A stretch of DNA of 64,000 bases from Leptospirillum ferrooxidans C2-3. Lineage in GTDB: Bacteria; Nitrospirota; Leptospirillia; Leptospirillales; Leptospirillaceae. The position numbers were made by a program, and so were the translations under genes. Numbering within the stretch: the stretch's first letter is position 1; each line of letters starts with the position of its first letter. The notes beneath the pieces were generated by a model. That model was not told the origin of the DNA and searched no databases. It saw nothing but the letters and a program-made list of their open reading frames with translations. The stretch is taken from positions 651,486 through 715,485 of the forward strand of contig NC_017094.1 of assembly GCF_000284315.1 (NCBI RefSeq), in the 5' to 3' direction. Below are positions 1-64,000 of the stretch, piece after piece.

Positions 1-81
1 GCAAGAAAGATGCGCTTGAAACAAAGAATAAACACCCAGACATTAGAAAACGGTTCAAACGAAGGGAGTACTCAGCTATGA
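1..81 (+). CDS. 3' end of an upstream coding region (partial)
   Basis: Reading frame 1 is open from the window edge to a TGA at 79-81, giving about 26 residues of a basic, polar C-terminus with no recognisable domain. The TGA overlaps the ATG of the next gene in an ATGA arrangement. This is the same translational-coupling pattern seen between many gene pairs in this window, so the frame is probably the tail of a real gene of the same operon. The frame of the next gene is also open back to the edge, so this call rests only on the overlap pattern. Confidence 0.4.
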   Translation, partial: ARKMRLKQRINTQTLENGSNEGSTQL

Positions 82-626
82 AAATAGAAGAAAGCGATCG
101 GTTGGGACTGAAGTTTATCCTTTTTGGTGTTTTCTGTCTTTTCATAGGGACTCTCCAGGGATTTCTGCAATCCACCCCGAGGTTGAGACATTGGGTTCAT
201 ACCACAGGGCAGGCCGGACACCTTGTTGATCCATTGGCACATGCTCACATCAATCTGATTGGCGGGGTCGTATCGGTCATGATGGCGGTTGTCTACTATC
301 TCATCCCCCGCATGATGAAGCGGAATATCAAGAGTGCTTTTCTCGGGCAGGCCAATTTTTACTTTATGGTTTCAGGAGTTCTTTTGTTTTATGTCACTCT
401 GTTGGTCTTTGGAATCCTGGAGGGCAACCGGATGATAGACGAAGGGATTGTTTACCCTTTGGCGAGAGCCCATTATGAGCCGATCCACCGGATTGGATTT
501 GTTTTTTCGGCTCTTCTCATGGGGTTGGCGCACTGGACCTTTGTGGCCAATATTTTCTGGACCTATTTTGCAAAAGAATCTGCATCCGTGATACCGGATG
601 CTGTTCCTGTAAAAGAGAGGGCATGA
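78..626 (+). CDS. Short CcoN-like membrane protein (haem-copper oxidase subunit I helices I-IV only)
   Basis: The 182-residue protein has four predicted membrane helices. Helix II holds HAHINLIGG followed by YYLIPR. This resembles the segment of cbb3 oxidase subunit I (CcoN) that carries a low-spin haem axial histidine. Normal CcoN is over 450 residues; this protein stops after four helices, so it lacks the CuB ligands and the distal haem ligands. A Shine-Dalgarno GGGAG lies about 9 bases before the ATG. The next gene follows within 5 bases, and a paralogue lies at 1766-2341. Likely role: haem-binding or structural membrane subunit of a respiratory complex, or an oxidase assembly factor. The family resemblance is seen in sequence; the role is inferred. 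Confidence 0.6.
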   Translation: MKIEESDRLGLKFILFGVFCLFIGTLQGFLQSTPRLRHWVHTTGQAGHLVDPLAHAHINLIGGVVSVMMAVVYYLIPRMMKRNIKSAFLGQANFYFMVSGVLLFYVTLLVFGILEGNRMIDEGIVYPLARAHYEPIHRIGFVFSALLMGLAHWTFVANIFWTYFAKESASVIPDAVPVKERA

Positions 627-630
627 AAAG

Positions 631-1752
631 ATGACGGGCAAAACAGATGATTCCATTGTGCAGCCAATCGACCCGTCGAAAGAATCCACTGATGAAAGAA
701 AGAGCCATTTCCCATCAGTCACGAGCATGGATGATGATGATCTGACACTTCAGGAGCTGTCTCCGTGGAGGCTGCCGTGGAAAGCGATCTCCGTGACCGT
801 GGTGGTTTTAATCCTGATTGCTGGAGCCATCCAGATTGTGAGTCTTGCTTCTAACCGTATCAAGAGGCTTTCCGAATCCAGCATTCGGACACATGGTGCG
901 GCGCCCGGAAATTTCAGGCCAATGGGAGGGGTCGTTCCGCATCTGTCAGCATCCCTTCCGATTTCAAAGGCTGCCAATGAAATAGCTGCAACTCCCAGTT
1001 TGGCGGTTCCTGCGCCAAAAGGGGTCCATTTGCCGCCGGGATTTGTGTATATCCCTGCCGGTCCTTTTATTATGGGATCCGACGACTCATTTTCAAATTT
1101 CGATGAAACTCCGGTCCATAAGGTCTATCTGCCCCCTTATGCCATCATGAAGACATTGGTGACGAATCGCCAATACAAGGAGTTTATCGATCAAGCCCAT
1201 TATCTGGCCCCTCCAGGCTGGAAAAATCGAACCTATCCAAAGGGAAAAGGGGATCATCCCGTAACCTTTGTCAGCTACCTGAATGCGGTTGATTTTGCCA
1301 GATGGCAGAAAAGCCGCCTCTGTACGGAAGAGGAATGGGAAAAAGCCGCTCGTGGAGTAGACGGAAGGCTTTGGCCATGGGGGAACACCTGGGATCCCCG
1401 ACGGGCAAATGCGAATTACAGTGCAGGGGATACGACTTCCGTGACAAGATATGCCGACGGAGTCAGTCCCTACGGGATTTACGACATGGCTGGAAATGTG
1501 TTCGAATGGACCTCATCCACCTATAAACCCTATCCTGGAAGCACTGCCAATAAAGCGAGATTCATGGCGTATAAAGTTGATGCCACTGGTACGCTCCATA
1601 GGGTCAGGGGTAAGGTCTACAAGGTTTTGCGTGGCGGTTCCTGGAAAAGTGATCAGTACAGTGCCAGAACGACCGCTAGAAATCCAACTTGGCCGGATTA
1701 CGCATCCGATTTCTTTGGGTTCCGGACTTGCCGGGATGTCATTCATGAATGA
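631..1752 (+). CDS. Membrane-anchored SUMF1/FGE-fold protein, probably non-catalytic
   Basis: A 373-residue protein with one membrane helix near residues 50-70 and a Pro/Ala-rich linker. A C-terminal formylglycine-generating-enzyme (SUMF1) domain runs from about residue 135 to the end. Family signatures visible are FVYIPAGPFIMGSD, LCTEEEWEKAARG, DMAGNVFEWTSS and VLRGGSWKS, ending in FGFRTCRD. The paired cysteines of true FGE just after the GGS motif are missing; only Ser, Arg and Thr occur there. Sulfatase activation is therefore unlikely. Non-catalytic SUMF1 proteins occur beside respiratory genes (NirV beside NirK is the known case). Its position between two CcoN-like genes suggests a periplasmic partner or assembly role. 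An SD-like GAGAGG precedes the ATG. Confidence 0.75.
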   Translation: MTGKTDDSIVQPIDPSKESTDERKSHFPSVTSMDDDDLTLQELSPWRLPWKAISVTVVVLILIAGAIQIVSLASNRIKRLSESSIRTHGAAPGNFRPMGGVVPHLSASLPISKAANEIAATPSLAVPAPKGVHLPPGFVYIPAGPFIMGSDDSFSNFDETPVHKVYLPPYAIMKTLVTNRQYKEFIDQAHYLAPPGWKNRTYPKGKGDHPVTFVSYLNAVDFARWQKSRLCTEEEWEKAARGVDGRLWPWGNTWDPRRANANYSAGDTTSVTRYADGVSPYGIYDMAGNVFEWTSSTYKPYPGSTANKARFMAYKVDATGTLHRVRGKVYKVLRGGSWKSDQYSARTTARNPTWPDYASDFFGFRTCRDVIHE

Positions 1753-1765
1753 GAGAGGGGAGATT

Positions 1766-2341
1766 ATGGATCGGGAAGAAGGTATCAAGGACTACATCAT
1801 GAAGTTCTATTATGCTTGTCTTTTGTATGCGATCATCGGTTTTTCCTGGGGTTCAATCATGGGGGGTGTTGAGCAGTTCCGGAATTTTGTACAGGCAGGT
1901 GCTGGTGGTCCATCAGACCTGATTGTGTTGGGTCATACCCATATCAATTTGTTGGGATGGGTCGAAATGGCGATCTTCGGAACAATCTATTATGTTGTGC
2001 CGAGGCTCTATAATTCTCCGCTCTACAGCTATAAGTTAATGAAGATCCATTTCTGGACGCACAACATCGGCTTGGTTGGAATGGTTCTTTGTTTCACGAT
2101 TGCAGGATACAAGGGCGGAATGATCCTTTTGCACGGTAATGTCGCCGACATCAAGCCAGTCGAAGTCCCATACATGGAACTGGTCGGTGTCTTTGGGATG
2201 ATGGTGCTTCTGGCAAACTTCATTTTTGCCTATAATATTTACAATTCTGTTCAGGTGGCTAAGGGAAAGAAAACGCTTCCTGCTGAGGAGAATGCTCTCC
2301 TTCCCGGGAGAGTCTCCGTCAGGGCTGGAGAATCGGCTTGA
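1766..2341 (+). CDS. Second short CcoN-like membrane protein
   Basis: A 191-residue, four-helix protein. Helix II reads LGHTHINLLGW followed by YYVVPRLY, very close to the helix-II segment of cbb3 subunit I that bears a haem ligand. As with the paralogue at 78-626, the CuB site and the later haem ligands are absent because the protein ends after helix IV. I chose the ATG at 1766 because GAGAGGGGAG lies just upstream; an in-frame ATG at 1745 overlaps the previous gene and lacks such a site. The stop overlaps the TTG start of the next gene (TTGA). The two CcoN-like proteins could pair to supply two haem-binding helices; that is a hypothesis. Confidence 0.6.
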   Translation: MDREEGIKDYIMKFYYACLLYAIIGFSWGSIMGGVEQFRNFVQAGAGGPSDLIVLGHTHINLLGWVEMAIFGTIYYVVPRLYNSPLYSYKLMKIHFWTHNIGLVGMVLCFTIAGYKGGMILLHGNVADIKPVEVPYMELVGVFGMMVLLANFIFAYNIYNSVQVAKGKKTLPAEENALLPGRVSVRAGESA

Positions 2342-2592
2342 ATCGTAAGAATGGTTCTATTGCGGCGTCTCTGATTGTTCTGACGTTTTGGCTCGATCTG
2401 TTTTCGCCCGATCAGGCCATGGCCTATATGCCAAGATATGTCCATGTCACACTGGGTGTTCCATGGATTGCTTATCTCATTTTTTTGCTGGGAGTGCTGG
2501 CGCCTGTTTTTTTATATCTTGGTGTTTCCTGGTATTGGCGCCATGAGATTGAATCCAGTGGAAAATCAGGAGATGATCAGGGAGAAGAGTAG
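2338..2592 (+). CDS. Small membrane protein of the CcoN-like cluster
   Basis: An 84-residue protein starting at a TTG that overlaps the stop of the preceding gene. It has an N-terminal hydrophobic segment ending in DQAMA, which could be a signal peptide, and a second helix around residues 42-65, followed by a short charged tail. I do not recognise a family. The tight coupling to the CcoN-like gene and the CcoG gene 47 bases downstream suggest a small subunit or assembly partner of the same complex. The alternative is a single-span CcoQ-like peptide, but there is no sequence match I can point to. Confidence 0.5.
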   Translation: MNRKNGSIAASLIVLTFWLDLFSPDQAMAYMPRYVHVTLGVPWIAYLIFLLGVLAPVFLYLGVSWYWRHEIESSGKSGDDQGEE

Positions 2593-2639
2593 ATTTCTGG
2601 AACAATGCCCCCGGATTCTCCTTTCCTGAAAGGTTGGCT

Positions 2640-3983
2640 ATGTCATCCTCCGTAAAAAATGCTTCGCTGATTCCCATGCCAAGCATCGATAAAAAACCGT
2701 CCAATACTCAATCGAAGAGATTCTGGCGTGTGACGACGCTGAGATACCTGGTTCAAGGATTGATCCTTACGACAATAGCTGTATTGCCCTTTACTGGGTT
2801 ATTTCGTATCGATCTGTCCACCGGCCGTTTTTTGTTGGCCGGATATCAGATCTGGTGGAGCGATTTTTTCCTGATCTTTCCATTCTGGCTTCTTCTGATA
2901 GCAGGTGCTGCAACCATCTATTCCATGCTCGGAATGGTCTTTTGCGGCTGGGCCTGTATCCAGAATACTCTTTCAGAGTTTGTCGACTTCCTGGTGATTA
3001 AAGTCCTGAAATCCAAAAAGCAAAGCTTGGGTCTCGACTCTTTAACCATTGGCGGTGATCTCAGTAAAGGTTCCAAGGCAACAGCAACCGGTTGGGTCCT
3101 TTTTGGAACCATCATTGTTTTGATGTCCGTCGCTCTCGGAGTGATTTTTGCGGGCTATTTTGTCAATCCAAAAATTCTATGGAGTGATATCAGGACGGGT
3201 TCCAATGCACATGGAGTGTTTTTTATCATTCCGGGTATAGGGGCCCTGTTTGTTTTGGATCTATTTTTGATCAGGCATTACTGGTGCAATTGGGTCTGCC
3301 CTTACCCCTTGTGGCAGCATATGTTCAAAAGTGAAGCAACCATGAAAGTTGCATTTGATGATGCCAGAAGGGAAGAGTGCACAGGCTGTAATCTTTGTGT
3401 GAAGTCTTGCATCGTTGACATTGATCCCAGGGACACCAAGAATTATACCCGTTGTATCAATTGTGGGGAATGTGTTGTCGCTTGTGAGGATTATTCAGCC
3501 AAAAAAAATGTGCCCTCCCTTTTGACGTTTCATTTTGATGGTTTTTCAATTGGGAAAGATGGCAAGAAACATATCAATAAAGTTTCGCCTGCAGTGAATC
3601 GTTTTGCATTGACTGCGGGATTTACTATGATTCCGTTATCACTTTTTATTTACGGAATTTTTTCTTATGTACCCTTTCATATTACCTTTAGCCAGAACCC
3701 AGGGCATTTGACCAGATATTCTTTGGCAATTTCGAATAAAAAGCCAGTTTCTCAACGGTTTCGGATTGAGGAGGATGGCCTTCCTGCCAATAGTATTCAT
3801 ATCGGAACTGACCAAATAACGGTTCCGGCAGGGAGTAAAAAGATTATTCCTGTATCAATTCTTCCGAAAGAGGGAAATCTCTCAGAGGGGCTCCACCCCT
3901 TTGTGATTCATGTTATTTCAGACAATCCCAAGAAACAGGAGCTTTCTCAGGAAGCGTCTGTTTATATTTCCCAAGGGTTGTGA
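2640..3983 (+). CDS. ccoG: Cytochrome c oxidase accessory protein CcoG (FixG/RdxA family)
   Basis: A 447-residue membrane ferredoxin. The family pattern is clear: N-terminal helices, the motif FCGWACIQN, and two 4Fe-4S motifs (CTGCNLCVKSC and CINCGECVVAC, each C-x2-C-x2-C-x3-C) near residues 245-285. A further helix is followed by a C-terminal beta-rich FixG domain. CcoG reduces Cu(II) to Cu(I) during assembly of the CuB centre of cbb3 oxidases. I chose ATG 2640 because GAAAGG sits 6-12 bases upstream; an in-frame TTG at 2634 overlaps that site. Its presence directly after the CcoN-like genes ties the cluster to haem-copper oxidase biogenesis, although no complete oxidase is visible here. Confidence 0.88.
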   Translation: MSSSVKNASLIPMPSIDKKPSNTQSKRFWRVTTLRYLVQGLILTTIAVLPFTGLFRIDLSTGRFLLAGYQIWWSDFFLIFPFWLLLIAGAATIYSMLGMVFCGWACIQNTLSEFVDFLVIKVLKSKKQSLGLDSLTIGGDLSKGSKATATGWVLFGTIIVLMSVALGVIFAGYFVNPKILWSDIRTGSNAHGVFFIIPGIGALFVLDLFLIRHYWCNWVCPYPLWQHMFKSEATMKVAFDDARREECTGCNLCVKSCIVDIDPRDTKNYTRCINCGECVVACEDYSAKKNVPSLLTFHFDGFSIGKDGKKHINKVSPAVNRFALTAGFTMIPLSLFIYGIFSYVPFHITFSQNPGHLTRYSLAISNKKPVSQRFRIEEDGLPANSIHIGTDQITVPAGSKKIIPVSILPKEGNLSEGLHPFVIHVISDNPKKQELSQEASVYISQGL

Positions 3984-4003
3984 GAACTTCTGTCAGAAGG
4001 TGT

Positions 4004-4068
4004 GGATCAATCATTATCCCCTAATTTAGAGAGAATTGTGAGATTCCGTAGCGGAAAAGGATTGATCC
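4004..4068 (+). repeat. Widely spaced 9-bp inverted repeat downstream of ccoG
   Basis: GGATCAATC (4004-4012) and GATTGATCC (4060-4068) are exact reverse complements separated by 47 bases in the gap after ccoG. There is no T-run, so this is not a standard terminator. It may be a weak RNA fold or chance. Confidence 0.3.
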
Positions 4069-4124
4069 CTCTCTCGCCGGGGCTGAAATTTTCTGAAAGA
4101 AATCGTACGGAGGCTTTGTTTTCG

Positions 4125-4138
4125 TTGAATTTATTCAA
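4125..4138. promoter_or_regulatory. FNR/CRP-like palindrome TTGAATTTATTCAA
   Basis: A perfect dyad (TTGAAT, TT, ATTCAA) lies 22 bases before the ATG of the membrane-protein gene at 4160. It differs from the FNR consensus TTGAT-N4-ATCAA at one symmetric position per half. In this respiratory neighbourhood a redox regulator site is conceivable, but no regulator of that family is in the window and the site could be chance. Confidence 0.3.
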
Positions 4139-4159
4139 TAGTTATGGTAACGTTTGAGC

Positions 4160-4627
4160 ATGTCAGATAAGATTATAGAATTGGTGCCAGACAAAAGAGG
4201 AGCTTTATGGAGCGGTTTGTTCCATGGTACAGCTATTTTTATGTCTTCCGTTCTAAGTTTTGACTATTATCAAAAAAGCCATACATCTCCCCTGTTCTAT
4301 TTGTTTTTCTTTTCATTGTGGCTCGCGCTCTTTTCAGGCTTTACTTCTGTCGGCTCTCATTGCCTTTTGCTGTTTCCTAAATCCCTTAAATCAATCAAGA
4401 TTGGTCACCGATCCGTGATTCTGACGTGGAAAAATGGGGATGCTGATGAGATTGTCAGAAAGCTTCAGTTCCAAGGTGGTCGGACTCTCTTGGGATTATG
4501 GGGCCAAACCATTGATAAGAGGCGAATTCAAGCTACGATCAGGAGAAACTCTGTAAGCAAGGATGATTTTGCGTATCTCCTTTCAGAGCTTGCCCGCATT
4601 CGTGACATGGATAAGCCAAAGCCTTAA
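4160..4627 (+). CDS. Hypothetical protein with two membrane helices
   Basis: A 155-residue protein with two adjacent helices near residues 20-65 and a basic, soluble C-terminal half of about 85 residues containing GGRTLLGLWGQ. The membrane hairpin followed by a cytoplasmic domain recalls small unknown proteins (DUF2244-like layout) found beside respiratory oxidase genes, but I cannot assign a family. Start is ambiguous: TTG 4154 or ATG 4160, two codons apart, neither with a strong SD. The gene is followed by another small membrane protein 12 bases later. Confidence 0.55.
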   Translation: MSDKIIELVPDKRGALWSGLFHGTAIFMSSVLSFDYYQKSHTSPLFYLFFFSLWLALFSGFTSVGSHCLLLFPKSLKSIKIGHRSVILTWKNGDADEIVRKLQFQGGRTLLGLWGQTIDKRRIQATIRRNSVSKDDFAYLLSELARIRDMDKPKP

Positions 4628-4639
4628 AGGGAGCAACCC

Positions 4640-4921
4640 TTGGCCCCGCCTACTCTCTCTCTTCCTTTCCTAGCCAAACGTCATCCTTTCCTGACTGCAA
4701 TCTTTGCATTCTGGGGGTTTGGCTATACTTTCATGGTTCCCAATCTACTGGGTGGTCACTTCCTTTTTTCTTTTTTTAAGTTGGTTGGGAAAAGCCCGAT
4801 GGATGCCTTTATGGGATTTACCCTGCTTTTTGGCATGGTTGGAATTTTTGCCTTTGTCGTCCCTTTTTCTATCTGGTATCTTGTGTGTCGTGCATTGGAA
4901 AGTGGTGACCCTGTTTCATGA
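4640..4921 (+). CDS. Small two-helix membrane protein, unknown
   Basis: A 93-residue, strongly hydrophobic protein with helices near residues 15-45 and 55-85. The start is TTG at 4640 with GGGAG 8-12 bases upstream. An overlapping hydrophobic frame (4704-4946) exists, but this frame has the better start and SD. I recognise no family. It lies between the two-helix protein and the DUF420 gene and probably belongs to the same respiratory-assembly group. Confidence 0.45.
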   Translation: MAPPTLSLPFLAKRHPFLTAIFAFWGFGYTFMVPNLLGGHFLFSFFKLVGKSPMDAFMGFTLLFGMVGIFAFVVPFSIWYLVCRALESGDPVS

Positions 4922-4956
4922 TGTTCATGGGGAAGTGTCTGGATAAGGAGTATTAG

Positions 4957-5571
4957 ATGCATGGCTTTTTGGGTACCAAGGCGGATTTTTGGTGGGATCT
5001 GACCGTAACGAGTGAGACAATTGTGTTCAGTTTTCTGGCTGTCGGAGGATATTTCGCCAAAAAGCACAAAGGCACTCGCCATCATAATACAATGCTTTTA
5101 TCTTCTGTACTGGTGGCGGCCTGGTTTCTCATGTATATCGCACAACAATACATCGTGGGCATTGTGGGGTTTGGTGGACCGGACTTCGTCAAATTTCTGA
5201 TTTATTATCCAGTAATCATTTTTCACTCTCTTGTTTCAACGGCGGCATTGGTTTTAACGGGAGTGGTTGTTTTCAACGGTTTTATTTCGACCGATTTCAA
5301 AGACGGAGAGAGAATATTGGTGAAAAACCCCAATGTGCATCGCCGTCTGGGTTGGGTCACCCTTATCTGTTTCATTTGCTCGATTGTGACTGCCTATTCA
5401 GTTTATACCATGCTTTTTGTGATCTATAATCCAGCGAGAAGCCCTTCTTACGGGATTAAATCTTCAATCGGAGCACTCTCCGGTATTGGCTCTTTTCTGA
5501 TCTTTTCACTTGTTCTTTTGTTTTGGTATGTCGCGAGAGAAAAAAGAAAGCGTATGGGCACTCCCTCATGA
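4957..5571 (+). CDS. DUF420 (CtaM/YozB-like) membrane protein
   Basis: A 204-residue protein with about five or six membrane helices. It carries conserved DUF420 features: HHNTMLLSS at the start of a helix, a following His in IIFHSLVSTAAL, and NVHRRLGWVT before the next helix. DUF420 proteins such as CtaM of Gram-positive bacteria are needed for haem-copper oxidase maturation. The SD AAGGAG lies 8-13 bases before the ATG. The stop overlaps the Nudix gene start (ATGA), which begins a long run of coupled genes. Assignment to the family is good; a role in oxidase assembly is inferred from relatives. Confidence 0.75.
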   Translation: MHGFLGTKADFWWDLTVTSETIVFSFLAVGGYFAKKHKGTRHHNTMLLSSVLVAAWFLMYIAQQYIVGIVGFGGPDFVKFLIYYPVIIFHSLVSTAALVLTGVVVFNGFISTDFKDGERILVKNPNVHRRLGWVTLICFICSIVTAYSVYTMLFVIYNPARSPSYGIKSSIGALSGIGSFLIFSLVLLFWYVAREKRKRMGTPS

Positions 5572-6116
5572 CCGGGCCGGAACAGGATCTGTCGAAGGAG
5601 AGAGACCGGTCCGTTGTGTATTCAGGGAACAGAATATCCGTTTGTTTGTCCAAGGTCGGTTCTGTTCAGTCCGGTTGGATTCATGAGTCAGTCTGTTTTG
5701 GTGAAGGTGTTGCCATTTTGCCGATTATCGATGGCAAGGTGTTTTTTGTTCGACAGTTTCGCCCATCGGTATCGGAGATTGTTCTGGAGTTGCCGGCGGG
5801 AAAACTGGAGAAGGGCGAGGATCCAAGGGAAGGGGCAATTCGGGAGTTAAGGGAAGAGACAGGAATTTATGGAGGGGAGTTGTCGCTTATGGGTACAATC
5901 ATGACAACGCCCGGTTTTTGTGATGAACGAATTCATCTTTTCCTTTCAACCGGAGGGCTCCAAGGGGAGTCTTCTCCGGATGAGGATGAGGATCTGGATG
6001 TTGTGTCTCTCCCTGTTTCATCGATTCCGAAATCTATTGTCGATGGGGGAATTCGTGATGGAAAAACTCTCTCCGCATTTGCTTTGTACTGGTCGCTCAA
6101 TCGAATCGATCGGTGA
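5568..6116 (+). CDS. Nudix hydrolase, ADP-ribose pyrophosphatase type
   Basis: A 182-residue protein. The Nudix box is complete: G-x5-E-x7-REUxEExGU is seen in GKLEKGEDPREGAIRELREE plus TGI, at about residues 80-102. The upstream FVRQFRP and ELPAG match the ADP-ribose/NDP-sugar pyrophosphatase branch. It would hydrolyse ADP-ribose or related nucleotide sugars in the cytoplasm. The start ATG 5568 overlaps the DUF420 stop, and its own stop overlaps the GTG of the ferredoxin gene. A longer in-frame ORF extends upstream, but only inside the DUF420 gene. Confidence 0.82.
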   Translation: MTGPEQDLSKERDRSVVYSGNRISVCLSKVGSVQSGWIHESVCFGEGVAILPIIDGKVFFVRQFRPSVSEIVLELPAGKLEKGEDPREGAIRELREETGIYGGELSLMGTIMTTPGFCDERIHLFLSTGGLQGESSPDEDEDLDVVSLPVSSIPKSIVDGGIRDGKTLSAFALYWSLNRIDR

Positions 6117-6370
6117 GCCATTCATTGGTCGACCGTAAATATCTTCTTGCAGGAGGTATGATTCGTCTTGACTCAGAGCGCTGCCGGGGGTGTCTTGAGT
6201 GTGAAGAAATATGCCCTACCGGTGTTCTGGTTATGCCTATATCAGGAGATCAGGAAGGGTGTGCTCTGTCCGTAATGGGAACTTGTATTGTTTGCAGATA
6301 CTGTTTGACTTCTTGTCCGGACAAGGCGTTGTCTCTGATTCCAAAGGCAGATGAGGAGTCCTATCCATGA
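6113..6370 (+). CDS. Small 2[4Fe-4S] ferredoxin
   Basis: A protein of up to 85 residues with two cluster motifs: [12 protein letters not shown] and, after a 20-residue insert, [12 protein letters not shown]. Each is C-x2-C-x2-C-x3-C-P. It would carry low-potential electrons, but the partner is not obvious. The GTG at 6113 overlaps the Nudix stop. An ATG at 6158 has a perfect AGGAGG, but only one base separates it from the codon, which is too close. The stop overlaps the ATG of the sigma-54 activator. Its placement next to a Cys-containing sensory PAS regulator could mean a redox-signalling role; that is speculation. Confidence 0.8.
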
Positions 6371-7773
6371 GTCCATTTCGTGGCCGATCGTTGGTTCCAA
6401 CTTTTCCAGAAAACTCCGGAACACCAGAAGACAGGGACAAAAATGCATCTTTGATTGATCCGGAGATCATCCTGGAATCTCTCGAGGAAGGTGTACTTGC
6501 CATTGGCCTTGATCGAAAAATCCTTTATATGAATAAAGCTGCAAGAGAAATGCTGTCCGTGACACCAGGACAGGAAAAAACGATCGATTGCCAAAAAGCG
6601 CTCAAGTCATCTTCCTGTCAGACCAGATGTTTATTGGAAAAAACGATTACGACCGGTGAGACGATCAGAAATCATGAAATCACGATCTTTGATCGCTCTC
6701 ATCGAATCCGTACTCTCCGAGTGAACACGGCCCTTTTAAAAAGACCTGATGGAGAGTTGATCGGAGGAGTGGAGATTTTCCATGATGTGACGCATATTCT
6801 TGCCTTGAAAGAGGAAATCAAGGGCCGCTATTCTTTTGGTCGAATCATCGGTCGGTCTCAACGCATGCAGGAGTTGTATGACATTCTTCCGATTATATCG
6901 AATGGAAAATCGACCATTTTGATCGAGGGAGAAAGCGGAACAGGCAAGGAACTCGTTGCAAATGCGATCCATGAGTCGAGCTCCAGAAAAGAAGGACCAT
7001 TTGTCAAACTGAATTGCGCAGCTCTTTCCGAAGGCGTTCTTGAATCGGAGCTCTTTGGACATGTCAAGGGCGCTTTTACAGGAGCTGTCCAAAGTCGCCC
7101 TGGACGTTTTGAAATCGCTTCCGGTGGAACCTTGTTTCTTGATGAGATAGGGGAAATTTCGCCATCCATGCAAGTCAAGCTTCTGAGAGTTCTCCAGGAA
7201 GAAGAGTTCGAACGGGTTGGAGGAACCCATACGATCAAGGTCGACGTCAGGGTTATTGCCGCAACCAATCGGGATTTGAAGCAAGCCATGGAAAAAGGGG
7301 AGTTTCGAAAAGACCTTTATTACCGGCTTAGGGTGATTCCCGTGACACTGGTTCCGCTTAGGGATCGCAAAGAAGATATCCCGCTTCTGATCAATTCTTT
7401 TATAGAAAAATTTTCCCTGACGACCGGTAAGGAAATATCTGGAATCTCTCCTGAGGCTATGGGAGTACTTTTGAATTATTCCTGGCCAGGAAATATCAGG
7501 GAGTTACAGAATGCGATCGAGCATGCTGTTCTTCTTTCTCCCGGGGGCATCATTGATCTGAAACACCTACCGGCAGACATTACCAATAACCCTGAAGAAA
7601 ACCGGGCTCCGGAAAATATTGTGGAGACTTCCCAGCCACTCCGAAAAGTGAAGGATGATATGATTCGCAAAACATTGGAAATGACTGGAGGAAATATATC
7701 AGAAGCAGCCAGGAAGCTTGAGATCGGCCGTTCAACCTTGTGGCGCCGGTTAAGGGAAATGGATCACGGATGA
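6367..7773 (+). CDS. Sigma-54-dependent activator, PAS-AAA-Fis
   Basis: A 468-residue enhancer-binding protein. An N-terminal PAS domain (about 35-145) contains Cys75, Cys84 and Cys88 (C-x8-C-x3-C). The AAA+ domain has Walker A GESGTGKE near 188, the sigma-54 contact loop GAFTGA near 234, and Walker B LFLDEIGE. The C-terminus is a Fis-type helix-turn-helix ([21 protein letters not shown]). It activates sigma-54 RNA polymerase from distant sites. There is no receiver domain, so the signal is sensed by PAS, possibly through the cysteines. The start overlaps the ferredoxin stop and its stop overlaps trpE (ATGA). The target genes are unknown; I see no sigma-54 promoter directly upstream of this run. 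Confidence 0.9.
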
Positions 7774-9275
7774 TTCTATCCCTGTCGAAAGACCAGTTTC
7801 GGAACCTGTCTTCAGAAAAACGATTTATTCCTTTTTTTGGGGAGATCCTTTCGGACAGAATAACCCCGGTTGCCGCTTATGCATCCCTTGATCCCCTAAC
7901 ACATCGTTTCCTTCTGGAAAGTGTTGTTGGCGGGGAGAGCTGGGGGCGATTTTCCTATGTGGGGGGGGGTGTCCTGTTTCGGTTTGAAGGGAATGTTTCA
8001 GAGGGACTCTCCATTACGGATCTGACCCGGTCAGAGTCGGGTGGGAGATGTCACAGGGACGGAGATCTCCTCACACTCTTGAAAGATGAGATGGAGGCTA
8101 TATCGATCGAGTCGAGCTTGCTCCCAGCCGGTCTTGCGGCAGGGATTGTAGGATACCTGTCCTACGATATGGTTCGCGAATTTGAAAAATTGCCGAGTTT
8201 GCTTCCCCCACAAAAAGAATTCCCTGACCTGTATTTTGTCCTTCCGGAATTTCTTCTTGTGTTTGATCATGTTCTTGGAAAACTCAGAATCCTGACATGG
8301 ATTGACCGAGAGGAGGATCTCAGCTCTGACGAGTTATATGATAAGGCCTCATCAAGGTTGTCAGCCCTGAAGGGCTCCCTTTCCTTTCATGCCGATCAGG
8401 AGGGATCTGTCAGGGAACACGATCCACTGTCATTTGTTGAATCTCCCAGCTCCAGGGTTTTTGAAGAGAATGTTCTGAAAGCAAAGGAACACATCAAATC
8501 GGGAGATATTTTTCAGATTGTTCTCTCCAAAAGATTCTCGTTTCATTTTGATGGCGATCCGTTAAAAGTCTATCGGGTATTGCGCTCGATCAATCCATCT
8601 CCCTACATGTATTTGATACAGGATGGAGATATGGCAATTGTGGGTTCATCTCCCGAACTTCTCGTCCGGGTGAAGGGGGAAAAAGTTGAGGTTCGCCCGA
8701 TTGCCGGAACGGTCAGAAGAACGGGTGTTCCTGAAGAGGATGCTATAAGGCAAAAACAGCTTTTAGCCGACCCCAAGGAGCTTGCCGAGCATGTTATGCT
8801 GGTCGATCTTGGAAGAAATGATGTGGGACGGGTGAGTCAACCAGGAACTGTGCGTGTCCCGGAAATGATGGTTCTCGAGCAATACTCTCATGTGACGCAT
8901 ATTGTTTCTCATGTGGAAGGACTGCTTTCCAGTAATAATGATGCATTTAGCGTGATCCGGGCAGCTTTTCCGGCTGGGACACTATCAGGTGCTCCCAAAA
9001 TCCGGGCAATGCAAATTATTGAGTCATTGGAGACAATGCGAAGAGGGCCTTATGCAGGAGCGGTCGGAACGATCTCCTTTTCGGGGGATTGTGATCTGGC
9101 CATTGCTATAAGGTCCATTTTTATTCGGGGAGGGAACGCATTCCTTCAGGCAGGTGCCGGAATTGTTGCGGACTCAATACCCCAGAACGAAGATCAGGAA
9201 GTGGCAGCAAAAGCGGCAGCGATGATGGAAGCGTTACGAATTTCGAATGGGGAAAGAGGCTCATGGCTTTTTTGA
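7770..9275 (+). CDS. trpE: Anthranilate synthase component I
   Basis: A 501-residue chorismate-binding enzyme; with TrpG it converts chorismate and glutamine to anthranilate, the first step of tryptophan synthesis. Signatures are [20 protein letters not shown], and [16 protein letters not shown]. The N-terminal [15 protein letters not shown] corresponds to the feedback-inhibition LLES region, so the enzyme is probably tryptophan-sensitive. I place the start at ATG 7770, which overlaps the regulator stop; the open frame extends 10 codons further but only inside the regulator. No leader peptide or attenuator is possible in this zero-gap junction, which distinguishes it from the classical trp operon. 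Confidence 0.95.
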
Positions 9276-9868
9276 TGATCGATAATTATGACTCCTTCAC
9301 ATTCAACCTGGTTCAGTATTTTTGGGAATTAGGTGTTGAAATGGATGTGGTGAGAAATGATCAGGTTGATTCAAGCTGGATCCTTGCCCGGAATTATGAG
9401 GGGATTGTTCTCTCTCCAGGTCCTGGTTCTCCAAAAGATTCAGGGATCTGCAGAGAAGTTGTTTCCAATCTATCCTCGGATACTCCGGTCTTTGGGGTCT
9501 GTCTGGGCCATCAGGTGATCGGGGAGGTTTTTGGAGGACGGGTGGATCGGGCTCCAAGGCTCATGCATGGGAAAACATCCCCCATCATCCACTCCGGAGA
9601 AGGGCTTTTTTCCAATCTGCCTGTTCCATTTGATGCGACGCGTTACCATTCATTAGTGATCTTGCCTGAGACGATGCCAAAAGAGCTTGTTGTAACAGCC
9701 TGGACCGAAGAAGGTGAAATCATGGGTGTGCGTCACGTTGATCGCCCTGTTTGGGGTGTTCAGTTTCATCCGGAATCCATTTTGACGAAGGAGGGAAAAT
9801 CTCTTTTGGGGAATTTTCTCCGCCTGTCAAAGTCTTTTCAGTCGGGCAAATTGTGTCACGGGAAATGA
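9263..9868 (+). CDS. trpG: Anthranilate synthase component II (glutamine amidotransferase)
   Basis: A 201-residue class I glutamine amidotransferase supplying ammonia to TrpE. It shows IDNYDSFTFNLVQ at the N-terminus, the nucleophile motif GVCLGHQ, and the catalytic His-Glu in QFHPESILT. The ATG lies 13 bases inside the end of trpE. As in many bacteria it may also serve PabB as a shared subunit; no pabB is in this window. The stop overlaps the trpD ATG. Confidence 0.94.
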   Translation: MAFLMIDNYDSFTFNLVQYFWELGVEMDVVRNDQVDSSWILARNYEGIVLSPGPGSPKDSGICREVVSNLSSDTPVFGVCLGHQVIGEVFGGRVDRAPRLMHGKTSPIIHSGEGLFSNLPVPFDATRYHSLVILPETMPKELVVTAWTEEGEIMGVRHVDRPVWGVQFHPESILTKEGKSLLGNFLRLSKSFQSGKLCHGK

Positions 9869-10881
9869 GCCAGACCGTTTTGCAAAGGGTGATATCCGGA
9901 GAGACGCTGACCCGATTGGAGATGGATCAATGGCTAAGCAATGTTGTTAGTGGTCGGGAGAGTGAGCCGGTTATTGCTGCCGTTTTGTCTACCTTGGCAT
10001 TTCGGGGGGAGTCTGTTTCCGAGCTGTCGGGAGCGCTTGATGCCCTGAAAAGAGTGATGGTTCCTTTTCCTTCGAATCAGCTCTTGCCACTACTCGATAC
10101 ATGCGGCACTGGTGGTGACGGAATGGGAACGTTCAATATCTCAACCACGGTCGCCATAGTTTTGGCAGCGGGCGGTATCCCTGTGGTCAAGCACGGAGGG
10201 AGGGCTGTTTCCAGCCGTTCGGGTTCAGCCGACGTTTTGGAGGCATTGGGTATTCGTGTTGACCTTCCTGTGGAGAGGTCTCTTGAGATTTTTTCGGAAT
10301 TGGGAATCGTTTTTTTATGGGCACCTCTTTACCACCCTGCTTTAAAGGGTCTGGCACCGCTTCGGCGATCCCTTCAAATCAGGACTCTTTTGAACATGAT
10401 CGCTCCTCTTGCCAATCCTGCTGGCGTGACGAGGCAAATACTGGGTGTTTCCTCCGAGAAAATGGTATCTCCTATGGCACAGCTTCTGATGGCACACGGG
10501 TCGAAAGAGTTTATCGTTATTTCTGGTCAGGGTCTTGATGAGGTGACTCTTGAAGGTCGGACAACTTTCGCTCTTGGACGTGGAGGAGAGATTCACGAAG
10601 GCTATCTGACCCCCAGGGACTTTGGACTTCCTCTGGTTCCGGTGGGGGCCATTTGCGGAGGGACACCATCGGAAAATGCATCAATCATGAGAAGAGTCCT
10701 CTCCGGGGAAGAAGGACCCTATATGGATTACGTCCTTGCAAATGCAGCTTTGGGGTTTCAGGTAGCAGGTCTGGTGGACGGTCCTCTTGAGGGAGTAAAG
10801 ATGGCTCGAAGTGTGGTCATGAGTCGGCGGGCCGAACAACTTCTTGATCGATGGGGGGAACTTTGCCAAACCCAGTCCTGA
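9865..10881 (+). CDS. trpD: Anthranilate phosphoribosyltransferase
   Basis: A 338-residue enzyme that transfers phosphoribose from PRPP to anthranilate. Family motifs are LLDTCGTGGDGMGTFNIST (PRPP binding), VKHGGRAVSSRSGSADVLE, and RTLLNMIAPLANPA. The start ATG 9865 overlaps the trpG stop and gives the usual family length; the longer open frame lies within trpG. It is separate from trpG, unlike fused TrpGD proteins. Confidence 0.94.
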   Translation: MSQTVLQRVISGETLTRLEMDQWLSNVVSGRESEPVIAAVLSTLAFRGESVSELSGALDALKRVMVPFPSNQLLPLLDTCGTGGDGMGTFNISTTVAIVLAAGGIPVVKHGGRAVSSRSGSADVLEALGIRVDLPVERSLEIFSELGIVFLWAPLYHPALKGLAPLRRSLQIRTLLNMIAPLANPAGVTRQILGVSSEKMVSPMAQLLMAHGSKEFIVISGQGLDEVTLEGRTTFALGRGGEIHEGYLTPRDFGLPLVPVGAICGGTPSENASIMRRVLSGEEGPYMDYVLANAALGFQVAGLVDGPLEGVKMARSVVMSRRAEQLLDRWGELCQTQS

Positions 10882-11672
10882 CCCAAATTCTGGAGTCCAA
10901 ACAAGAAGAGATCTCCCATCTCTCTGAAGCCTCTTTAAAGACTGGAGTTTCATCGGGCAGAAACGTTCCACTTGTTCGGGATTTTCTGGCAGGCTGGCGC
11001 CAAGAGAGAGGATCGGGTGTCCGGGTGATCGCGGAGAGTAAATCCAAATCCCCGTCAAGGGGGATCATACGAATGGACTATGATCCGGTTGCGATTGCTT
11101 TGGAGTATGCTGAATCCGGAGCATCCGGAATATCCGTTCTGACAGATCCCCGCTTTTTCGGGGGGAGCCTCCCCGATCTCCTTGCTGTCAAATCCGCTTT
11201 TTTATCTCGGGGTATTGTTTTGCCGGTCTTGAGGAAGGATTTTATCATTGATCCAAGACAGGTGGATGAGGCGTTTCTGTTTGGGGCCGATATGATCTTG
11301 CTCATTGTCCGGATACTTGCCGACAAGACTCTTGTAAAGCTGATTGAACAGGCAAGGGAGTTGGGAATGGAAGCGCTTGTTGAGGTTCATTCGGAGACGG
11401 AGATGAAAAGAGCCCTGGATGCAGGCTGCTCTTTTCTTGGCGTCAATCATCGTGATCTTGATACATTACAGATGGATCTTGACCTTTCAAGCCGGCTTGC
11501 CGGAATGATTCCCGATCATGTTATCCGGATTGCCGAGAGCGGCCTGAAAACCGGTCGGGATTGCCTGAGAATGGCAGAACTTGGTTACGATGGCGTTCTG
11601 GTAGGGGAGTCTTTTTTGACGACAGCTCATCCTGGTTTGGCTCTTAAGGATTTCTTGACGTATGTGGATTAA
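10851..11672 (+). CDS. trpC: Indole-3-glycerol phosphate synthase
   Basis: A protein of up to 273 residues, a TIM-barrel enzyme closing the indole ring. Motifs include VIAESKSKSPSRG, VLTDPRFFGGS, VLRKDFIIDPRQV, LGVNHRDLDT and IAESGLKT. Two starts compete: ATG 10851 inside trpD, and TTG 10863 with GGGGGA 5-10 bases upstream. The TTG is better placed for ribosome binding, and the conserved part starts after either. It is not fused to TrpF, unlike the enterobacterial enzyme. Confidence 0.93.
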   Translation: MGGTLPNPVLTQILESKQEEISHLSEASLKTGVSSGRNVPLVRDFLAGWRQERGSGVRVIAESKSKSPSRGIIRMDYDPVAIALEYAESGASGISVLTDPRFFGGSLPDLLAVKSAFLSRGIVLPVLRKDFIIDPRQVDEAFLFGADMILLIVRILADKTLVKLIEQARELGMEALVEVHSETEMKRALDAGCSFLGVNHRDLDTLQMDLDLSSRLAGMIPDHVIRIAESGLKTGRDCLRMAELGYDGVLVGESFLTTAHPGLALKDFLTYVD

Positions 11673-12282
11673 AATCTGTGGATTGACCGAGCCGGGGGAA
11701 GCCGCACAGATCAGCCGGATGGGAGTGGATGCGATTGGTTTGATCTTTTATGCAAAATCTCCGAGGGGGTTGACGATCGAGCGTGCATCCGAAGTTGTTT
11801 GTGACGTTTCGGCGGGAGTCATGAAGGTTGGTGTCTTCGTTGATCCTGATTGGCCATATATCGAGAGAGCAGTCCGATCGGTTCCGCTGGATATGCTTCA
11901 GTGGCATGGAGAACCCCTTTCCGAAGAGGGTCTCCGTCAGATGAACCAGATGGGAGTTCCCTGGATTGATGTGCGAAGGATTCGCCCATCTGAAACAGTT
12001 TTGGAGGTAACTTCCAAAGCAGGGGCTGGTATGTTGCTTGTGGAAGGATTTACCGAAAAGGCTCCGGGTGGAACCAAAACACTTTGGGATTTCAAGAAAT
12101 TGTCCGGGATCAAAACATCTGTTCCCCTGATCCTCTCGGGAGGACTTGATCCGGAGCTGGTACGGCAGGCTATTTGTGATGTATCACCTTTTGGTGTTGA
12201 TGTTTCCTCGGGAGTAGAACGATCACCGGGCAGAAAAGATTTGGATAAAGTGGCCAGATTCATTAATGAAGCGAGAAGGTAA
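11662..12282 (+). CDS. trpF: Phosphoribosylanthranilate isomerase
   Basis: A 206-residue TIM-barrel isomerase. It starts with the typical KICGLTEP, contains GLIFYAKSPRG, and ends with PFGVDVSSGVERSPGRKD, the phosphate-binding and C-terminal signature. The ATG overlaps the last codons of trpC by 11 bases. It sits third from last in the set trpE-G-D-C-F-B-A, with all seven genes in pathway order. Confidence 0.93.
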   Translation: MWIKICGLTEPGEAAQISRMGVDAIGLIFYAKSPRGLTIERASEVVCDVSAGVMKVGVFVDPDWPYIERAVRSVPLDMLQWHGEPLSEEGLRQMNQMGVPWIDVRRIRPSETVLEVTSKAGAGMLLVEGFTEKAPGGTKTLWDFKKLSGIKTSVPLILSGGLDPELVRQAICDVSPFGVDVSSGVERSPGRKDLDKVARFINEARR

Positions 12283-12300
12283 TCGGTTAAGGGGGACGAG

Positions 12301-13521
12301 TTGAAAGATCTGAAGAAGGTGCTCAAACCTTCTCGAATGCCAGATCATTCCGGATATTTTGGGGAATTTGGCGGACGATTTGTTTCGGAAACACTGATGG
12401 AAGCTCTGTATGAACTTGAAACAGCTTTTAAAAAAGCTTGGAGTGACCGTGTATTCCGGAAAGAGTACCAGGATGTTCTTACGGAATTTGTCGGTAGGCC
12501 GTCTCCCCTGACTTTTGCCGAAGGATTGACCAACCATGCAGGTGGTGCTCGAATCTATCTCAAAAGGGAGGATCTCAACCATACTGGTGCGCACAAGATC
12601 AATAATGCTGTAGGTCAGGCCCTTCTTGCGAAAAGAATGGGAAAAAAAAGGCTTATTGCTGAAACAGGTGCTGGCCAGCATGGTGTCGCCACGGCAACTG
12701 TGGCGGCAAAGTATGGCTTTGATTGTGAAATTTTCATGGGGTCTGAAGATGCAAGGCGTCAATCCCTGAACGTTTTCCGGATGAACCTTCTTGGTGCAAA
12801 AGTAAAAGAAGTCGATGGCGGGACGAAGACGCTCAAGGATGCAATCAGTGAGGCTTTGAGGGATTGGGCCCAGTCTGTCCTGACAACCCATTACGTCCTG
12901 GGGACTGCGTTTGGACCGCATCCTTTTCCCTTGATGGTTCGCTCGTTCCAGTCTATTATCGGGCGTGAGGCACGCCAGCAAATCATGAAAAAGGAAGGGC
13001 GTCTGCCGGATGCACTGGTGGCTTGTGTGGGAGGCGGAAGCAATTCTCTCGGCTTGTTCCATCATTTTATTGGCGATGCATCTGTTCAGATGTTCGGAAT
13101 CGAAGCGGGAGGCCGCTCATTGTCTGAAGGTGATCATGCCGCACGTTTTCAAGGCGGGAGAGTTGGTGTTCTACAGGGTTCCAAGACATTTGTCCTGCAG
13201 AACCCGGATGGTCAGATCCTGAGAACGCATTCCGTTTCCGCGGGTCTTGATTACTCAGCGGTAGGACCTGAATTGGCCTATTATTTTGAAACGGGACGCG
13301 TTCACTTTGATGCGGTTGGGGATGATGAAGCCTTGCAGGCATTTGATACCCTTTCTCGTCTGGAGGGGATTATACCGGCGCTGGAAAGTTCCCATGCGAT
13401 CGCTTACGGTATTCGATTGGCCAGGGAAATGGGGCGTGGGAAGATCCTGATCATCAATCTTTCCGGCCGTGGAGATAAAGATGTTTTGGAGGTGGCTCGT
13501 TTGCGGGGGGAAATTTCATGA
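12301..13521 (+). CDS. trpB: Tryptophan synthase beta chain
   Basis: A 406-residue PLP enzyme joining indole and serine. Key motifs are [32 protein letters not shown] (with the PLP lysine), [12 protein letters not shown], and [12 protein letters not shown] (phosphate-binding loop). The N-terminal pattern is that of the standard TrpB1 type that pairs with TrpA. The start is TTG 12301, preceded by AAGGGGGAC as ribosome-binding site. It overlaps trpA by 4 bases. Confidence 0.95.
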
Positions 13522-14309
13522 TGCCCCGGACCCTTAAAAAAGTGAGACTCTCTGATAAAAAAGTCATCCCATATCTTATGGCGGGAGATCCGGATCTCCC
13601 GGTGACCAAGCGACTTCTCTCTGAAGCGAGCAAGGCAGGTGTATGGGCTGTTGAATTGGGAATTCCCTTCTCTGACCCGACGGCAGATGGTCCAGTTATC
13701 CAGAAGGCGGCCATCAGGGCCCTATCGGATAAAACATCCCTTACCAAAATTCTCTCTTTTCTGGGAGAGATTCCGCTTTCTGAAAGACCTCCTATTTTTA
13801 TCATGACCTACTTCAATCTCTTTTTGTCATTGACGATTGAGGAGTTTATCCAGGAGGCCGGTCGAGTTGGCGGTATCGTCGGGGCAGTGATACCGGATCT
13901 GTCTTTTGAAGACTCAAAGAAGGTCAGGAAAGCTTTTAAAGCGGCGGGTTTGGCTCTCATCCCGTTTATATCACCGACGACAAGCCCGTCCCGTATAAAA
14001 AAAATTCTTGCAACAGCGGATGGATTCATTTACTTTGTATCTTTGCTGGGTACGACTGGAAAAGCGCTGACCTTGTCGTCGACAATGGAAGAGTCGGTGA
14101 GGAATCTTCGTTCTCAGACGAAATTGCCTGTTTGTGTCGGTTTTGGAATTCAGACTCCGGAAATGGCAAAAGAGATTCTCCAGTTTTCTGACGGAGTGAT
14201 TGTTGGGTCCAGATTGGTTCAGGAAGAAAAGGATCCGCTTGAGTGGGGAAAATTGTTGCGACAATTTTGCGAAGTGGCCAGATCGATGCCTTCTTCGCAA
14301 CATCAATAG
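13518..14309 (+). CDS. trpA: Tryptophan synthase alpha chain
   Basis: A 263-residue TIM-barrel lyase releasing indole from indole-3-glycerol phosphate. Motifs: [28 protein letters not shown] (the catalytic Glu and Asp region), and VGFGIQTPE. Two adjacent ATG codons (13518, 13521) are possible. It completes the tryptophan pathway and is followed 20 bases later by accD, a common gene order in bacteria (trpFBA-accD-folC). Confidence 0.93.
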
Positions 14310-14329
14310 ATTGAATCAGGAGTCATAAT

Positions 14330-15262
14330 ATGGGTTGGCTTTCAAGGTCTCATTCGAAAGATAAAACTTCTGAAAAAAAACTCCCTGAAGTTCAGGAAGG
14401 TGAACGGAAAGTTCGGATTCCTGAAGGTCTCTGGATCAAGTGTCATTTGTGCCGCCAAATCGTTTACCGCAAGGAAGTTGAAAAAGCGGGTAAGGTTTGC
14501 CCCAAGTGCAATTACCATTTTCCCATTACGATTGATGAACGGATAGCCCAACTGGCGGATCCGGACTCCTTCGTTGAGTTTGCCGGGCAGATTGAACCGT
14601 TGGATCCCTTGAATTTTACCGATAGCATGCGTTATCCGGAGCGAGTCAGATTGGCTCAAAAAAAGACAGGGCTGACAGAGGCGTTGCGGATTGGTGATTG
14701 CAAGATCAATGCTCGTCCAGCTGTTCTTGGGGTTTTTTCTTTTGGGTTCATGGGTGGAAGTATGGGGTCTGTGGTAGGTGAAAAGGTTGTGAGGGCCGCG
14801 GAGCGAGCACTTGAACTGAAAGTTCCCCTTATTTTGGTGACTGCATCTGGAGGAGCCAGAATGCAGGAGGGAATTTTTTCTCTTATGCAAATGGCCAGAA
14901 CCAGTGCAGCCATTTCCCGTCTCCATGAAAATGCCATTCCGTTTTTCTCGGTTTTGACCGATCCGACCTTCGGAGGTGTCTCGGCCAGCTTTGCAATGCT
15001 GGGAGATGTCATTCTTGCAGAACCCCGTTCCCTGATTGGTTTTGCAGGTCCGAGAGTCATTGAACAAACAATCAAGCAGCAACTCCCTGAAGGTTTCCAA
15101 AGGGCGGAATTTCTACTGTCGCATGGTTTTTTGGACATGATTGTTGAGAGAGGAAAGCTTCGGGAAACGCTCTCTCTGCTCATCTGTCATTTCCGCCAAA
15201 ACGGAACGTCCAAGTGTCAGTCGGAGGGAGACCCTGAGGGCGAAGCCCTGGTGCGTGATTGA
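14330..15262 (+). CDS. accD: Acetyl-CoA carboxylase carboxyltransferase subunit beta
   Basis: A 310-residue protein. An N-terminal zinc ribbon (CHLCRQI and CPKCNYHF, about residues 38-60) is followed by the crotonase-fold carboxyltransferase domain with FMGGSMGSVVGEK, TASGGARMQEG and PTFGGVSASFA. With AccA it transfers CO2 from biotin to acetyl-CoA for fatty-acid synthesis. The first 25 residues are charged and variable. The stop overlaps the TTG start of folC. Confidence 0.93.
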   Translation: MGWLSRSHSKDKTSEKKLPEVQEGERKVRIPEGLWIKCHLCRQIVYRKEVEKAGKVCPKCNYHFPITIDERIAQLADPDSFVEFAGQIEPLDPLNFTDSMRYPERVRLAQKKTGLTEALRIGDCKINARPAVLGVFSFGFMGGSMGSVVGEKVVRAAERALELKVPLILVTASGGARMQEGIFSLMQMARTSAAISRLHENAIPFFSVLTDPTFGGVSASFAMLGDVILAEPRSLIGFAGPRVIEQTIKQQLPEGFQRAEFLLSHGFLDMIVERGKLRETLSLLICHFRQNGTSKCQSEGDPEGEALVRD

Positions 15263-16599
15263 GCATCAGCGACCGATTGGAGGCCATGAATTTTTTAAAT
15301 GGTCTCCGCCTGCATGGGATTCATCCAACACTGGAAAACGTTCGAGCTCTCCTTGATCGAACCGGTAATCCCCAGCTTCGCTTTTCCTCCATACAGGTTG
15401 TTGGCTCGAATGGCAAAGGTTCGACGGCTTCAATCTTGGCAAGCATCCTCGCTGCCAATGATGAAGGGTTGGTGGGTTTGTACACATCTCCCCACCTGTC
15501 GGATTTGAGAGAGCGTGTATTGGTCCAGGGTCAGATGCTTCCTGTGGACTCCTGGCTTCAGGTTCTGGATTTTACGGAGCGATCCATCCGGGAGCTTGGC
15601 CTCCCCATCACATTTTTTGAAGCCATAACCTGCGCAGCCTTTTCTCTTTTTGAACGTTCAGGAATCCAAATGGCGGTTCTTGAGGCGGGTATGGGCGGGC
15701 GTTGGGATGCGACTTCCGTTGCGATTCCTCTCGCTACAGTATTGACTTCCGTTTCCCTTGAACATACCCAGATACTCGGCAATACTCTTGTTCAGATTCT
15801 GGCCGAGAAGATCGCTGTAGGTCGGGAAGGCAGACCTTTTATCGCTAAATTGCCTGATGAGCTTTTGCCTGAATTTCAGCGACATGCTAACACCATGGGC
15901 TTTATTCCCATTCTCTGGGGAAGGGACTTTTCCGCACGATGGGTCTCACCGGAAACCTCCCTGAAAAGAATGTTTAGCTATAAAGGACCTTCAGGAACAA
16001 TGGAGCTTCCTGTTTCTCTTGTGGCGGATTATCAGATTGGAAACATTGCCTTGGCATTGGCTTCTCTTGATGTTTTAGGGAAGCTGCCAAAAGAAGAAAC
16101 GCTCGCCAAAGCACTTCTCCAGGTCGTTCATCCGGGACGATGGGAGAAGATTTCGGACAGTCCCCAAGTCTATCTTGATGGAGCCCATAACCCAGAGGCG
16201 GCAGAGGTTTTGGCTCAAACAATCAAGGATGCCTTTGGCCCTGACCAGAAAGTGATTTATCTGTTTGGCATTCTTGAAGACAAGAACTGGAAGCAGGTTT
16301 TGGAACATCTTGTTCCATCAGCAGAGTCTTTCTTTTTGACCTCCCCTCTTTCGAACCGGGCTGTCGCCCCTGAGCGATTGGTCCAATGGTTGTCGTCTGT
16401 CAATGCGACATTACCGAAGAAATCCGGACCTATTGAGCAAGTCCTTGGGGAAGCCATTGAAAGGGCTGCTTCATTATCGTTGCCACTTGTGGTTGCAGGA
16501 TCCTTATATCTGGTCGGGGAGGTCAGACAACGGTTGACAGGATTGATTCCGGATTTTCCCGTTGGAGAGCATTCTCCCGAAGACAATAGACCATCGTGA
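15259..16599 (+). CDS. folC: Dihydrofolate synthase / folylpolyglutamate synthase
   Basis: A 446-residue Mur-ligase-family enzyme adding glutamate to dihydropteroate or folates. Seen are the ATP loop VGSNGKGSTASILASIL, the second signature LEAGMGGRWDAT, and YLDGAHNPEA. The start is TTG 15259, overlapping the accD stop (TTGA). Its stop overlaps the GTG of lptD. Confidence 0.9.
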   Translation: MSISDRLEAMNFLNGLRLHGIHPTLENVRALLDRTGNPQLRFSSIQVVGSNGKGSTASILASILAANDEGLVGLYTSPHLSDLRERVLVQGQMLPVDSWLQVLDFTERSIRELGLPITFFEAITCAAFSLFERSGIQMAVLEAGMGGRWDATSVAIPLATVLTSVSLEHTQILGNTLVQILAEKIAVGREGRPFIAKLPDELLPEFQRHANTMGFIPILWGRDFSARWVSPETSLKRMFSYKGPSGTMELPVSLVADYQIGNIALALASLDVLGKLPKEETLAKALLQVVHPGRWEKISDSPQVYLDGAHNPEAAEVLAQTIKDAFGPDQKVIYLFGILEDKNWKQVLEHLVPSAESFFLTSPLSNRAVAPERLVQWLSSVNATLPKKSGPIEQVLGEAIERAASLSLPLVVAGSLYLVGEVRQRLTGLIPDFPVGEHSPEDNRPS

Positions 16600-18884
16600 G
16601 AACTTTTTTTGCCATCAGGCTTTTTGTTTTAGTGTGCTTTTTTTCGGGAATCCTTCTGTGTCCTGTCAATGGCAATGCAGCGGGTCAATCCGCTCCTTCC
16701 CAAAAACAATCTTCTCAGGACAAGGTTGTTGTCCTTGCTGATCACTTGCGATTCAATCGGAAAACCCATCTGATCCATGCCGTGGGACATGCTTATGTTT
16801 CCCGGGGCAATATCTCTCTTAATGCGGACGAAGTCATTATCAATCGGGAGACAAACATTGTCTGGGCTGCGGGACATGTTCATCTTCGTGCGCCAAAAAC
16901 GAAGATGAAAGCCAAGCGTCTCCGATTGAATCTTTCGAACGGGAAGGCCCACCTGATCAATGGATCGGTTGATACGATCCAGCCTTATACGGGAAATGGA
17001 TTGAGAGCCGAGTACACCTATCATATTACCGGAAAAGTGATTGACAAGCTTTCCTCTGATCACTACCACGTGGTCAGCGGAAATGTCACGACATGTGACT
17101 GTCTTCCGGATACGACCCCAAGCTGGATGATGCAAACCGGTTCGGCCGATCTTTACCTGGGAGATCATTTCGATAGCTCAAACGATGTTCTTCATATCAA
17201 GGGGCTTCCAGCGATCTATCTCCCTTATTTTTCTTTCCCGGTTGTTTCAAGAAAAACCGGTTTGCTGATGCCGTTTGGGAACTATAACTCGATTCAGGGA
17301 CTGGTATTTCAGGATTCCTTGTTTTGGGATTTAGACCCTTCTTATGATTTGATGCTTACGGTGGATGACATGAGTAATTTTGGTGTGGGAGAAGGATTGA
17401 CCTATAGGCAATCCTTTTCCCAAAACCAGAATCTTCTTTTGTCCTATAGCCAGCAGGCGGTCAATGATCCAAGTCTGGGGTTGCGCACCAATATTACCCA
17501 GACAATGGATCTTTATAACTACTCGGGACAAGATTTCAACTTGATGGGAAATATCAACTTTGTCAGTGCACAGGACTTTTACCAATTGATGAGCGTTGGT
17601 AGCACCGCAAGCTTTAACCCGCAAATGATGTCATCCATCTACGCAAACTATTATCAGGATAACAGCGAGGTGAACCTGATCGGAGTCTATAACGAGGATA
17701 TTTTTCCTGGACCAAACACAACTGTCTCAAAGCTTCCACAAGGAGATTTGGCCATAATGGACTATCGTCTTGGAGAAACTCCCTTTTACTTCTCAAGCTT
17801 TTTGTCCGGAGTGGACTTTATGGCTGGCCCGATCCTAATGCAGCGAGGGCTACTGTTTCCCCATCTGAGTGGAAGTTTTTCTCTTGGGGATGGCGCTGTT
17901 GAGATTTCTCCCCATGGAGGAGTGCTTCAGTCTTTTTATAGCGAGGGAAACGGTTCTCCTAGTCCGTACAGCCAAACTGTTCCGAATGGAGGCATTGCCA
18001 TCAGGAGTGCCATTGAAAAAGACTTTGTCCTGCCATCCTATCTTGGGGGAGGAACGATTACCCACCAGATTGTTTTTAATGGCGATTATGAATACTCGCC
18101 TCAAAATAATGAATCTGCCATTATCCAAAACGGCTGGACAGATAATATTCCCGGACTGAATGCGGCTTACTACGGAATTACCAATCGATTTTTCTATGAT
18201 GGACAATCCGGAACATCGGAGATCTTATCGTTCAAGATTGCCCAGGAAGCCATTATAGACTCATACTCTACCAACACATCTCCCACTTTCTATGGTGGAA
18301 CAACACTTTCAAACCCTTTTAGCAATTTGCCCGGACCGCTTAGTCCAATCCTTCTGGAAGGACACCTTCTCCCATCCGATCCGGTCTCTTTTTATGGGGA
18401 AGCATTTTATGATGCAACGTCGAAGGTTTTTCCGACAGAGGATCTTTCAATGATCTTCAATCAGGCTGCGGTCATGCCTGAAGCGATCAATTTTCTTTTT
18501 CAGATAGGTGAAACAAGCTACAGGGCCGGCACTGTTCCGATGGTAGGAAATTACTTTACCCCTCTTGCGATAACAGAAGGGTATTCCCAGCCGACCAATG
18601 CCACATTTTTAGTTCCATCGATCGGCGTTTCCACAAAACTCGGTCTCTATGGGTCAGTTGCATACTATGATGATCTTGATCCAGGTCCATCGGGAGGAAT
18701 CCAGATGGAAGTCCTGTCGGCAGGGTATCAAGGATCATGCTGGAGCTTTGGCTTGATGTATTCCTTGGTGATTGAACCCGCACCGCTTCCTGTTCAGACG
18801 ACATATGGTTTTTCTCTGACTTTGAACGGGATCGCGGGAATCGGGCAATTAATCAGTCCTGTTATGCCTCCGCCCGTGCCTTGA
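16596..18884 (+). CDS. lptD: LPS-assembly outer-membrane protein LptD (OstA/Imp)
   Basis: A 762-residue protein with a signal peptide (cleavage near GNAA), an OstA/LptA-like beta-jellyroll at about 45-130, and a long C-terminal barrel. The TTCDC pair followed by PSWMM, and LPAIYLPYFSFPV, are typical LptD features preceding the barrel. It inserts lipopolysaccharide into the outer leaflet with LptE. E. coli LptD has two N-terminal and two C-terminal Cys; here the CDC pair and one Cys near the C-terminus (GSCWSFG) are visible. The GTG start overlaps folC. This is the last gene of the long run, and it meets the convergent M14 gene after only 9 bases. Confidence 0.88.
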   Translation: MRTFFAIRLFVLVCFFSGILLCPVNGNAAGQSAPSQKQSSQDKVVVLADHLRFNRKTHLIHAVGHAYVSRGNISLNADEVIINRETNIVWAAGHVHLRAPKTKMKAKRLRLNLSNGKAHLINGSVDTIQPYTGNGLRAEYTYHITGKVIDKLSSDHYHVVSGNVTTCDCLPDTTPSWMMQTGSADLYLGDHFDSSNDVLHIKGLPAIYLPYFSFPVVSRKTGLLMPFGNYNSIQGLVFQDSLFWDLDPSYDLMLTVDDMSNFGVGEGLTYRQSFSQNQNLLLSYSQQAVNDPSLGLRTNITQTMDLYNYSGQDFNLMGNINFVSAQDFYQLMSVGSTASFNPQMMSSIYANYYQDNSEVNLIGVYNEDIFPGPNTTVSKLPQGDLAIMDYRLGETPFYFSSFLSGVDFMAGPILMQRGLLFPHLSGSFSLGDGAVEISPHGGVLQSFYSEGNGSPSPYSQTVPNGGIAIRSAIEKDFVLPSYLGGGTITHQIVFNGDYEYSPQNNESAIIQNGWTDNIPGLNAAYYGITNRFFYDGQSGTSEILSFKIAQEAIIDSYSTNTSPTFYGGTTLSNPFSNLPGPLSPILLEGHLLPSDPVSFYGEAFYDATSKVFPTEDLSMIFNQAAVMPEAINFLFQIGETSYRAGTVPMVGNYFTPLAITEGYSQPTNATFLVPSIGVSTKLGLYGSVAYYDDLDPGPSGGIQMEVLSAGYQGSCWSFGLMYSLVIEPAPLPVQTTYGFSLTLNGIAGIGQLISPVMPPPVP

Positions 18885-18893
18885 TATCTGATG

Positions 18894-19709
18894 TTAAGTG
18901 TTTTTGGTAAAGGACCTTTCCATCTTGGAGAGTGCAAAGAGAAACGTTTCTATGTGTATTTCGACCCGTTCCGCAATAGAAATGCATGGTGGTGTTTCGA
19001 GTGTGAGTGTCCGGCTGGTGCCATGTTTGTGCATGTAAAAGGCTTGAGGCCACCCATGTCTTCTAAAGAAAGAGCGTCTTTTTCTCTTTGGAGAGATGAC
19101 GCCATTGATGGCTGGCATTCCTTCAATAATAGGATTGTCATTGATCGGAAAGCCCTTTTTTCTAAGAAGGGCTGTGATCTCTTGTCCCCATTTGTCTGAA
19201 TCGGTTTCCGAAACGTTGGCTGGTTGATGTTCATAAAGGTAAAACCCTTTTGTGTCAATGTCCTCGTGAAACTCGACAGACAGATCATATTCTCGATTTT
19301 TTAAATAATTCATCATGATCCGTATTTCTTTTGGGGGGTGACCGGTAGCAAAACACCTGTTAAGGTCGAACCCATCCTGGTTCGTTCTTGTTCTTCTTAA
19401 AAATCCCGAAGGGTTAATGAGCGGAAAAATATCGAGATTGATCTGCGGCAAGAGAATTTTTCTTTCGGAAATCTTTTTCAAAAGGTCAAGAACTGCATGT
19501 GGTCCTGCTGGCTCATCTCCGTGAATCCCTGCTGACAAAAGAACCTTGGGGATCCCCGTTCCGGTTTTTCGTTTCAGGCGAATGAAAGGGCAAGGGCCAA
19601 TGTCTGTCTGGATTTCTCCCAAGAGTGTTGAATTGAATCCTGCCTTTTCAAGATGTTGGCCCTGAATTTCCTGGATAAGTTCTTTTGGATTAAAACACTC
19701 TTCCATCAT
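18894..19709 (-). CDS. M14-family zinc carboxypeptidase / succinylglutamate desuccinylase-like
   Basis: A 271-residue hydrolase. The zinc site is visible: AGIHGDEPAG (His and Glu ligands), DLNRCF (the Asn-Arg substrate-binding pair), and SVEFHED with the third ligand. LTLETP contains the likely catalytic Glu. This is the compact M14/AstE-AspA-type domain. The substrate could be a peptidoglycan peptide or an acylated amino acid; nothing nearby decides. No signal peptide is seen, so a cytoplasmic location is likely. A dyad AGTGAC-N5-GTCACT (19800-19816) lies about 90 bases upstream of the start. Confidence 0.78.
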   Translation of the reverse strand: MMEECFNPKELIQEIQGQHLEKAGFNSTLLGEIQTDIGPCPFIRLKRKTGTGIPKVLLSAGIHGDEPAGPHAVLDLLKKISERKILLPQINLDIFPLINPSGFLRRTRTNQDGFDLNRCFATGHPPKEIRIMMNYLKNREYDLSVEFHEDIDTKGFYLYEHQPANVSETDSDKWGQEITALLRKKGFPINDNPIIEGMPAINGVISPKRKRRSFFRRHGWPQAFYMHKHGTSRTLTLETPPCISIAERVEIHIETFLFALSKMERSFTKNT

Positions 19710-19799
19710 ATATTATTTTTGCGGAAGCAATGAAATGCCCTGGTGTCCAATGGTTGCCTCCGCGACTCCTTTCTAATTGAATGGCCTATTTGCTCCTGA

Positions 19800-19816
19800 A
19801 GTGACATTTCGTCACT
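19800..19816. promoter_or_regulatory. Operator-like dyad upstream of the M14 gene
   Basis: AGTGAC, ATTTC, GTCACT form a perfect 6-bp-arm dyad in the gap between nadK and the M14 gene. This is a plausible binding site for a dimeric repressor, but there is only one copy and no regulator nearby. A separate TTCCAGG-GGG-CCTGGAA hairpin (19866-19882) abuts the nadK stop, without a T-run. Confidence 0.25.
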
Positions 19817-19882
19817 CAAAAGGGTATTGTCCTGTCGTGCAGATTGAACGCCATGGCTGAATCGATTCCAGGGGGCCTGGAA

Positions 19883-20758
19883 CTAGGTATCCCCCCACTT
19901 GAGCTTATCTCTCAGGACCTCAAAATAGTTTCTCTCTGAGTTGACGATCAATCTCGTAATATGAGGTGAGCGAGTAATTTCAATCATGTCTCCCACTTTG
20001 AGGGAATGTCCAACTTGGCCGTCAAGAGTTGCGGTTACGGATGAGTCTCCTTTTTTGATAAGAATCTCAAGAGTTGCCGCACCAGGAATCACGATCGGCC
20101 TATGGGTCAGCGTATGCGGACAAATGGGGGTTATGATGATTCCATCCATTCCTGGATAAAGTATGGGGCCACCTGCAGATAAGGAATAGGCGGTTGAGCC
20201 TGTTGGTGAAGAGAAAATAACACCATCACCTTTGAGCGATGTGACAAATTGTGCATTCATATATATGTCTGACTCGATCAACCGTGCAATGGATCCGTTG
20301 TTGATTACGATATCATTTAATACATGGGTTTGTGATTGTTCGATCCGATTTCGAAAAATGCGCACCTGGAGCATGATTCGATCTTCAATGGAATAATCTC
20401 CCTGAAGTGTTCGGGATAAGACGTCTAAAACTTCAGTGGATTGAACTTCCGTTAAAAAACCCAGATTCCCGAGATTGACGCCAAGAATGGGAATCTGGGT
20501 CCCTGCAAGTAGTCTTGCCGCAGAGAGAAGCGTGCCATCTCCCCCTAAAACAAGAACGACTTCACTTTCGTCCCGAATGGTTTCTCTTGAGTATGAAGGC
20601 TCATCACGAAGAAGGGTTGCTCCTTCATGGTCCAGTAATGGTGTAACACCTTTGGATCGCATCCATGGTAATAGATCCATCAAAATAGATCTGATTGCTT
20701 CGGATCGATGTGGCTTGCAAAGGATACCCACTCGCACGATGGGAGTATTTGTCATCAT
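19883..20758 (-). CDS. nadK: NAD kinase
   Basis: A 291-residue ATP-NAD kinase making NADP. Conserved features are VVLVLGGDGTLLSAAR (GGDGT), GVNLGNLGFLTE (NE/NLGFLT loop), and FSSPTGSTAYSLSAGGPI. Its length is normal for the family. Two ATG codons are in tandem at 20758 and 20755, with CGGAG 5-7 bases upstream. It is transcribed away from the bc-complex operon. Confidence 0.93.
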   Translation of the reverse strand: MMTNTPIVRVGILCKPHRSEAIRSILMDLLPWMRSKGVTPLLDHEGATLLRDEPSYSRETIRDESEVVLVLGGDGTLLSAARLLAGTQIPILGVNLGNLGFLTEVQSTEVLDVLSRTLQGDYSIEDRIMLQVRIFRNRIEQSQTHVLNDIVINNGSIARLIESDIYMNAQFVTSLKGDGVIFSSPTGSTAYSLSAGGPILYPGMDGIIITPICPHTLTHRPIVIPGAATLEILIKKGDSSVTATLDGQVGHSLKVGDMIEITRSPHITRLIVNSERNYFEVLRDKLKWGDT

Positions 20759-21439
20759 TTATGTCTCCGAGGAGGCCCGAGTAAACAAAACGGTCAATCC
20801 GCTAGGAAGGCTCTATCAAGAAAAGTTTCAGTATTCTACGATGGATCATGAAAAAACGGTAGGGCTGTTCTATTATGACCTCCCCGTTTCTCGTATTTCC
20901 TGCAGTGATGTCATAAAAGTGTGATTGTTTGTATATGGTGAATTCATTCAAGAATCACGTTTGCCAGAGGGGATTCAAGTTTATTGTGTAGACTCCGCTT
21001 CTTTAATGGGAAAATCCGGATGGTTGGGGGGGATTCAGTGTTAAAATGATTCTATCCCGATCAGAAAGCAAAAATGGACGAAGAGAATGTTATACCATTT
21101 CCCTATCAGGGGATAACTCAGGACTGAGCGCCGGAGCAATGAGATTCTCTACAAAAGAAGAACCTCGATAAAGTGAAAAGGTCTCACCACTTTGAAAATT
21201 TTAAGAATTTATGAGCGGTTACTCCCAATCATGACACCTTGACTTCTATCATCTTTAAGTGCTATAACCGCCGAACTAAAAAAAGCCAATAGAGAAGATC
21301 CTGTGTGACAAATCGCACCAGTTTTACCAAATGGATTGTAAGGGCGCTGTCCCTGAGGGGGGAGTACTATCTCCTCTCCCAGTCATATATCGACATAAGC
21401 TTGTCTGGCCCTGGGGTCTTAAGGGCGGAGGTTAGATAA
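20759..21439. other. 681-base intergenic region between nadK and the bc-complex operon
   Basis: This is a divergent promoter region. No coding frame here has support: one open frame on the plus strand is mostly antisense to nadK. I see no tRNA. Near 21100 is a small hairpin CCCTATCAGGGG. At 21173-21196 AAAGTG and CACTTT can pair across 12 bases. The best sigma-70-like promoter is at 21239-21268. The remaining AT-rich sequence may hold regulatory sites that I cannot assign. Confidence 0.6.
21239..21268 (+). promoter_or_regulatory. Sigma-70-type promoter for the bc-complex operon
   Basis: TTGACT (21239-21244), an 18-base spacer, and TATAAC (21263-21268) lie about 170 bases before the first gene. 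Predicted initiation is near 21275, leaving a leader of about 165 bases. The ribosome site CGGAGG at 21426-21431 serves the ATG at 21440. Confidence 0.5.
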
Positions 21440-23281
21440 ATGAAAGGAAAGTATAAGCTCCATATTCCTGAATACAATTACTATTCCGATCAGGTGGCTT
21501 GTCGGAAATCATGTCCGGTTGGTACAGATGCTGGTGGATATGTTCAGGCCATCCGCTCGGGAGAGTATGAAAAAGCTTACGCCATAGCGAGAGGGCCAAA
21601 TCCGTTTGCGTCTGTTTGTGGGTGGGTTTGTAACGCTCCATGTGAGGCATCCTGTACCCGCGGAAATATTGATCGCCCCGTTTCGATTCGGGCACTCAAG
21701 AGATTTGTAACGGAAAAGTATGGTGTCGAAGCGGTTCTCGATCCGGCAGCGACTCTTCGTTATTCCACTGCTCCTGGTGTCCCGTACGGTAGGGCAACTG
21801 GAGAGAAAGTTGCTATTATCGGCGGTGGACCTGCTGGTTTAAGCGCTGCCCATGATCTCGCCCGTCTTGGATACAGGGTGACTATATTTGAAGCAAATTC
21901 CAAATTGGGTGGCCTCTTTTACCTGGTTCCTGAATACCGCTTGCCTAGACCCTTGTTTCAGGCTGAAATCGAAGCCATCTTGAGTATGGGAGTCGAAGTC
22001 AGGCTCAATACAAAAGTTGGAAAAGATATCTCCTTTGAAGAGATCTATAAATCTTTTAAATCGGTTGTGATTTCCTCCGGTGCTTGGGGATCCCGCCCTA
22101 TTCCCTTTGAGGGAAAGGATCTTCAGGGAACCTATTCTGCTCTCCCATTCCTTCAATCTGTTTATATCCACCATCAGCCAGTGACTTTGGGGCGGCGTGT
22201 TGCCGTTGTTGGAGCAGGTAACGTGGCTATGGACGTTTGCAGAACCGCTGTCCGACTGCCAGGTGTTGAATCTGTCAGTGTTATCGCTCTGGAAGATTGG
22301 GCTGAAATGCCGGCGGATGATGCTGAAATCGAAGACGCTGTTGATGAAGGAGTGCATTTTCTGCCTCGCAAGGGAACCAGACGTATTGTTGGTTCCTCCT
22401 CTGTTGAGGGGATTGAGGTTGTTGGTGTCAAGTCCGTTTTTGACGATCAGGGACGCTTCAGTCCGGTCTATAACGAAGAGGATCTCATTGTTGTCCCGGT
22501 TGATTCAGTTGTCCTCGCTATCGGGCAGTCGATTGATACGGCGTTCATTTCAGGCGAGCATGATTCCATTATCGGTCGTAACGGAGTCATCCGTGCGAAT
22601 ATGAGCGACATGAGTACGGGCATTCCCGGCGTCTTTGCCGCCGGAGATGTGGTGACAGGGCCACGGATTTTCATTGAAGCCATTGCTGCCGGTCAGTCGG
22701 CTGCTGCATCCGTTCATCGCTATCTCAGTCAAAAGGAAACTCCAAAGACCATATTTGGCGTATCCACAGCGATTGAGCATAGAGGTGCACCGACCCCTGT
22801 GTGGCCGGTTGATTTTAATGTGGACGGTTACTATACGATTCCAAGACAAAACCCACAATTGTTGAAGCCGGAGTTTCGCCGTACCAATTTTGAGCTTGCT
22901 GAGCTCTCCTTCACTGAGGAGGAGGCGCGTGAGCAATCGTCTAGATGTTTGACTTGTCATGTAAACCCCATTTTTGTTGGGGAAAAGTGCATCATGTGCG
23001 GTGGATGCGTTGATGTGTGTCCTGAATTTGCCCTGAAAATGATTCCATTGTCAGAAGTGGATCTGGATATCCCGAAATCTGCAGATGTGTTGAGTGGATT
23101 TATCGGGGTCGAAAAGGCGCGTCTCGGGGAGACTGAAGTCCTTCAAGAACTTAGCCGTTCCACGGCAATGATCTGGGATGGCGCCCGATGTATCAGATGT
23201 GGTCTATGTGCCAAGAGGTGTCCAACTGGTGCTATCACAATGGAATACCTGGAAATCAAACAGGAGGTAACCCATACATGA
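21440..23281 (+). CDS. GltD-like FAD/NAD(P) oxidoreductase with C-terminal 2[4Fe-4S] ferredoxin domain
   Basis: A 613-residue protein. Domain order: an N-terminal Cys-rich Fe-S domain as in GltD/DPYD ([22 protein letters not shown]); an FAD motif [14 protein letters not shown] near 127; an NAD(P) motif [12 protein letters not shown] near 254; ATG-like [14 protein letters not shown]; then two 4Fe-4S motifs ([12 protein letters not shown] near 516 and [12 protein letters not shown] near 584). No glutamate synthase large subunit is nearby. Its stop overlaps the Rieske start, so it is the first gene of a bc-complex operon. I infer that it passes electrons between the quinone/bc complex and NAD(P)H or ferredoxin. 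Similar bc-linked NAD(P) oxidoreductases are known from anammox bacteria. Confidence 0.85.
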
Positions 23282-23892
23282 GTATTGTCGCAGACCAACC
23301 ACAGAATAATGATTCTGGAGTGCTAGGCCCAACAGAGCAGGGACGCAGGAAATTTATGCTTGCCGCTGGTTGGGGTGTTGTCGGTGCAACTTTGGCCGGT
23401 TCGACTTTTGCAGCCTATAAATACCTTTTCCCCCCGATCCTTTATGAGCCACCTACAGTTTTTAAGATTGGGCATGTTACGGAGTACGGTTTAGGTGTTG
23501 ATGAGAGATGGAAACTTAAGGGTCGCTTCTGGGTTGTGAGAAATATGAGGGGGATCTATAACATGATCTCCATCTGCCGCCATTTGGGTTGTACTCCAAA
23601 CTGGTTCCCAGACCAGAAGAGATTCCGTTGCCCATGTCACGGCTCCATTTATGACGTACATGGCAATGTTCGAGGCGGACCAGCTCCAAGGACTCTCTGG
23701 AGAGGGCAAATCACTAAAGATCCTGTTGATGGTGCACTTGTTGTCAATACTGTTATTCGGCTTGACCCAAATCCTGCTCAAACTCCTCAAGGGCTTTGGG
23801 TAAAAGAAAAGGTAAAAGAAGTCAATCCGTTCTGGATCGAACATACTCCTCCATCCGGTGGGTCGTGTTCTTCAAACAGGTTGCTTTGCTAG
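23278..23892 (+). CDS. petA: Rieske [2Fe-2S] protein of the bc complex
   Basis: A 204-residue protein: N-terminal cytosolic tail, one membrane anchor at about 20-45, and a Rieske domain with both cluster motifs CRHLGC (about 99-104) and CPCHGS (about 117-122). It takes an electron from quinol at the outer face and passes it to a cytochrome c. It starts at ATG 23278, overlapping the stop of the oxidoreductase (ATGA); the longer open frame upstream lies inside that gene. The C-terminal tail is Cys/Ser-rich ([11 protein letters not shown]). The symbol follows bc/b6f usage for the Rieske subunit. Confidence 0.92.
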
Positions 23893-23969
23893 GATCAACT
23901 GGCTTGATTGGGTAGGTTTATGCTGGCACACATTAAAAACATTCCTTTTTTAAAGGGAAAGGGTATTTG

Positions 23970-24731
23970 ATGCTGGAAAAAATGAAAGAAAAAGTGGTTC
24001 AGACTCAGCTATTCAAGTCTGTATTTAGACATGGATATCCTGATAATGAACTGAATCAAGCTTATGTTGTCTTCAGTAATATCTTTCTTCATATCCACCC
24101 TGTGAAGGTTCGCCGCACTGCGTTGCGCATGCGCTACACATTCTGTCTGGGTGGCATTACTCTTTTCCTCTTTATCATGCTGGCCGTCACCGGGATTTGG
24201 CTTATGTTCTACTACACTCCTTATACCGGTTTGGCTTATAAGAACATCAAGGATATCCAGTTTGTGATCTTTGGTGGGAACCTTATGCGAGATCTTCACC
24301 GGTTTGCAGCCCATGGAATGGTTTTGTTTGTTTGGCTGCATATGACGAGGGTATTCCTGACCGGAGCCTATAAGGCTCCCAGGGAGTTCAACTGGGTCGT
24401 TGGAGTTGTTCTTCTTGTCAATACTCTGATCCTGAGTTGGACAGGGTATCTTCTTCCATGGGATCAGCTTGCTTACTGGGCCGTTACAGTGGGAACCAAG
24501 ATGGCTTCCTATACCCCTTTTATCGGTCAGAATGGTCCATGGGGTGCCCAGCTTGGTGTTAACCCGACAAACGATCTGATGTTCATGATGATCGGCGGAA
24601 CGGTCGTTGGGCAAAACGCACTGATCCGGTTTTATGTCCTTCATTGTGTCGTATTGCCTCTTGTTGTAACAGTGTTTCTGGCTGTTCATTTCTGGAGAAT
24701 CCGGAAGGACGGTTTTTCAGGACCCTTGTAA
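23970..24731 (+). CDS. petB: Cytochrome b, N-terminal half (b6-like)
   Basis: A 253-residue protein carrying the four-helix haem-binding half of cytochrome b. Helix B has His110 and His124 (13 residues between) and helix D has His225 and His240 (14 residues between). The 14-residue spacing in helix D is that of b6-type proteins rather than mitochondrial-type cytochrome b. [10 protein letters not shown] and the N-terminal amphipathic segment are typical. It binds two b haems and is part of both quinone sites. I chose ATG 23970, preceded by AAAGGGAAAGGG; an in-frame TTG lies directly before it. It is followed 62 bases later by the C-terminal half as a separate gene. Confidence 0.92.
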
Positions 24732-24793
24732 AGCCTCAATGAGGAATATTGATTGTGCCGTTAGCGTAATCTCGTTTCGGAGAGGATAATCTT

Positions 24794-25624
24794 ATGGAAA
24801 ATAAGGCAGTAAGAGAAATATTTCCAAGGGATGCAAAGAAATCCTATGGTCTAGTTGAGCTGATGAAGGGAGCTTCTCCGATTGTCCGCAAGGAACCGGA
24901 AGACACTGTCTACACTTGGCCAAATCTCATCATGATTGAACTTATTTGTGCATTATTGGTAACAGCAGCATTGATTCTTTTGGTCCAGTTTGAGCATGCC
25001 CCATTGAGGTCTCTGGCGGATCCGTCCACGACCCCAAACCCAATGAGAGCCCCGTGGTACTTTTTGGGTTTGCAGGAAATTCTCGTCTATTTTGACCCCT
25101 GGTATGCAGGAGTTGTCCTGCCTGGAATGATTATTGTCGGATTGATGATTTTCCCGTACGTCGACACGAATCCAAAAGGTGTTGGCTATTACACATACTC
25201 CGAAAGAAAGTTTGCTGTTTTTAATTATTCCTTTGGTTTTGCACTCTGGTGGATCACAATTGTCATCGGTACTTACCTCCGTGGGTTGGACTGGCAATGG
25301 TATTGGCCCTGGAGCGATAAACTTGCCCACATGAACCCGGCCTTGGTGACTCTGGTTCCGTTACACATCGTCTTCGTCAATCTTCTCCATGTCTCAAAGG
25401 ATGTGGCAAAGGGTTTTTGTGATATTATCTTTCTCGGATACTTTGCTTTGGGAATGCTGATTCCTTATATGTTTATGCGCAAATTTTATGATTCCATGGG
25501 GGCGGGGAGATATATCACTTTCATGATCTTCTTTTTGTCCATGATGGGTGTTGCGTTGAAAATTGTTTTGAGACTTCTTTTCAATATCAAGTATATCGTT
25601 GTAACCCCATGGATTAATGTTTGA
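24794..25624 (+). CDS. petD: Cytochrome b, C-terminal half (extended subunit IV-like)
   Basis: A 276-residue protein that is longer than b6f subunit IV (about 160) and has about six membrane helices. The quinol-site motif normally written PEWY reads APWYFLGLQE here. The Glu is replaced by Pro-neighbouring residues, with Glu only later in LQEIL, followed by YFDPWYAGVVLPG. This variant is, from memory, common in Nitrospirota and some deltaproteobacterial bc complexes. A split cytochrome b with an extended C-half also fits that group. A ribosome site GGAGAGGA lies before the ATG. It is followed by two RNA hairpins before the next gene. Confidence 0.88.
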   Translation: MENKAVREIFPRDAKKSYGLVELMKGASPIVRKEPEDTVYTWPNLIMIELICALLVTAALILLVQFEHAPLRSLADPSTTPNPMRAPWYFLGLQEILVYFDPWYAGVVLPGMIIVGLMIFPYVDTNPKGVGYYTYSERKFAVFNYSFGFALWWITIVIGTYLRGLDWQWYWPWSDKLAHMNPALVTLVPLHIVFVNLLHVSKDVAKGFCDIIFLGYFALGMLIPYMFMRKFYDSMGAGRYITFMIFFLSMMGVALKIVLRLLFNIKYIVVTPWINV

Positions 25625-25689
25625 CCAAATTTTTGGTCTAGGCTCCAAATGCAAGAAGTCAAATACGGGCGAAGATCAAATCTTCGCCC
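25623..25689 (+). other. Two intercistronic hairpins in the bc-complex operon
   Basis: GACCAAA/TTTGGTC (25623-25638) overlaps the stop codon of the cytochrome b C-half. GGGCGAAGA (25667-25675) pairs perfectly with TCTTCGCCC (25681-25689) over a TCAAA loop. There is no T-run after the second stem, so full termination is unlikely. These may be processing or mRNA-stability elements that set different levels for the cytochrome b genes and the downstream subunits. Confidence 0.5.
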
Positions 25690-25703
25690 TTCGGGGAGGT
25701 TGA

Positions 25704-25925
25704 ATGGGATCGATACATAGTTTCTTTGATGCTCCTTGGATTGAGCAGGTTTTTGGATTTCCATACAGAATTGGAATATCCCTTGTATTGTTGTTTGGAA
25801 CAGCTTTTTTCTATTACCTGGTCATCTGGTTCCAGAAATGGCAAGAGGGAAGTTTTTACCCAGAAGGCCATCCTCTTCGCAAGGATTCGTCTTCCAATGA
25901 TCAAGAAAGGGGAATTCGATCATGA
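25704..25925 (+). CDS. Small single-span membrane protein of the bc-complex operon
   Basis: A 73-residue protein with one helix at about 23-42 and a polar C-terminal tail (EGSFYPEGHPLRKD). A strong GGGGAGG precedes the ATG, and the stop overlaps the ATG of the tetrahaem cytochrome gene (ATGA), so translation is very likely. I recognise no family. Small one-helix subunits are usual in b6f and bc complexes (PetG, PetL, PetM, PetN and QCR-type), and this could be an analogous accessory subunit. That is inference from position and size. Confidence 0.7.
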   Translation: MGSIHSFFDAPWIEQVFGFPYRIGISLVLLFGTAFFYYLVIWFQKWQEGSFYPEGHPLRKDSSSNDQERGIRS

Positions 25926-26887
25926 AGATGAAAATATACGCCATGTTCCTTTTCTCCACGATTTTTGTCGGAGTAATGATTGCGGTAGAGATGTACAAGG
26001 ACTCTCATCCTGAATGGATGTCATATCAAAGTCACTTCTATAAAATCCTTGCAAAAAAAACCAACAAGCCGGAGATTGCCAATACTCCTCTGCAAGTCGT
26101 TCAGACATGGAACACCATTCTGAATAAGGCGGACAGATGCCAAACATGTCATATGGGTATCAATATCCCCATTTTCAAGGATATGCCAGAACCTTTCACC
26201 GCACATCCCGATATGTCAGGATTCATGTCCAAACATCCTTTTGAAAAATTTGGATGCACCGTTTGTCACGACGGAAACGGAATGGCAACGACCGTAAAGG
26301 AAGCTCATGGCTTTAATGTCACCTTGAATTATCAGCCTAAGGTAGGTCCTTTTTCCGAGGCATCCTGCACGAAATGTCACACAGATCTTTATAGTGAAGG
26401 CGTGAATCCTCCAATGACGCCCTATCTTAATCTCGCTAAAAGAACTATCAAGGAAAAAGGTTGCGGTTCCTGTCACATGATGGCCCAGTTCAATTTACAC
26501 GGAGTCCTTGCGCCGGATCTATCAGGATTTGGTTCGAGAACAGAGCTAGGCTTCTATAATGTTCACATGTTTGAGTATGTGAATGGTATTCGCTCGGAGA
26601 GGGAATGGGAGTGGGAGCATTTCAAGAACCCCAGACGCGTATCTCCTGGAGTGCCAGCATTCAAGGTTCCTCCAACCATCATGCCCAATTTTCATCTGAC
26701 GGACGAGCAGACAACCGCTCTTACGGTCTGGGTCCTTGGTTTGGTTGATCCCTCCGTTATCACAGTTCCGCAAAAATATTTGCCGGTTGAAAGAAGTCAG
26801 GGAAGGCCCGTTCCCATCCCTATCACCAAGGGAAATATCGGAGTGTTCCCGGATTCAGCCTTTAAAAAAGTTTCGTTTAAAAATTAA
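25922..26887 (+). CDS. Membrane-anchored tetrahaem cytochrome c of the bc complex
   Basis: A 321-residue protein with an N-terminal membrane anchor (residues 5-25) and four CxxCH haem sites: CQTCH near 72, CTVCH, CTKCH and CGSCH near 180. Several distal Met and His candidates are present (MPEPF, MPNFHL). It replaces a classical cytochrome c1 or f as the electron exit of the complex. The last third has PTIMPNFHLTDEQ, resembling the Met-ligand end of class I cytochrome c folds. It is the last gene before the terminator at 26908. Confidence 0.88.
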   Translation: MKMKIYAMFLFSTIFVGVMIAVEMYKDSHPEWMSYQSHFYKILAKKTNKPEIANTPLQVVQTWNTILNKADRCQTCHMGINIPIFKDMPEPFTAHPDMSGFMSKHPFEKFGCTVCHDGNGMATTVKEAHGFNVTLNYQPKVGPFSEASCTKCHTDLYSEGVNPPMTPYLNLAKRTIKEKGCGSCHMMAQFNLHGVLAPDLSGFGSRTELGFYNVHMFEYVNGIRSEREWEWEHFKNPRRVSPGVPAFKVPPTIMPNFHLTDEQTTALTVWVLGLVDPSVITVPQKYLPVERSQGRPVPIPITKGNIGVFPDSAFKKVSFKN

Positions 26888-26907
26888 AAGAAATATACTT
26901 TCATAAG

Positions 26908-26948
26908 AAAACCCCCTTTGCCGTCAGGTGAAGGGGGTTTTCTTTTAT
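26908..26948 (+). terminator. Rho-independent terminator of the bc-complex operon
   Basis: AAAACCCCCTT pairs with AAGGGGGTTTT across a 12-base loop and is followed by CTTTTAT. The stem is strong and lies 20 bases after the cytochrome stop. It closes the operon before the ABC transporter genes. Confidence 0.85.
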
Positions 26949-26981
26949 ATACAGGAAAATCCGTTTTGATCGGGGAACAGA

Positions 26982-27926
26982 ATGATTCATGTTGACAAGC
27001 TTAGGAAAGACTATCTCCAAAAACGAAAAACCATAACCGCAGTCGATTCGATTTCTTTTGAGGTCCAAAAAGGTGAGTTTTTTTCATTGCTTGGTCCTAA
27101 TGGAGCAGGGAAAACGACTACGATCTCCATTCTTTCTACTATTTTGTCTCCTACTAGCGGGCATGTCTTCATTAATGGGATAGATGTTCAAAAAGACCCC
27201 CATGGAGTTAGACAGCATATTGGTGTCATTTTCCAGGACCCTAGTCTGGATGATCGATTAAGCGCACAAGAGAATATGGATTTTCATGGTCGTTTGTATG
27301 GTATGAAACCGAGCGATCGGCTGCAGAGATCAGAAATCTTACTGAAAATGGTCGACCTATGGGATCGAAGGAACTCTTTGATTCGCACATTTTCAGGCGG
27401 TATGAAACGCCGTCTCGAAATCGCCCGAGGCTTGATGCACCGCCCCCTTCTATTAATTCTGGATGAACCAACCATTGGTCTGGATCCTAAAAGTCGAAGG
27501 GATATTTGGCAATATATTCATCAGGCCAGAAAAGAATGGGCCATGACAATTCTTCTTACGACCCATTACCTAGAGGAGGCCGATGGAGCCGATCGTGTGG
27601 CGATCATGAATAAAGGGAAAATCGTCGCAATGGATACACCCGGAATTTTAAAGTCCTCCCTGGGTCCTGGCCTTGTTACCCTGGAGGTATTACCTGAAAA
27701 CATAGACCGGGTGAAAACAGAATTGGACCAACTCTATGGGATTTCCAGATTTACCTTTGAAACGGATTCCATACTAAAGTTTCAAATGCCTTCAACGATT
27801 TCATCCCCTTCGATTCTTCTCCAGAGCCTTCCTCCGGTGATTGCGGGATTTACGATTGGCACGCCTACCCTGGATGATGTTTTTATCTCTCTCACTGGTG
27901 ATGGTGATAAGATAAACGAAGAGTGA
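26982..27926 (+). CDS. ABC transporter ATP-binding protein (DrrA/CcmA type)
   Basis: A 314-residue ATPase: Walker A GPNGAGKTT near residue 40, Q-loop VIFQDPSLDD, signature FSGGMKRRLEIARGL, Walker B LLILDEPTIGLDP, and switch His in TTHYLEEAD. The C-terminal 80 residues form the extra domain found in DrrA-like exporters. It pairs with the ABC-2 permease at 28308, which lies 381 bases downstream. The substrate is unknown; lipids, antibiotics or polysaccharide precursors are all possible for this family. Confidence 0.88.
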   Translation: MIHVDKLRKDYLQKRKTITAVDSISFEVQKGEFFSLLGPNGAGKTTTISILSTILSPTSGHVFINGIDVQKDPHGVRQHIGVIFQDPSLDDRLSAQENMDFHGRLYGMKPSDRLQRSEILLKMVDLWDRRNSLIRTFSGGMKRRLEIARGLMHRPLLLILDEPTIGLDPKSRRDIWQYIHQARKEWAMTILLTTHYLEEADGADRVAIMNKGKIVAMDTPGILKSSLGPGLVTLEVLPENIDRVKTELDQLYGISRFTFETDSILKFQMPSTISSPSILLQSLPPVIAGFTIGTPTLDDVFISLTGDGDKINEE

Positions 27927-28307
27927 AGGATAAAGATCTTCGGCGAATCCTTAGTGATAAACTGGCTTATGAAGGGAAAAGGACAGATTTTTGATCCAAT
28001 GGTTAGCTTGTAGATTTTTCCATGAATCTTTCCGGTTCATTCTTACTCTTGGAGTTCTCTTATTTCTGTATGTTGACGGATTCAAAATCTGAATTTTACG
28101 ATTTCCAATTTTTTGATCTCTGGAAATAGTGGGCCGATTCTTCGCTGTGCCATATGGATCTGAATCGTTTGATCCTCTCCCCATCAAGTGTACGGGAGTT
28201 TCGACAATATCCCGAAAGGCGTTCTGTAAAGATTTTCCCCGGAATGGAAAAGTCTCTATCGGATCGGGGCAGGCATCACGTTTTTTACGGGAAAGGTTTT
28301 CACTTTT
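27927..28307. other. 381-base gap between ABC ATPase and permease genes
   Basis: ATPase and permease genes of this type usually adjoin, so this gap is unusual. Plus-strand frames contain stops about every 20-40 codons; the longest open piece (28129-28311) has no ribosome site and no recognisable family. A minus-strand open frame (27951-28325) has a skewed Arg/Lys/Asn/Pro composition and looks like a shadow. The segment may be a decayed gene or a second promoter region; I cannot tell which. Confidence 0.4.
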
Positions 28308-29138
28308 ATGAATAATCCGCCTCAATCCCCAATTGCATTTGAACTACCAGCCGAAATCAAAAAAGAGATTACTCCGGCAAGTCCTTTTTTAAGAGACTTA
28401 AGGGGTATCTATACCCTTTGGCTAAGAGACGTCATTCGGTTGTGGAGAGACAGGATTCGGCTGGTAGGTTCTTTTATCCAGCCGATACTTTTTCTCTTTG
28501 TTCTGGGAGGGGGGCTCAAAGGGCGTGTTTTGTCTCAAGGGTCTACCGAAAACTATCAGGTCTTTATCTTTCCCGGAATTATTTTGATGAGCATATTGTT
28601 CACAGCCTCTTTTGCTGGCATGGCCGTTGTATGGGATCGGGAGATGGGGTTTTTAAAAGAAGTGCTTGTGGCTCCTCTTTCCCGGACCGCTGTCGTTATA
28701 GGAAAAATATTGGGTGGAGCCTCTAATAGTTTGATTCAAGGGGTGTTTTTATTGGCTCTGGCTCCTTTTCTGCACATATATCCTTCATTTGCCCATCTGC
28801 TGCTGATGTTGGGGGTAATGGTTATTGTATCTTTGTCCCAAACGGCGATGGGTATTGCTCTATCAGCCCGGATGAGCTCAAGTCAGGGATTTATGGTGCT
28901 TATGAATTTCATTGTGCTTCCGATCTATTTTCTCTCCGGGGCGATGTTTCCGCTTAATAAATTGCCCATGTGGCTATCTGTCTTGTCACAGTTGGATCCG
29001 CTGACTTACGGGGTCGACTTGATGAGGGGCATTCTTCTGGGAACATTTTATTATTCCATCGATCGGGATATATTGATTATTATCTTATTTGGTCTATTGA
29101 TGCTATACATCTCTGTCAGGCAGTTTCAGAGAGATTAA
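28308..29138 (+). CDS. ABC-2 type transporter permease
   Basis: A 276-residue protein with six membrane helices. Its N-terminal YTLWLRDVIRLWRDR, then LVGSFIQPILFLFVLGGGLKG, is the standard entry into an ABC-2 permease. FPGIILMSILFTASFAGMAVVWDRE and the late FLSGAMFPLNKLP are also typical. It forms the membrane channel for the ATPase at 26982. The first 35 residues are Pro-rich and polar. Start ATG 28308 has AAAGG 10-14 bases upstream. Confidence 0.85.
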   Translation: MNNPPQSPIAFELPAEIKKEITPASPFLRDLRGIYTLWLRDVIRLWRDRIRLVGSFIQPILFLFVLGGGLKGRVLSQGSTENYQVFIFPGIILMSILFTASFAGMAVVWDREMGFLKEVLVAPLSRTAVVIGKILGGASNSLIQGVFLLALAPFLHIYPSFAHLLLMLGVMVIVSLSQTAMGIALSARMSSSQGFMVLMNFIVLPIYFLSGAMFPLNKLPMWLSVLSQLDPLTYGVDLMRGILLGTFYYSIDRDILIIILFGLLMLYISVRQFQRD

Positions 29139-29192
29139 GCTCTCTATTGATTCTTTTTTGAGGAATGCAATGAAGGAAGGAGAAACAAAAAA

Positions 29193-29684
29193 ATGGCGTC
29201 AGAAATGTCTTTCGATATTGTGTCCAAAGTGGATATGCAGGAAGCCAAAAATGCCGTTGAGCAAACCAATAAAGAGATCTTGACCCGTTTTGACTTGAAG
29301 GATACAAAGTCCGAGGTCAAATGGGACAAGTCTGATTTGGTTCTTGAGGCCAAGGATGCTCACAAGTTAAAATCGGTCAATGAAATTCTGGACTCAAAAT
29401 GTTTGAGGAGAGGGATTTCTCTTAAAAACCTTGATAAGGAAAAAGTTGAAGAAGCCTTGGGGGGAACAGCTCGCCAGAGAATTCGTTTTAAACAAGGTTT
29501 GTCATCAGAAATAGCCAAAGAGGTTGTAAAAGAGATAAAGTCAAGTAAATTGAAGGTACAGCCTCAAGTACAAGGGGAAATGGTCCGTGTTTCTGGAAAA
29601 TCTAGAGATGATCTGCAGGAAGTAATCCAGATTCTGAAAAACAAGGATTTCGGAATTGATCTACAATTTACAAACTATCGGTAG
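29193..29684 (+). CDS. yajQ: YajQ family nucleotide-binding protein
   Basis: A 163-residue protein, the normal length. The start SFDIVSKVDMQEAKNAVEQ, then RFDLKDTKSEV and FKQGLSSEIAKEVVKEIK, and the end VQIILKNKDFGIDLQFTNYR-type tail are diagnostic of YajQ (DUF520). Members bind nucleotides, and in Xanthomonas bind cyclic di-GMP to modulate transcription; the role here is unproven. A diguanylate cyclase is encoded at 49732. The SD GAAGGAGA precedes the ATG. Confidence 0.92.
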   Translation: MASEMSFDIVSKVDMQEAKNAVEQTNKEILTRFDLKDTKSEVKWDKSDLVLEAKDAHKLKSVNEILDSKCLRRGISLKNLDKEKVEEALGGTARQRIRFKQGLSSEIAKEVVKEIKSSKLKVQPQVQGEMVRVSGKSRDDLQEVIQILKNKDFGIDLQFTNYR

Positions 29685-29788
29685 GCTCTGGTCTCTGTCG
29701 AGTCTTGTTTCGGGGATTGTTTTGTTGATTTTACTGAATTTATGATTTGTCATCTTGATTCCAGAAGGTTTTCTGGAGAGGGGGGAAT

Positions 29789-30778
29789 GTGAGCTTTGGA
29801 AAACAAGTTCTGGGATCCTTGATGCTCTTGGGATTATTGTTCCAGACATCCTGCATTACAGTAAATCTCTTGCCGCCAAGTAATGGATTAACAGAAGAAG
29901 TTGTTTCTGGAAAAGGATCTCCAGACAAATTATTGCTGATTCCCGTTGATGGTTTTATCGGGGATCGGGCTCAAAAGGGAATTCCGTTTCTTGGGGGCCG
30001 GGAAGATACTGTGACTGCAATGCGGTCAATGTTAAAAAAGGCAGAACATGATCCTAGCGTCAGAGGAGTCATTTTCTTGATCGATAGCCCTGGTGGATCT
30101 GTAACCGCTTCTGATCGAATTTATCATATGATTCGTTCATTCCGTCAAAGACATCCCATACCCGTTTTTGCGCTCGTCGAGGATATAGGTGCCTCAGGGG
30201 CTTACTATATTGCCATGGGGGCTGATGAAGTATGGGTTCATCCCACTAGTATTGTTGGCAGTATCGGCGTGGTTGTCTTCAATGTGGGTGTGACCGGTTT
30301 GATGAAGAAAATTGGCGTGACCGATCGATCCATTACTTCCGGGGACGAAAAAGAGATGGGGTCCCCCTTCCGTCATATGTCAACAAAAGATCAACAGATT
30401 TTTCAAGACCTCGTATCAGATCTCTATAGCCAATTTTTGGGAGTTGTCTCAAAAAACAGGCAAATTGCGCCAGATCAGCTCAAGTCCATAGCGGATGGAA
30501 GGGTCTATACCGCAAAACAGGCAATCAAGCTTCACCTTGTTGACAGGATCGGGTACAGGGAAGATCTTGTGGCTCATCTTGAGCGTGTCATGCATGTCAG
30601 TAAGTTTGAACTCGTTCGTTATCGGGAACCGTTCCTGTCCGGTACGGGTTTATTTGGAGAGTCAAGCCCTGTTGGTTCACCTGTGGCAGACCCGTCTCTT
30701 TTAATTCCTGCCATTAAAAAGCTTGGTCCGACTCCTCTCTATTTCTGGTCCCCATCTCTTGGTGGTAGCATGAAATAA
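29789..30778 (+). CDS. sppA: Signal peptide peptidase SppA, short single-domain form
   Basis: A 329-residue S49 serine protease. It starts at GTG 29789 with GGGGGG 4-9 bases upstream. The N-terminal hydrophobic segment ends at TSC near residue 22, which could be a lipobox or a signal anchor. The core shows GVIFLIDSPGGS, the nucleophile motif DIGASGAYYIA, GSIGVV, and TSGDEKEMGSPFR containing the candidate general-base Lys. The short form assembles as a higher oligomer to supply full active sites. It degrades leftover signal peptides in the membrane. A terminator follows at 30812. Confidence 0.88.
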   Translation: MSFGKQVLGSLMLLGLLFQTSCITVNLLPPSNGLTEEVVSGKGSPDKLLLIPVDGFIGDRAQKGIPFLGGREDTVTAMRSMLKKAEHDPSVRGVIFLIDSPGGSVTASDRIYHMIRSFRQRHPIPVFALVEDIGASGAYYIAMGADEVWVHPTSIVGSIGVVVFNVGVTGLMKKIGVTDRSITSGDEKEMGSPFRHMSTKDQQIFQDLVSDLYSQFLGVVSKNRQIAPDQLKSIADGRVYTAKQAIKLHLVDRIGYREDLVAHLERVMHVSKFELVRYREPFLSGTGLFGESSPVGSPVADPSLLIPAIKKLGPTPLYFWSPSLGGSMK

Positions 30779-31110
30779 GGAGATTCTCCGAGGAGTTTCC
30801 ATGTTTTTTGAGGGTGGCTTTTACAAAAAGCCGCCCTTTTTTTTTGATAAAACACATGCCAGATTTTCAATAAAGCGGAGTCTTGGATCAAGCGGCGATT
30901 TTGGGCAGGAAGAGTGCAAAGCTTTTGGATCTGTTCAGGAGTCAGTGAGTGGTAGATCTTAAGAGCAAAATGACGATGTGTTTGTCCCCAGTAGGCAACA
31001 GAATACTCCCCCTCTGCAGCGTAAGAGGGCTGAGATTCGAATCCAATCAAAAAAAGTGAAAATGATAGTATAAGTATTTTTAATTTATTGTAAAAAATAT
31101 TTCTCTTCAA
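30739..31110 (-). CDS. Small exported protein, unknown
   Basis: A 123-residue frame starting at TTG 31110, which overlaps the 3' end of the glycerate kinase gene by 26 bases. It has a clear signal peptide (basic start, hydrophobic core LKILILSFSLFLIG, cleavage near PSYAA). The mature part is basic and contains YWGQTHRHFALKIYHSLTPEQ. I recognise no family. Its last third runs through the sppA terminator and into the sppA 3' end. The coding part may therefore really end earlier in evolution, or the overlap may be tolerated. The signal peptide is the main support. Confidence 0.45.
   Translation of the reverse strand: MKRNIFYNKLKILILSFSLFLIGFESQPSYAAEGEYSVAYWGQTHRHFALKIYHSLTPEQIQKLCTLPAQNRRLIQDSALLKIWHVFYQKKRAAFCKSHPQKTWKLLGESPYFMLPPRDGDQK
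30812..30846 (+). terminator. Rho-independent terminator after sppA
   Basis: GGGTGGCTTTT pairs with AAAAAGCCGCCC around a short loop, followed by nine T residues. It lies about 35 bases past the sppA stop. The minus-strand ORF at 30739-31110 reads through it. Confidence 0.85.
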
Positions 31111-32440
31111 TGTTTTGCCCTTTCTCTTTGAACTTTGGGATATAAACCCAATACAGATCATTCAGGTTGGTTCCGGTCGGACCTGTTTGGATCTCCCATC
31201 CGTTTCTCTGGATAATCGTTTTTGTGTTATGGCTCCATAACGATTCCTGAATCTTGTGCCGAGGATTTTTTCCGAACTGATCTCCCCCGATAATACAGCC
31301 TGCAAATTGTGAGTTCCCATCCATTCCATCTGTTGCCAGTGCCCCAACAACAAATGAGTGTATCCCGCCATCATGAAGGGTTTGTGAGAGTGCTAGTGCA
31401 AGCTCCAGCGTTCTTCCCCCTTTCCCTTTTGACTCTCCCAGGGATACAGTTGTTTCTCCCGCACCGATAAAAAGCTGGTTCCGGTTGAATGAGGATCTAT
31501 CGGTCGCAAGGATGGAGCCAAGAGTTGTTCCGACCGTTTGGGAATCTCCCTTGAGCAAGGCTGACCAAATATGGGTGTTGGCATCAGGTATCTGAAGAAA
31601 TGGGAGAGAGTTCCTGATGACTGTACTGGTATTTCCGATGACAATTGGTTTATGGACCAGAAGACGATTCGACGGTGTTAAAGGATCTTTTTGAGACGAC
31701 TTGGGTATGATGATAGGGATATTCAATGATTTGAGAATGTTCTCCGCGAGCTTTTCTTTTCCCCTGATTGCAGGAAGAGTCGGGCCGGAACCGACTGTTT
31801 CGGGCGGCATCCCTGGTGTGTCGGAGAGGATAATGGATAATGTCTCTGTTCCGTGGAAAAAGTTCAGGAGTTTTCCTCCTTTGACCCGGGATAATGCAGA
31901 CCTGACTTGATTCATCTCTCCGATAGGCGTTCCATTTTTCATGAGCGCTGTAATGACTTGAACTTTCTGTTTCAGGGTGATTGGATGAATGGGGGCAGAG
32001 AGTAGACTCGATGTACCCCCTGAGATTGCTGAAAGAAGGGTTGTTTCAGGGGGGAGGGCCGAGATTTTTTTGAGAATATGGTCGGTGGATTGGAGACTCA
32101 AAGACCCCGGAAGTGGGTGTTCTCCATAAAGTGTTGGATAGTTTCGAGGTGGAGCAGATCCTTTGGGAATTAATGTTACAGTCATTTCAGGAGAGATATT
32201 CCATCGGGGCGCAATCGCTTCAGTCATTCCAGAAGCGGCTTTCCCGACCGAGAGCAAGAAAAAAGGCGGTGTCAATCCAAGTTTGTCAGGATCAAGCGGG
32301 AGATGTTTGAAGATCAGAGACCGGGGGGAAATGGTTTCCAGAATTCTCTTGATGGCATCTCTGGAATGTTTTAAATACTGCTCTTCATTCAATTGAAGAC
32401 CTTTATCAATGCAATCTCGAGTATTTTTCTTGGCAATCAA
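31085..32440 (-). CDS. Glycerate 2-kinase (GckA/TtuD type, DUF4147-MOFRL)
   Basis: A 451-residue protein. The N-terminal DUF4147 domain has LLSVGKAASGM, GEHPLPG, LSAISGGTSSLL and MNQVRSALSRVKGGKL. The C-terminal MOFRL domain has FIGAGETTVSLGESKGKGGR and GALATDGMDGNS. It phosphorylates glycerate to 2-phosphoglycerate. In an autotroph this could recycle photorespiratory-type glycolate products, but no partner genes are adjacent. The start overlaps the end of the YHS gene by 35 bases, so the two are co-transcribed. Confidence 0.88.
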   Translation of the reverse strand: MIAKKNTRDCIDKGLQLNEEQYLKHSRDAIKRILETISPRSLIFKHLPLDPDKLGLTPPFFLLSVGKAASGMTEAIAPRWNISPEMTVTLIPKGSAPPRNYPTLYGEHPLPGSLSLQSTDHILKKISALPPETTLLSAISGGTSSLLSAPIHPITLKQKVQVITALMKNGTPIGEMNQVRSALSRVKGGKLLNFFHGTETLSIILSDTPGMPPETVGSGPTLPAIRGKEKLAENILKSLNIPIIIPKSSQKDPLTPSNRLLVHKPIVIGNTSTVIRNSLPFLQIPDANTHIWSALLKGDSQTVGTTLGSILATDRSSFNRNQLFIGAGETTVSLGESKGKGGRTLELALALSQTLHDGGIHSFVVGALATDGMDGNSQFAGCIIGGDQFGKNPRHKIQESLWSHNTKTIIQRNGWEIQTGPTGTNLNDLYWVYIPKFKEKGQNIEEKYFLQ

Positions 32441-32651
32441 AACTACAAAAATAGACTGTTCCCTTTTCCGATTTCATCTTTAATGTTGAAGGAGCTTCCG
32501 GATCGACAAAAGTTCCACACACCGGATCTCTTTGCAGTGTTGAAGTCTGTAAGACAGGAGGCTTCTGGTTTGTTTTTGGGCGCAACATCTTCAAGAAAAT
32601 CAGGAATCCCGGAATGAGCAGGAGAAAAAACAACAGTCTTATAAGAAGCAT
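32406..32651 (-). CDS. Membrane-anchored YHS-domain protein
   Basis: An 81-residue protein with an N-terminal helix (residues 2-22) and a short linker, then a YHS/TRASH-type metal-binding motif. RDPVCGTFV and VYFCSFDCQEKY give the C...FC-x3-C pattern expected of the family. YHS domains bind metals such as copper or iron, or occur as accessory modules of P-type ATPases and cytochrome maturation factors. The function here is unknown. Its start lies 11 bases from the start of the divergent DUF185 methyltransferase gene. Confidence 0.7.
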   Translation of the reverse strand: MLLIRLLFFLLLIPGFLIFLKMLRPKTNQKPPVLQTSTLQRDPVCGTFVDPEAPSTLKMKSEKGTVYFCSFDCQEKYSRLH

Positions 32652-32662
32652 TGAACCTCTCT

Positions 32663-33811
32663 ATGGAGCCAGATGATATGGCGATTCAGACAATGACTTT
32701 TCGGGACTTTATGGAATGGTCCCTGCTAGATCCTGAAATAGGATATTACACCCATCGGGCAAAAATTGGTTTTACAGGAAATGATTTTGTAACGGCTCCG
32801 GAGGTAAGTCCTGTTTTCTCCCTTTTGATATCAGAGCAGATCATGGAACTTGACCGGTACCTCGAGAATCCCGAGAAATTTTATCTGATTGAGGCAGGAC
32901 CCGGCAATGGCACTTTGATGCGTTCAATCTTAACTTATCTGAGGCTGATTGATTCCCATCTGTTTGATCGAGTACATCCGATCCTCATTGAAGCGAGTCC
33001 AGTTTTAAGACAATTTCAGGAAAAACAGTTGTCGGGGCTTATGTTAAAAAATCCTCCGCTCTGGATGGACATGCAGACCCTTTCATTATCAAACATTGAG
33101 GGGGTTATTCTTGGAAATGAATTTTTGGATGCACTTCCTGCACATTGGGTTAGCATGACCAATGGGGAACTGATGGAGATTCATGTTGAACTCGAAAAAG
33201 ATGGAATTGTGAAGAAAGTCCAGAAGCCTTTGCTCAACCCGGAAGTCAAGAATTATTTTGATTGGATAGGTGTGCAATTGCCGGAAGGGTGCGAAGCCGA
33301 GATCTCCTTGGATGCAATTTCCATTCTGGAAAAACTCGATTCAGTCATGTCCCGGGGGTTTATGTTGTGGATCGATTATGGAGATCGTTCGGCGGAGAAG
33401 TATTCAGAAAGAAGAAATCGTGGAACGCTCAGGGGGTTTAAGGGACATCAATTGATTGATCAGGTTCTGGATCATCCTCCAGGCAGTATTGACCTGACGG
33501 TTCATGTCGACTTTACCGGTGTTTTGAAGCGTCTTCTGGAACTGGGCCATCGTCTGGAGGGGTATAGCGACCAGATGTCGTATCTGATCGCTCTGGGAGT
33601 TGAGCAGGTTCTTGAAGAGAATCGATTAAGTGAAACGGAAGCACTTGCTGCAGCGACCCTTATCCACCCTCTGCAGATGGGTCGGATTTTCAAGGTATTG
33701 CTGACTTCAAAGGGAGTTAAGCAAAAGGAAAGACTGAAGGGCTTTCCCAGGGAAGCCCTTCTTCCTCTTTTGCTTTCTGATCATGAGTACGAGAAGAAAG
33801 ACCTGATTTAG
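32663..33811 (+). CDS. DUF185/MidA (NDUFAF7-like) SAM-dependent methyltransferase
   Basis: A 382-residue protein. Key features are MTFRDFMEWSLLDPEIGYY, GNDFVTAPEVSPVF, the SAM motif LIEAGPGNGTLM, and later GNEFLDALPAHW and LTVHVDFTGV. Mitochondrial NDUFAF7 methylates an arginine of complex I; the bacterial role is not settled. Start is ambiguous: ATG 32663 has no clear SD, while ATG 32678 has GGAG 9-12 bases upstream. The gene ends converging with the small cytochrome gene, overlapping by 4 bases. Confidence 0.85.
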   Translation: MEPDDMAIQTMTFRDFMEWSLLDPEIGYYTHRAKIGFTGNDFVTAPEVSPVFSLLISEQIMELDRYLENPEKFYLIEAGPGNGTLMRSILTYLRLIDSHLFDRVHPILIEASPVLRQFQEKQLSGLMLKNPPLWMDMQTLSLSNIEGVILGNEFLDALPAHWVSMTNGELMEIHVELEKDGIVKKVQKPLLNPEVKNYFDWIGVQLPEGCEAEISLDAISILEKLDSVMSRGFMLWIDYGDRSAEKYSERRNRGTLRGFKGHQLIDQVLDHPPGSIDLTVHVDFTGVLKRLLELGHRLEGYSDQMSYLIALGVEQVLEENRLSETEALAAATLIHPLQMGRIFKVLLTSKGVKQKERLKGFPREALLPLLLSDHEYEKKDLI

Positions 33812-34161
33812 TTCTTTGCTGGTATGTTCGACAAGATATAGCTGGTAACAGCATCTGCCTCGTCTGTGGAAAGGTAGTTTTTTCCGGTTTGCTCCATATA
33901 ACGATTCATTTTTTTGACAAGGATTGGCCATTGATCCGGAGTATGGGATTTGAAAAGAGGGAGAGTATGGCATTGGACACACGACTCTTCAAACAGTGTT
34001 TTTCCGGATGCGAGAGGGAAGACCCTCGAGGGTTCTTGTTTCATTTCATGGGTGCCCTTTTTTTCCGGAAGTGAAATCAGGATAGCAAAAGCCACCAGTG
34101 CAAAGAGGGCTGTTACCCCAATGGCAGTGGAGTTCTTCATGGGAGGTGTAATCGGACTCAT
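33808..34161 (-). CDS. Small monohaem c-type cytochrome, membrane-anchored
   Basis: A 117-residue protein with an N-terminal helix near residues 10-30 and one haem motif, SCVQCHTLP. A second half, QWPILVKKMNRYMEQTGKNYLSTDEADAVTSYI, matches the C-terminal part of small cytochromes of the type with Met from the KMNRYM segment. It is an electron carrier on the periplasmic side. The ATG overlaps the stop of the upstream lipoprotein gene. In-frame ATG 34140 is an alternative start. Confidence 0.82.
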   Translation of the reverse strand: MSPITPPMKNSTAIGVTALFALVAFAILISLPEKKGTHEMKQEPSRVFPLASGKTLFEESCVQCHTLPLFKSHTPDQWPILVKKMNRYMEQTGKNYLSTDEADAVTSYILSNIPAKN

Positions 34162-34778
34162 GAAGACTCCTTTGCTGTTCTGATGATAACGGGAATGAGC
34201 TCGTTTTTGATTTCATCATCGACCATCGCTCCAATCAGCGCGGGAGGAATATGGCGATGAAAGAGCGCATCCGGTGTGGGTGATTGGTGCCGGGTAATCG
34301 TCCCTGACATTGATCGGGTCGTTCCATCGGATGAATGAGTGATGATTTTGTAACTCAAGATGACAACCGCTTTTTGTCGGACATTGAGGGGAACTGCATC
34401 GACCCTGTCTTCAATCTTATCGATGGAAACCAAAACAGACACGGGATGGTTTGTGGTTTTTGCCATCTGTACGGAAATTCCCTCTTCGACCAAGGCACGC
34501 TCCAACTGTTCCTGTACGCTTTGAGGCAAGGATTTCCTGACCAACAGATGGGACCGGCTTCCCAGTGGGTGAAAAAGTGTTCCGAGCCTTTTGTCACTTC
34601 CATTGTCCTTGACAGGAAGCAGCCAAACGGAAATTTGTGGTGAAGATTTTTCAGGCAGGGCAGATTTTGGAAATTTGAGTCCTTCGACAACGACCGGGGG
34701 TTCGAGAGAACTTGCGCATCCGGACAAGAAAGAGATCATACCTATTGCAACTGCTCCCAAAATGGTTTTCTTTTTCAT
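34158..34778 (-). CDS. Hypothetical lipoprotein
   Basis: A 206-residue protein with a lysine-rich start and hydrophobic core ending in LSGC, a good lipobox near residue 21. The mature part has an N-terminal Pro-rich tract, then SVWLLPVKDN and QEQLERALVEEGISVQM. This is the layout of periplasmic lipoproteins such as YajG or LptE-like folds, but I cannot assign it. It overlaps the cytochrome gene by four bases and is likely co-transcribed with it and with the exported protein at 34799. Confidence 0.6.
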   Translation of the reverse strand: MKKKTILGAVAIGMISFLSGCASSLEPPVVVEGLKFPKSALPEKSSPQISVWLLPVKDNGSDKRLGTLFHPLGSRSHLLVRKSLPQSVQEQLERALVEEGISVQMAKTTNHPVSVLVSIDKIEDRVDAVPLNVRQKAVVILSYKIITHSSDGTTRSMSGTITRHQSPTPDALFHRHIPPALIGAMVDDEIKNELIPVIIRTAKESS

Positions 34779-34798
34779 GGCTGATTTTTCCTTAGGGT

Positions 34799-35215
34799 TT
34801 ATTTTTCTGGAAGCACCTTGATGGATCCATCATATTCACTTTTTTGGTCTTTGGGAGGATTCAGCCAGAGAAGCTTGATGGCATGGATTCCCGAAGTTAA
34901 AGGCGGAAGGTCTATAGCAGCCCGCTTTGTTCTTGTTATGTCGGATATTGCAACTGCCTTTCCATCAATGTCAACTTCCATGCGGTAAAATTGGTCGTTG
35001 ACAGGGGATTGGGGAAAGAAAACTTGAATGGTCATCCTTTCGTTTTCTTTAGCGGGTGAGGGCCAAACAATTTTCAGACTTTTTTGTTGTGATTGGGCCA
35101 ATCCGTTTTCATATTGTAGAAAAAGTGTTCCCAAAAAAGTGATCATCAGAACAGGTCGCATTTTCTGGCGGAACTGATTCGACAGGTTGCTGGCCCTTTG
35201 ATAGAATGCTTTCAT
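34799..35215 (-). CDS. Hypothetical exported protein
   Basis: A 138-residue frame from ATG 35215. A hydrophobic segment MRPVLMITFLGTLFLQ follows a basic stretch and ends near GLAQS, which could be a signal peptide with a long n-region, or the start may be the internal ATG. The mature part looks like a beta-sandwich (TIQVFFPQSPV, YRMEVDIDGKAVAISD, SGIHAIKLLWL). I do not recognise a family. Its start codon overlaps that of the divergent DUF2127 gene. Confidence 0.5.
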   Translation of the reverse strand: MKAFYQRASNLSNQFRQKMRPVLMITFLGTLFLQYENGLAQSQQKSLKIVWPSPAKENERMTIQVFFPQSPVNDQFYRMEVDIDGKAVAISDITRTKRAAIDLPPLTSGIHAIKLLWLNPPKDQKSEYDGSIKVLPEK

Positions 35216-35714
35216 GTTGATCAATTCCTCTTCCCCTCTTTTTTTAAAATACATCATTGCGGAACGCATTTTGAAGGGTTCTCTCGTACTGGCCTTGGGA
35301 ATTGGTGGACTTTCCCTTGTGCCGCTCGATTTGTCAAGTCTTGTCCAGAAGGCAGGGATGACTCTGCATATCGATCTGGATAGTCCATGGCTAGATTACC
35401 TTATTCATGCATCTGGCAGGGTGAACCCTGTTGCGCTTAAATTGGTCTCTTTTCTGATTGTCTGTTACGGGATATTGAACTACTTTGTCGCATGGGGGTT
35501 GCATCGCCGATTCAGATGGGCCGAGTATATGACGATCATTGAAATCTCTGCGCTGATACCTTTTGAAGTTTATGCCATCGATCAGAAATTCTCGTTGTTC
35601 CGATTGGCTGCCTTTTGTGTGAACATCCTGATCGTCTGGTATTTGCTCAAGAATCGCTCTCTCTTTCATTCAATGTCAAAAGACGCTGAGCCCATCCTTC
35701 CCCCTTCGGTCTAA
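35214..35714 (+). CDS. DUF2127 family membrane protein
   Basis: A 166-residue protein with about four helices. The pattern ERILKGSLVLALGIGGLSL, the central DSPWLDYLIHASGRVNPVALK, and WGLHRRFRWAEYMT match DUF2127. Its function is unknown. The ATG at 35214 lies on top of the ATG of the divergent minus-strand gene (CAT at 35213-35215). No strong SD is visible, so the true start may be a few codons later. The MFS gene follows 8 bases after the stop. Confidence 0.65.
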   Translation: MLINSSSPLFLKYIIAERILKGSLVLALGIGGLSLVPLDLSSLVQKAGMTLHIDLDSPWLDYLIHASGRVNPVALKLVSFLIVCYGILNYFVAWGLHRRFRWAEYMTIIEISALIPFEVYAIDQKFSLFRLAAFCVNILIVWYLLKNRSLFHSMSKDAEPILPPSV

Positions 35715-35722
35715 AGAGTTCA

Positions 35723-36922
35723 TTGCTCATTCTCCTGTTTTTCTCCAATTGTCTCAACTATCTTGATCGACAGTTATTTCTTTCCCTTCTTCCAGCGATG
35801 AAGAGTCTCTACCAATTGAGTGACCCTGTCATTGGTCTCCTCTCTTCCTCTTTTACCTTGGCCTATCTGGTGGCAGCACCCTTGGCAGGCCTTTGGGGAA
35901 TGCGATTGAGCATGGAAAAATTTCTTGGGTCTGGGATCTTGCTTTTTTCAGTTGGTATGCTGGTCTCTTCCATGGCTGAACATCAGTGGATGCTTTTTGG
36001 GGGACGGGCGTTGACCGGATTCGGAGAAGCGGTCCTTTCAACGATGGGACCTGTATATCTATACAATCTTGCATCGTCTTCAAAAGGGGCAAAGCTCGGC
36101 TGGTTTTATCTTGCCATTCCATTGGGCTCTGCTCTTGGATTTGTTTTGGCAGGGATACTCATCTCGAAGATGACTGTTCAGCATATTTTGTTGATACCTG
36201 TTCTTCCGGGGACCTTATTCGCATTGATCTTTATCCTGCGGAAGGAAGGTTTGGCGGCCATTCCCTCTCCCGATCCTTTTTCACTGAGAGATCTTTTAGC
36301 GTGGAGACGTTTTCTTGCAAGTTTTTCCAAGTCAGACAAGGATATGGTCTTGATTAGTTTCGAAATTCAGACACTGGTCACTTTTGTTCTGGGCGGAATG
36401 GCCGCCTGGATGACTTTTTATTTTATCAGAGTGAAGATGTTTCCTGTCTCGACGATCGAGTCTTTGACAGGAGGAATGCTTCTGCTGGGAGGGATCGTAG
36501 GCATGCTGGGCGGAGGAAAACTTCTGGATCGAGAAATCCGGAATCACCCAGACAGTCCATTTCACTGGCCAACCCTTTTGGGGCTCTGTTCAGCTTTATC
36601 TGGAGTATTGATTGTGCTTGCGGGAAATTCACTGGTTGTATGCTGTTTCGGTTTGCTTCTGGGGATTTCCGGAATTTTTCTGGTATTTGTACCCCTTAAC
36701 TGGATCCTGCTCTCAAGGAATACTTCACTCTCCCCGGCCGTTCTGATCGGTATGAGTCTTCTTGTTTCTCATCTTTTGGGAGATCTTCTTTCACCATCCC
36801 TTATTGGAGAAATGTCCCAGTATTGGGGACTTTCTGTCGCCGTTGAAATCACTCTCGTTATCCCGCTTGTACTGGCCATCATCCTTTATACGGGATATGC
36901 GAGAAGATTCCGGAGTGTATGA
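35723..36922 (+). CDS. Major facilitator superfamily transporter
   Basis: A 399-residue protein with about twelve helices. The start LLFFSNCLNYLDRQLFLSLLPAMK is typical of MFS transporters of the sugar phosphate/organic anion type. ALTGFGEAVLSTMGPVYLYNL is the TM4 region. The start is TTG 35723; no ATG gives a full first helix, and the previous gene ends 8 bases before. The substrate cannot be read from the sequence. Confidence 0.82.
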   Translation: MLILLFFSNCLNYLDRQLFLSLLPAMKSLYQLSDPVIGLLSSSFTLAYLVAAPLAGLWGMRLSMEKFLGSGILLFSVGMLVSSMAEHQWMLFGGRALTGFGEAVLSTMGPVYLYNLASSSKGAKLGWFYLAIPLGSALGFVLAGILISKMTVQHILLIPVLPGTLFALIFILRKEGLAAIPSPDPFSLRDLLAWRRFLASFSKSDKDMVLISFEIQTLVTFVLGGMAAWMTFYFIRVKMFPVSTIESLTGGMLLLGGIVGMLGGGKLLDREIRNHPDSPFHWPTLLGLCSALSGVLIVLAGNSLVVCCFGLLLGISGIFLVFVPLNWILLSRNTSLSPAVLIGMSLLVSHLLGDLLSPSLIGEMSQYWGLSVAVEITLVIPLVLAIILYTGYARRFRSV

Positions 36923-37035
36923 AAGTCATGCTTGGGCTTTATGTCTTTTTGGCGGTTCTTCCAATGGAAAAGATAATGGCCTTGGTGTAGTATGGATTCA
37001 ATAACAGCACATTCTGGTCTTTAAGGAGGGGTTCA

Positions 37036-37494
37036 TTGGTCGCAAAGGATTTGATGTCTAGCAGTGTTATTTCAATATCTCCTGAAGCCTCCCTGAGAGA
37101 GCTGGCGGATCTTCTTGTCCTTCACCGGATTAATGGGGTGGTTGTGTCAACTGCTCCGGGTGGTTTTCTGGGAGTTGTGGGAGAGCACGACTTGATTCAT
37201 CACGAAAAGCCTTTGCATATTCCGACAGTGATTTCACTTTTTGATGCTTGGCTTTTTCTGGAGCCTCCATCTCATTTGAAAAAAGAAATCGAACGTCTTG
37301 CCGCAACACAGGTTGGCGACATCTATCAACATAACCCCCCCGTAGTTTCTCCAGAGGCGCAAATCGCGGACATTGCCGGGATCTTTGAAAAAACGGGGGT
37401 CGATATTTTGCCCGTTCTGGAAAAAGGAAAGCTTGTGGGAGTGATTGGACGAGGGGATCTTGTTCGAGCCATGGCCGATGGTGAAGCAGACTGA
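37036..37494 (+). CDS. CBS-domain-pair protein
   Basis: A 152-residue protein made of two CBS motifs: DLMSSSVISISPEASLRELA and the second IYQHNPPVVSPEAQIADIA, ending in GVIGRGDLVRAM. Such stand-alone pairs bind adenosyl ligands or act as subunits regulating other proteins. The start is TTG 37036 with GGAGG 7-11 bases upstream. It overlaps the next gene, tsaE, by 17 bases. No regulated partner is evident. Confidence 0.85.
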   Translation: MVAKDLMSSSVISISPEASLRELADLLVLHRINGVVVSTAPGGFLGVVGEHDLIHHEKPLHIPTVISLFDAWLFLEPPSHLKKEIERLAATQVGDIYQHNPPVVSPEAQIADIAGIFEKTGVDILPVLEKGKLVGVIGRGDLVRAMADGEAD

Positions 37495-38008
37495 ATCTTG
37501 TGAATGGATCCTTCCCGAGTCCTTCCAGACTTTCAAGATAGGGGAGTTTTTCGGAGAGGGTGTTTCTGCGGGAACACTCATTCTGTTGTCGGGGCCAACG
37601 GGAATCGGGAAGACAACCTTTTGCAAGGGGGTTGCGGTCGCATTGGGCATAGAGGAAGTCCTGACAAGTCCGACATTTCTCACCTGGCAGTTTTATGAGG
37701 GAGGGAGAATTCCTCTCTTTCATGGTGACTTGGACCGTTTTTCAGGAAGAGCTTCTGAAGAATTTGAATGGGCTCTGTCTGAAGATGCAGAAAAAAAACT
37801 GGCCGTTGTTGAGTGGGGTGAGAGAGTTTCACAAAAAACCAGGGGTGTTTTTTCGACAACGATCCAGATTTCTTTTTCATGGTATGGTGACGAAGAGTAT
37901 CCGGGACGAAAAATCTCTCTTTTCAGCCATTCCTCTTCTTTATCAGCGACAGACCTTGAACGTGAATTCAACCTTTTTCTGAATGACGGGAAGCGATGGA
38001 AGGCTTGA
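37478..38008 (+). CDS. tsaE: tRNA threonylcarbamoyladenosine biosynthesis ATPase TsaE
   Basis: A 176-residue P-loop protein. It shows Walker A SGPTGIGKTTFCKG, the family motif TSPTFLTW, and the HGDLDRF motif that normally reads HxDLYR. TsaE works with TsaB and TsaD to form the t6A modification at position 37 of ANN-reading tRNAs. The C-terminal part is longer and variable. Start ATG 37478 lies within the CBS gene; a GTG directly follows it. The next gene overlaps by 13 bases. Confidence 0.85.
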   Translation: MVKQTESCEWILPESFQTFKIGEFFGEGVSAGTLILLSGPTGIGKTTFCKGVAVALGIEEVLTSPTFLTWQFYEGGRIPLFHGDLDRFSGRASEEFEWALSEDAEKKLAVVEWGERVSQKTRGVFSTTIQISFSWYGDEEYPGRKISLFSHSSSLSATDLEREFNLFLNDGKRWKA

Positions 38009-38517
38009 GCGCACCTTGGAGAATGGAATATATTAAGAAAAATGGTGAAGTTTCCCCGAAGAGTGATTGTATTTTGTGTGATCTGGGAAAATCTGGTGTA
38101 GCAAGGGATCGTCTTGTCCTTTTTTGCGGAAAAGACTGTTATATCGTTTTAAATGCATTCCCTTATACCAGCGGTCATCTGATGGTTGTTCCCTACCATC
38201 ATGCCGGAACGTTTTCGGAACAGTCCCAGTCAACGCTCAGCGAGATGATGTACCTGCTGAAACATGCAGAAAAAATTCTTTTTGATGAATATCAGCCCAC
38301 AGGATTCAATATGGGGGTGAATGTTGGCCGCACTGCTGGCGCAGGGATTCCTGGACATTTGCATTCTCATTTATTGCCAAGATGGGATGGCGATACCAAT
38401 TTTATGACATCCATTCATGAGGTTCGTGTCCTTCCGGAGTCTTTGTTGATGACTTACGACAGGCTGTTGCCTGCTTTTTCACGGGTTCCTCAAATGGATG
38501 TTTGTGTCCAGAAGTAG
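37996..38517 (+). CDS. HIT family protein, Ap4A-phosphorylase-like
   Basis: A 173-residue protein with the histidine triad HLHSHLLPRW near residues 114-123. It is followed by DGDTNFM, as in the diadenosine-tetraphosphate phosphorylase branch. An N-terminal C-x2-C (CILCDLG) may bind zinc together with downstream residues. It probably cleaves Ap4A or a related nucleotide. Start ATG 37996 lies within the tsaE 3' end. Confidence 0.85.
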   Translation: MEGLSAPWRMEYIKKNGEVSPKSDCILCDLGKSGVARDRLVLFCGKDCYIVLNAFPYTSGHLMVVPYHHAGTFSEQSQSTLSEMMYLLKHAEKILFDEYQPTGFNMGVNVGRTAGAGIPGHLHSHLLPRWDGDTNFMTSIHEVRVLPESLLMTYDRLLPAFSRVPQMDVCVQK

Positions 38518-38594
38518 AAATTTGGCCTGTACACTGTGGAGTGTGAAACGCATCTGTCTTATGATTGGTTTCCATGCAATTTGAAGGAGCTGAG

Positions 38595-39296
38595 ATGAAG
38601 ATATTGAGAGTGATTATGTCTGTTCTGGTTTTTCAGTTGCTGGGGAACCTGTTTTTTCAGCAGACAGATGCCCAAGCTTGGGTTGTTGCCGGAAAGCCGG
38701 ATTATCCGGTTGCTCCTGTCCACAAGAAACTGGCGGCTATTTATACGGAATATGCGGTATTGGCAAAGGAGATGGATGACGTCCTCTCCGAAAAAAACGT
38801 TTCTCGCAAAGATTATGCTCCCTGGAGAGCCTCCTGGGAAAAGAGAATGATGCTTGCGGAAGAAAGGCTTCATCAACTCTACCCTTATTTCATGCCGATC
38901 AACCAGCATCCATGGACCCGTGAGGCCGCTGTTTTTACCAATCTGCAGGGGGTGAGGGAGTGGCTTTGGACGGTAGAGCAGGATGAAAACAGTATTGTTG
39001 ATGGCAAGCCAAATTTCGATATCGAAAATGGGAAAATCTATAAGCGTAATATTGATATGTATCGGGGCTTCATGCTGAAAGCCGGAACCATATTGACCGG
39101 GGGTCCCTTTTACGGTAATTTCTTCAAGGATACTCAGGCAACCATTTTGGCAAATTACTGTGTTTATCCTGAAGTGCATGAAGATGGTTCGACCCATATG
39201 ACAAAACTTGTCAAGCCCTCATTTCAGAAAATGGGGCTTCAAAATGGTTTGGCGATGGAAGGAAAGGGACAGGCTGATGGATCTCCTTCCAAATAG
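38595..39296 (+). CDS. Hypothetical exported protein
   Basis: A 233-residue protein. The ATG 38595 follows GGAG by 5 bases. A signal peptide with hydrophobic core VIMSVLVFQLLGNLFF ends near DAQA. The mature part is mostly alpha-helical with KLAAIYTEYAVLAKEMDDVL, and aromatic-rich segments GREWLWT-like. No family is recognised. No Cys pair suggests haem binding. The gap to pyrR is 220 bases, so it is probably not part of the pyrimidine operon. Confidence 0.6.
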   Translation: MKILRVIMSVLVFQLLGNLFFQQTDAQAWVVAGKPDYPVAPVHKKLAAIYTEYAVLAKEMDDVLSEKNVSRKDYAPWRASWEKRMMLAEERLHQLYPYFMPINQHPWTREAAVFTNLQGVREWLWTVEQDENSIVDGKPNFDIENGKIYKRNIDMYRGFMLKAGTILTGGPFYGNFFKDTQATILANYCVYPEVHEDGSTHMTKLVKPSFQKMGLQNGLAMEGKGQADGSPSK

Positions 39297-39374
39297 GGGC
39301 TGATTTTCTTCGATATCGTAAGCTTGAGTTGATTCCTTTTCGTTCTTGAAGTGAGTTGTTCTATCCTTTTAAAT

Positions 39375-39404
39375 CCAGGACTGAGAGCCTGGGAAAGGGT
39401 CCTG
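39375..39404 (+). promoter_or_regulatory. Alternative hairpins upstream of pyrR
   Basis: Two stems share bases. CCAGG (39375-39379) can pair with CCTGG (39388-39392). CAGGAC (39376-39381) can pair instead with GTCCTG (39399-39404). Only one can form at a time. They lie about 115 bases before pyrR, where PyrR-type regulation would act on RNA. I see no T-run terminator and no match to the Bacillus PyrR-binding loop, so this is only a candidate. Confidence 0.35.
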
Positions 39405-39516
39405 TGAAAGTCTCTTCTGTCCGATTATCCCTGTTCTTTTATTCGCAGAACCTTCCTTTTCTTTTTCCTACCGGATTTCTTCCAAAACAACCACATCTTA
39501 TGAGATCGGGGTCTCC

Positions 39517-40062
39517 ATGAGCCCACAAGGTGGTCAGCGTGTCCTTATGGATTCAGGCCAGATAGGTCGTACGATTCGGCGGATGGCTCATGAAATCCTG
39601 GAGCATAATCAGGGGACTAAAAACTTGTGTCTGGTCGGGATCCTTCAGGGGGGTGCCATCCTCTCGCAAAGGATCGGAGCGGTCATCAAAAGCATCGAAG
39701 GGATCGCGCCACCAATGGGAACACTGGACATTACTCTTTACAGGGATGACCTGGCCATTCGCTCCGCTCCGCCGTTTTTGAGAGAAAGTGATATTCCATT
39801 TTCCATTGATGATAGCAGGATTGTTTTGGTGGATGACGTTCTTTATACAGGTCGAACCGTCCGTTGCGCCCTGGATTTTTTAATGGATCTCGGGCGTCCG
39901 TCTTCCGTTCAGCTTGCGGTCCTGATTGATCGGGGGCATAGGGAACTTCCCATTCGAGCCGATATTGTCGGCAAAAGCATTCCAACAAGCAGACAGGAAA
40001 AAGTGAGGGTTCTTTTCGAAGAAGATCATGAGTCGGTCACTCTTGTCAGGATGCCATCATGA
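39517..40062 (+). CDS. pyrR: Bifunctional pyr operon regulator / uracil phosphoribosyltransferase
   Basis: A 181-residue PyrR. It shows LCLVGILQGGAILSQRI, the PRPP-binding motif VLVDDVLYTGRTVR, and LAVLIDRGHRELPIRADIVGK, which is strongly diagnostic. PyrR binds UMP/UTP-sensing RNA hairpins and has uracil phosphoribosyltransferase activity. Its place as the first gene of the pyrimidine operon, with leader hairpins upstream, agrees with RNA-level control. Its stop overlaps the pyrB ATG. Confidence 0.93.
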   Translation: MSPQGGQRVLMDSGQIGRTIRRMAHEILEHNQGTKNLCLVGILQGGAILSQRIGAVIKSIEGIAPPMGTLDITLYRDDLAIRSAPPFLRESDIPFSIDDSRIVLVDDVLYTGRTVRCALDFLMDLGRPSSVQLAVLIDRGHRELPIRADIVGKSIPTSRQEKVRVLFEEDHESVTLVRMPS

Positions 40063-41030
40063 ACCTTTTCTTACCAGCCCATACTCTTGAAAAAAAACAT
40101 CTATTATCCATTTCGGATCTGTCTGTTCCTGAGATCGAAGGAATTTTCCAGACGGCGGATTCTTTTCTGGACCTTTCTTCAAGATCCGTCCGAAAGGTTC
40201 CCTCTCTTCGGGGGAGGATTATCGTCAACTTGTTTTACGAGGCATCAACGAGAACCCGGACATCCTTTGAAATCGCCGGAAAAAGGCTTTCTGCTGACGT
40301 CATCAACATAACGACAACCCAGTCGAGCGTGGTTAAGGGTGAAAGTCTTCTGGATACCGTGCGGACCATAGAAGCTTTGGGCGCTGATGGTATTGTCATC
40401 CGTCATTCTTCATCAGGTGTCCCCCAGTGGATTGCAAAACAAGTCGGTTGCCATGTGATTAATGCCGGGGATGGCTTGCGGGAACATCCGACACAGGCTC
40501 TTCTGGATCTTTTTACAATCCAGAAAAGAAAAAAGAATTTGTCGGGATTGACCGTTGCGATTGTGGGGGATGTCCTTCATAGCAGGGTTGCCCGTTCAAA
40601 TATGATTGCCATGCAGATGATGGGGATGAAGGTCAGGGTTGTGGGACCACCAACACTGATACCCAGAGAAGTTCAAAAATGGGGCGTTGAAGTTTTTCAT
40701 AATCTGCGGGAAGGCTTGGAGAAAGCCGATGTCATCATGCTTCTGAGGCTTCAACTTGAGCGACAGGCATCCGGCTACATCCCTTCCATTGAGGAGTATT
40801 CCCGGCTGTTTGGCCTATCTCCGGAAAAACTCTCCTGGGCAAACCCGGATGCGATTGTCTTGCATCCGGGGCCTGTCAACAGGGGGATCGAGATACAAGG
40901 GGAAGAGCTGTTTTCAGACCGTTCAGCTATTTTGGATCAGGTTCATCACGGCGTGGCTATCAGAATGGCCATCCTTTACCTTTTAATGGCCGGGGGACGA
41001 CCCGAGGAGGAAAATCGTGCACCAGCGTGA
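40059..41030 (+). CDS. pyrB: Aspartate carbamoyltransferase catalytic subunit
   Basis: A 323-residue enzyme forming carbamoyl aspartate. It has the carbamoyl-phosphate motif STRTRTSFE, DTVRTIEALGADGIVIRH, HPTQALLDLFTI, and the late HPGPVNRG. No regulatory PyrI gene is adjacent, as usual in operons with PyrR and pyrC directly downstream. It is translationally coupled to pyrR (ATGA) and overlaps pyrC by 14 bases. Confidence 0.95.
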   Translation: MNLFLPAHTLEKKHLLSISDLSVPEIEGIFQTADSFLDLSSRSVRKVPSLRGRIIVNLFYEASTRTRTSFEIAGKRLSADVINITTTQSSVVKGESLLDTVRTIEALGADGIVIRHSSSGVPQWIAKQVGCHVINAGDGLREHPTQALLDLFTIQKRKKNLSGLTVAIVGDVLHSRVARSNMIAMQMMGMKVRVVGPPTLIPREVQKWGVEVFHNLREGLEKADVIMLLRLQLERQASGYIPSIEEYSRLFGLSPEKLSWANPDAIVLHPGPVNRGIEIQGEELFSDRSAILDQVHHGVAIRMAILYLLMAGGRPEEENRAPA

Positions 41031-42336
41031 AGGGAAAGGATCCTTTCTCCTTAAAAATGTCCGAATGTTTGATCCTGCCCAACAAGTAGACCAGTTCGGA
41101 GATATCCTGGTTCTGGAGGGCAGGGTCTCTCGTTTTGGTGTTGTTTCTGATGTGTCTCCTTCCATTCCTGTTCATGATGGAGGTGGAGCGCTTCTTGTTC
41201 CGGGGTTTGTCGATGTTCATGCGCATTTCAGGGAGCCCGGATTTGAATATAAGGAAACCATCGAAACGGGATCGAAAGCCGCTGTGTCAGGGGGATTTAC
41301 AAGTGTTTGTGTGATGGCAAACACGAATCCGGTGAATGATCACCCCGATGTTACAAGAGAAATGATTCGCAAAGCCAAAGAGGTTGGTTTATGCAGAATC
41401 TTTCCGATTGGTGCTGTCTCCATCGGGTTGAAAGGGGAGAATCTATCCGAAATGGTTTCCCTCGCCCAGGCTGGCTGCATCGCTTTTTCCGATGATGGAT
41501 TGCCTGTTCGGACAGCAAAGCTGATGAGAAGGGCCCTTGAGTACTCCACAATGACCGGCCTTCCAATCATCGATCATTGTGAAGATCGGGAACTCTCAGA
41601 TGGTGGGGTCATGAATGAAGGCTGGGTCAGTACAACCTTGGGACTGAAAGGAATCCCGAATGCCTCTGAAGATGTTGTCATTGCAAGAGACATTGAGGTT
41701 CTTCGCCTGACGGGGGGCAAGCTTCATATTGCGCATCTGTCAACAGAAGGCGGTGTCCGGCTTGTTCGTCAGGCGAAAAAGGATGGTTTGCCTGTGACAG
41801 CAGAGACTTGTCCCCATTATTTCTCGCTCACGGATGAGTCTGTCAGGCATCATCATACCAATGCGAAGATGAACCCCCCGCTCCGGCAGGAAGCAGATAG
41901 AAAAGCGGTTATCAAAGGGCTTTCCGATGGCACGATCGATATGATCGCAACGGATCATGCGCCCCATGCCTCTCACGAAAAGGAACGGGAATTTGATCAG
42001 GCACCTTTTGGTATCATTGGTCTTGAAACAGCTTTCTCCATCGGATATGAACTTGTGGAGAGCGGGGAACTGAAGCTTGAAAAACTGATCCTTCTGATGG
42101 CGAATCATCCGGCACGCCATTTTAATCTGCCTGTTGGAGAAATCCGGATTGATGGACTCGCTGACTTTGTCCTTCTGGACTTGTCAAAGCGTCAGAAAGT
42201 CGAAAAAGACTTTTTTCGATCCAAAAGCAGAAACTCTCCCTTTTTAGGATCAATGATCGGGGGAGAGGTCAAAAAGACTTTTATGGACGGTCGTCTTGTC
42301 TTTGACCGATCGGACGATCAAGAGGTGGGACGATGA
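41017..42336 (+). CDS. pyrC: Dihydroorotase, class I
   Basis: A 439-residue amidohydrolase. Zinc-site motifs are DVHAHFREPGFEYKE and IATDHAPHA; a substrate-binding NTNP lies in VMANTNPV. It closes carbamoyl aspartate to dihydroorotate. GTG 41017 is inside pyrB; GAGGA lies 7-11 bases upstream. The length and motifs suggest an active class I enzyme rather than the inactive PyrC' partner. It overlaps carA (ATGA). Confidence 0.94.
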   Translation: MHQREGKGSFLLKNVRMFDPAQQVDQFGDILVLEGRVSRFGVVSDVSPSIPVHDGGGALLVPGFVDVHAHFREPGFEYKETIETGSKAAVSGGFTSVCVMANTNPVNDHPDVTREMIRKAKEVGLCRIFPIGAVSIGLKGENLSEMVSLAQAGCIAFSDDGLPVRTAKLMRRALEYSTMTGLPIIDHCEDRELSDGGVMNEGWVSTTLGLKGIPNASEDVVIARDIEVLRLTGGKLHIAHLSTEGGVRLVRQAKKDGLPVTAETCPHYFSLTDESVRHHHTNAKMNPPLRQEADRKAVIKGLSDGTIDMIATDHAPHASHEKEREFDQAPFGIIGLETAFSIGYELVESGELKLEKLILLMANHPARHFNLPVGEIRIDGLADFVLLDLSKRQKVEKDFFRSKSRNSPFLGSMIGGEVKKTFMDGRLVFDRSDDQEVGR

Positions 42337-43418
42337 AATCCTTTCCTCCTATTGTTCTGGTACTGGAAGATGGGATGATTTTCCCGGGCCAGAGTGTTGG
42401 AGCGCCAGGGACGGTTTCAGGTGAAGTCGTTTTCAATACGGCGATGTCGGGATATCAGGAAGTTCTCACGGACCCTTCCTATGCAGGTCAGATTGTTGTG
42501 ATGACATCACCCATGATCGGTAATACCGGTATTAATGAGATTGACGGGGAATCCTCGAAGATTCAGGTCTCCGGTTTTCTGACCACCGTGATGTGTCATC
42601 AACCATCTCATCATCAATGTACGAAAACCCTGCCGGACTATCTTGTGGAACAGGGAGCTGTTGCGGCTCAGGGAATTGATACCAGGTCACTCACCCATCA
42701 CTTGAGAAAAAAAGGTGTGCTGAGAGGTCTCCTCACCACGGAGATGGATGAGCCGTCACGGCTGATAGAGCGTGCAAGCCGGATTCCCGCCATTGAATCG
42801 CTTGATCTTGTGCGCCAGGGACTCTCCTTGAATGAAACTCTTAAACGGTCATATACCTCAGGACTCGAAGTGGTTCTTATCGATTTCGGGGCCAAGGGTT
42901 CGATCAAGAAATGTCTGGAGGATCTTGGCGTAAGGGTTCGTGTTGTCCCTCCTGATACAAGGGCCCAGTCCATTCTGGATGATCGTCCCGATGGTGTTGT
43001 TCTCTCGAATGGACCAGGGGATCCAGCCCGTTTGACATCGATTATCGGAGAGGTCAGGGGGCTTCTGGGTCGCCTGCCGATCCTGGGGATCTGCTTGGGT
43101 CACCAGTTATTGAGCCTGGCAGTCGGTGCAAAAACATACAAGCTTCCCTTTGGTCATCACGGAGTCAATCATCCGGTTCTGGATCTTCAAACCGGAAAAG
43201 TTTGGATTACCTCCCAGAACCATAATTATGCTGTTCTGGAAGACAGTCTTCCTGACGGGTGTGAACCGCTTTACAGGAGTTTGTATGATGGGTCACTGGA
43301 GGGTATCCGTTTCTCCCGGTCGCCAATCCTGTCCGTTCAATTCCATCCGGAAGCAGCACCAGGCCCCACAGATGCTTTTCCAATTTTTTCAGAGTTTCTC
43401 GAAATGATGAAGAGGTAA
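42333..43418 (+). CDS. carA: Carbamoyl phosphate synthase small subunit
   Basis: A 361-residue glutaminase. The N-terminal GEVVFNTAMSGYQEVLTDPSY is diagnostic for CarA. The nucleophile is in LGICLGHQLLSLA, with catalytic His-Glu in QFHPEAAPGP. It feeds ammonia to CarB. Its stop is followed 4 bases later by a radical SAM gene rather than carB, which is unusual. Confidence 0.95.
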   Translation: MKSFPPIVLVLEDGMIFPGQSVGAPGTVSGEVVFNTAMSGYQEVLTDPSYAGQIVVMTSPMIGNTGINEIDGESSKIQVSGFLTTVMCHQPSHHQCTKTLPDYLVEQGAVAAQGIDTRSLTHHLRKKGVLRGLLTTEMDEPSRLIERASRIPAIESLDLVRQGLSLNETLKRSYTSGLEVVLIDFGAKGSIKKCLEDLGVRVRVVPPDTRAQSILDDRPDGVVLSNGPGDPARLTSIIGEVRGLLGRLPILGICLGHQLLSLAVGAKTYKLPFGHHGVNHPVLDLQTGKVWITSQNHNYAVLEDSLPDGCEPLYRSLYDGSLEGIRFSRSPILSVQFHPEAAPGPTDAFPIFSEFLEMMKR

Positions 43419-43422
43419 TATC

Positions 43423-44406
43423 TTGTCATTTGATCCCTTTGATCCTTCGATTATCCGCAGTGAACATTGGAGACAAAGGGCTGTCCTTGCATGGGAAAAG
43501 TACCGTTGCTGCACTGTCTGCCCCAGAAGCTGCAATGTTGACCGTATCTCCGGTGAGACGGGGACATGTCGGACAGGTGTCAACATCTCCCTTTCCGCGG
43601 CAAATCTTCATTTTGGAGAGGAGCCCTGCATTTCCGGCGTCAGAGGTTCAGGGACTGTGTTTCTGACCTCATGCAATCTTTCCTGCGATTTTTGCCAGAA
43701 CTTTCCTATCAGTCAAATGGATTATGGCAAGGAAGTCACTTTTGTGGAGCTTTCCAATCTTTTTTTAAGCCTTGAAAAAAGAGGCGCGCATAATATCAAT
43801 CTGGTGACACCGAGCCATGTCGTTCCCTCTCTCCTGATCGCTATCATCGTTGCCCGCGAGGCGGGGCTTTCGATACCGATCGTTTATAACTCCAACGGGT
43901 ATGATGATGTGGAGATGTTACGTCTGCTGGATGGAATGATTGATATCTACCTGCCTGACATGAAGTATTCTGATGATCGCCATGCAAGGCGCATATCAAA
44001 GGCTGATCGTTATGTGACATTCAACAGGCTTGCCATTCTTGAAATGTTTCGACAGGTTGGGCCGCTTGTACTGGATGAAAATGGAATGGCCAAAAAAGGC
44101 CTTCTGATTCGTCACTTGATTATGCCAAACGGAATCGGGGGTCTTGAAAAGACTGCGTCTTTTATTCGGGAAAATCTTGGGAAGGATTCCGCGATTTCTT
44201 TAATGGCCCAATATTTTCCAACAAACCGGGCTTTAAAAAATCCGTCCATAAACCGCCCGATCTCGATGGATGAGTATGAGAGCGCAATGGAGACCCTTTT
44301 TTCCATGGAGCTTCTTGAAGGTTATATCCAGGAAAATGAAGAGACATTTGATGAATTTGACAAGACTCCGATGACATCTTCGGGCCAGGAGAGGGAAATT
44401 GCCTAA
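43423..44406 (+). CDS. Radical SAM protein, PflA-like
   Basis: A 327-residue protein. It has an N-terminal Cys-rich motif [12 protein letters not shown] and a second CRTG; the radical SAM cluster motif [10 protein letters not shown] (C-x3-C-x2-C) is near residue 85. [14 protein letters not shown] and [10 protein letters not shown] are typical of the pyruvate formate-lyase-activating-enzyme-like group (the YgkA/AmmeMemoRadiSam neighbour class). The substrate is not known. Starting at TTG 43423, it sits between carA and carB, and overlaps the carB start by 8 bases. No glycyl radical enzyme is in the window. Confidence 0.85.
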
Positions 44407-47400
44407 ACGTACAGATATTCGAAAAATCATGATCATAGGCTCGGGTCCGATTGTTATCGGTCAGGCGGGAGAGTTTGACTATTCGGGAACCCAGGCGATA
44501 CAGGCCCTGAAAGAGGAGGGCTACATTGTTTCTCTTGTCAATTCAAATCCTGCAACGATCATGACGGACCCCGATCTGGCAGACAGGACCTATATGGTGC
44601 CATTGACTGTGGAGGCATTGGAGCGGGTTCTTTTAGTGGATCGTCCTGATGCCATTTTGCCAACCATGGGCGGTCAGACAGCCCTGAATCTTGCCGTTAG
44701 CCTTTCTGACCGCGGGACGCTTGCCCGCTTGGGAATCCAGCTTATTGGGACCTCTGTTGACTCCATTCGAAAGGCAGAAGATCGGGGACTCTTTAAAAAA
44801 GCTATAGAGAAGATAGGGCTGAACAGTCCTAAAAGCTTTGTGGTTCACTCTCTTGAAGAGGCTAATCTGGCCCTTTCCTCGCTTCCTTTTCCTGTTCTCA
44901 TCAGGGCCTCTTTTACATTGGGAGGAACGGGGGGAGGAATCGCAAGAAACAAGGAGGAGTTTGAGCAAAAGGTTTTGACAGGTCTTGATCTGAGCCCGGT
45001 TGGAGAGGTCCTCGTGGAAGAGTCACTTCTGGGATGGAAGGAATTCGAGCTTGAAGTTGTGAGGGATCGCGCGGATAACTCCATCATCATTTGCTCCATT
45101 GAAAATCTTGATCCCATGGGTGTCCACACAGGCGACAGTATTACGGTTGCACCCGCGATGACGCTCACTGACAGGGAATATCAGTATCTCAGAAATGCGG
45201 CGATTGCGATTCTCAGGGAAATTGGTGTGGAAACCGGGGGTTCCAATGTCCAGTTCGCTGTCAATCCGGAGTCAGGAAGAGTTCTTGTGATCGAAATGAA
45301 TCCCAGGGTCTCGAGAAGCTCAGCCCTGGCATCGAAGGCGACAGGATTTCCCATTGCAAGGGTTGCCACAAAGGTCGCAATCGGATATACGCTGGATGAA
45401 ATCAAAAATGATATCACGAAGATAACGCCTGCAGCGTTTGAGCCAAGCATTGACTATGTTGTGGTCAAGATCCCCCGCTTCCATTTTGAAAAATTTGCGC
45501 AGGCCTCAAGAGTCCTTGGACCCCAAATGCAATCAGTAGGGGAGGTGATGGGGATAGGTCATCACTTCAAGGAAGCTTTGATGAAAGCCCTCCGCTCTCT
45601 TGAAAATAATCGCTCGGGTTTTGTATCTCAAGCTCTGCCAGAGAACCCGGTGGAGGCTGCGGAGATGTTGAAAGTATCCCTAGACGATCGCATCCACCGA
45701 ATCGCCGAAGCCTTTCGACAAGGGTATTCCGTGGAGAAGGTTCACGAATGGACCCGGGTGGACCCCTTCTTTCTGAACGAGATTCTGGAGCTTGTTCATC
45801 TTGAAATCGAAATATCCGAACGTTGTAACGAGCCACTTGCCCTTTTTCCGGATGACCTTTTAAGAAAAGCCAAAAAAGATGGGTTGTCCGATCGCAGGAT
45901 TGCCGAACTTTTACAAAAAGAAGAAACGTTAGTCAGGGAGATGCGTCAACGGAGAGGAATTGCGCTCCAATATCGCAGGGTGGATACATGTGCTGCTGAA
46001 TTTGATACAACGACTCCTTATCTGTATGGGACCTATGCCGGAGTCGATGAGCGGGAGTTCCCGGATTCGCAGAAAAGAAGTGTTGTCATCCTTGGATCAG
46101 GTCCAAACAGGATTGGTCAGGGTGTCGAGTTTGATTATTGCTGTGTTCATGGGGTGATGGCTGCTCGCGAGATGGGGTTTGATGCTGTCATGATCAATTG
46201 TAACCCCGAAACAGTCTCTACCGATTTCGATATCTCTGACCGACTGTACTTTGATCCACTCACAAGCGAGGACGTTCTCGGAATTCTGGAAGAAGAGAAA
46301 CCATTGGGTGTTGTTGTTCAGTTTGGGGGTCAGACCCCTCTCAAGCTTGCATCGATCCTCGCAGAAAAAAATATTCCCATCCTGGGGACATCTCCTGAAA
46401 TGACCGATTTGGCCGAAGATCGGGAAAGATTCCGTGATGTCATCCAGGACCTGGGGCTTTTACAACCATTAAGCGCTCTCAGCCATTCCGTCGGGGAGAC
46501 GTCCGATGTTGTCAGATCGGTCGGATTCCCTGTCCTGGTTCGTCCATCTTATGTATTGGGTGGAGAAGCAATGGAAGTTCTCTATGATGAAGAGGATCTG
46601 TCGGCATATCTTAACAGGGCTGCCAATCTGGATTTTCGTTTTCCTCTTCTGATTGACTCTTTCCTTGGTCAGGCAACCGAAGTGGATGTGGATGCGCTAT
46701 GTGATGGAAAATCCGTTTTCATTGGCGGTATTCTTGAACATATTGAGGAAGCCGGTATCCACTCTGGCGATTCTGCCTGTTTTTTGCCACCGATGAACCT
46801 TTCTGAAAAAGTTCTTCAAATATTGAAAGAGCAGACGATCAAGCTGGCGCTTCGGCTTTCCGTCAAGGGGTTGATGAATATCCAGTTCGCTGTCCAGAAT
46901 GAAAAAGTCTATATCCTTGAAGTCAACCCGAGAGCATCAAGAACCATTCCGTTCATCAGCAAGTCAATTGGCCTTCCCTTGGCCAAAATCGCAATGAAGG
47001 TTATGCTTGGAAAGTCATTGTCTGATTTTGGACTTTCTCATGGTGAGGTTGCCGTAACTCCATTCGTTTCGGTCAAGGAGGCTGTATTCCCATTCAAGAA
47101 ATTTGCTGGGGTCGATACAATCCTGGGCCCGGAGATGAAGTCCACCGGAGAGGTTATGGGGCTATCCCGCAGCTTTTCAAAAGCATTTCTGGATGCTCAG
47201 GAGGGAGCGGGGATGAATCTTCCCAAACAAGGTCGTGTTTTTGTCAGTGTGGCTGACAGGGATAAACCAGCTATCATTGAAATCTGCCAATCGCTTGCTT
47301 CTCTGGGTTATCAGCTTGTTGCCACTGGTGGGACTCGTGACGTACTGCTTGCTGCAGGTATGAATGTCGAGCATGTGAATAAGGTGAAAGAGGGTTCTCC

Positions 47401-47629
47401 TCACATTGTTGATGAGATTGCTGATGGTAAAATCGCTCTTGTGGTCAATACTGTGTCCGGTAAAAGTTCTCAAAGAGATTCTTTGTCCATCCGAAGGGAA
47501 ACACTTGCGAGAAACATTCCCTATTACACGACAGTGGCTGGGGCTAAAGCCTTGGCCTTGGCTCTTCTTGAAGCCTCAAACCGAAATGTTCTGGAAGAAG
47601 TGATTTCTTTGCAAGAGATTCGTCGATAG
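44399..47629 (+). CDS. carB: Carbamoyl phosphate synthase large subunit
   Basis: A 1076-residue protein of normal size with two ATP-grasp halves. The first begins [21 protein letters not shown] and the second [20 protein letters not shown]. Linker and carbamate sites follow, then a C-terminal MGS-like allosteric domain ([15 protein letters not shown]..., [10 protein letters not shown]). It makes carbamoyl phosphate for pyrimidines and arginine. The start is TTG 44399 with GAGAGGGA upstream, overlapping the radical SAM gene. Confidence 0.96.
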
Positions 47630-47690
47630 CTCTCTCTTGTCCTTAAAAACGTATGGCCATTATTCAAGCGAAAAGAAAAGGTGAAAAAAA

Positions 47691-48158
47691 ATGAATCAAT
47701 TACCGATGACCAAAGAAGGTTATGATAAACTGGTGGAGGAGCTTGATCGTCTGAAACATGTAGAGCGACCAAAAAATATTGCCGATATTGCGGAAGCCCG
47801 GGCTCATGGGGATCTTTCGGAAAATGCAGAATATCATGCAGCAAAAGAGCGGCAAGGCTTTTTGGGGTCAAGGATTCAGGAGCTGGAACAAAAAATATCA
47901 TCAGCTATTATTGTTTCATCGGCGCATCAGGATCCCTCCAGAGTCACCTTTGGCGCAACCGTTCGCCTGGTCTCGGAGACTGGCGAGGAGAAACGCTATA
48001 CCCTGGTTGGACAGGAAGAAGTCGATCTAAAGCTCGGTAAAATATCAATCCAGTCTCCAGTAGGAAAGGCTTTGATCGGCCACTCAAAGGGGGAAAGCGT
48101 CACGATTCGTATTCCGTCAGGAGAAGTTGTTTACTCTATTGAGGAAATTTCCTACTAG
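47691..48158 (+). CDS. greA: Transcription elongation factor GreA
   Basis: A 155-residue protein with the coiled-coil N-terminus (EGYDKLVEELDRLK, DIAEARAHGDLSENAEYHAAKE) and the C-terminal FKBP-like part VTFGATVRLV and SPVGKALIGHSKGE. The acidic tip DLSENAEYH is intact. It rescues backtracked RNA polymerase. The SD AAAAGGTGA is 7-15 bases before the ATG. Confidence 0.95.
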   Translation: MNQLPMTKEGYDKLVEELDRLKHVERPKNIADIAEARAHGDLSENAEYHAAKERQGFLGSRIQELEQKISSAIIVSSAHQDPSRVTFGATVRLVSETGEEKRYTLVGQEEVDLKLGKISIQSPVGKALIGHSKGESVTIRIPSGEVVYSIEEISY

Positions 48159-48173
48159 ATTTGAGGCAAAAGA

Positions 48174-48311
48174 ATGCAGACGCCAATGGACAGCAAGAAA
48201 TGGATTACAATCATTGTTGTCATACTGACAATTCTTGTGCCAACTTTTGTGATTATTTTTAATGCATATTACGGTTTTTCCCTCTATCATAAAGTGATGG
48301 GACCAGGCTAA
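48174..48311 (+). CDS. Tiny single-span membrane protein (45 residues)
   Basis: An open frame of 45 residues from ATG 48174 to TAA 48309-48311, below the usual ORF cutoff. It has a short polar start (MQTPMDSKKW), one strong hydrophobic helix ITIIVVILTILVPTFVIIF, and an aromatic tail. The composition looks like a real small membrane protein. The ribosome site is weak (GAGG about 9 bases upstream). It is 15 bases after greA. The call rests on hydrophobicity alone. Confidence 0.4.
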   Translation: MQTPMDSKKWITIIVVILTILVPTFVIIFNAYYGFSLYHKVMGPG

Positions 48312-48439
48312 CTTTTGAGTGGCATAATCTGTATCAATTCGGAATATGACTTTCAAAATGTGTTTCATTTTGATATGATTTTAAAGATGGGTACGGTTTC
48401 TGATTTAAAGAAATCCATAAAATGATGCACTTATAATAT

Positions 48440-48455
48440 TGGCATGAGTATTGCT
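48440..48455 (+). promoter_or_regulatory. Sigma-54 promoter upstream of the Zn-ribbon and ErpA genes
   Basis: TGGCATGAGTATTGCT matches the sigma-54 consensus TGGCACG-N4-TTGCW at all fixed positions except one (C to T), with the required 10 bases between GG and GC. Predicted start of transcription is near 48466, about 45 bases before the ATG at 48511. I found no NifA-type TGT-N10-ACA in the 170 bases upstream, so the activator is unknown. Confidence 0.7.
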
Positions 48456-48510
48456 TGATTACCGTTGAAGAAGTTCTGGATTGTCTGATGACAATAGACG
48501 GAGGTCAGCG

Positions 48511-48708
48511 ATGGAATGCCCAAGATGCCATACGGAGATGTTTGAAGAAGAATTTAACGATTTAAATGACGATACAGGTTATTTGGGTTTCCGGGGTTGG
48601 AGGTGCATCCTCTGTGGGGAGATTGTGGATTCCGTGATCCTCTCCAACAGGAAGCGAAGGCCCGCTCCCATAGTAGGCCGGAATCGAAAGATCATGGCAT
48701 ATAACTAA
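48511..48708 (+). CDS. Small zinc-ribbon protein
   Basis: A 65-residue protein with two Cys pairs, CPRC near residue 3 and CILC near 37, expected to bind one zinc. A basic tail RKRRPAPIVGRNRK follows. GGAGG lies 7-11 bases before the ATG 48511; an in-frame TTG further upstream is less likely. Similar small ribbons are common and uncharacterised. It lies just downstream of the sigma-54 promoter and 37 bases before erpA, so it may belong to a sigma-54-controlled transcript. Confidence 0.75.
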   Translation: MECPRCHTEMFEEEFNDLNDDTGYLGFRGWRCILCGEIVDSVILSNRKRRPAPIVGRNRKIMAYN

Positions 48709-48745
48709 ATCATTCAAACGGAATCACAACAGGAGGATATGGTAA

Positions 48746-49069
48746 ATGATCAGCATGTCAGAAAAAGCAGTTGAAAAAGTCAGTGAGTATCTGACTTCAG
48801 AAAACAAGGCAGGTTATGGGCTTCGCGTTTATGTTTCAGGCGGCGGATGCCATGGTTTCCAATATGGAATGGCATTTGAAGAAGCTCCTGGAGAGATGGA
48901 TCAGATCATTGAAGAATCTGGCGTGAAGCTCTTCATCGACGCACAGAGTTATCCATTGCTCGATGGCGCTGAAGTGGATTATGTCGAGAATCTTTATGGA
49001 TCAGGTTTCGCTATCAAGAATCCAAACGCCAAGAGCTCCTGTGGTTGCGGAAGTTCTTTCTCGACCTAG
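48746..49069 (+). CDS. erpA: A-type Fe-S cluster carrier (ErpA/IscA/HesB)
   Basis: A 107-residue protein with the three conserved Cys of the A-type carrier: GGGCHGFQYG and SSCGCGSSF near the C-terminus. It carries or inserts Fe-S clusters into targets. AGGAGG precedes the ATG by 10 bases. Under a sigma-54 promoter it could be a nitrogen-regulated IscA relative (IscA-nif/HesB), but the sequence alone does not separate ErpA from IscA-nif. The symbol is a family-level guess. Confidence 0.85.
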   Translation: MISMSEKAVEKVSEYLTSENKAGYGLRVYVSGGGCHGFQYGMAFEEAPGEMDQIIEESGVKLFIDAQSYPLLDGAEVDYVENLYGSGFAIKNPNAKSSCGCGSSFST

Positions 49070-49136
49070 GTTGAGTGAGGTCTGTGCATTTTTGTTCTTT
49101 CGAACATCTTTCTTGAAGATAGAAAAGGGGCTCTCT

Positions 49137-49718
49137 GTGTTGAGGGGGCCCCTTTTTTTTATATTTGCTTTTATGGTTGCCCCCGCTTGCGTTCCTATGG
49201 CTTTTGCTGATGGGGTAGCTGGTCCGAGTCAAGAGGTTCTCAGTCATTATATTTTCGATCATAATCGAGTCCATCTCTCCAGAAATCAAGCGTGGGATAT
49301 TTCTCGCCAGATTCTTCGTCAGTCAGCATTGCTAGGTGTTCCAGTTGATCTGGGTGTAGCCATTATGCAGAGAGAGTCTTCCTTTAACCCGTATGCAATC
49401 AATCAACGTTCCGGTGATTATGGACTATTCCAGATCCACTACTCCTTCTGGAAAAAACATTTCGCCCGCAAAAAAGGATCAAGACTATGGGCACTTTCTT
49501 TTAAAGATCTGTACCTGATCAATGTCAATGTGCGAGTCGGAATGATGATTATTCGCCATGATCTGGTTTTGGCTCATGGATCTGTTTCCGGAATGATTGG
49601 TTTTTATAGTGGACGAAAAGGTGTGGAGCGGGATCAGTACATCTTGAGTGTCTTGTCGAATGAATCAAGTTTTAGGCGATACCGGAAAAAGTGGGAAGCC
49701 CTTGCTCAATTAAGGTGA
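49137..49718 (+). CDS. Lytic transglycosylase, SLT domain
   Basis: A 193-residue protein from GTG 49137, with GGGG 7-10 bases upstream and a signal peptide whose core FFIFAFMVAPACVPMAFA ends near residue 24. The SLT fold shows AIMQRESSFNPYAINQRSGDYGLFQI, with the catalytic Glu in RESSF. The end YSGRKGVERDQYILSV is also typical. It cuts peptidoglycan in the periplasm. The open frame extends upstream into erpA, but the signal peptide start is at 49137; TTG 49140 is the alternative. Confidence 0.8.
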   Translation: MLRGPLFFIFAFMVAPACVPMAFADGVAGPSQEVLSHYIFDHNRVHLSRNQAWDISRQILRQSALLGVPVDLGVAIMQRESSFNPYAINQRSGDYGLFQIHYSFWKKHFARKKGSRLWALSFKDLYLINVNVRVGMMIIRHDLVLAHGSVSGMIGFYSGRKGVERDQYILSVLSNESSFRRYRKKWEALAQLR

Positions 49719-49731
49719 TCGGATGTTTGTT

Positions 49732-51129
49732 TCATTTTGGAACACTCTCTGTTCCGGATGGGTCAAGACGGTCTTTTGGGGCAGAAGCCCTATTTCGTCC
49801 GGAGTATTTCGAGTTGTAAAGCATCTGGTCGGCGAGTGATAAAAGTCCAAGGATATGGGGTGCATGTTCCGGATAGGAAGCAATTCCAATGCTGACTGTA
49901 AGGCGGATATCAGGGTATTTTACAAACTTCAATTTTTGAACCTTTGCCAGGATCCTTTCTGCGATGATTTTTGCAGTATGAATGGTTGCACCTGGCAATA
50001 TGACCAGAAATTCTTCTCCTCCATAGCGGCCTATACGATCTTCTGAGCGTAGAACTTCAGAGATGCTTCTTGTCATCTCAATCAAAACCTCATCTCCTGC
50101 CAGGTGGCCAAACTTATCATTAACCTTTTTGAAGTGGTCAAGATCCACCATCAGAATGGACAGACTACTCCCCTGGAGTTTTGTCTGAGCAATCGCGTTA
50201 GAAAGCAATTCCTCAATGGACGCCCGGTTGTATGTGCCGGTCATTGTGTCAAACTCTGCTCTCTTTTTGAGTGCAAGGTGATTTTTATGGAGAGAAAAGC
50301 TTGTCTCTAGAAGAGGAAAGCAGAGCTCAATTGCATTTTTGAGTTCCACGCTTGCCTTTAACCCATTCGGTTCAATGAGATCAGGTATGACGAGAAGAAA
50401 ATGTTTCGGAGCAGAAGCGTGGTAGTCAATGGGGAGCAGATAGAACGGACTGCCCTGAATGAAGCTTCTAAACTCTGGCGGGGCCGATTCGGAAGCGTGA
50501 GGTGTGGTCGGATGATTGATGTAATAAGGTTCCCTTAAAAATTGAGGCGGTGGCAGACCGTGTTCACCGCTGATCAGTAGATTCCCTTCGATGCTTTTGG
50601 CCTCAATTCGCAGCGTTTTGGATTGGAAATTGGATTTCAGATAAATGATTCCCCTAGCATTCAGAAAATTTCGAGTTGAATCCGAAATCATCTGGGCAAA
50701 AGATATCTCAGTGGAACCAAGTCTGGTAATTGTCTGGATAAAAGTTTGAAGTCGTGTCAGAACGGAGAGCAGGGAAAACTTGGCATCAAATTCCTGCCTG
50801 AGGAGTTCGATGAAGTCAAACGGGAATATGGGAAGATGCTCCGGAACTCCCCCGTAATGACGGTCCTCCTCATATAGAACCACATGAGTTTCATTGTGTG
50901 TTTTGATCTCTGCCCATGACTTCCCAAATGGAATCCGCTCATAGTTTGCGATTAGACAAAAATCTTCAGATGGGTCCGGATCAATAAATGCTGAGATATT
51001 GAATCGGGAATCCGAATTCTGGATCAGTGTCTGTACCGTTTGGATCCATTCTCGCTGATTTTTTCTTGAAGGACGAACGATGAGAAGTGAAAAAGGGGCT
51101 TTCATCATTTTTTGAGTGTCAGATGGCAT
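49732..51129 (-). CDS. Diguanylate cyclase (GGDEF)
   Basis: A 465-residue protein. The N-terminal 280 residues look like a sensory region without membrane helices, probably GAF-like (RNFLNARGIIYL, LLISGEHGLPP). The GGDEF domain has the substrate-binding DLDHFKKVND, the active-site RYGGEEFLV, and an inhibitory-site RSED exactly five residues before GGEEF. It should make cyclic di-GMP and be product-inhibited. The start overlaps the end of the reductase gene by 11 bases. A possible effector, YajQ, is at 29193. Confidence 0.9.
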   Translation of the reverse strand: MPSDTQKMMKAPFSLLIVRPSRKNQREWIQTVQTLIQNSDSRFNISAFIDPDPSEDFCLIANYERIPFGKSWAEIKTHNETHVVLYEEDRHYGGVPEHLPIFPFDFIELLRQEFDAKFSLLSVLTRLQTFIQTITRLGSTEISFAQMISDSTRNFLNARGIIYLKSNFQSKTLRIEAKSIEGNLLISGEHGLPPPQFLREPYYINHPTTPHASESAPPEFRSFIQGSPFYLLPIDYHASAPKHFLLVIPDLIEPNGLKASVELKNAIELCFPLLETSFSLHKNHLALKKRAEFDTMTGTYNRASIEELLSNAIAQTKLQGSSLSILMVDLDHFKKVNDKFGHLAGDEVLIEMTRSISEVLRSEDRIGRYGGEEFLVILPGATIHTAKIIAERILAKVQKLKFVKYPDIRLTVSIGIASYPEHAPHILGLLSLADQMLYNSKYSGRNRASAPKDRLDPSGTESVPK

Positions 51130-52531
51130 CGGTCATCTCATCTATCAAGTATTTGAATATCTCGGCAAATGTCGGGTGTATGTGAAGAATCTTCTGGTAA
51201 TCGTCAAGAGTGGCACCTAATGCAATGGCAACGTGAATCACATGAATAAGATCTGAGGCACCTGGCCCAAACATCTCGGCTCCCAGAATTTTGTGATCAG
51301 ATTCATTCGCGACGATTTTGAGCCATCCGTCCGTTCTCCGGTAAACAATCGCTTTTCCAAGATCCGTAAAGGGAATCCTACCGGTGACAACAGAATGTCC
51401 CTTAAAAACTGCCTCACTCTCGGACAAACCGGATCGGGCATATTCCGGGTCTGTAAATATAGCGATGGGAACCGGGGGCTCAGGAATGGGGAGAGGAGAC
51501 TTTCGTGTTGCATTCTCTCCAGCCATTTCTCCCTGAAATGTGGCAACATTCAGGACAGGCAGTATCCCTGTGACATCTCCTGCAGCATAAATATCAGGGT
51601 TGGTTGTTTGTAATGTGGGGAGAACCTTGATGATGCCCTTTTCCGCCGTCTTGATCCCGGCAGCCTCCAGATCCAGGGAATGGGTATCAGGTATTCTGCC
51701 TATTGCAGACAGGAGGCGTTCAAATGGAACAGATTTTTCGATGCCTTCATGAGTGTAGTGTAACGTTGGACCCTCTGGCGTGCGATCGACCCATTCATTT
51801 GTAATCCCCATTTGAATGGAGAGTCCCCTGGCCCTTAAGGCATCAAGATAGGCTTCCGAGATCACCCGGTCTAGCCCATGACCCCATTCCGGGTTGATGT
51901 TCAGGATCGTGACCTCTGAACCCATATTATGAAGATATTGACCAAGCTCAAGACCAACCGGCCCTGTTCCAATCACTACGACTTTCTTTGGCAATATCCT
52001 TGTTTCCAGGATGTCATCCGAGGTCATGATATCTTCCGATTCAAGTCCATTGATATGCGGGAGTCTAATGCGGGTTCCGGAAGCGATTATGGCTTTTTGA
52101 AAGGTGACTGGACGACCTGAAATGAGCCCTTCATGAGTCCCGGTGAAGTGGAATAACCCTTCAACAAGGGTAATGGAGGGATTGTTTAAGATTCCTTGCA
52201 GTGCATCATCGGCAAAATCCTGAATCATTCTGTCTTTTGAATCAACGATATAGTTCATGTCCAGGTCGACTTGTCCACCAGAGAGTCGGAGTCCAAGTTC
52301 GGGGAGCTCCGAGACGATGAGGTGCCTGACGTGGGCAGATCTCAACAATGCTTTTGATGGCATACAACCTTTAAGAATACAGAGCCCGCCAAATGGTCCA
52401 GGGTCGACAAGCATGACCTGGGCACCTTTTCGTGCCGCAGCTTTTGCAGCGTACCTTCCTGCAGAACCTCCCCCGATGACCAGTATTTCCGTTTTATAGG
52501 GAATATGATTGCTTTCAGTCATTTTATCCAT
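51119..52531 (-). CDS. FAD-dependent pyridine nucleotide-disulfide oxidoreductase (dihydrolipoamide dehydrogenase/MerA-like)
   Basis: A 470-residue flavoprotein. FAD motif VIGGGSAGRYAAKAAA, redox-active disulfide GGLCILKGCMPSK (C-x4-C), NAD(P) motif VVIGTGPVGLELGQYL, IYAAGDVTG, and the C-terminal dimer motif HIHPTFAEIF with catalytic His. It resembles dihydrolipoamide dehydrogenase or mercuric-reductase relatives. No lipoyl enzyme or mer genes are nearby, so the substrate is unknown. Two start ATGs are 9 bases apart (52531, 52522). Confidence 0.85.
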   Translation of the reverse strand: MDKMTESNHIPYKTEILVIGGGSAGRYAAKAAARKGAQVMLVDPGPFGGLCILKGCMPSKALLRSAHVRHLIVSELPELGLRLSGGQVDLDMNYIVDSKDRMIQDFADDALQGILNNPSITLVEGLFHFTGTHEGLISGRPVTFQKAIIASGTRIRLPHINGLESEDIMTSDDILETRILPKKVVVIGTGPVGLELGQYLHNMGSEVTILNINPEWGHGLDRVISEAYLDALRARGLSIQMGITNEWVDRTPEGPTLHYTHEGIEKSVPFERLLSAIGRIPDTHSLDLEAAGIKTAEKGIIKVLPTLQTTNPDIYAAGDVTGILPVLNVATFQGEMAGENATRKSPLPIPEPPVPIAIFTDPEYARSGLSESEAVFKGHSVVTGRIPFTDLGKAIVYRRTDGWLKIVANESDHKILGAEMFGPGASDLIHVIHVAIALGATLDDYQKILHIHPTFAEIFKYLIDEMTDAI

Positions 52532-52787
52532 ATCGCTGATTTTATGTTCGCTTCAGTTTATTGTGTCGCTGATTATGGCAGGTGTACTTTTCTATCGGAT
52601 ACTATAATAAAGGATTTGAGGACTCCCGTCAGCAACCGATGAAGTGTAAGCAGTCAAAATGAGATTTTGCTGGTAAATCTTAGCGTTGAGCTTTCTCCTC
52701 TTTCATCTGTAGAGCCCTTTAAAGGGGATCAATGGTTTGGATCTCATCCGACAAATTAAGTGCTCTCTAGATTTCCTTTTGACCATC

Positions 52788-52816
52788 TTGACAGTCTTGA
52801 TTTGAATGCCTAGAAT
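52788..52816 (+). promoter_or_regulatory. Sigma-70 promoter for the glnA leader
   Basis: TTGACA (52788-52793), a 17-base spacer, and TAGAAT (52811-52816) give a nearly perfect promoter. Transcription is expected near 52823, leaving a leader of about 145 bases before the glnA ATG. Confidence 0.75.
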
Positions 52817-52856
52817 CCTTCGGAGCGTGATCTACAGTTCCCATCGGTCGAAAGAC

Positions 52857-52890
52857 AAAGGCGTCTTTTTGATGAAAGGACGCTTTTTTT
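52857..52890 (+). terminator. Terminator-like hairpin within the glnA leader (possible attenuator)
   Basis: AAAGGCGTC (52857-52865) pairs with GACGC followed by T-tract (52879-52890), with further T-A pairs closing the loop. It is a classic Rho-independent shape, placed between the promoter and glnA and followed by 76 bases to the ATG. It may act as a conditional terminator, or end a small leader RNA. It does not resemble the cyanobacterial glnA riboswitch sequence I know. Confidence 0.6.
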
Positions 52891-52966
52891 GTGTCTCCAT
52901 CCTAATATTTTTTTAAGGATTTTAAATCTCATCAATCAAGGTTGATCAAGAAAGGAGTCCGACGCG

Positions 52967-54376
52967 ATGACACCAAAAGAAGTTCTTGAATTTGCAAAAA
53001 AGAACAATGTACAGATTATCGATTACCGCTTTACGGATCTTTTTGGTGCATGGCAGCACATTTCGACATCGCTCCATGAACTGTCCGAGGAAAGTTTTGT
53101 TGAGGGGAAGGGGTTTGACGGCTCCAGCATTCGTGGTTTTCAGGCAATCAACGAATCCGATATGCTTCTGATTCCTGACCCAGCTTCCGCTTTTATGGAT
53201 CCCTATACTCAAGTTCCTACTCTGGTTTTAATCTGTAATATCAAGGATCCTATTACTGGAGAGTCCTACTCCAGGGATCCCCGTTTGATCGCCCAAAAAG
53301 CAGAGTCCTACCTCAAGAAAGTCGCCGATGTTTCTTATTGGGGTCCCGAAGCCGAATTTTTTGTGTTTGATGACGTCAAGTTTGGTCAGGGTTCAAATTA
53401 CGCTCATTATTCCGTCGATTCTTCCGAGGCGATCTGGAATACTGATCGGGACGAAATGCCAAACCTTGGGTATAAAATCCGCCACAAGGAAGGTTATTTC
53501 CCTGTATCTCCAAATGATACGCTCCAGGATCTGCGTTCTGAAATGATTCTGACGATGGAAAAGTTGGGAATTCGTACAGAAGTGCATCATCACGAAGTGG
53601 CAACAGCAGGTCAGTGCGAGATTGATATGCGTTATGACACATTGACCAAGATGGCTGATAATGTGATGAAGTATAAGTATGTTGTCCGAAACACCTCTTT
53701 AAAATATGGCAAGTCCGCCACTTTCATGCCAAAGCCCCTTTTTCAGGATAATGGCTCTGGTATGCACTGCCATCAGAGTTTATGGAAGGGTGGAAAAAAC
53801 CTTTTCTTCGGAAAAGGTGGTTATGCAGATCTATCCGAGATGGCTATTCACTACATCGGTGGTCTTCTGCATCACGCCCCTGCCTTGTTGGCCTTTATTG
53901 CTCCAACAACGAATTCTTACAAAAGATTGGTTCCAGGTTATGAAGCTCCCATTAACCTTGCCTATTCAAAGCGGAATCGCTCTGCCTGCATTCGTATCCC
54001 GATGTATTCGAAAAGTGAGAAAGCAAAGCGAATCGAATTCAGGACTCCGGATCCTAGCGCAAATCCCTACATTGCGTTTTCAGCCATGTTGATGGCAGGC
54101 CTTGATGGAATAGAGCGAAAGCTTGTTCCGCCAGCCCCACTCGACAAGGATATCTACGAAATGTCAGACCGGGAAAGAAAGAAGATCAAACAAATGCCCG
54201 GAAGTCTTGAAGGAGCTCTGGATGCTTTGGAGAAAGATCATGACTTCCTCCTCAAGGGCGGTGTCTTTACCAAGGACATGATTGAAGTGTGGGTTGCAGA
54301 GAAGCGAAGAAGAGATGTCGATCAGGTTCGCCTTCGTCCGCATCCACATGAGTTTTTCCTGTATTATGACATCTAG
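52967..54376 (+). CDS. glnA: Glutamine synthetase, type I
   Basis: A 469-residue GS. Active-site features: [20 protein letters not shown] near residues 48-67, the ATP/glutamate segment [24 protein letters not shown], and [14 protein letters not shown]. The tyrosine region DKDIYEMS corresponds to the adenylylation site of GSI-beta enzymes, so control by GlnE is likely. It makes glutamine from glutamate and ammonia. Transcription is likely from the promoter at 52788 with a hairpin leader; a clear terminator follows at 54419. Confidence 0.96.
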
Positions 54377-54418
54377 GTTCTCTCTGGCTGTTCTGTTGTA
54401 AAATCTATATATCCTGTT

Positions 54419-54448
54419 GGCCCGAAGGGATTCCTTCGGGCCTTTTTT
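54419..54448 (+). terminator. Rho-independent terminator after glnA
   Basis: GGCCCGAAGG and CCTTCGGGCC form a perfect 10-bp stem with a GATT loop, followed by TTTTTT. It separates glnA from the NifA-like gene. Confidence 0.92.
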
Positions 54449-54510
54449 CTTCCACCATTTTTTCCATCTGTGTGCATCTATAGCGGACCTTTTCGATCAG
54501 AAAGGGCTTT

Positions 54511-56133
54511 ATGGAATCCGAACACCAAATTATCCAAGAGCTAACGACCTTGTTTTCCATCAGTCAGGAGCTTGCAAGTTGTCCTGATCTGGATGTTGCC
54601 CTTGTCAAAATTCTTGGCATCCTGGACCAAAACCTTGGACTTCACAGGAGCTCGATTCTCCTTTTGAAAGGGGAGTCTGATGAGCTGTCAACAGAGATTG
54701 CTCACGGACTTTCTGAAGAAGAGAAGGAAAGGGGTCGTTTTAAAAAAGGGGAAGGTATTACTGGAATGGTTCTTGAAAGTGGGGAGCCGGTCATTGTTCC
54801 AGATATCTCGCTTGAACCCCGGTTTTTAAACAGAACTGGTTCAAGACTATCAAAAAAGGAAAAGACAGCCTTTATTGCTGTTCCTCTGATCTTTCAGGGG
54901 AGAAAGCTTGGTGTCCTTTCTGCAGATAGAAGTGCTTCGGGTGGAAAAGAAAGTCTGGAGGAGGATGTCCGCTTATTGACCACAATAAGCTCCATCATGG
55001 CTCAGGCGGTTCTTTTGAGACATAATTTTGATGATGAAAAACGACGGTTGCAAGATGAAACCAGCAGGCTCGAACATGCCTTGAAACATAGATATACGAT
55101 TTCAGGCTGGATTGGCCGATCTAAGCTTGTTGCCCAAATTGCCGAGAGTGTTCATCAAGTGGCAGCAAGCAGGGCAACTGTCTTGATCCTTGGAGAAAGT
55201 GGAACCGGTAAGGAGGTAATTGCAAAAGCGATTCACTTCAATAGTCCCAGAAACAAAATGCCATTTATTCAAATCAACTGTGCTGCAATTCCGGAAACTC
55301 TTCTTGAAAGCGAATTGTTTGGACATGAGAAAGGGGCTTTTACTGGGGCGAGCCTGTCGAGACCTGGAAGGTTTGAGGCTGCGAATGAAGGAACGATATT
55401 TCTTGATGAAATCGGGGAGATCCCACCGTCCGTCCAGGTAAAGCTTTTGAGAGTTCTCCAGGAACGTGTTGTTGAAAGAATTGGGTCCAATAGACCTATC
55501 CCTATTGATGTCCGGATCGTTGCGGCAACGAACCGCAATCTGGACCAGGAAGTCAGGATGAACCGGTTCAGGGAAGATCTATACTATCGTCTGAATGTCA
55601 TTCCCATCTATCTTCCTCCATTAAGACATCGGAAGGAAGATATTCCCCTGTTGCTTGAGCACTTCCGATCCAGATTCATTGAGGAGAATGGAAGGGATGT
55701 CCGGATTGCTTCTGATGCGATTGACGTGTTTATGGAATATGATTGGCCAGGAAATGTACGTGAGCTTGAAAACATTGTTGAGAGGCTCGTTGTCATGGCC
55801 AGAAAAGACATTATAACGGCGGATGATGTGGTCCAGACTCTTGCTCTTTTTCCGGTTCATTCGAGTGGTGTTCCATCGGTTGAGTCGAGTGGTAATATTT
55901 CTACCCCAACGACAACGGGGCGGGAACCGGCTGCTCCATCAAGGGGAGCCAGTGTCCATGAAATCAACACAGATCTGCCGGATACGATTCGGGAGATTGA
56001 GCGGGAGCGGATTATCAAGGCTCTGGAGCGTTCAGGAGGTGTGAAGACCCGAGCAGCCCTTGCTCTTGGTATTACAACGAGGCAACTGGTTTATCGGATG
56101 GAAAAGTATGGAATAAGAGGAGAAGGAATTTGA
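54511..56133 (+). CDS. NifA-like sigma-54 activator (GAF-AAA-HTH)
   Basis: A 540-residue protein. An N-terminal GAF domain (about 20-175) has the typical [19 protein letters not shown]. The central AAA+ domain has GESGTGKE near residue 228, GAFTGA, and [10 protein letters not shown]. The C-terminal HTH is preceded by a Thr/Pro-rich linker and reads [20 protein letters not shown], as in NifA. NifA activates nif genes; it lies here beside glnA. The Cys motif between AAA and linker of the oxygen-sensitive NifA class is not visible. It could alternatively be another GAF-EBP. Its last codons form a perfect inverted repeat (56106-56151). Confidence 0.85.
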
Positions 56134-56151
56134 TCTCCTCTTATTCCATAC
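56106..56151. repeat. Perfect 18-bp inverted repeat at the end of the NifA-like gene
   Basis: GTATGGAATAAGAGGAGA (56106-56123) is followed by a 10-base loop and its exact reverse complement (56134-56151). The left arm encodes residues near the C-terminus, the loop carries the last residues and the stop, and the right arm lies in the spacer before aspS. It would be a strong hairpin but has no T-run. It separates two converging genes and may act as a bidirectional transcription barrier. Confidence 0.75.
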
Positions 56152-56160
56152 AGATTTGAG

Positions 56161-57927
56161 CTAGTCTTTGGAGGTTAGTCGGATGCCTAGATCTCTCAGT
56201 TGGGAAAGGCTGACATCCGAAGGAGCATTCGTCATCAGACAAGACCCCTTCTGCGTTTTGGGGAAAGCGATGACGTCCCTGATTGAGCTGGCTCCGGCAA
56301 GCAGCATGATGAGGCGATCAAGTCCCAGCGCCATGCCGAGATGTGGAGGAGCCCCGTAGGTCAATGCGTCGAGTAAAAAGCCAAATTTTTGAAGAGCTTC
56401 TTCCTTTTCAATCTTGAGGAGGTTCAAAACCGTTTCCTGAACGGTTCGTTCATGGATCCTCTGACTTCCACCGCCAAGCTCTGTTCCATTTAAAACCAGA
56501 TCATAGGCATTTGAGCGAACGGAAAGCGGATCGGTCATCAGTTTTTCAAGATCATCGAAATGAGGCGATGTGAAAGGATGATGTAAGGCATCCAGCCGGT
56601 TTTCTTCATCATTCCACTCAAACATCGGGAAGTCGACGACCCATAGAAGTGAAAAGTGATCTGGATGGCGAAGGTTCAGGCGATCTCCGATGTGGAGCCG
56701 AAGTTGTCCCATGATCTTCTGCGCCTTGCTTCTTGTATCAGCGATAAACAGGAGCAGGTCACCGGATTCAGCCTCAAGGCTGTTGATAATGGCTTTCTGC
56801 GTGGCTTCAGGAAAAAATTTGGCGATTGGGCTTGATAATTCACCGGATTCCCACTTCATCCACGCAAGTCCGCTGGCTCCCTGGGAAATTGTCCATTGTG
56901 TGAGGGTGTCCATCTCTTTTCGGGATAAGGACGCGCCTCCAGGGTAACGGATTCCAATGACTGAGCCATCCTTTTTTTCGAGAACGTCGAGGAAGACCTT
57001 AAACGTGCTTCCAGCGACATGCTCATCTAGCCGCACCAGCTTGAGATCAAACCTGAGGTCCGGTTTGTCTGTTCCATAATGGTCCATGGCCTCCTGATAC
57101 GTGAGACGCATGAAGGGTTTTTGCGGAATGTGATGCGTAAATTGTGCAAAGAGTGCTGCTACCATCTTTTCCATTTCGGATAGAAAATGATCGACAGTCA
57201 GAAAAGATGCTTCAATATCAACTTGAGTGAATTCAGGCTGACGGTCAGAGCGCAAGTCCTCATCCCTGAAACAACGAGCGATTTGGTAGTATTTTTCTAC
57301 TCCTCCCACCATTAAAAGCTGCTTGAAAAGTTGAGGAGATTGGGGCAGGGCATAGAAAGAACCTTTTTCAAGCCTGGATGGGACAAGAAAATCTCTGGCT
57401 CCTTCCGGAGTGGACTTTGTCAGAATAGGGGTTTCTATTTCCCAAAAACCTTGAGAAACCAGATGATTCCTTAAAAAGTGGGTCACTTCGCTTCGAAGTT
57501 TCATGTTGCGGCGCAGTTCCGGCCTTCTCATGTCAAGATATCGATAAGTGAGTCGGAGTGTTTCAGAGATCTCTGTCCGGTCATCGATGGGAAAAGGGGG
57601 TGTGGGGGATGTATTGAGAACGGTTATGGTGGCTGTCCTGATTTCAAGACTCCCTGTAGGAAGTGCTGAATTCTCTGTTCCTTCAGGTCTTTTTTCGATA
57701 GTTCCATGAACGGAAACGACCCATTCATCCCGCATTGATTTTGCTGCTTCTATCAGATGGGGGTTTTTCTCGGTATCAATCACCACCTGGGCGAGGCCAG
57801 ATCGATCCCTTAAGTCAAAAAACAGGAGAGAACCATGATCCCTGACGGTTTGTACCCAACCTGAAAGTGTTGTCATTGACCCTATAGGAAGGGTAACAAT
57901 ATCGATAATGGGGTGCGATCGAACCAT
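56161..57927 (-). CDS. aspS: Aspartyl-tRNA synthetase
   Basis: A 588-residue class II synthetase. An anticodon OB domain (VTLPIGSMTTLSGWVQTVRDHG) and RYLDMRRPELRRNM precede motif 2, ARCFRDEDLRSDRQPEFTQVD. The bacterial GAD insert follows, with motif 3 GLALGLDRLIMLLAG near the C-terminus. The length is that of bacterial AspRS. Whether it is discriminating or AspGlnRS-like for Asn-tRNA cannot be decided by eye. It is the last gene of the guaB-guaA-rluB-aspS run, 30 bases after the rluB end. Confidence 0.95.
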   Translation of the reverse strand: MVRSHPIIDIVTLPIGSMTTLSGWVQTVRDHGSLLFFDLRDRSGLAQVVIDTEKNPHLIEAAKSMRDEWVVSVHGTIEKRPEGTENSALPTGSLEIRTATITVLNTSPTPPFPIDDRTEISETLRLTYRYLDMRRPELRRNMKLRSEVTHFLRNHLVSQGFWEIETPILTKSTPEGARDFLVPSRLEKGSFYALPQSPQLFKQLLMVGGVEKYYQIARCFRDEDLRSDRQPEFTQVDIEASFLTVDHFLSEMEKMVAALFAQFTHHIPQKPFMRLTYQEAMDHYGTDKPDLRFDLKLVRLDEHVAGSTFKVFLDVLEKKDGSVIGIRYPGGASLSRKEMDTLTQWTISQGASGLAWMKWESGELSSPIAKFFPEATQKAIINSLEAESGDLLLFIADTRSKAQKIMGQLRLHIGDRLNLRHPDHFSLLWVVDFPMFEWNDEENRLDALHHPFTSPHFDDLEKLMTDPLSVRSNAYDLVLNGTELGGGSQRIHERTVQETVLNLLKIEKEEALQKFGFLLDALTYGAPPHLGMALGLDRLIMLLAGASSIRDVIAFPKTQKGSCLMTNAPSDVSLSQLRDLGIRLTSKD

Positions 57928-57957
57928 GAATTCTTCCTCTTTTTCGTAATAGATCTG

Positions 57958-60234
57958 TTAAGAGCGCCTTGTTTTGGGTTTGCCATTTCTTGACGGCCCC
58001 GAACCTTGTCCTGGGCGTCGGGTTGGCCGGCTGCTTGGATTATGGGGGCGAGTTCTTTCGCCACTTCCCTGAGACGAGTTTTGTCGTTCCCTTGAGGAAT
58101 CTCCAGAAAAGGCATGGCCAGACTCTCTTGGCCTGTCGGAGCGGTCCCTGGACTGGAAGCGATCCCCTGAAGGCCTGTCTTGTCGATCGGAGAAGGATCT
58201 CTTCGGGCGGTCGGAATCGAATCGTCCTGCAGAAGGTGCGTGACCAGATTCTCTTGGCCTGTCGGAGCGGTCCCTGGACTGGAAGCGATCCCCTGAAGGC
58301 CTGTCTTGTCGATCGGAGAAGGATCTCTTCGGGCGGTCGGAATCGAATCGTCCTGCAGAAGGTGCGTGACCAGACTCTCTTGGTCTGTCGGAGCGGTCCC
58401 TGGACTGGAAGCGATCCACTGAGGGCCTGTCTTGTCGATCGGAGAAGGATCTCTTCGGGCGGTCGGAATCGAAGCGTCCCGCGGAAGGCGAATGTCCGGT
58501 ATCTCTTGGTCTGTCGGAGCGGTCCCTGGATTGGAAGCGATCCCCTGAAGGCCTGTCTTGTCGATCGGAGAAGGATCTCTTTGGGCGGTCGGAGTCAAAT
58601 CGTCCTGCAGAAGGTGCGTGACCAGACTCTCTTGGCCTGTCGGAGCGGTCCCTGGACTGGAAGCGATCCCCTGAAGGCCTGTCTTGTCGATCGGAGAAGG
58701 ATCTCTTTGGGCGGTCGGAGTCAAATCGTCCTGCAGAAGGTGCGTGACCAGACTCTCTTGGCCTGTCGGAGCGGTCCCTGGACTGGAAGCGATCCCCTGA
58801 AGGCCTGTCTTGTCGATCGGAGAAGGATCTCTTCGGGCGGTCGGAATCGAAGCGTCCCGCGGAAGGCGAATGTCCGGTATCTCTTGGTCTGTCAGAGCGG
58901 TCCCTGGACTGGAAGCGATCCCCTGAAGGCCTGTCTTGTCGATCGGAGAAGGATCTCTTCGGGCGGTCGGAGTCAAATCGTCCTGCAGAAGGTGCGTGAC
59001 CAGATTCTCTTGGCCTGTCAGAGCGGTCCCTGGACTGGAAGCGATCCCCTGAAGGCCTGTCTTGTCGATCGGAGAAGGATCTCTTCGGGCGGCCGGAATC
59101 GAAGCGTCCCGCGGAAGGCGAATGTCCGGTATCTCTTGGCCTGTCGGAGCGGTCCCAGGACTGGAAGCGATCCCCTGAGGGCCTGTCTTGTCGATCGGAA
59201 AAGGACCTCTGGTAAGATCTATTTTCGTTCGTATCGGATGTGATTTCTCCAGACCGCTCATAAGACTCTTTTTTTGCCAATAACGGATCTTCTATTTCAA
59301 CAATTCCGGGATTTGCTGAAGTCTTTTTCTTTTGATCCACAAATTGCCTTGAGTGATTTGAATGTTCTGACGAGAAATCAACCTTTCTTTGTTGTGTAGG
59401 AAATCTGGAAGGGTTCCCTTGTGTGTTCTTTTGAGGATAAGTCCCTTCCGGCGTTAAAAGCTGTTTGATTTCATCGGGGGAAACAACCCTGAATTCACCT
59501 GGGTCAAGACCCTTGAGATCGAGATTCCCGAACGAAATGCGGGTAAGTTTCAGAACAAAATAATTAAATGTTTCAAAAATCCGTCGGACTTCTCTATTTC
59601 GTCCTTCTGTGAGAGTAATCCGATACCAGGCATTCGTCTCAGTTGTCCGTTCGTGTTCGACTTCAATCGGTGCAACAGGGTGTCCGTCAAGGCGCACTTT
59701 CCCAAGCCGGATGAGGTCGAGGTGTCTCGGGTCGACGCCTCCTTGTATTTTGACCAGATAGGTTCTGGGAATCGCAAACCTTGGATGGAGAATTCGTTGG
59801 GACAAATCTCCGTTGTTCGTCAGGAGCAGTACCCCCTCGGTTTGAAAATCAAGCCTGCCGATATGTAAAAGTGGAGATATGTTCGGAAAGAAGTCCTTGA
59901 GTGTTGGCTTTCCGTCTGGATCAAATACAGCTGAGATGACCCCCTTGGGTTTGTAGAATAGAAACAGAAATGTTTCCTTTTCCCTTGGAAGAACTCTCCC
60001 CTCAACGACGACAACATCCCTTTCTGGATCGACTTTTGTTCCTGGAGTTGTTTCTACTTTCCCATTAACGGTAACAAGTCCTCCGGCAATCAGTTCTTCT
60101 GCGTTTCTTCTGGAAGTGATTCCACGGTGAGCCAAAAGCTTTTGCAGTCTGACCTCTCCCGATAAGCTTGTCGGATATTCGCTGTCATTTTTTCCATTAT
60201 TGTTGTTTATTTGGTAATCATCCTGATCAGGCAT
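57958..60234 (-). CDS. rluB: RluB-family pseudouridine synthase with long repeat tail
   Basis: A 758-residue protein. Residues about 25-85 form the S4 domain (RLQKLLAHRGITSRRNAEELI). A pseudouridine synthase core follows with YKPKGVISA, catalytic Asp in GRLDFQTEGVLLLTNNGD, and RTYLVKIQGG. Family enzymes are about 240-300 residues. The remaining 450 residues are a low-complexity Arg/Ser/Asp tail containing nine 42-residue repeats (SDRQDRPSGDRFQSRDRSDR-type) and an RS/GS-rich end. It modifies a uridine of 23S rRNA near position 2605. The basic/acidic tail probably adds RNA affinity. Overlapping frames across the repeats are not genes. Confidence 0.88.
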   Translation of the reverse strand: MPDQDDYQINNNNGKNDSEYPTSLSGEVRLQKLLAHRGITSRRNAEELIAGGLVTVNGKVETTPGTKVDPERDVVVVEGRVLPREKETFLFLFYKPKGVISAVFDPDGKPTLKDFFPNISPLLHIGRLDFQTEGVLLLTNNGDLSQRILHPRFAIPRTYLVKIQGGVDPRHLDLIRLGKVRLDGHPVAPIEVEHERTTETNAWYRITLTEGRNREVRRIFETFNYFVLKLTRISFGNLDLKGLDPGEFRVVSPDEIKQLLTPEGTYPQKNTQGNPSRFPTQQRKVDFSSEHSNHSRQFVDQKKKTSANPGIVEIEDPLLAKKESYERSGEITSDTNENRSYQRSFSDRQDRPSGDRFQSWDRSDRPRDTGHSPSAGRFDSGRPKRSFSDRQDRPSGDRFQSRDRSDRPRESGHAPSAGRFDSDRPKRSFSDRQDRPSGDRFQSRDRSDRPRDTGHSPSAGRFDSDRPKRSFSDRQDRPSGDRFQSRDRSDRPRESGHAPSAGRFDSDRPKRSFSDRQDRPSGDRFQSRDRSDRPRESGHAPSAGRFDSDRPKRSFSDRQDRPSGDRFQSRDRSDRPRDTGHSPSAGRFDSDRPKRSFSDRQDRPSVDRFQSRDRSDRPRESGHAPSAGRFDSDRPKRSFSDRQDRPSGDRFQSRDRSDRPRESGHAPSAGRFDSDRPKRSFSDRQDRPSGDRFQSRDRSDRPRESGHAFSGDSSRERQNSSQGSGERTRPHNPSSRPTRRPGQGSGPSRNGKPKTRRS
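58108..59208 (-). repeat. Tandem array of nine 126-bp units within rluB
   Basis: Anchor copies of TGTCTTGTCGATCGG recur exactly every 126 bases at 58176, 58302, 58428, 58554, 58680, 58806, 58932, 59058 and 59184. Each unit encodes 42 residues starting RSFSDRQ. Units carry one of two endings, RESGHAPSAG (A) or RDTGHSPSAG (B), in the N-to-C order B-A-B-A-A-B-A-A-A. Unit 7 differs by a Gly to Val. The last unit is truncated. The multiple-of-three length keeps frames open on both strands. Confidence 0.95.
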
Positions 60235-60249
60235 GGTGTTTTAACCGTT

Positions 60250-61800
60250 CTATTCCCATTCAATCGTGCTGGGAGGTTTGGGGGATATATCGTGAACGAC
60301 TCGGTTAATTCCCCTGACCTCTGAAATGATCCGATGGGAAATCCGGATGAGGACATTATGGGGAATTTCTCCAATATCGGCTGTCATGCCGTCGACACTT
60401 GTGACTGTCCGCACGGCAATCGCATTCTCATAAGTTCTTTGATCGCCCATGACTCCAACAGAGTGAACAGGAAGAAGAACTGCAAAATATTGCCAAAGAG
60501 ATTGCCCGGTGTCTGTACCATCAAGTTCTTCACGGACGATACGGTCGGCTTCGCGAACCATTCGGATGCGATCCGTGGTGATGGATCCAAGGATCCGGAT
60601 GGCAAGCCCCGGACCAGGGAAAGGTTGTCGATGAACAAAATGGTCTGGTAATCCCAACTCTTTACCGATGATGCGTACTTCATCCTTAAAAAGCTCTCTT
60701 AGGGGCTCAACGAGAGAAAAAGGCATTCTTTTGGGAAGACCTCCCACGTTATGGTGACTTTTGATTACGCTGGACGAGCCCTTACTGGATACACTTTCGA
60801 TGACATCAGGATAGAGCGTACCTTGAGCGAGATATTTCGGCATTCCCAACTGCTTGGCTTCTTTTTGGAAAACATGAATAAAGGTTCGACCAATGATTTT
60901 TCTTTTGCGTTCAGGATCCTTCACCCCAGCGAGTCGTTTTAGAAATAACTCGGAGCTGTGGGAAACCACCAAAGGGAGTTTCAAGGATTGTAGATCCCTG
61001 ACAATGGATTGTGTTTCTCCTGCTCGCATGAGCCCATTGTCAACGTAAACCGCGGTGAATTGCTTTCCTACCGCCCTATGGCAAAGAAGGGCTGTTACCG
61101 TTGAATCAATTCCGCCTGAAAGGGCACAGATGAGAGAATCCTTTTTCACCGAATTTCGGATTTCTTCAACTTTTCGATCGATATAACCGGTAAGTGACCA
61201 GTTGGGCTCTATTCCAGCGATATCCTTCAGAAATGTCTGAATAAATTTGATGCCACTTCTTGTTTGTGTCACTTCAGGATGAAACTGAACTCCAAATAAT
61301 TTTGCTTTGGGATTCTCCATGGCGGCATAAGGAGTTGTCTTTGTATGTCCTGCCCCGGAAAAACCTGGGGGAAGGTCAATAATACTGTCACCATGGCTCA
61401 TCAGGACCGGATCTCCATCAGGAAATACCGTCCATAAGGGAGAAATGGTTTTTTCACGGTAAAAACCTGTCACTCCGTATTCCCTAATATCGGCAGGAAC
61501 AACCTTGCCACCAAGAGTCTTGGCCATGATCTGCATCCCATAACAGATGCCAAGAACAGGGATCCCAAGCTTGAACAGATCCGGGTTTATGGAAGGTGCG
61601 TCCTGTTCAAAAACAGAGGATGGACCGCCTGAAAGAATAATGGCAAGAGGGGCTTTTTCTTTGACTTGGTCAATGGATGTCGAAAAGGGATGGATTTCGG
61701 AATAGATTCCTAATTCCCTGACTCTTCGTGCAATATTTTGAGTCAGTTGGGATCCAAAGTCCAAGATAACTACAGGCCGGGGTATTGAGAGATTATTCAA
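60250..61800 (-). CDS. guaA: GMP synthase (glutamine-hydrolysing)
   Basis: A 516-residue enzyme with an N-terminal amidotransferase (VVILDFGSQLTQNIARRVREL; nucleophile motif VLGICYGMQ; QFHPEVTQT) and a C-terminal ATP pyrophosphatase (CALSGGIDSTVTALL; RQPFPGPGLAIRILG). It converts XMP to GMP. The TTG at 61800 has GGAG 9-12 bases upstream; an earlier TTG at 61806 is too close to that site. It follows guaB 60 bases downstream. Confidence 0.95.
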   Translation of the reverse strand: MNNLSIPRPVVILDFGSQLTQNIARRVRELGIYSEIHPFSTSIDQVKEKAPLAIILSGGPSSVFEQDAPSINPDLFKLGIPVLGICYGMQIMAKTLGGKVVPADIREYGVTGFYREKTISPLWTVFPDGDPVLMSHGDSIIDLPPGFSGAGHTKTTPYAAMENPKAKLFGVQFHPEVTQTRSGIKFIQTFLKDIAGIEPNWSLTGYIDRKVEEIRNSVKKDSLICALSGGIDSTVTALLCHRAVGKQFTAVYVDNGLMRAGETQSIVRDLQSLKLPLVVSHSSELFLKRLAGVKDPERKRKIIGRTFIHVFQKEAKQLGMPKYLAQGTLYPDVIESVSSKGSSSVIKSHHNVGGLPKRMPFSLVEPLRELFKDEVRIIGKELGLPDHFVHRQPFPGPGLAIRILGSITTDRIRMVREADRIVREELDGTDTGQSLWQYFAVLLPVHSVGVMGDQRTYENAIAVRTVTSVDGMTADIGEIPHNVLIRISHRIISEVRGINRVVHDISPKPPSTIEWE

Positions 61801-61860
61801 TTGCAAATTCTCCGATTAAAGGCGGGAAAACTAATCTTTTGGATGGAAAGAGATGGAAAA

Positions 61861-63327
61861 TCAGCTTTCGTCCCATTCCCGGCGGTAGTTGGGGGCTTCT
61901 TTGGTAACGATAACATCGTGAACGTGACTCTCCCTTAGACCGGAGGAGGAGATTCTGATGAAATAGGCTTTTTCCTGAAGTTCCGGAATCGTTTTGCAAC
62001 CGCAATAACCCATACCGGATCTGAGGCCACCTGCTAGCTGGTAGACCATATCGGCGAGCTTCCCCTTATGAGGCACCCGTCCCTCGATACCTTCTGGGAC
62101 AAGTTTCTTTGCTCCGGCCTGCCCGTATCTATCGGCTCCTCCCCGTTCCATCGCACCGATGGAGCCCATTCCACGATAGGTTTTATACGATCTGCCCTGA
62201 AAGAGAACCGTTTCGCCAGGAGACTCTTCTGTTCCCGCAAAAAGGGAGCCAAGCATGACGGCAGTTGCTCCTGCCGCAAGGGCTTTTGTGATATCACCGG
62301 AGTATTTGATACCACCGTCGGCAATAATGGGGACTTTATGTTTTTTTGCAATTTTGCTGACATTGGAGATGGCTGTTAGCTGTGGAACGCCTGCTCCGGC
62401 AACAATTCGTGTTGTGCAAATGGATCCCGGACCAACTCCGACCTTAAGAACATTAGCGCCAGCTTTAATCAATGTTTCAGCTGCTTCTCCAGTAGCGATG
62501 TTGCCGGCCATGATTGGAAGATCAGGATGATTTTTACGAATTTCACGGATCATTTCAACAACAGCTTTCGAATGGCCATGTGCGGTATCGATGACCAGAA
62601 TGTCAACTTGTGCTTTTACCAGAAGGGCTGCTCGTTCTACTGCCGATGCTCCGACTCCCACGGCTGCACCGACGACCAATCGACCTTTTGAGTCTTTTGC
62701 AGAATTGGGGTATTTGATCTTTTTCTCAATGTCCTTGATGGTGATCAATCCCTGAAGGTGACCATCTTCATCGACAACGGGAAGCTTTTCAATGTGATGA
62801 TGCTGGAAAAGTTCTTTTGCCGAATCGAGAGTTGTTCCGACCGGGACTGTGACAAGGTTCTTGCTGGTCATGACCTCAGAAATCTTTTTGGTAGAGCCGG
62901 TTTCAAATCTCAGGTCCCGATTGGTGACAATGCCAACAAGCTTCCTGTTTTTGATCACAGGGATGCCGGATATTCTAAAAGTGCTCATGATCCCGAAGGC
63001 TTCCCCGACGGTTTGGTCAGGGCCAATCGTGATGGGATCGGTGATCATGCCGGATTCAGACTTTTTGACTTTATCTACTTCATGGGCTTGGTCTTCAGCG
63101 GACATTGCCCGATGAATGATCCCCATTCCGCCTTCGCGTGCAAGGGCTATAGCCATTCGGGCTTCGGTCACCGTGTCCATCGCAGCTGACAAGACGGGCA
63201 GGTTAAGAGTGATCCCAGGTACGATTGTAACCGTTGTATCAACGTCGCCTGGCATATACTCTGAATATTGTGGGACGAGAATAACATCATCGAAGGTTAG
63301 ACCAGTCGGGACGGGTTCTTGAAGCAT
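61861..63327 (-). CDS. guaB: IMP dehydrogenase
   Basis: A 488-residue TIM-barrel enzyme with two CBS domains inserted at about residues 95-210 ([30 protein letters not shown]). The catalytic loop [18 protein letters not shown] contains the active-site Cys. [17 protein letters not shown] and [10 protein letters not shown] are also typical. It oxidises IMP to XMP. It is the first gene of the minus-strand operon guaB-guaA-rluB-aspS. Confidence 0.95.
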
Positions 63328-64000
63328 TCTGACCTCTCTTTTAAAATTTTATATCTGGTAATGATATTCCTTTTTGGATGGATGGGTCAAATATTCTCTG
63401 GGTAAGCGGGTAATAGCTGGTGGCTTGGAATAGCTCTTTCCCCGGAGACTTTACTATTCAAGCGCTTGGACTCTATCCGAAAGAATGTATCAGTATTCCT
63501 GTTTCCTCCGGGGTTATCCGGCAGTTGGTCAATCCATTGCGCCTGCCACGTTTGATATGACCGACGAACGTGAATGATATGGTGCTGAAATGGACACGTT
63601 CGAATGGAGGTGAAGGATCCCCTGACTTTTGAAAAACCAAAGCCATGAAAGCGTTACCAAACTTTCGCCACATCAAGAAATATCATCTTGAGAGAGAGCG
63701 AATGGTCGGATGAGTTTCTCTCCCCCACATAGAAACCGTTTAGGGGAAGGCAGAGAGGATCTCCTTGTCGGTCAATATGGGCGAAGACATCCGGCATTGG
63801 TCGAAGCTTGACCCTCCAGCAACTCTGGAGGGTCAAGCCGGCCACAGTCGATGACCCACAAGAATAGGGAGCCATCTGGTCAATTCGTGCTTCCTCACCA
63901 AGAGCATTCTTTCTGATGACCAAAAGCAAAGAGAAAGAACCCGGATCCTGATGTGAGGAATTGCCAAGAGGACGCTGTCATCCCTGCCGGGATTTTCCGG
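63328..64000. other. 673-base region with no confident gene
   Basis: This contains the guaB promoter region near 63330-63450 and, beyond it, only short minus-strand frames (63473-63676 and 63654-63929). Both lack clear ribosome sites and show no family I know; the second ends in MIFLDVAKVW. They could be fragments of a decayed mobile gene or chance. The stem-loop at 63806-63838 lies inside. Codon pattern and Cys/Trp/Pro content look unlike neighbouring genes. Confidence 0.5.
63806..63838. repeat. 14-bp perfect inverted repeat in the guaB upstream flank
   Basis: GCTTGACCCTCCAG (63806-63819), a CAACT loop, and CTGGAGGGTCAAGC (63825-63838) form a perfect stem. There is no T-run on either side. 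It could be an operator, a mobile-element end or a structured RNA element. Confidence 0.7.

Follow-up and report, generated by a model that had tools for sequence, protein, structure and literature searches.

The window analysed here, the whole stretch of 64,000 nucleotides from Leptospirillum ferrooxidans C2-3 (contig NC_017094.1, positions 651,486 to 715,485), contains a six-gene operon on the + strand between positions 21440 and 26887, as determined by sequence reading together with Pfam and NCBIfam. The source genome is a single contig of 2,559,538 bases. The genes encode, in order, a GltD-like FAD/NAD/Fe-S protein (GltDx), a Rieske protein, a cytochrome b6, a subunit IV-like protein, a 73-aa membrane protein, and a tetrahaem cytochrome c (Table 1). 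All the genes in the preliminary description and their order were confirmed, and the overlap that it had noted between the first gene and the Rieske gene is present, but amounts to 4 bases (ATGA, 23278-23281). The Rieske start is most likely the ATG at 23278, which lies behind an AGGAGG site, and the mechanical open reading frame begins at 23188. The genes of the 73-aa protein and the tetrahaem cytochrome likewise overlap by ATGA.

Table 1. Features of the operon and of its 3' flank, with positions in the window.
Feature	Position	Strand	Basis
GltDx, GltD-like NAD(H)/FAD/Fe-S oxidoreductase (cofactor predicted), C-terminal 2[4Fe-4S] domain, 613 aa	21440..23281	+	Pfam Fer4_20, Pyr_redox_2, Fer4; PDB; Foldseek
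Codons for A283-L284-E285, site of the NADP-binding YRR motif	22286..22294	+	Alignment with NfnB and relatives; motif meaning PMC7596348
Rieske [2Fe-2S] protein, CPCHGSIY, C-terminal extension, 204 aa	23278..23892	+	Pfam Rieske; PDB 9rk3; alignment
Cytochrome b6-type subunit, 253 aa	23970..24731	+	Pfam Cytochrome_B 2e-37; PDB cytochrome b6
His codon, position of the proposed dimer-interface b-haem ligand (Kustd1481 His62 / Kuste4571 His43)	24090..24092	+	Anammox orthologue numbering and alignment
Cys codon for covalent haem cN	24144..24146	+	Aligned with cytochrome b6
Subunit IV-like membrane protein, 276 aa	24794..25624	+	Pfam Cytochrom_B_C; homologues
Small one-helix protein, 73 aa	25704..25925	+	Sequence; counterparts in related operons
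Membrane-anchored tetrahaem cytochrome c, 321 aa	25922..26887	+	Four CXXCH motifs, conserved in alignment
Terminator-like hairpin and T-rich tail	26910..26947	+	Direct reading: AACCCCCTTT / GAAGGGGGTT, then TTCTTTTA

The operon is closed by a strong G+C-rich terminator-like hairpin 3' of the tetrahaem gene, which was read by eye and has a 10-base loop exceeding the loop limit of the terminator scan. The gene following the hairpin encodes an unrelated ABC transporter, and a NAD kinase gene is also among the neighbours of the operon. The sites returned by the terminator scan within the operon stretch were weak matches, all of which lie inside coding sequence. Separate transcription of GltDx and the Rieske gene was judged unlikely in view of the 4-base overlap and the position of the ribosome site within the preceding gene.

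Pfam analysis of GltDx revealed a Fer4_20 domain (residues 19-93), a Pyr_redox_2 domain (residues 123-418), and a C-terminal double [4Fe-4S] domain, confirming the earlier reading of a GltD-like flavoprotein fused to a 2[4Fe-4S] domain. The C-terminal domain is bacterial ferredoxin-like with invariant cysteines, and its [4Fe-4S] pair is preceded by an extra invariant CX2C. The PDB matches were NfnA/NfnB/StnB-type chains (E down to 1e-84), in agreement with Foldseek; the structure model (mean pLDDT 66.7, 11 sequences), which is reliable for the FAD/NAD core only, served to identify the fold rather than to judge docking.

In NfnB, the YRR motif holds the 2'-phosphate of NADP, and DsrL enzymes that carry this motif use NADP(H), whereas those lacking it use NAD(H) (PMC7596348). 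The alignment showed ALE at this position of the window GltDx, and because YRR is replaced, NAD(H) rather than NADP(H) is the predicted cofactor. Accordingly, the tie to NAD(P)H proposed in the preliminary description was narrowed: ALE favours its NAD(H) part, and the missing YRR argues against its NADP(H) part. All 24 rows of the GltDx clade described below have x-(L/I/M)-E at the YRR position, and YRR is present in the anammox GltD-like proteins aligned (4/4). The x-(L/I/M)-E motif also occurs in a neighbouring GltD group without complex linkage and is thus not complex-specific.

In the alignment, the Rieske sequence CPCHGSIY has Ser and Tyr as in the high-potential type, and its best PDB match was the Kuenenia Rieske protein 9rk3, which we take to be Kustd1480 from its name and from SGF in place of SxY. 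Cytochrome b6 carries its b-haem histidines as well as a cysteine for haem cN; this cysteine is absent from a fused cytochrome b type that also has GltDx. The subunit IV-like protein is longer than subunit IV of b6f, with about five helices in homologues, and counterparts of the 73-aa protein (38-72 aa) occupy the same place in operons with split cytochrome b. The tetrahaem cytochrome has an N-terminal transmembrane anchor in addition to its four CXXCH motifs.

An extra b haem has been predicted at the dimer interface of the Kuenenia cytochrome b, involving His43 or His62 together with Arg247 or Arg266 (PMC12954380). This numbering corresponds to the first His of N-x-x-x-H-L-H-P, located before the first helix, and to the Arg within RKDG close to the C-terminus; positions 62 and 266 of the Brocadia cytochrome b (L067) agree exactly, and L179 has the His at 43. 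The window cytochrome b carries both residues. The His was found in 21/21 complexes with a GltD gene in the fetched locus and in 48/49 without one, the latter being a sample among the matches listed, the sole exception (L104) reading as a broken frame. As a trait of the whole family, the His was rejected as evidence for NAD(P) reduction.

A search of 296 Nitrospirota genomes was followed by inspection of the loci. Wherever an examined genome encodes a close relative of full length (41/41, representing 11 families), the GltDx-like gene lies directly beside a Rieske gene, and this gene order is far beyond chance. Two architectures were observed: the window type, with split cytochrome b and a tetrahaem cytochrome, and another with a fused cytochrome b of ~518 aa, often accompanied by a 6-haem and once by a 10-haem cytochrome. 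The largest Nitrospirota family has distant GltD relatives only. The same GltD lineage adjoins Rieske and cytochrome b genes in a KSB1 bacterium (L178), and cytochrome b in a Latescibacterota bacterium (L177). Because the coupling and the order are kept across the 11 families of Nitrospirota and in two further phyla, GltDx very probably belongs to the cytochrome complex, which supports the link between flavoprotein and quinol-cytochrome complex suggested at the outset. Homologous clusters, for which the preliminary description proposed a check in other Nitrospirota and in anammox genomes, were found in both. No description of the complex in Leptospirillum or Nitrospirota was found in the open-access journal literature searched.

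In the phylogeny of GltD proteins, the window GltDx fell into a 24-row clade consisting of complex-linked genes only, with support of 98/98 in one tree and 99/97 in another. Kustd1483-like proteins grouped with other GltD proteins, and Kuste4570-like proteins stood apart. Forcing all complex-linked GltD-like proteins into one clade was rejected (p-AU 0.00026), and a single origin of all GltD-Rieske/b pairings was thereby rejected for the GltD subunit. Since a single clade is rejected, GltD-like subunits were probably recruited more than once; the tree is unrooted, and some lineages could conceivably have lost the association. The cytochrome b tree, which contains long branches (L178 and L056), is compatible with or without one old association followed by loss.

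Family searches across the genome revealed complex I, including its NADH-binding subunit, and a second bc complex with a 460-aa cytochrome b beside a 312-aa Rieske protein. Because both are present, the window complex is not the sole possible route to NADH. MqnA and MqnD gave no match in the genome and MenD none over the cut-off, which is consistent with a quinone other than menaquinone.

With gene content, conservation, and the cofactor motif well supported, we infer the following assembly, electron path to FAD, and direction of flow. A b6f-like Rieske/cytochrome b complex would carry the tetrahaem cytochrome c on its periplasmic side and the NAD(H)-type GltDx docked on its cytoplasmic side. 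Quinol would be oxidised at the Qo site, one electron passing from the high-potential Rieske cluster through the tetrahaem cytochrome to the periplasmic cytochrome c pool, and the other from the b haems, probably with the participation of haem cN and of the haem proposed at the dimer interface, through the Fe-S clusters of GltDx to FAD and NAD+. This reading, in which quinol electrons are bifurcated between NAD+ and the periplasmic cytochrome c, is the best available and has an even chance of being correct; it leans on the anammox quinol-bifurcation model, a proposal that is itself unproven. The source organism is presumably an iron oxidiser with an acid periplasm. In such an organism, cytochrome electrons would first have to be driven uphill to form the quinol, a step for which the second bc complex is a candidate.

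The methyl-plastoquinone of Nitrospira was measured near +55 mV (PMC12324825). For a quinone of ~+55 mV and NAD+ at -320 mV, the uphill step would be ~375 mV per electron, and a cytochrome c pool held at the potential of Fe(II)/Fe(III) would offer a comparable or larger downhill step. Bifurcation is favoured by the fold and sequence match of GltDx to the NAD(P)-using Nfn/Stn/GltD subunits, the homologous core in anammox operons, the Rieske Ser and Tyr, the complex-linked clade with its NAD-type motif, the adjacency to Rieske or other bc genes in Nitrospirota, KSB1, and Latescibacterota, and the ability of DsrL enzymes of this type to work in both directions. On the other side, complex I could supply NADH alone, and the dimer-interface His is equally kept, among the matches listed, in complexes without a nearby GltD gene. 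In addition, if the quinone lies above the menaquinone potential, as in Nitrospira, a high-potential Rieske protein would be ordinary and the uphill step larger. A high Rieske potential was set aside as proof of bifurcation because the quinone may exceed the menaquinone potential. The preliminary proposal of reverse electron flow to NAD(P)+ or bifurcation is a reasonable but unproven hypothesis, supported in part. The broader proposal, that a quinol-bifurcating NAD+ reductase bypasses complex I across much of Nitrospirota and arose apart from the two anammox versions as a third, NAD-specific route to NADH, is tentative and falls somewhat short of an even chance.

The possible alternatives rank in the order reverse direction, ferredoxin partner, and mere co-transcription, with the glutamate synthase reading the weakest. 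In the first, NADH would deliver electrons by way of FAD and the Fe-S clusters to the b haems, from where they would reach quinone or cytochrome c and serve redox balancing or the respiration of stored carbon. GltD-like enzymes of the same fold such as DsrL operate in both directions (PMC7596348), and many operon-bearing Nitrospirota, some of them with 6- or 10-haem cytochromes, are not known as iron oxidisers. Nevertheless, this direction would waste energy that complex I could conserve, an objection also raised for Kuenenia (PMC12954380), and we regard it as unlikely.

A ferredoxin or another Fe-S protein could instead be the cytoplasmic partner, in place of or besides NAD(H), the 2[4Fe-4S] domain serving for docking or exit and the complex poising ferredoxin. 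The ferredoxin-like C-terminal domain with its invariant cysteines is in line with such a partner, as are the closest solved relatives, which are ferredoxin-linked Nfn/Stn subunits, and autotrophs of this kind may require ferredoxin for their reductive metabolism. However, ferredoxin is harder to reduce than NAD+, the operon has neither a ferredoxin gene nor a second flavin subunit, and the AlphaFold models of the Kuenenia complexes place the Fe-S clusters as a path between cytochrome b and FAD (Hauser et al. 2025, PMC12954380); we consider this alternative distinctly unlikely.

Slightly less likely still is that GltDx is merely co-transcribed, whether as a soluble NADH enzyme or as the small subunit that the glutamate synthase of this genome would otherwise lack. 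The large subunit of glutamate synthase had been described as absent; none is encoded in the window, but a GltB of 1593 aa is encoded elsewhere (C1:984 kb, ~310 kb from GltDx), the 8.5 kb examined around it lack a GltD gene, and GltDx is homologous to GltD. Against co-transcription alone stand the invariable adjacency to the Rieske gene described above, two other GltD-like genes in the genome, and the best PDB match of GltB, which by a small margin is a ferredoxin-dependent glutamate synthase. The identity of GltDx as a glutamate synthase small subunit was rejected from models, motif, and neighbourhood: despite a common fold and N-terminal Fe-S domain, it differs from glutamate synthase GltD in its extra C-terminal ferredoxin domain, the lack of YRR, and the lack of a GltB neighbour, and it is far under all the model cut-offs (261 of 472 bits for gltA; 224 of 483 and 197 of 448 for the gltD families).

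The supply of NADH in lithotrophs with high-potential donors is an old question, usually answered by reversed bc1 together with reversed complex I. A conserved bc complex with its own NADH-type subunit would be a possible one-enzyme alternative for obtaining NADH from quinols, and, in place of slow anammox cultures, cultivable, non-pathogenic bacteria would be open to tests of this idea. The separate GltD lineages in such complexes suggest functional pairing, and their differing NAD and NADP motifs offer a direct test. The proposed extra haem ligand also occurs in complexes that have no NAD(P) gene close by, a finding of relevance to the anammox model in the literature (PMC12954380).

Among other known systems, the Rieske/cytochrome b6/subunit IV/octahaem operons of Acidobacteriota, Planctomycetota, Marinimicrobia, Nitrospina, and others have the same membrane core as the window, including the N-terminal His and APWY instead of PEWY; no GltD-like gene was present in the loci fetched, and this holds for most of the related operons listed. 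The flavoprotein subunits of NfnB/NfnABC/StnABC and DsrL combine Fer4_20 with the FAD/NAD(P) fold as GltDx does, and DsrL also has the C-terminal [4Fe-4S] pair; unlike these, GltDx is bound genetically to a membrane cytochrome complex. No Nfn/Stn partner (second-flavin or Stn subunits) was found in the operon or its neighbours, and no dsrAB beside GltDx, where this locus has bc genes, NAD kinase, and ABC transporter. Unlike canonical bc1/b6f, the operon encodes no cytochrome c1 or cytochrome f, and a tetrahaem cytochrome is present instead.

The nearest described systems are the anammox clusters Kustd1480-85 and Kuste4569-74. Two Kuenenia Rieske/b complexes that include a putative NAD(P) oxidoreductase are attributed to a proposal by Kartal et al. 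2013, NAD(P)H formation by quinol bifurcation is proposed for both clusters, and co-migration of subunits is reported for Kuste4569-74 only (PMC12954380). The potentials of the Kuenenia Rieske proteins are +303 and +335 mV (Hauser et al. 2025, PMC12954380). With the 9rk3 Rieske protein as query against named genomes, the matches listed included Brocadia and Scalindua operons with Rieske, cytochrome b, GltD-like, and subunit IV genes, along with an octahaem protein in Brocadia, and Kuste4569-74-like operons (L179, L180) occur in the same anammox genomes as the Kustd1480-like ones.

Kustd1480-1485 (like Brocadia L067 and Scalindua L069) shares with the window the Rieske protein, b6-like cytochrome b, long subunit IV, multihaem cytochrome, haem cN Cys, dimer-interface His, and a GltD-like protein with C-terminal 2[4Fe-4S] domain in the cluster. 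It differs in that the GltD gene is third rather than first, the motif is YRR (NADP type) rather than ALE, the cytochrome is octahaem rather than tetrahaem, and the GltD subunit belongs to another lineage. Kuste4569-4574 (like L179 and L180) likewise has Rieske, GltD-like, cytochrome b6, subunit IV, and multihaem cytochrome genes in the cluster, but carries an extra HAO-like octahaem protein, the YRR motif, a GltD gene placed after the Rieske gene, and a GltD subunit of a third lineage.

In summary, the window resembles the anammox type in combining a Rieske protein, four-helix b6-like cytochrome b, elongated subunit IV, and GltD-like NAD(P) oxidoreductase in the same cluster. The dimer-interface His, C-terminal Arg, and haem cN Cys are also present, as they are in complexes without a GltD gene. 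Where the anammox type has a hexa- or octahaem cytochrome in place of cytochrome c1/f, the window encodes a multihaem cytochrome, but one with four haems. A single GltD clade with the anammox proteins is rejected (AU p 0.00026), and the window GltDx has ALE instead of YRR. Within the literature searched, the pairing of a Rieske/b complex with an NADH-type enzyme has so far been discussed for anammox bacteria only. The outline of the system is thus known from anammox, and the window version is a distinct, wider-spread variant, apparently of NAD type.

Three features of the Leptospirillum ferrooxidans operon and its upstream flank were located and are listed below. Alignment of the Rieske proteins showed that the C-terminal extension with its terminal Cys pair is present in the family of the window and missing from the other families. 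The replacement of PEWY at the Qo site, in turn, was found throughout the related Rieske/cytochrome b complexes, both with and without the GltD-like oxidoreductase GltDx.

Positions of the features within the window
Feature	Position	Strand	Remark
Rieske C-terminal extension	23800-23892		final Cys pair, CSSNRLLC
Qo-site motif	25040-25110		APWYFLGLQE at the place of PEWY
NAD kinase gene	19883-20758	-	upstream of the operon, divergent from it

In the tree, GltDx of locus L045 grouped with that of the split-cytochrome-b lineages L040 and L060, while its cytochrome b is of the fused type (518 aa). Judged from these sequences, the L045 operon reads as a mosaic of a split-lineage GltDx and a fused cytochrome b.

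In both genomes of family f24, as in the Leptospirillaceae-like loci, the operon is likewise preceded by a NAD kinase counterpart, and this proximity possibly reflects a link to NAD(P) supply. Elsewhere in the L. ferrooxidans genome (G000:C1:1073390-1075957; loci L004 and L063), a 1058-aa frame combines a NuoF-like Complex1_51K domain with a GltD-like domain. Across this whole genome, MqnA/MqnD gave zero matches and MenD nothing above its cut-off; thus, no known menaquinone route was recognised.

In Brocadia (L067:13184-15157), a 657-aa gene, missing from L068 and from Scalindua L069, is flanked by the GltD-like gene and subunit IV.
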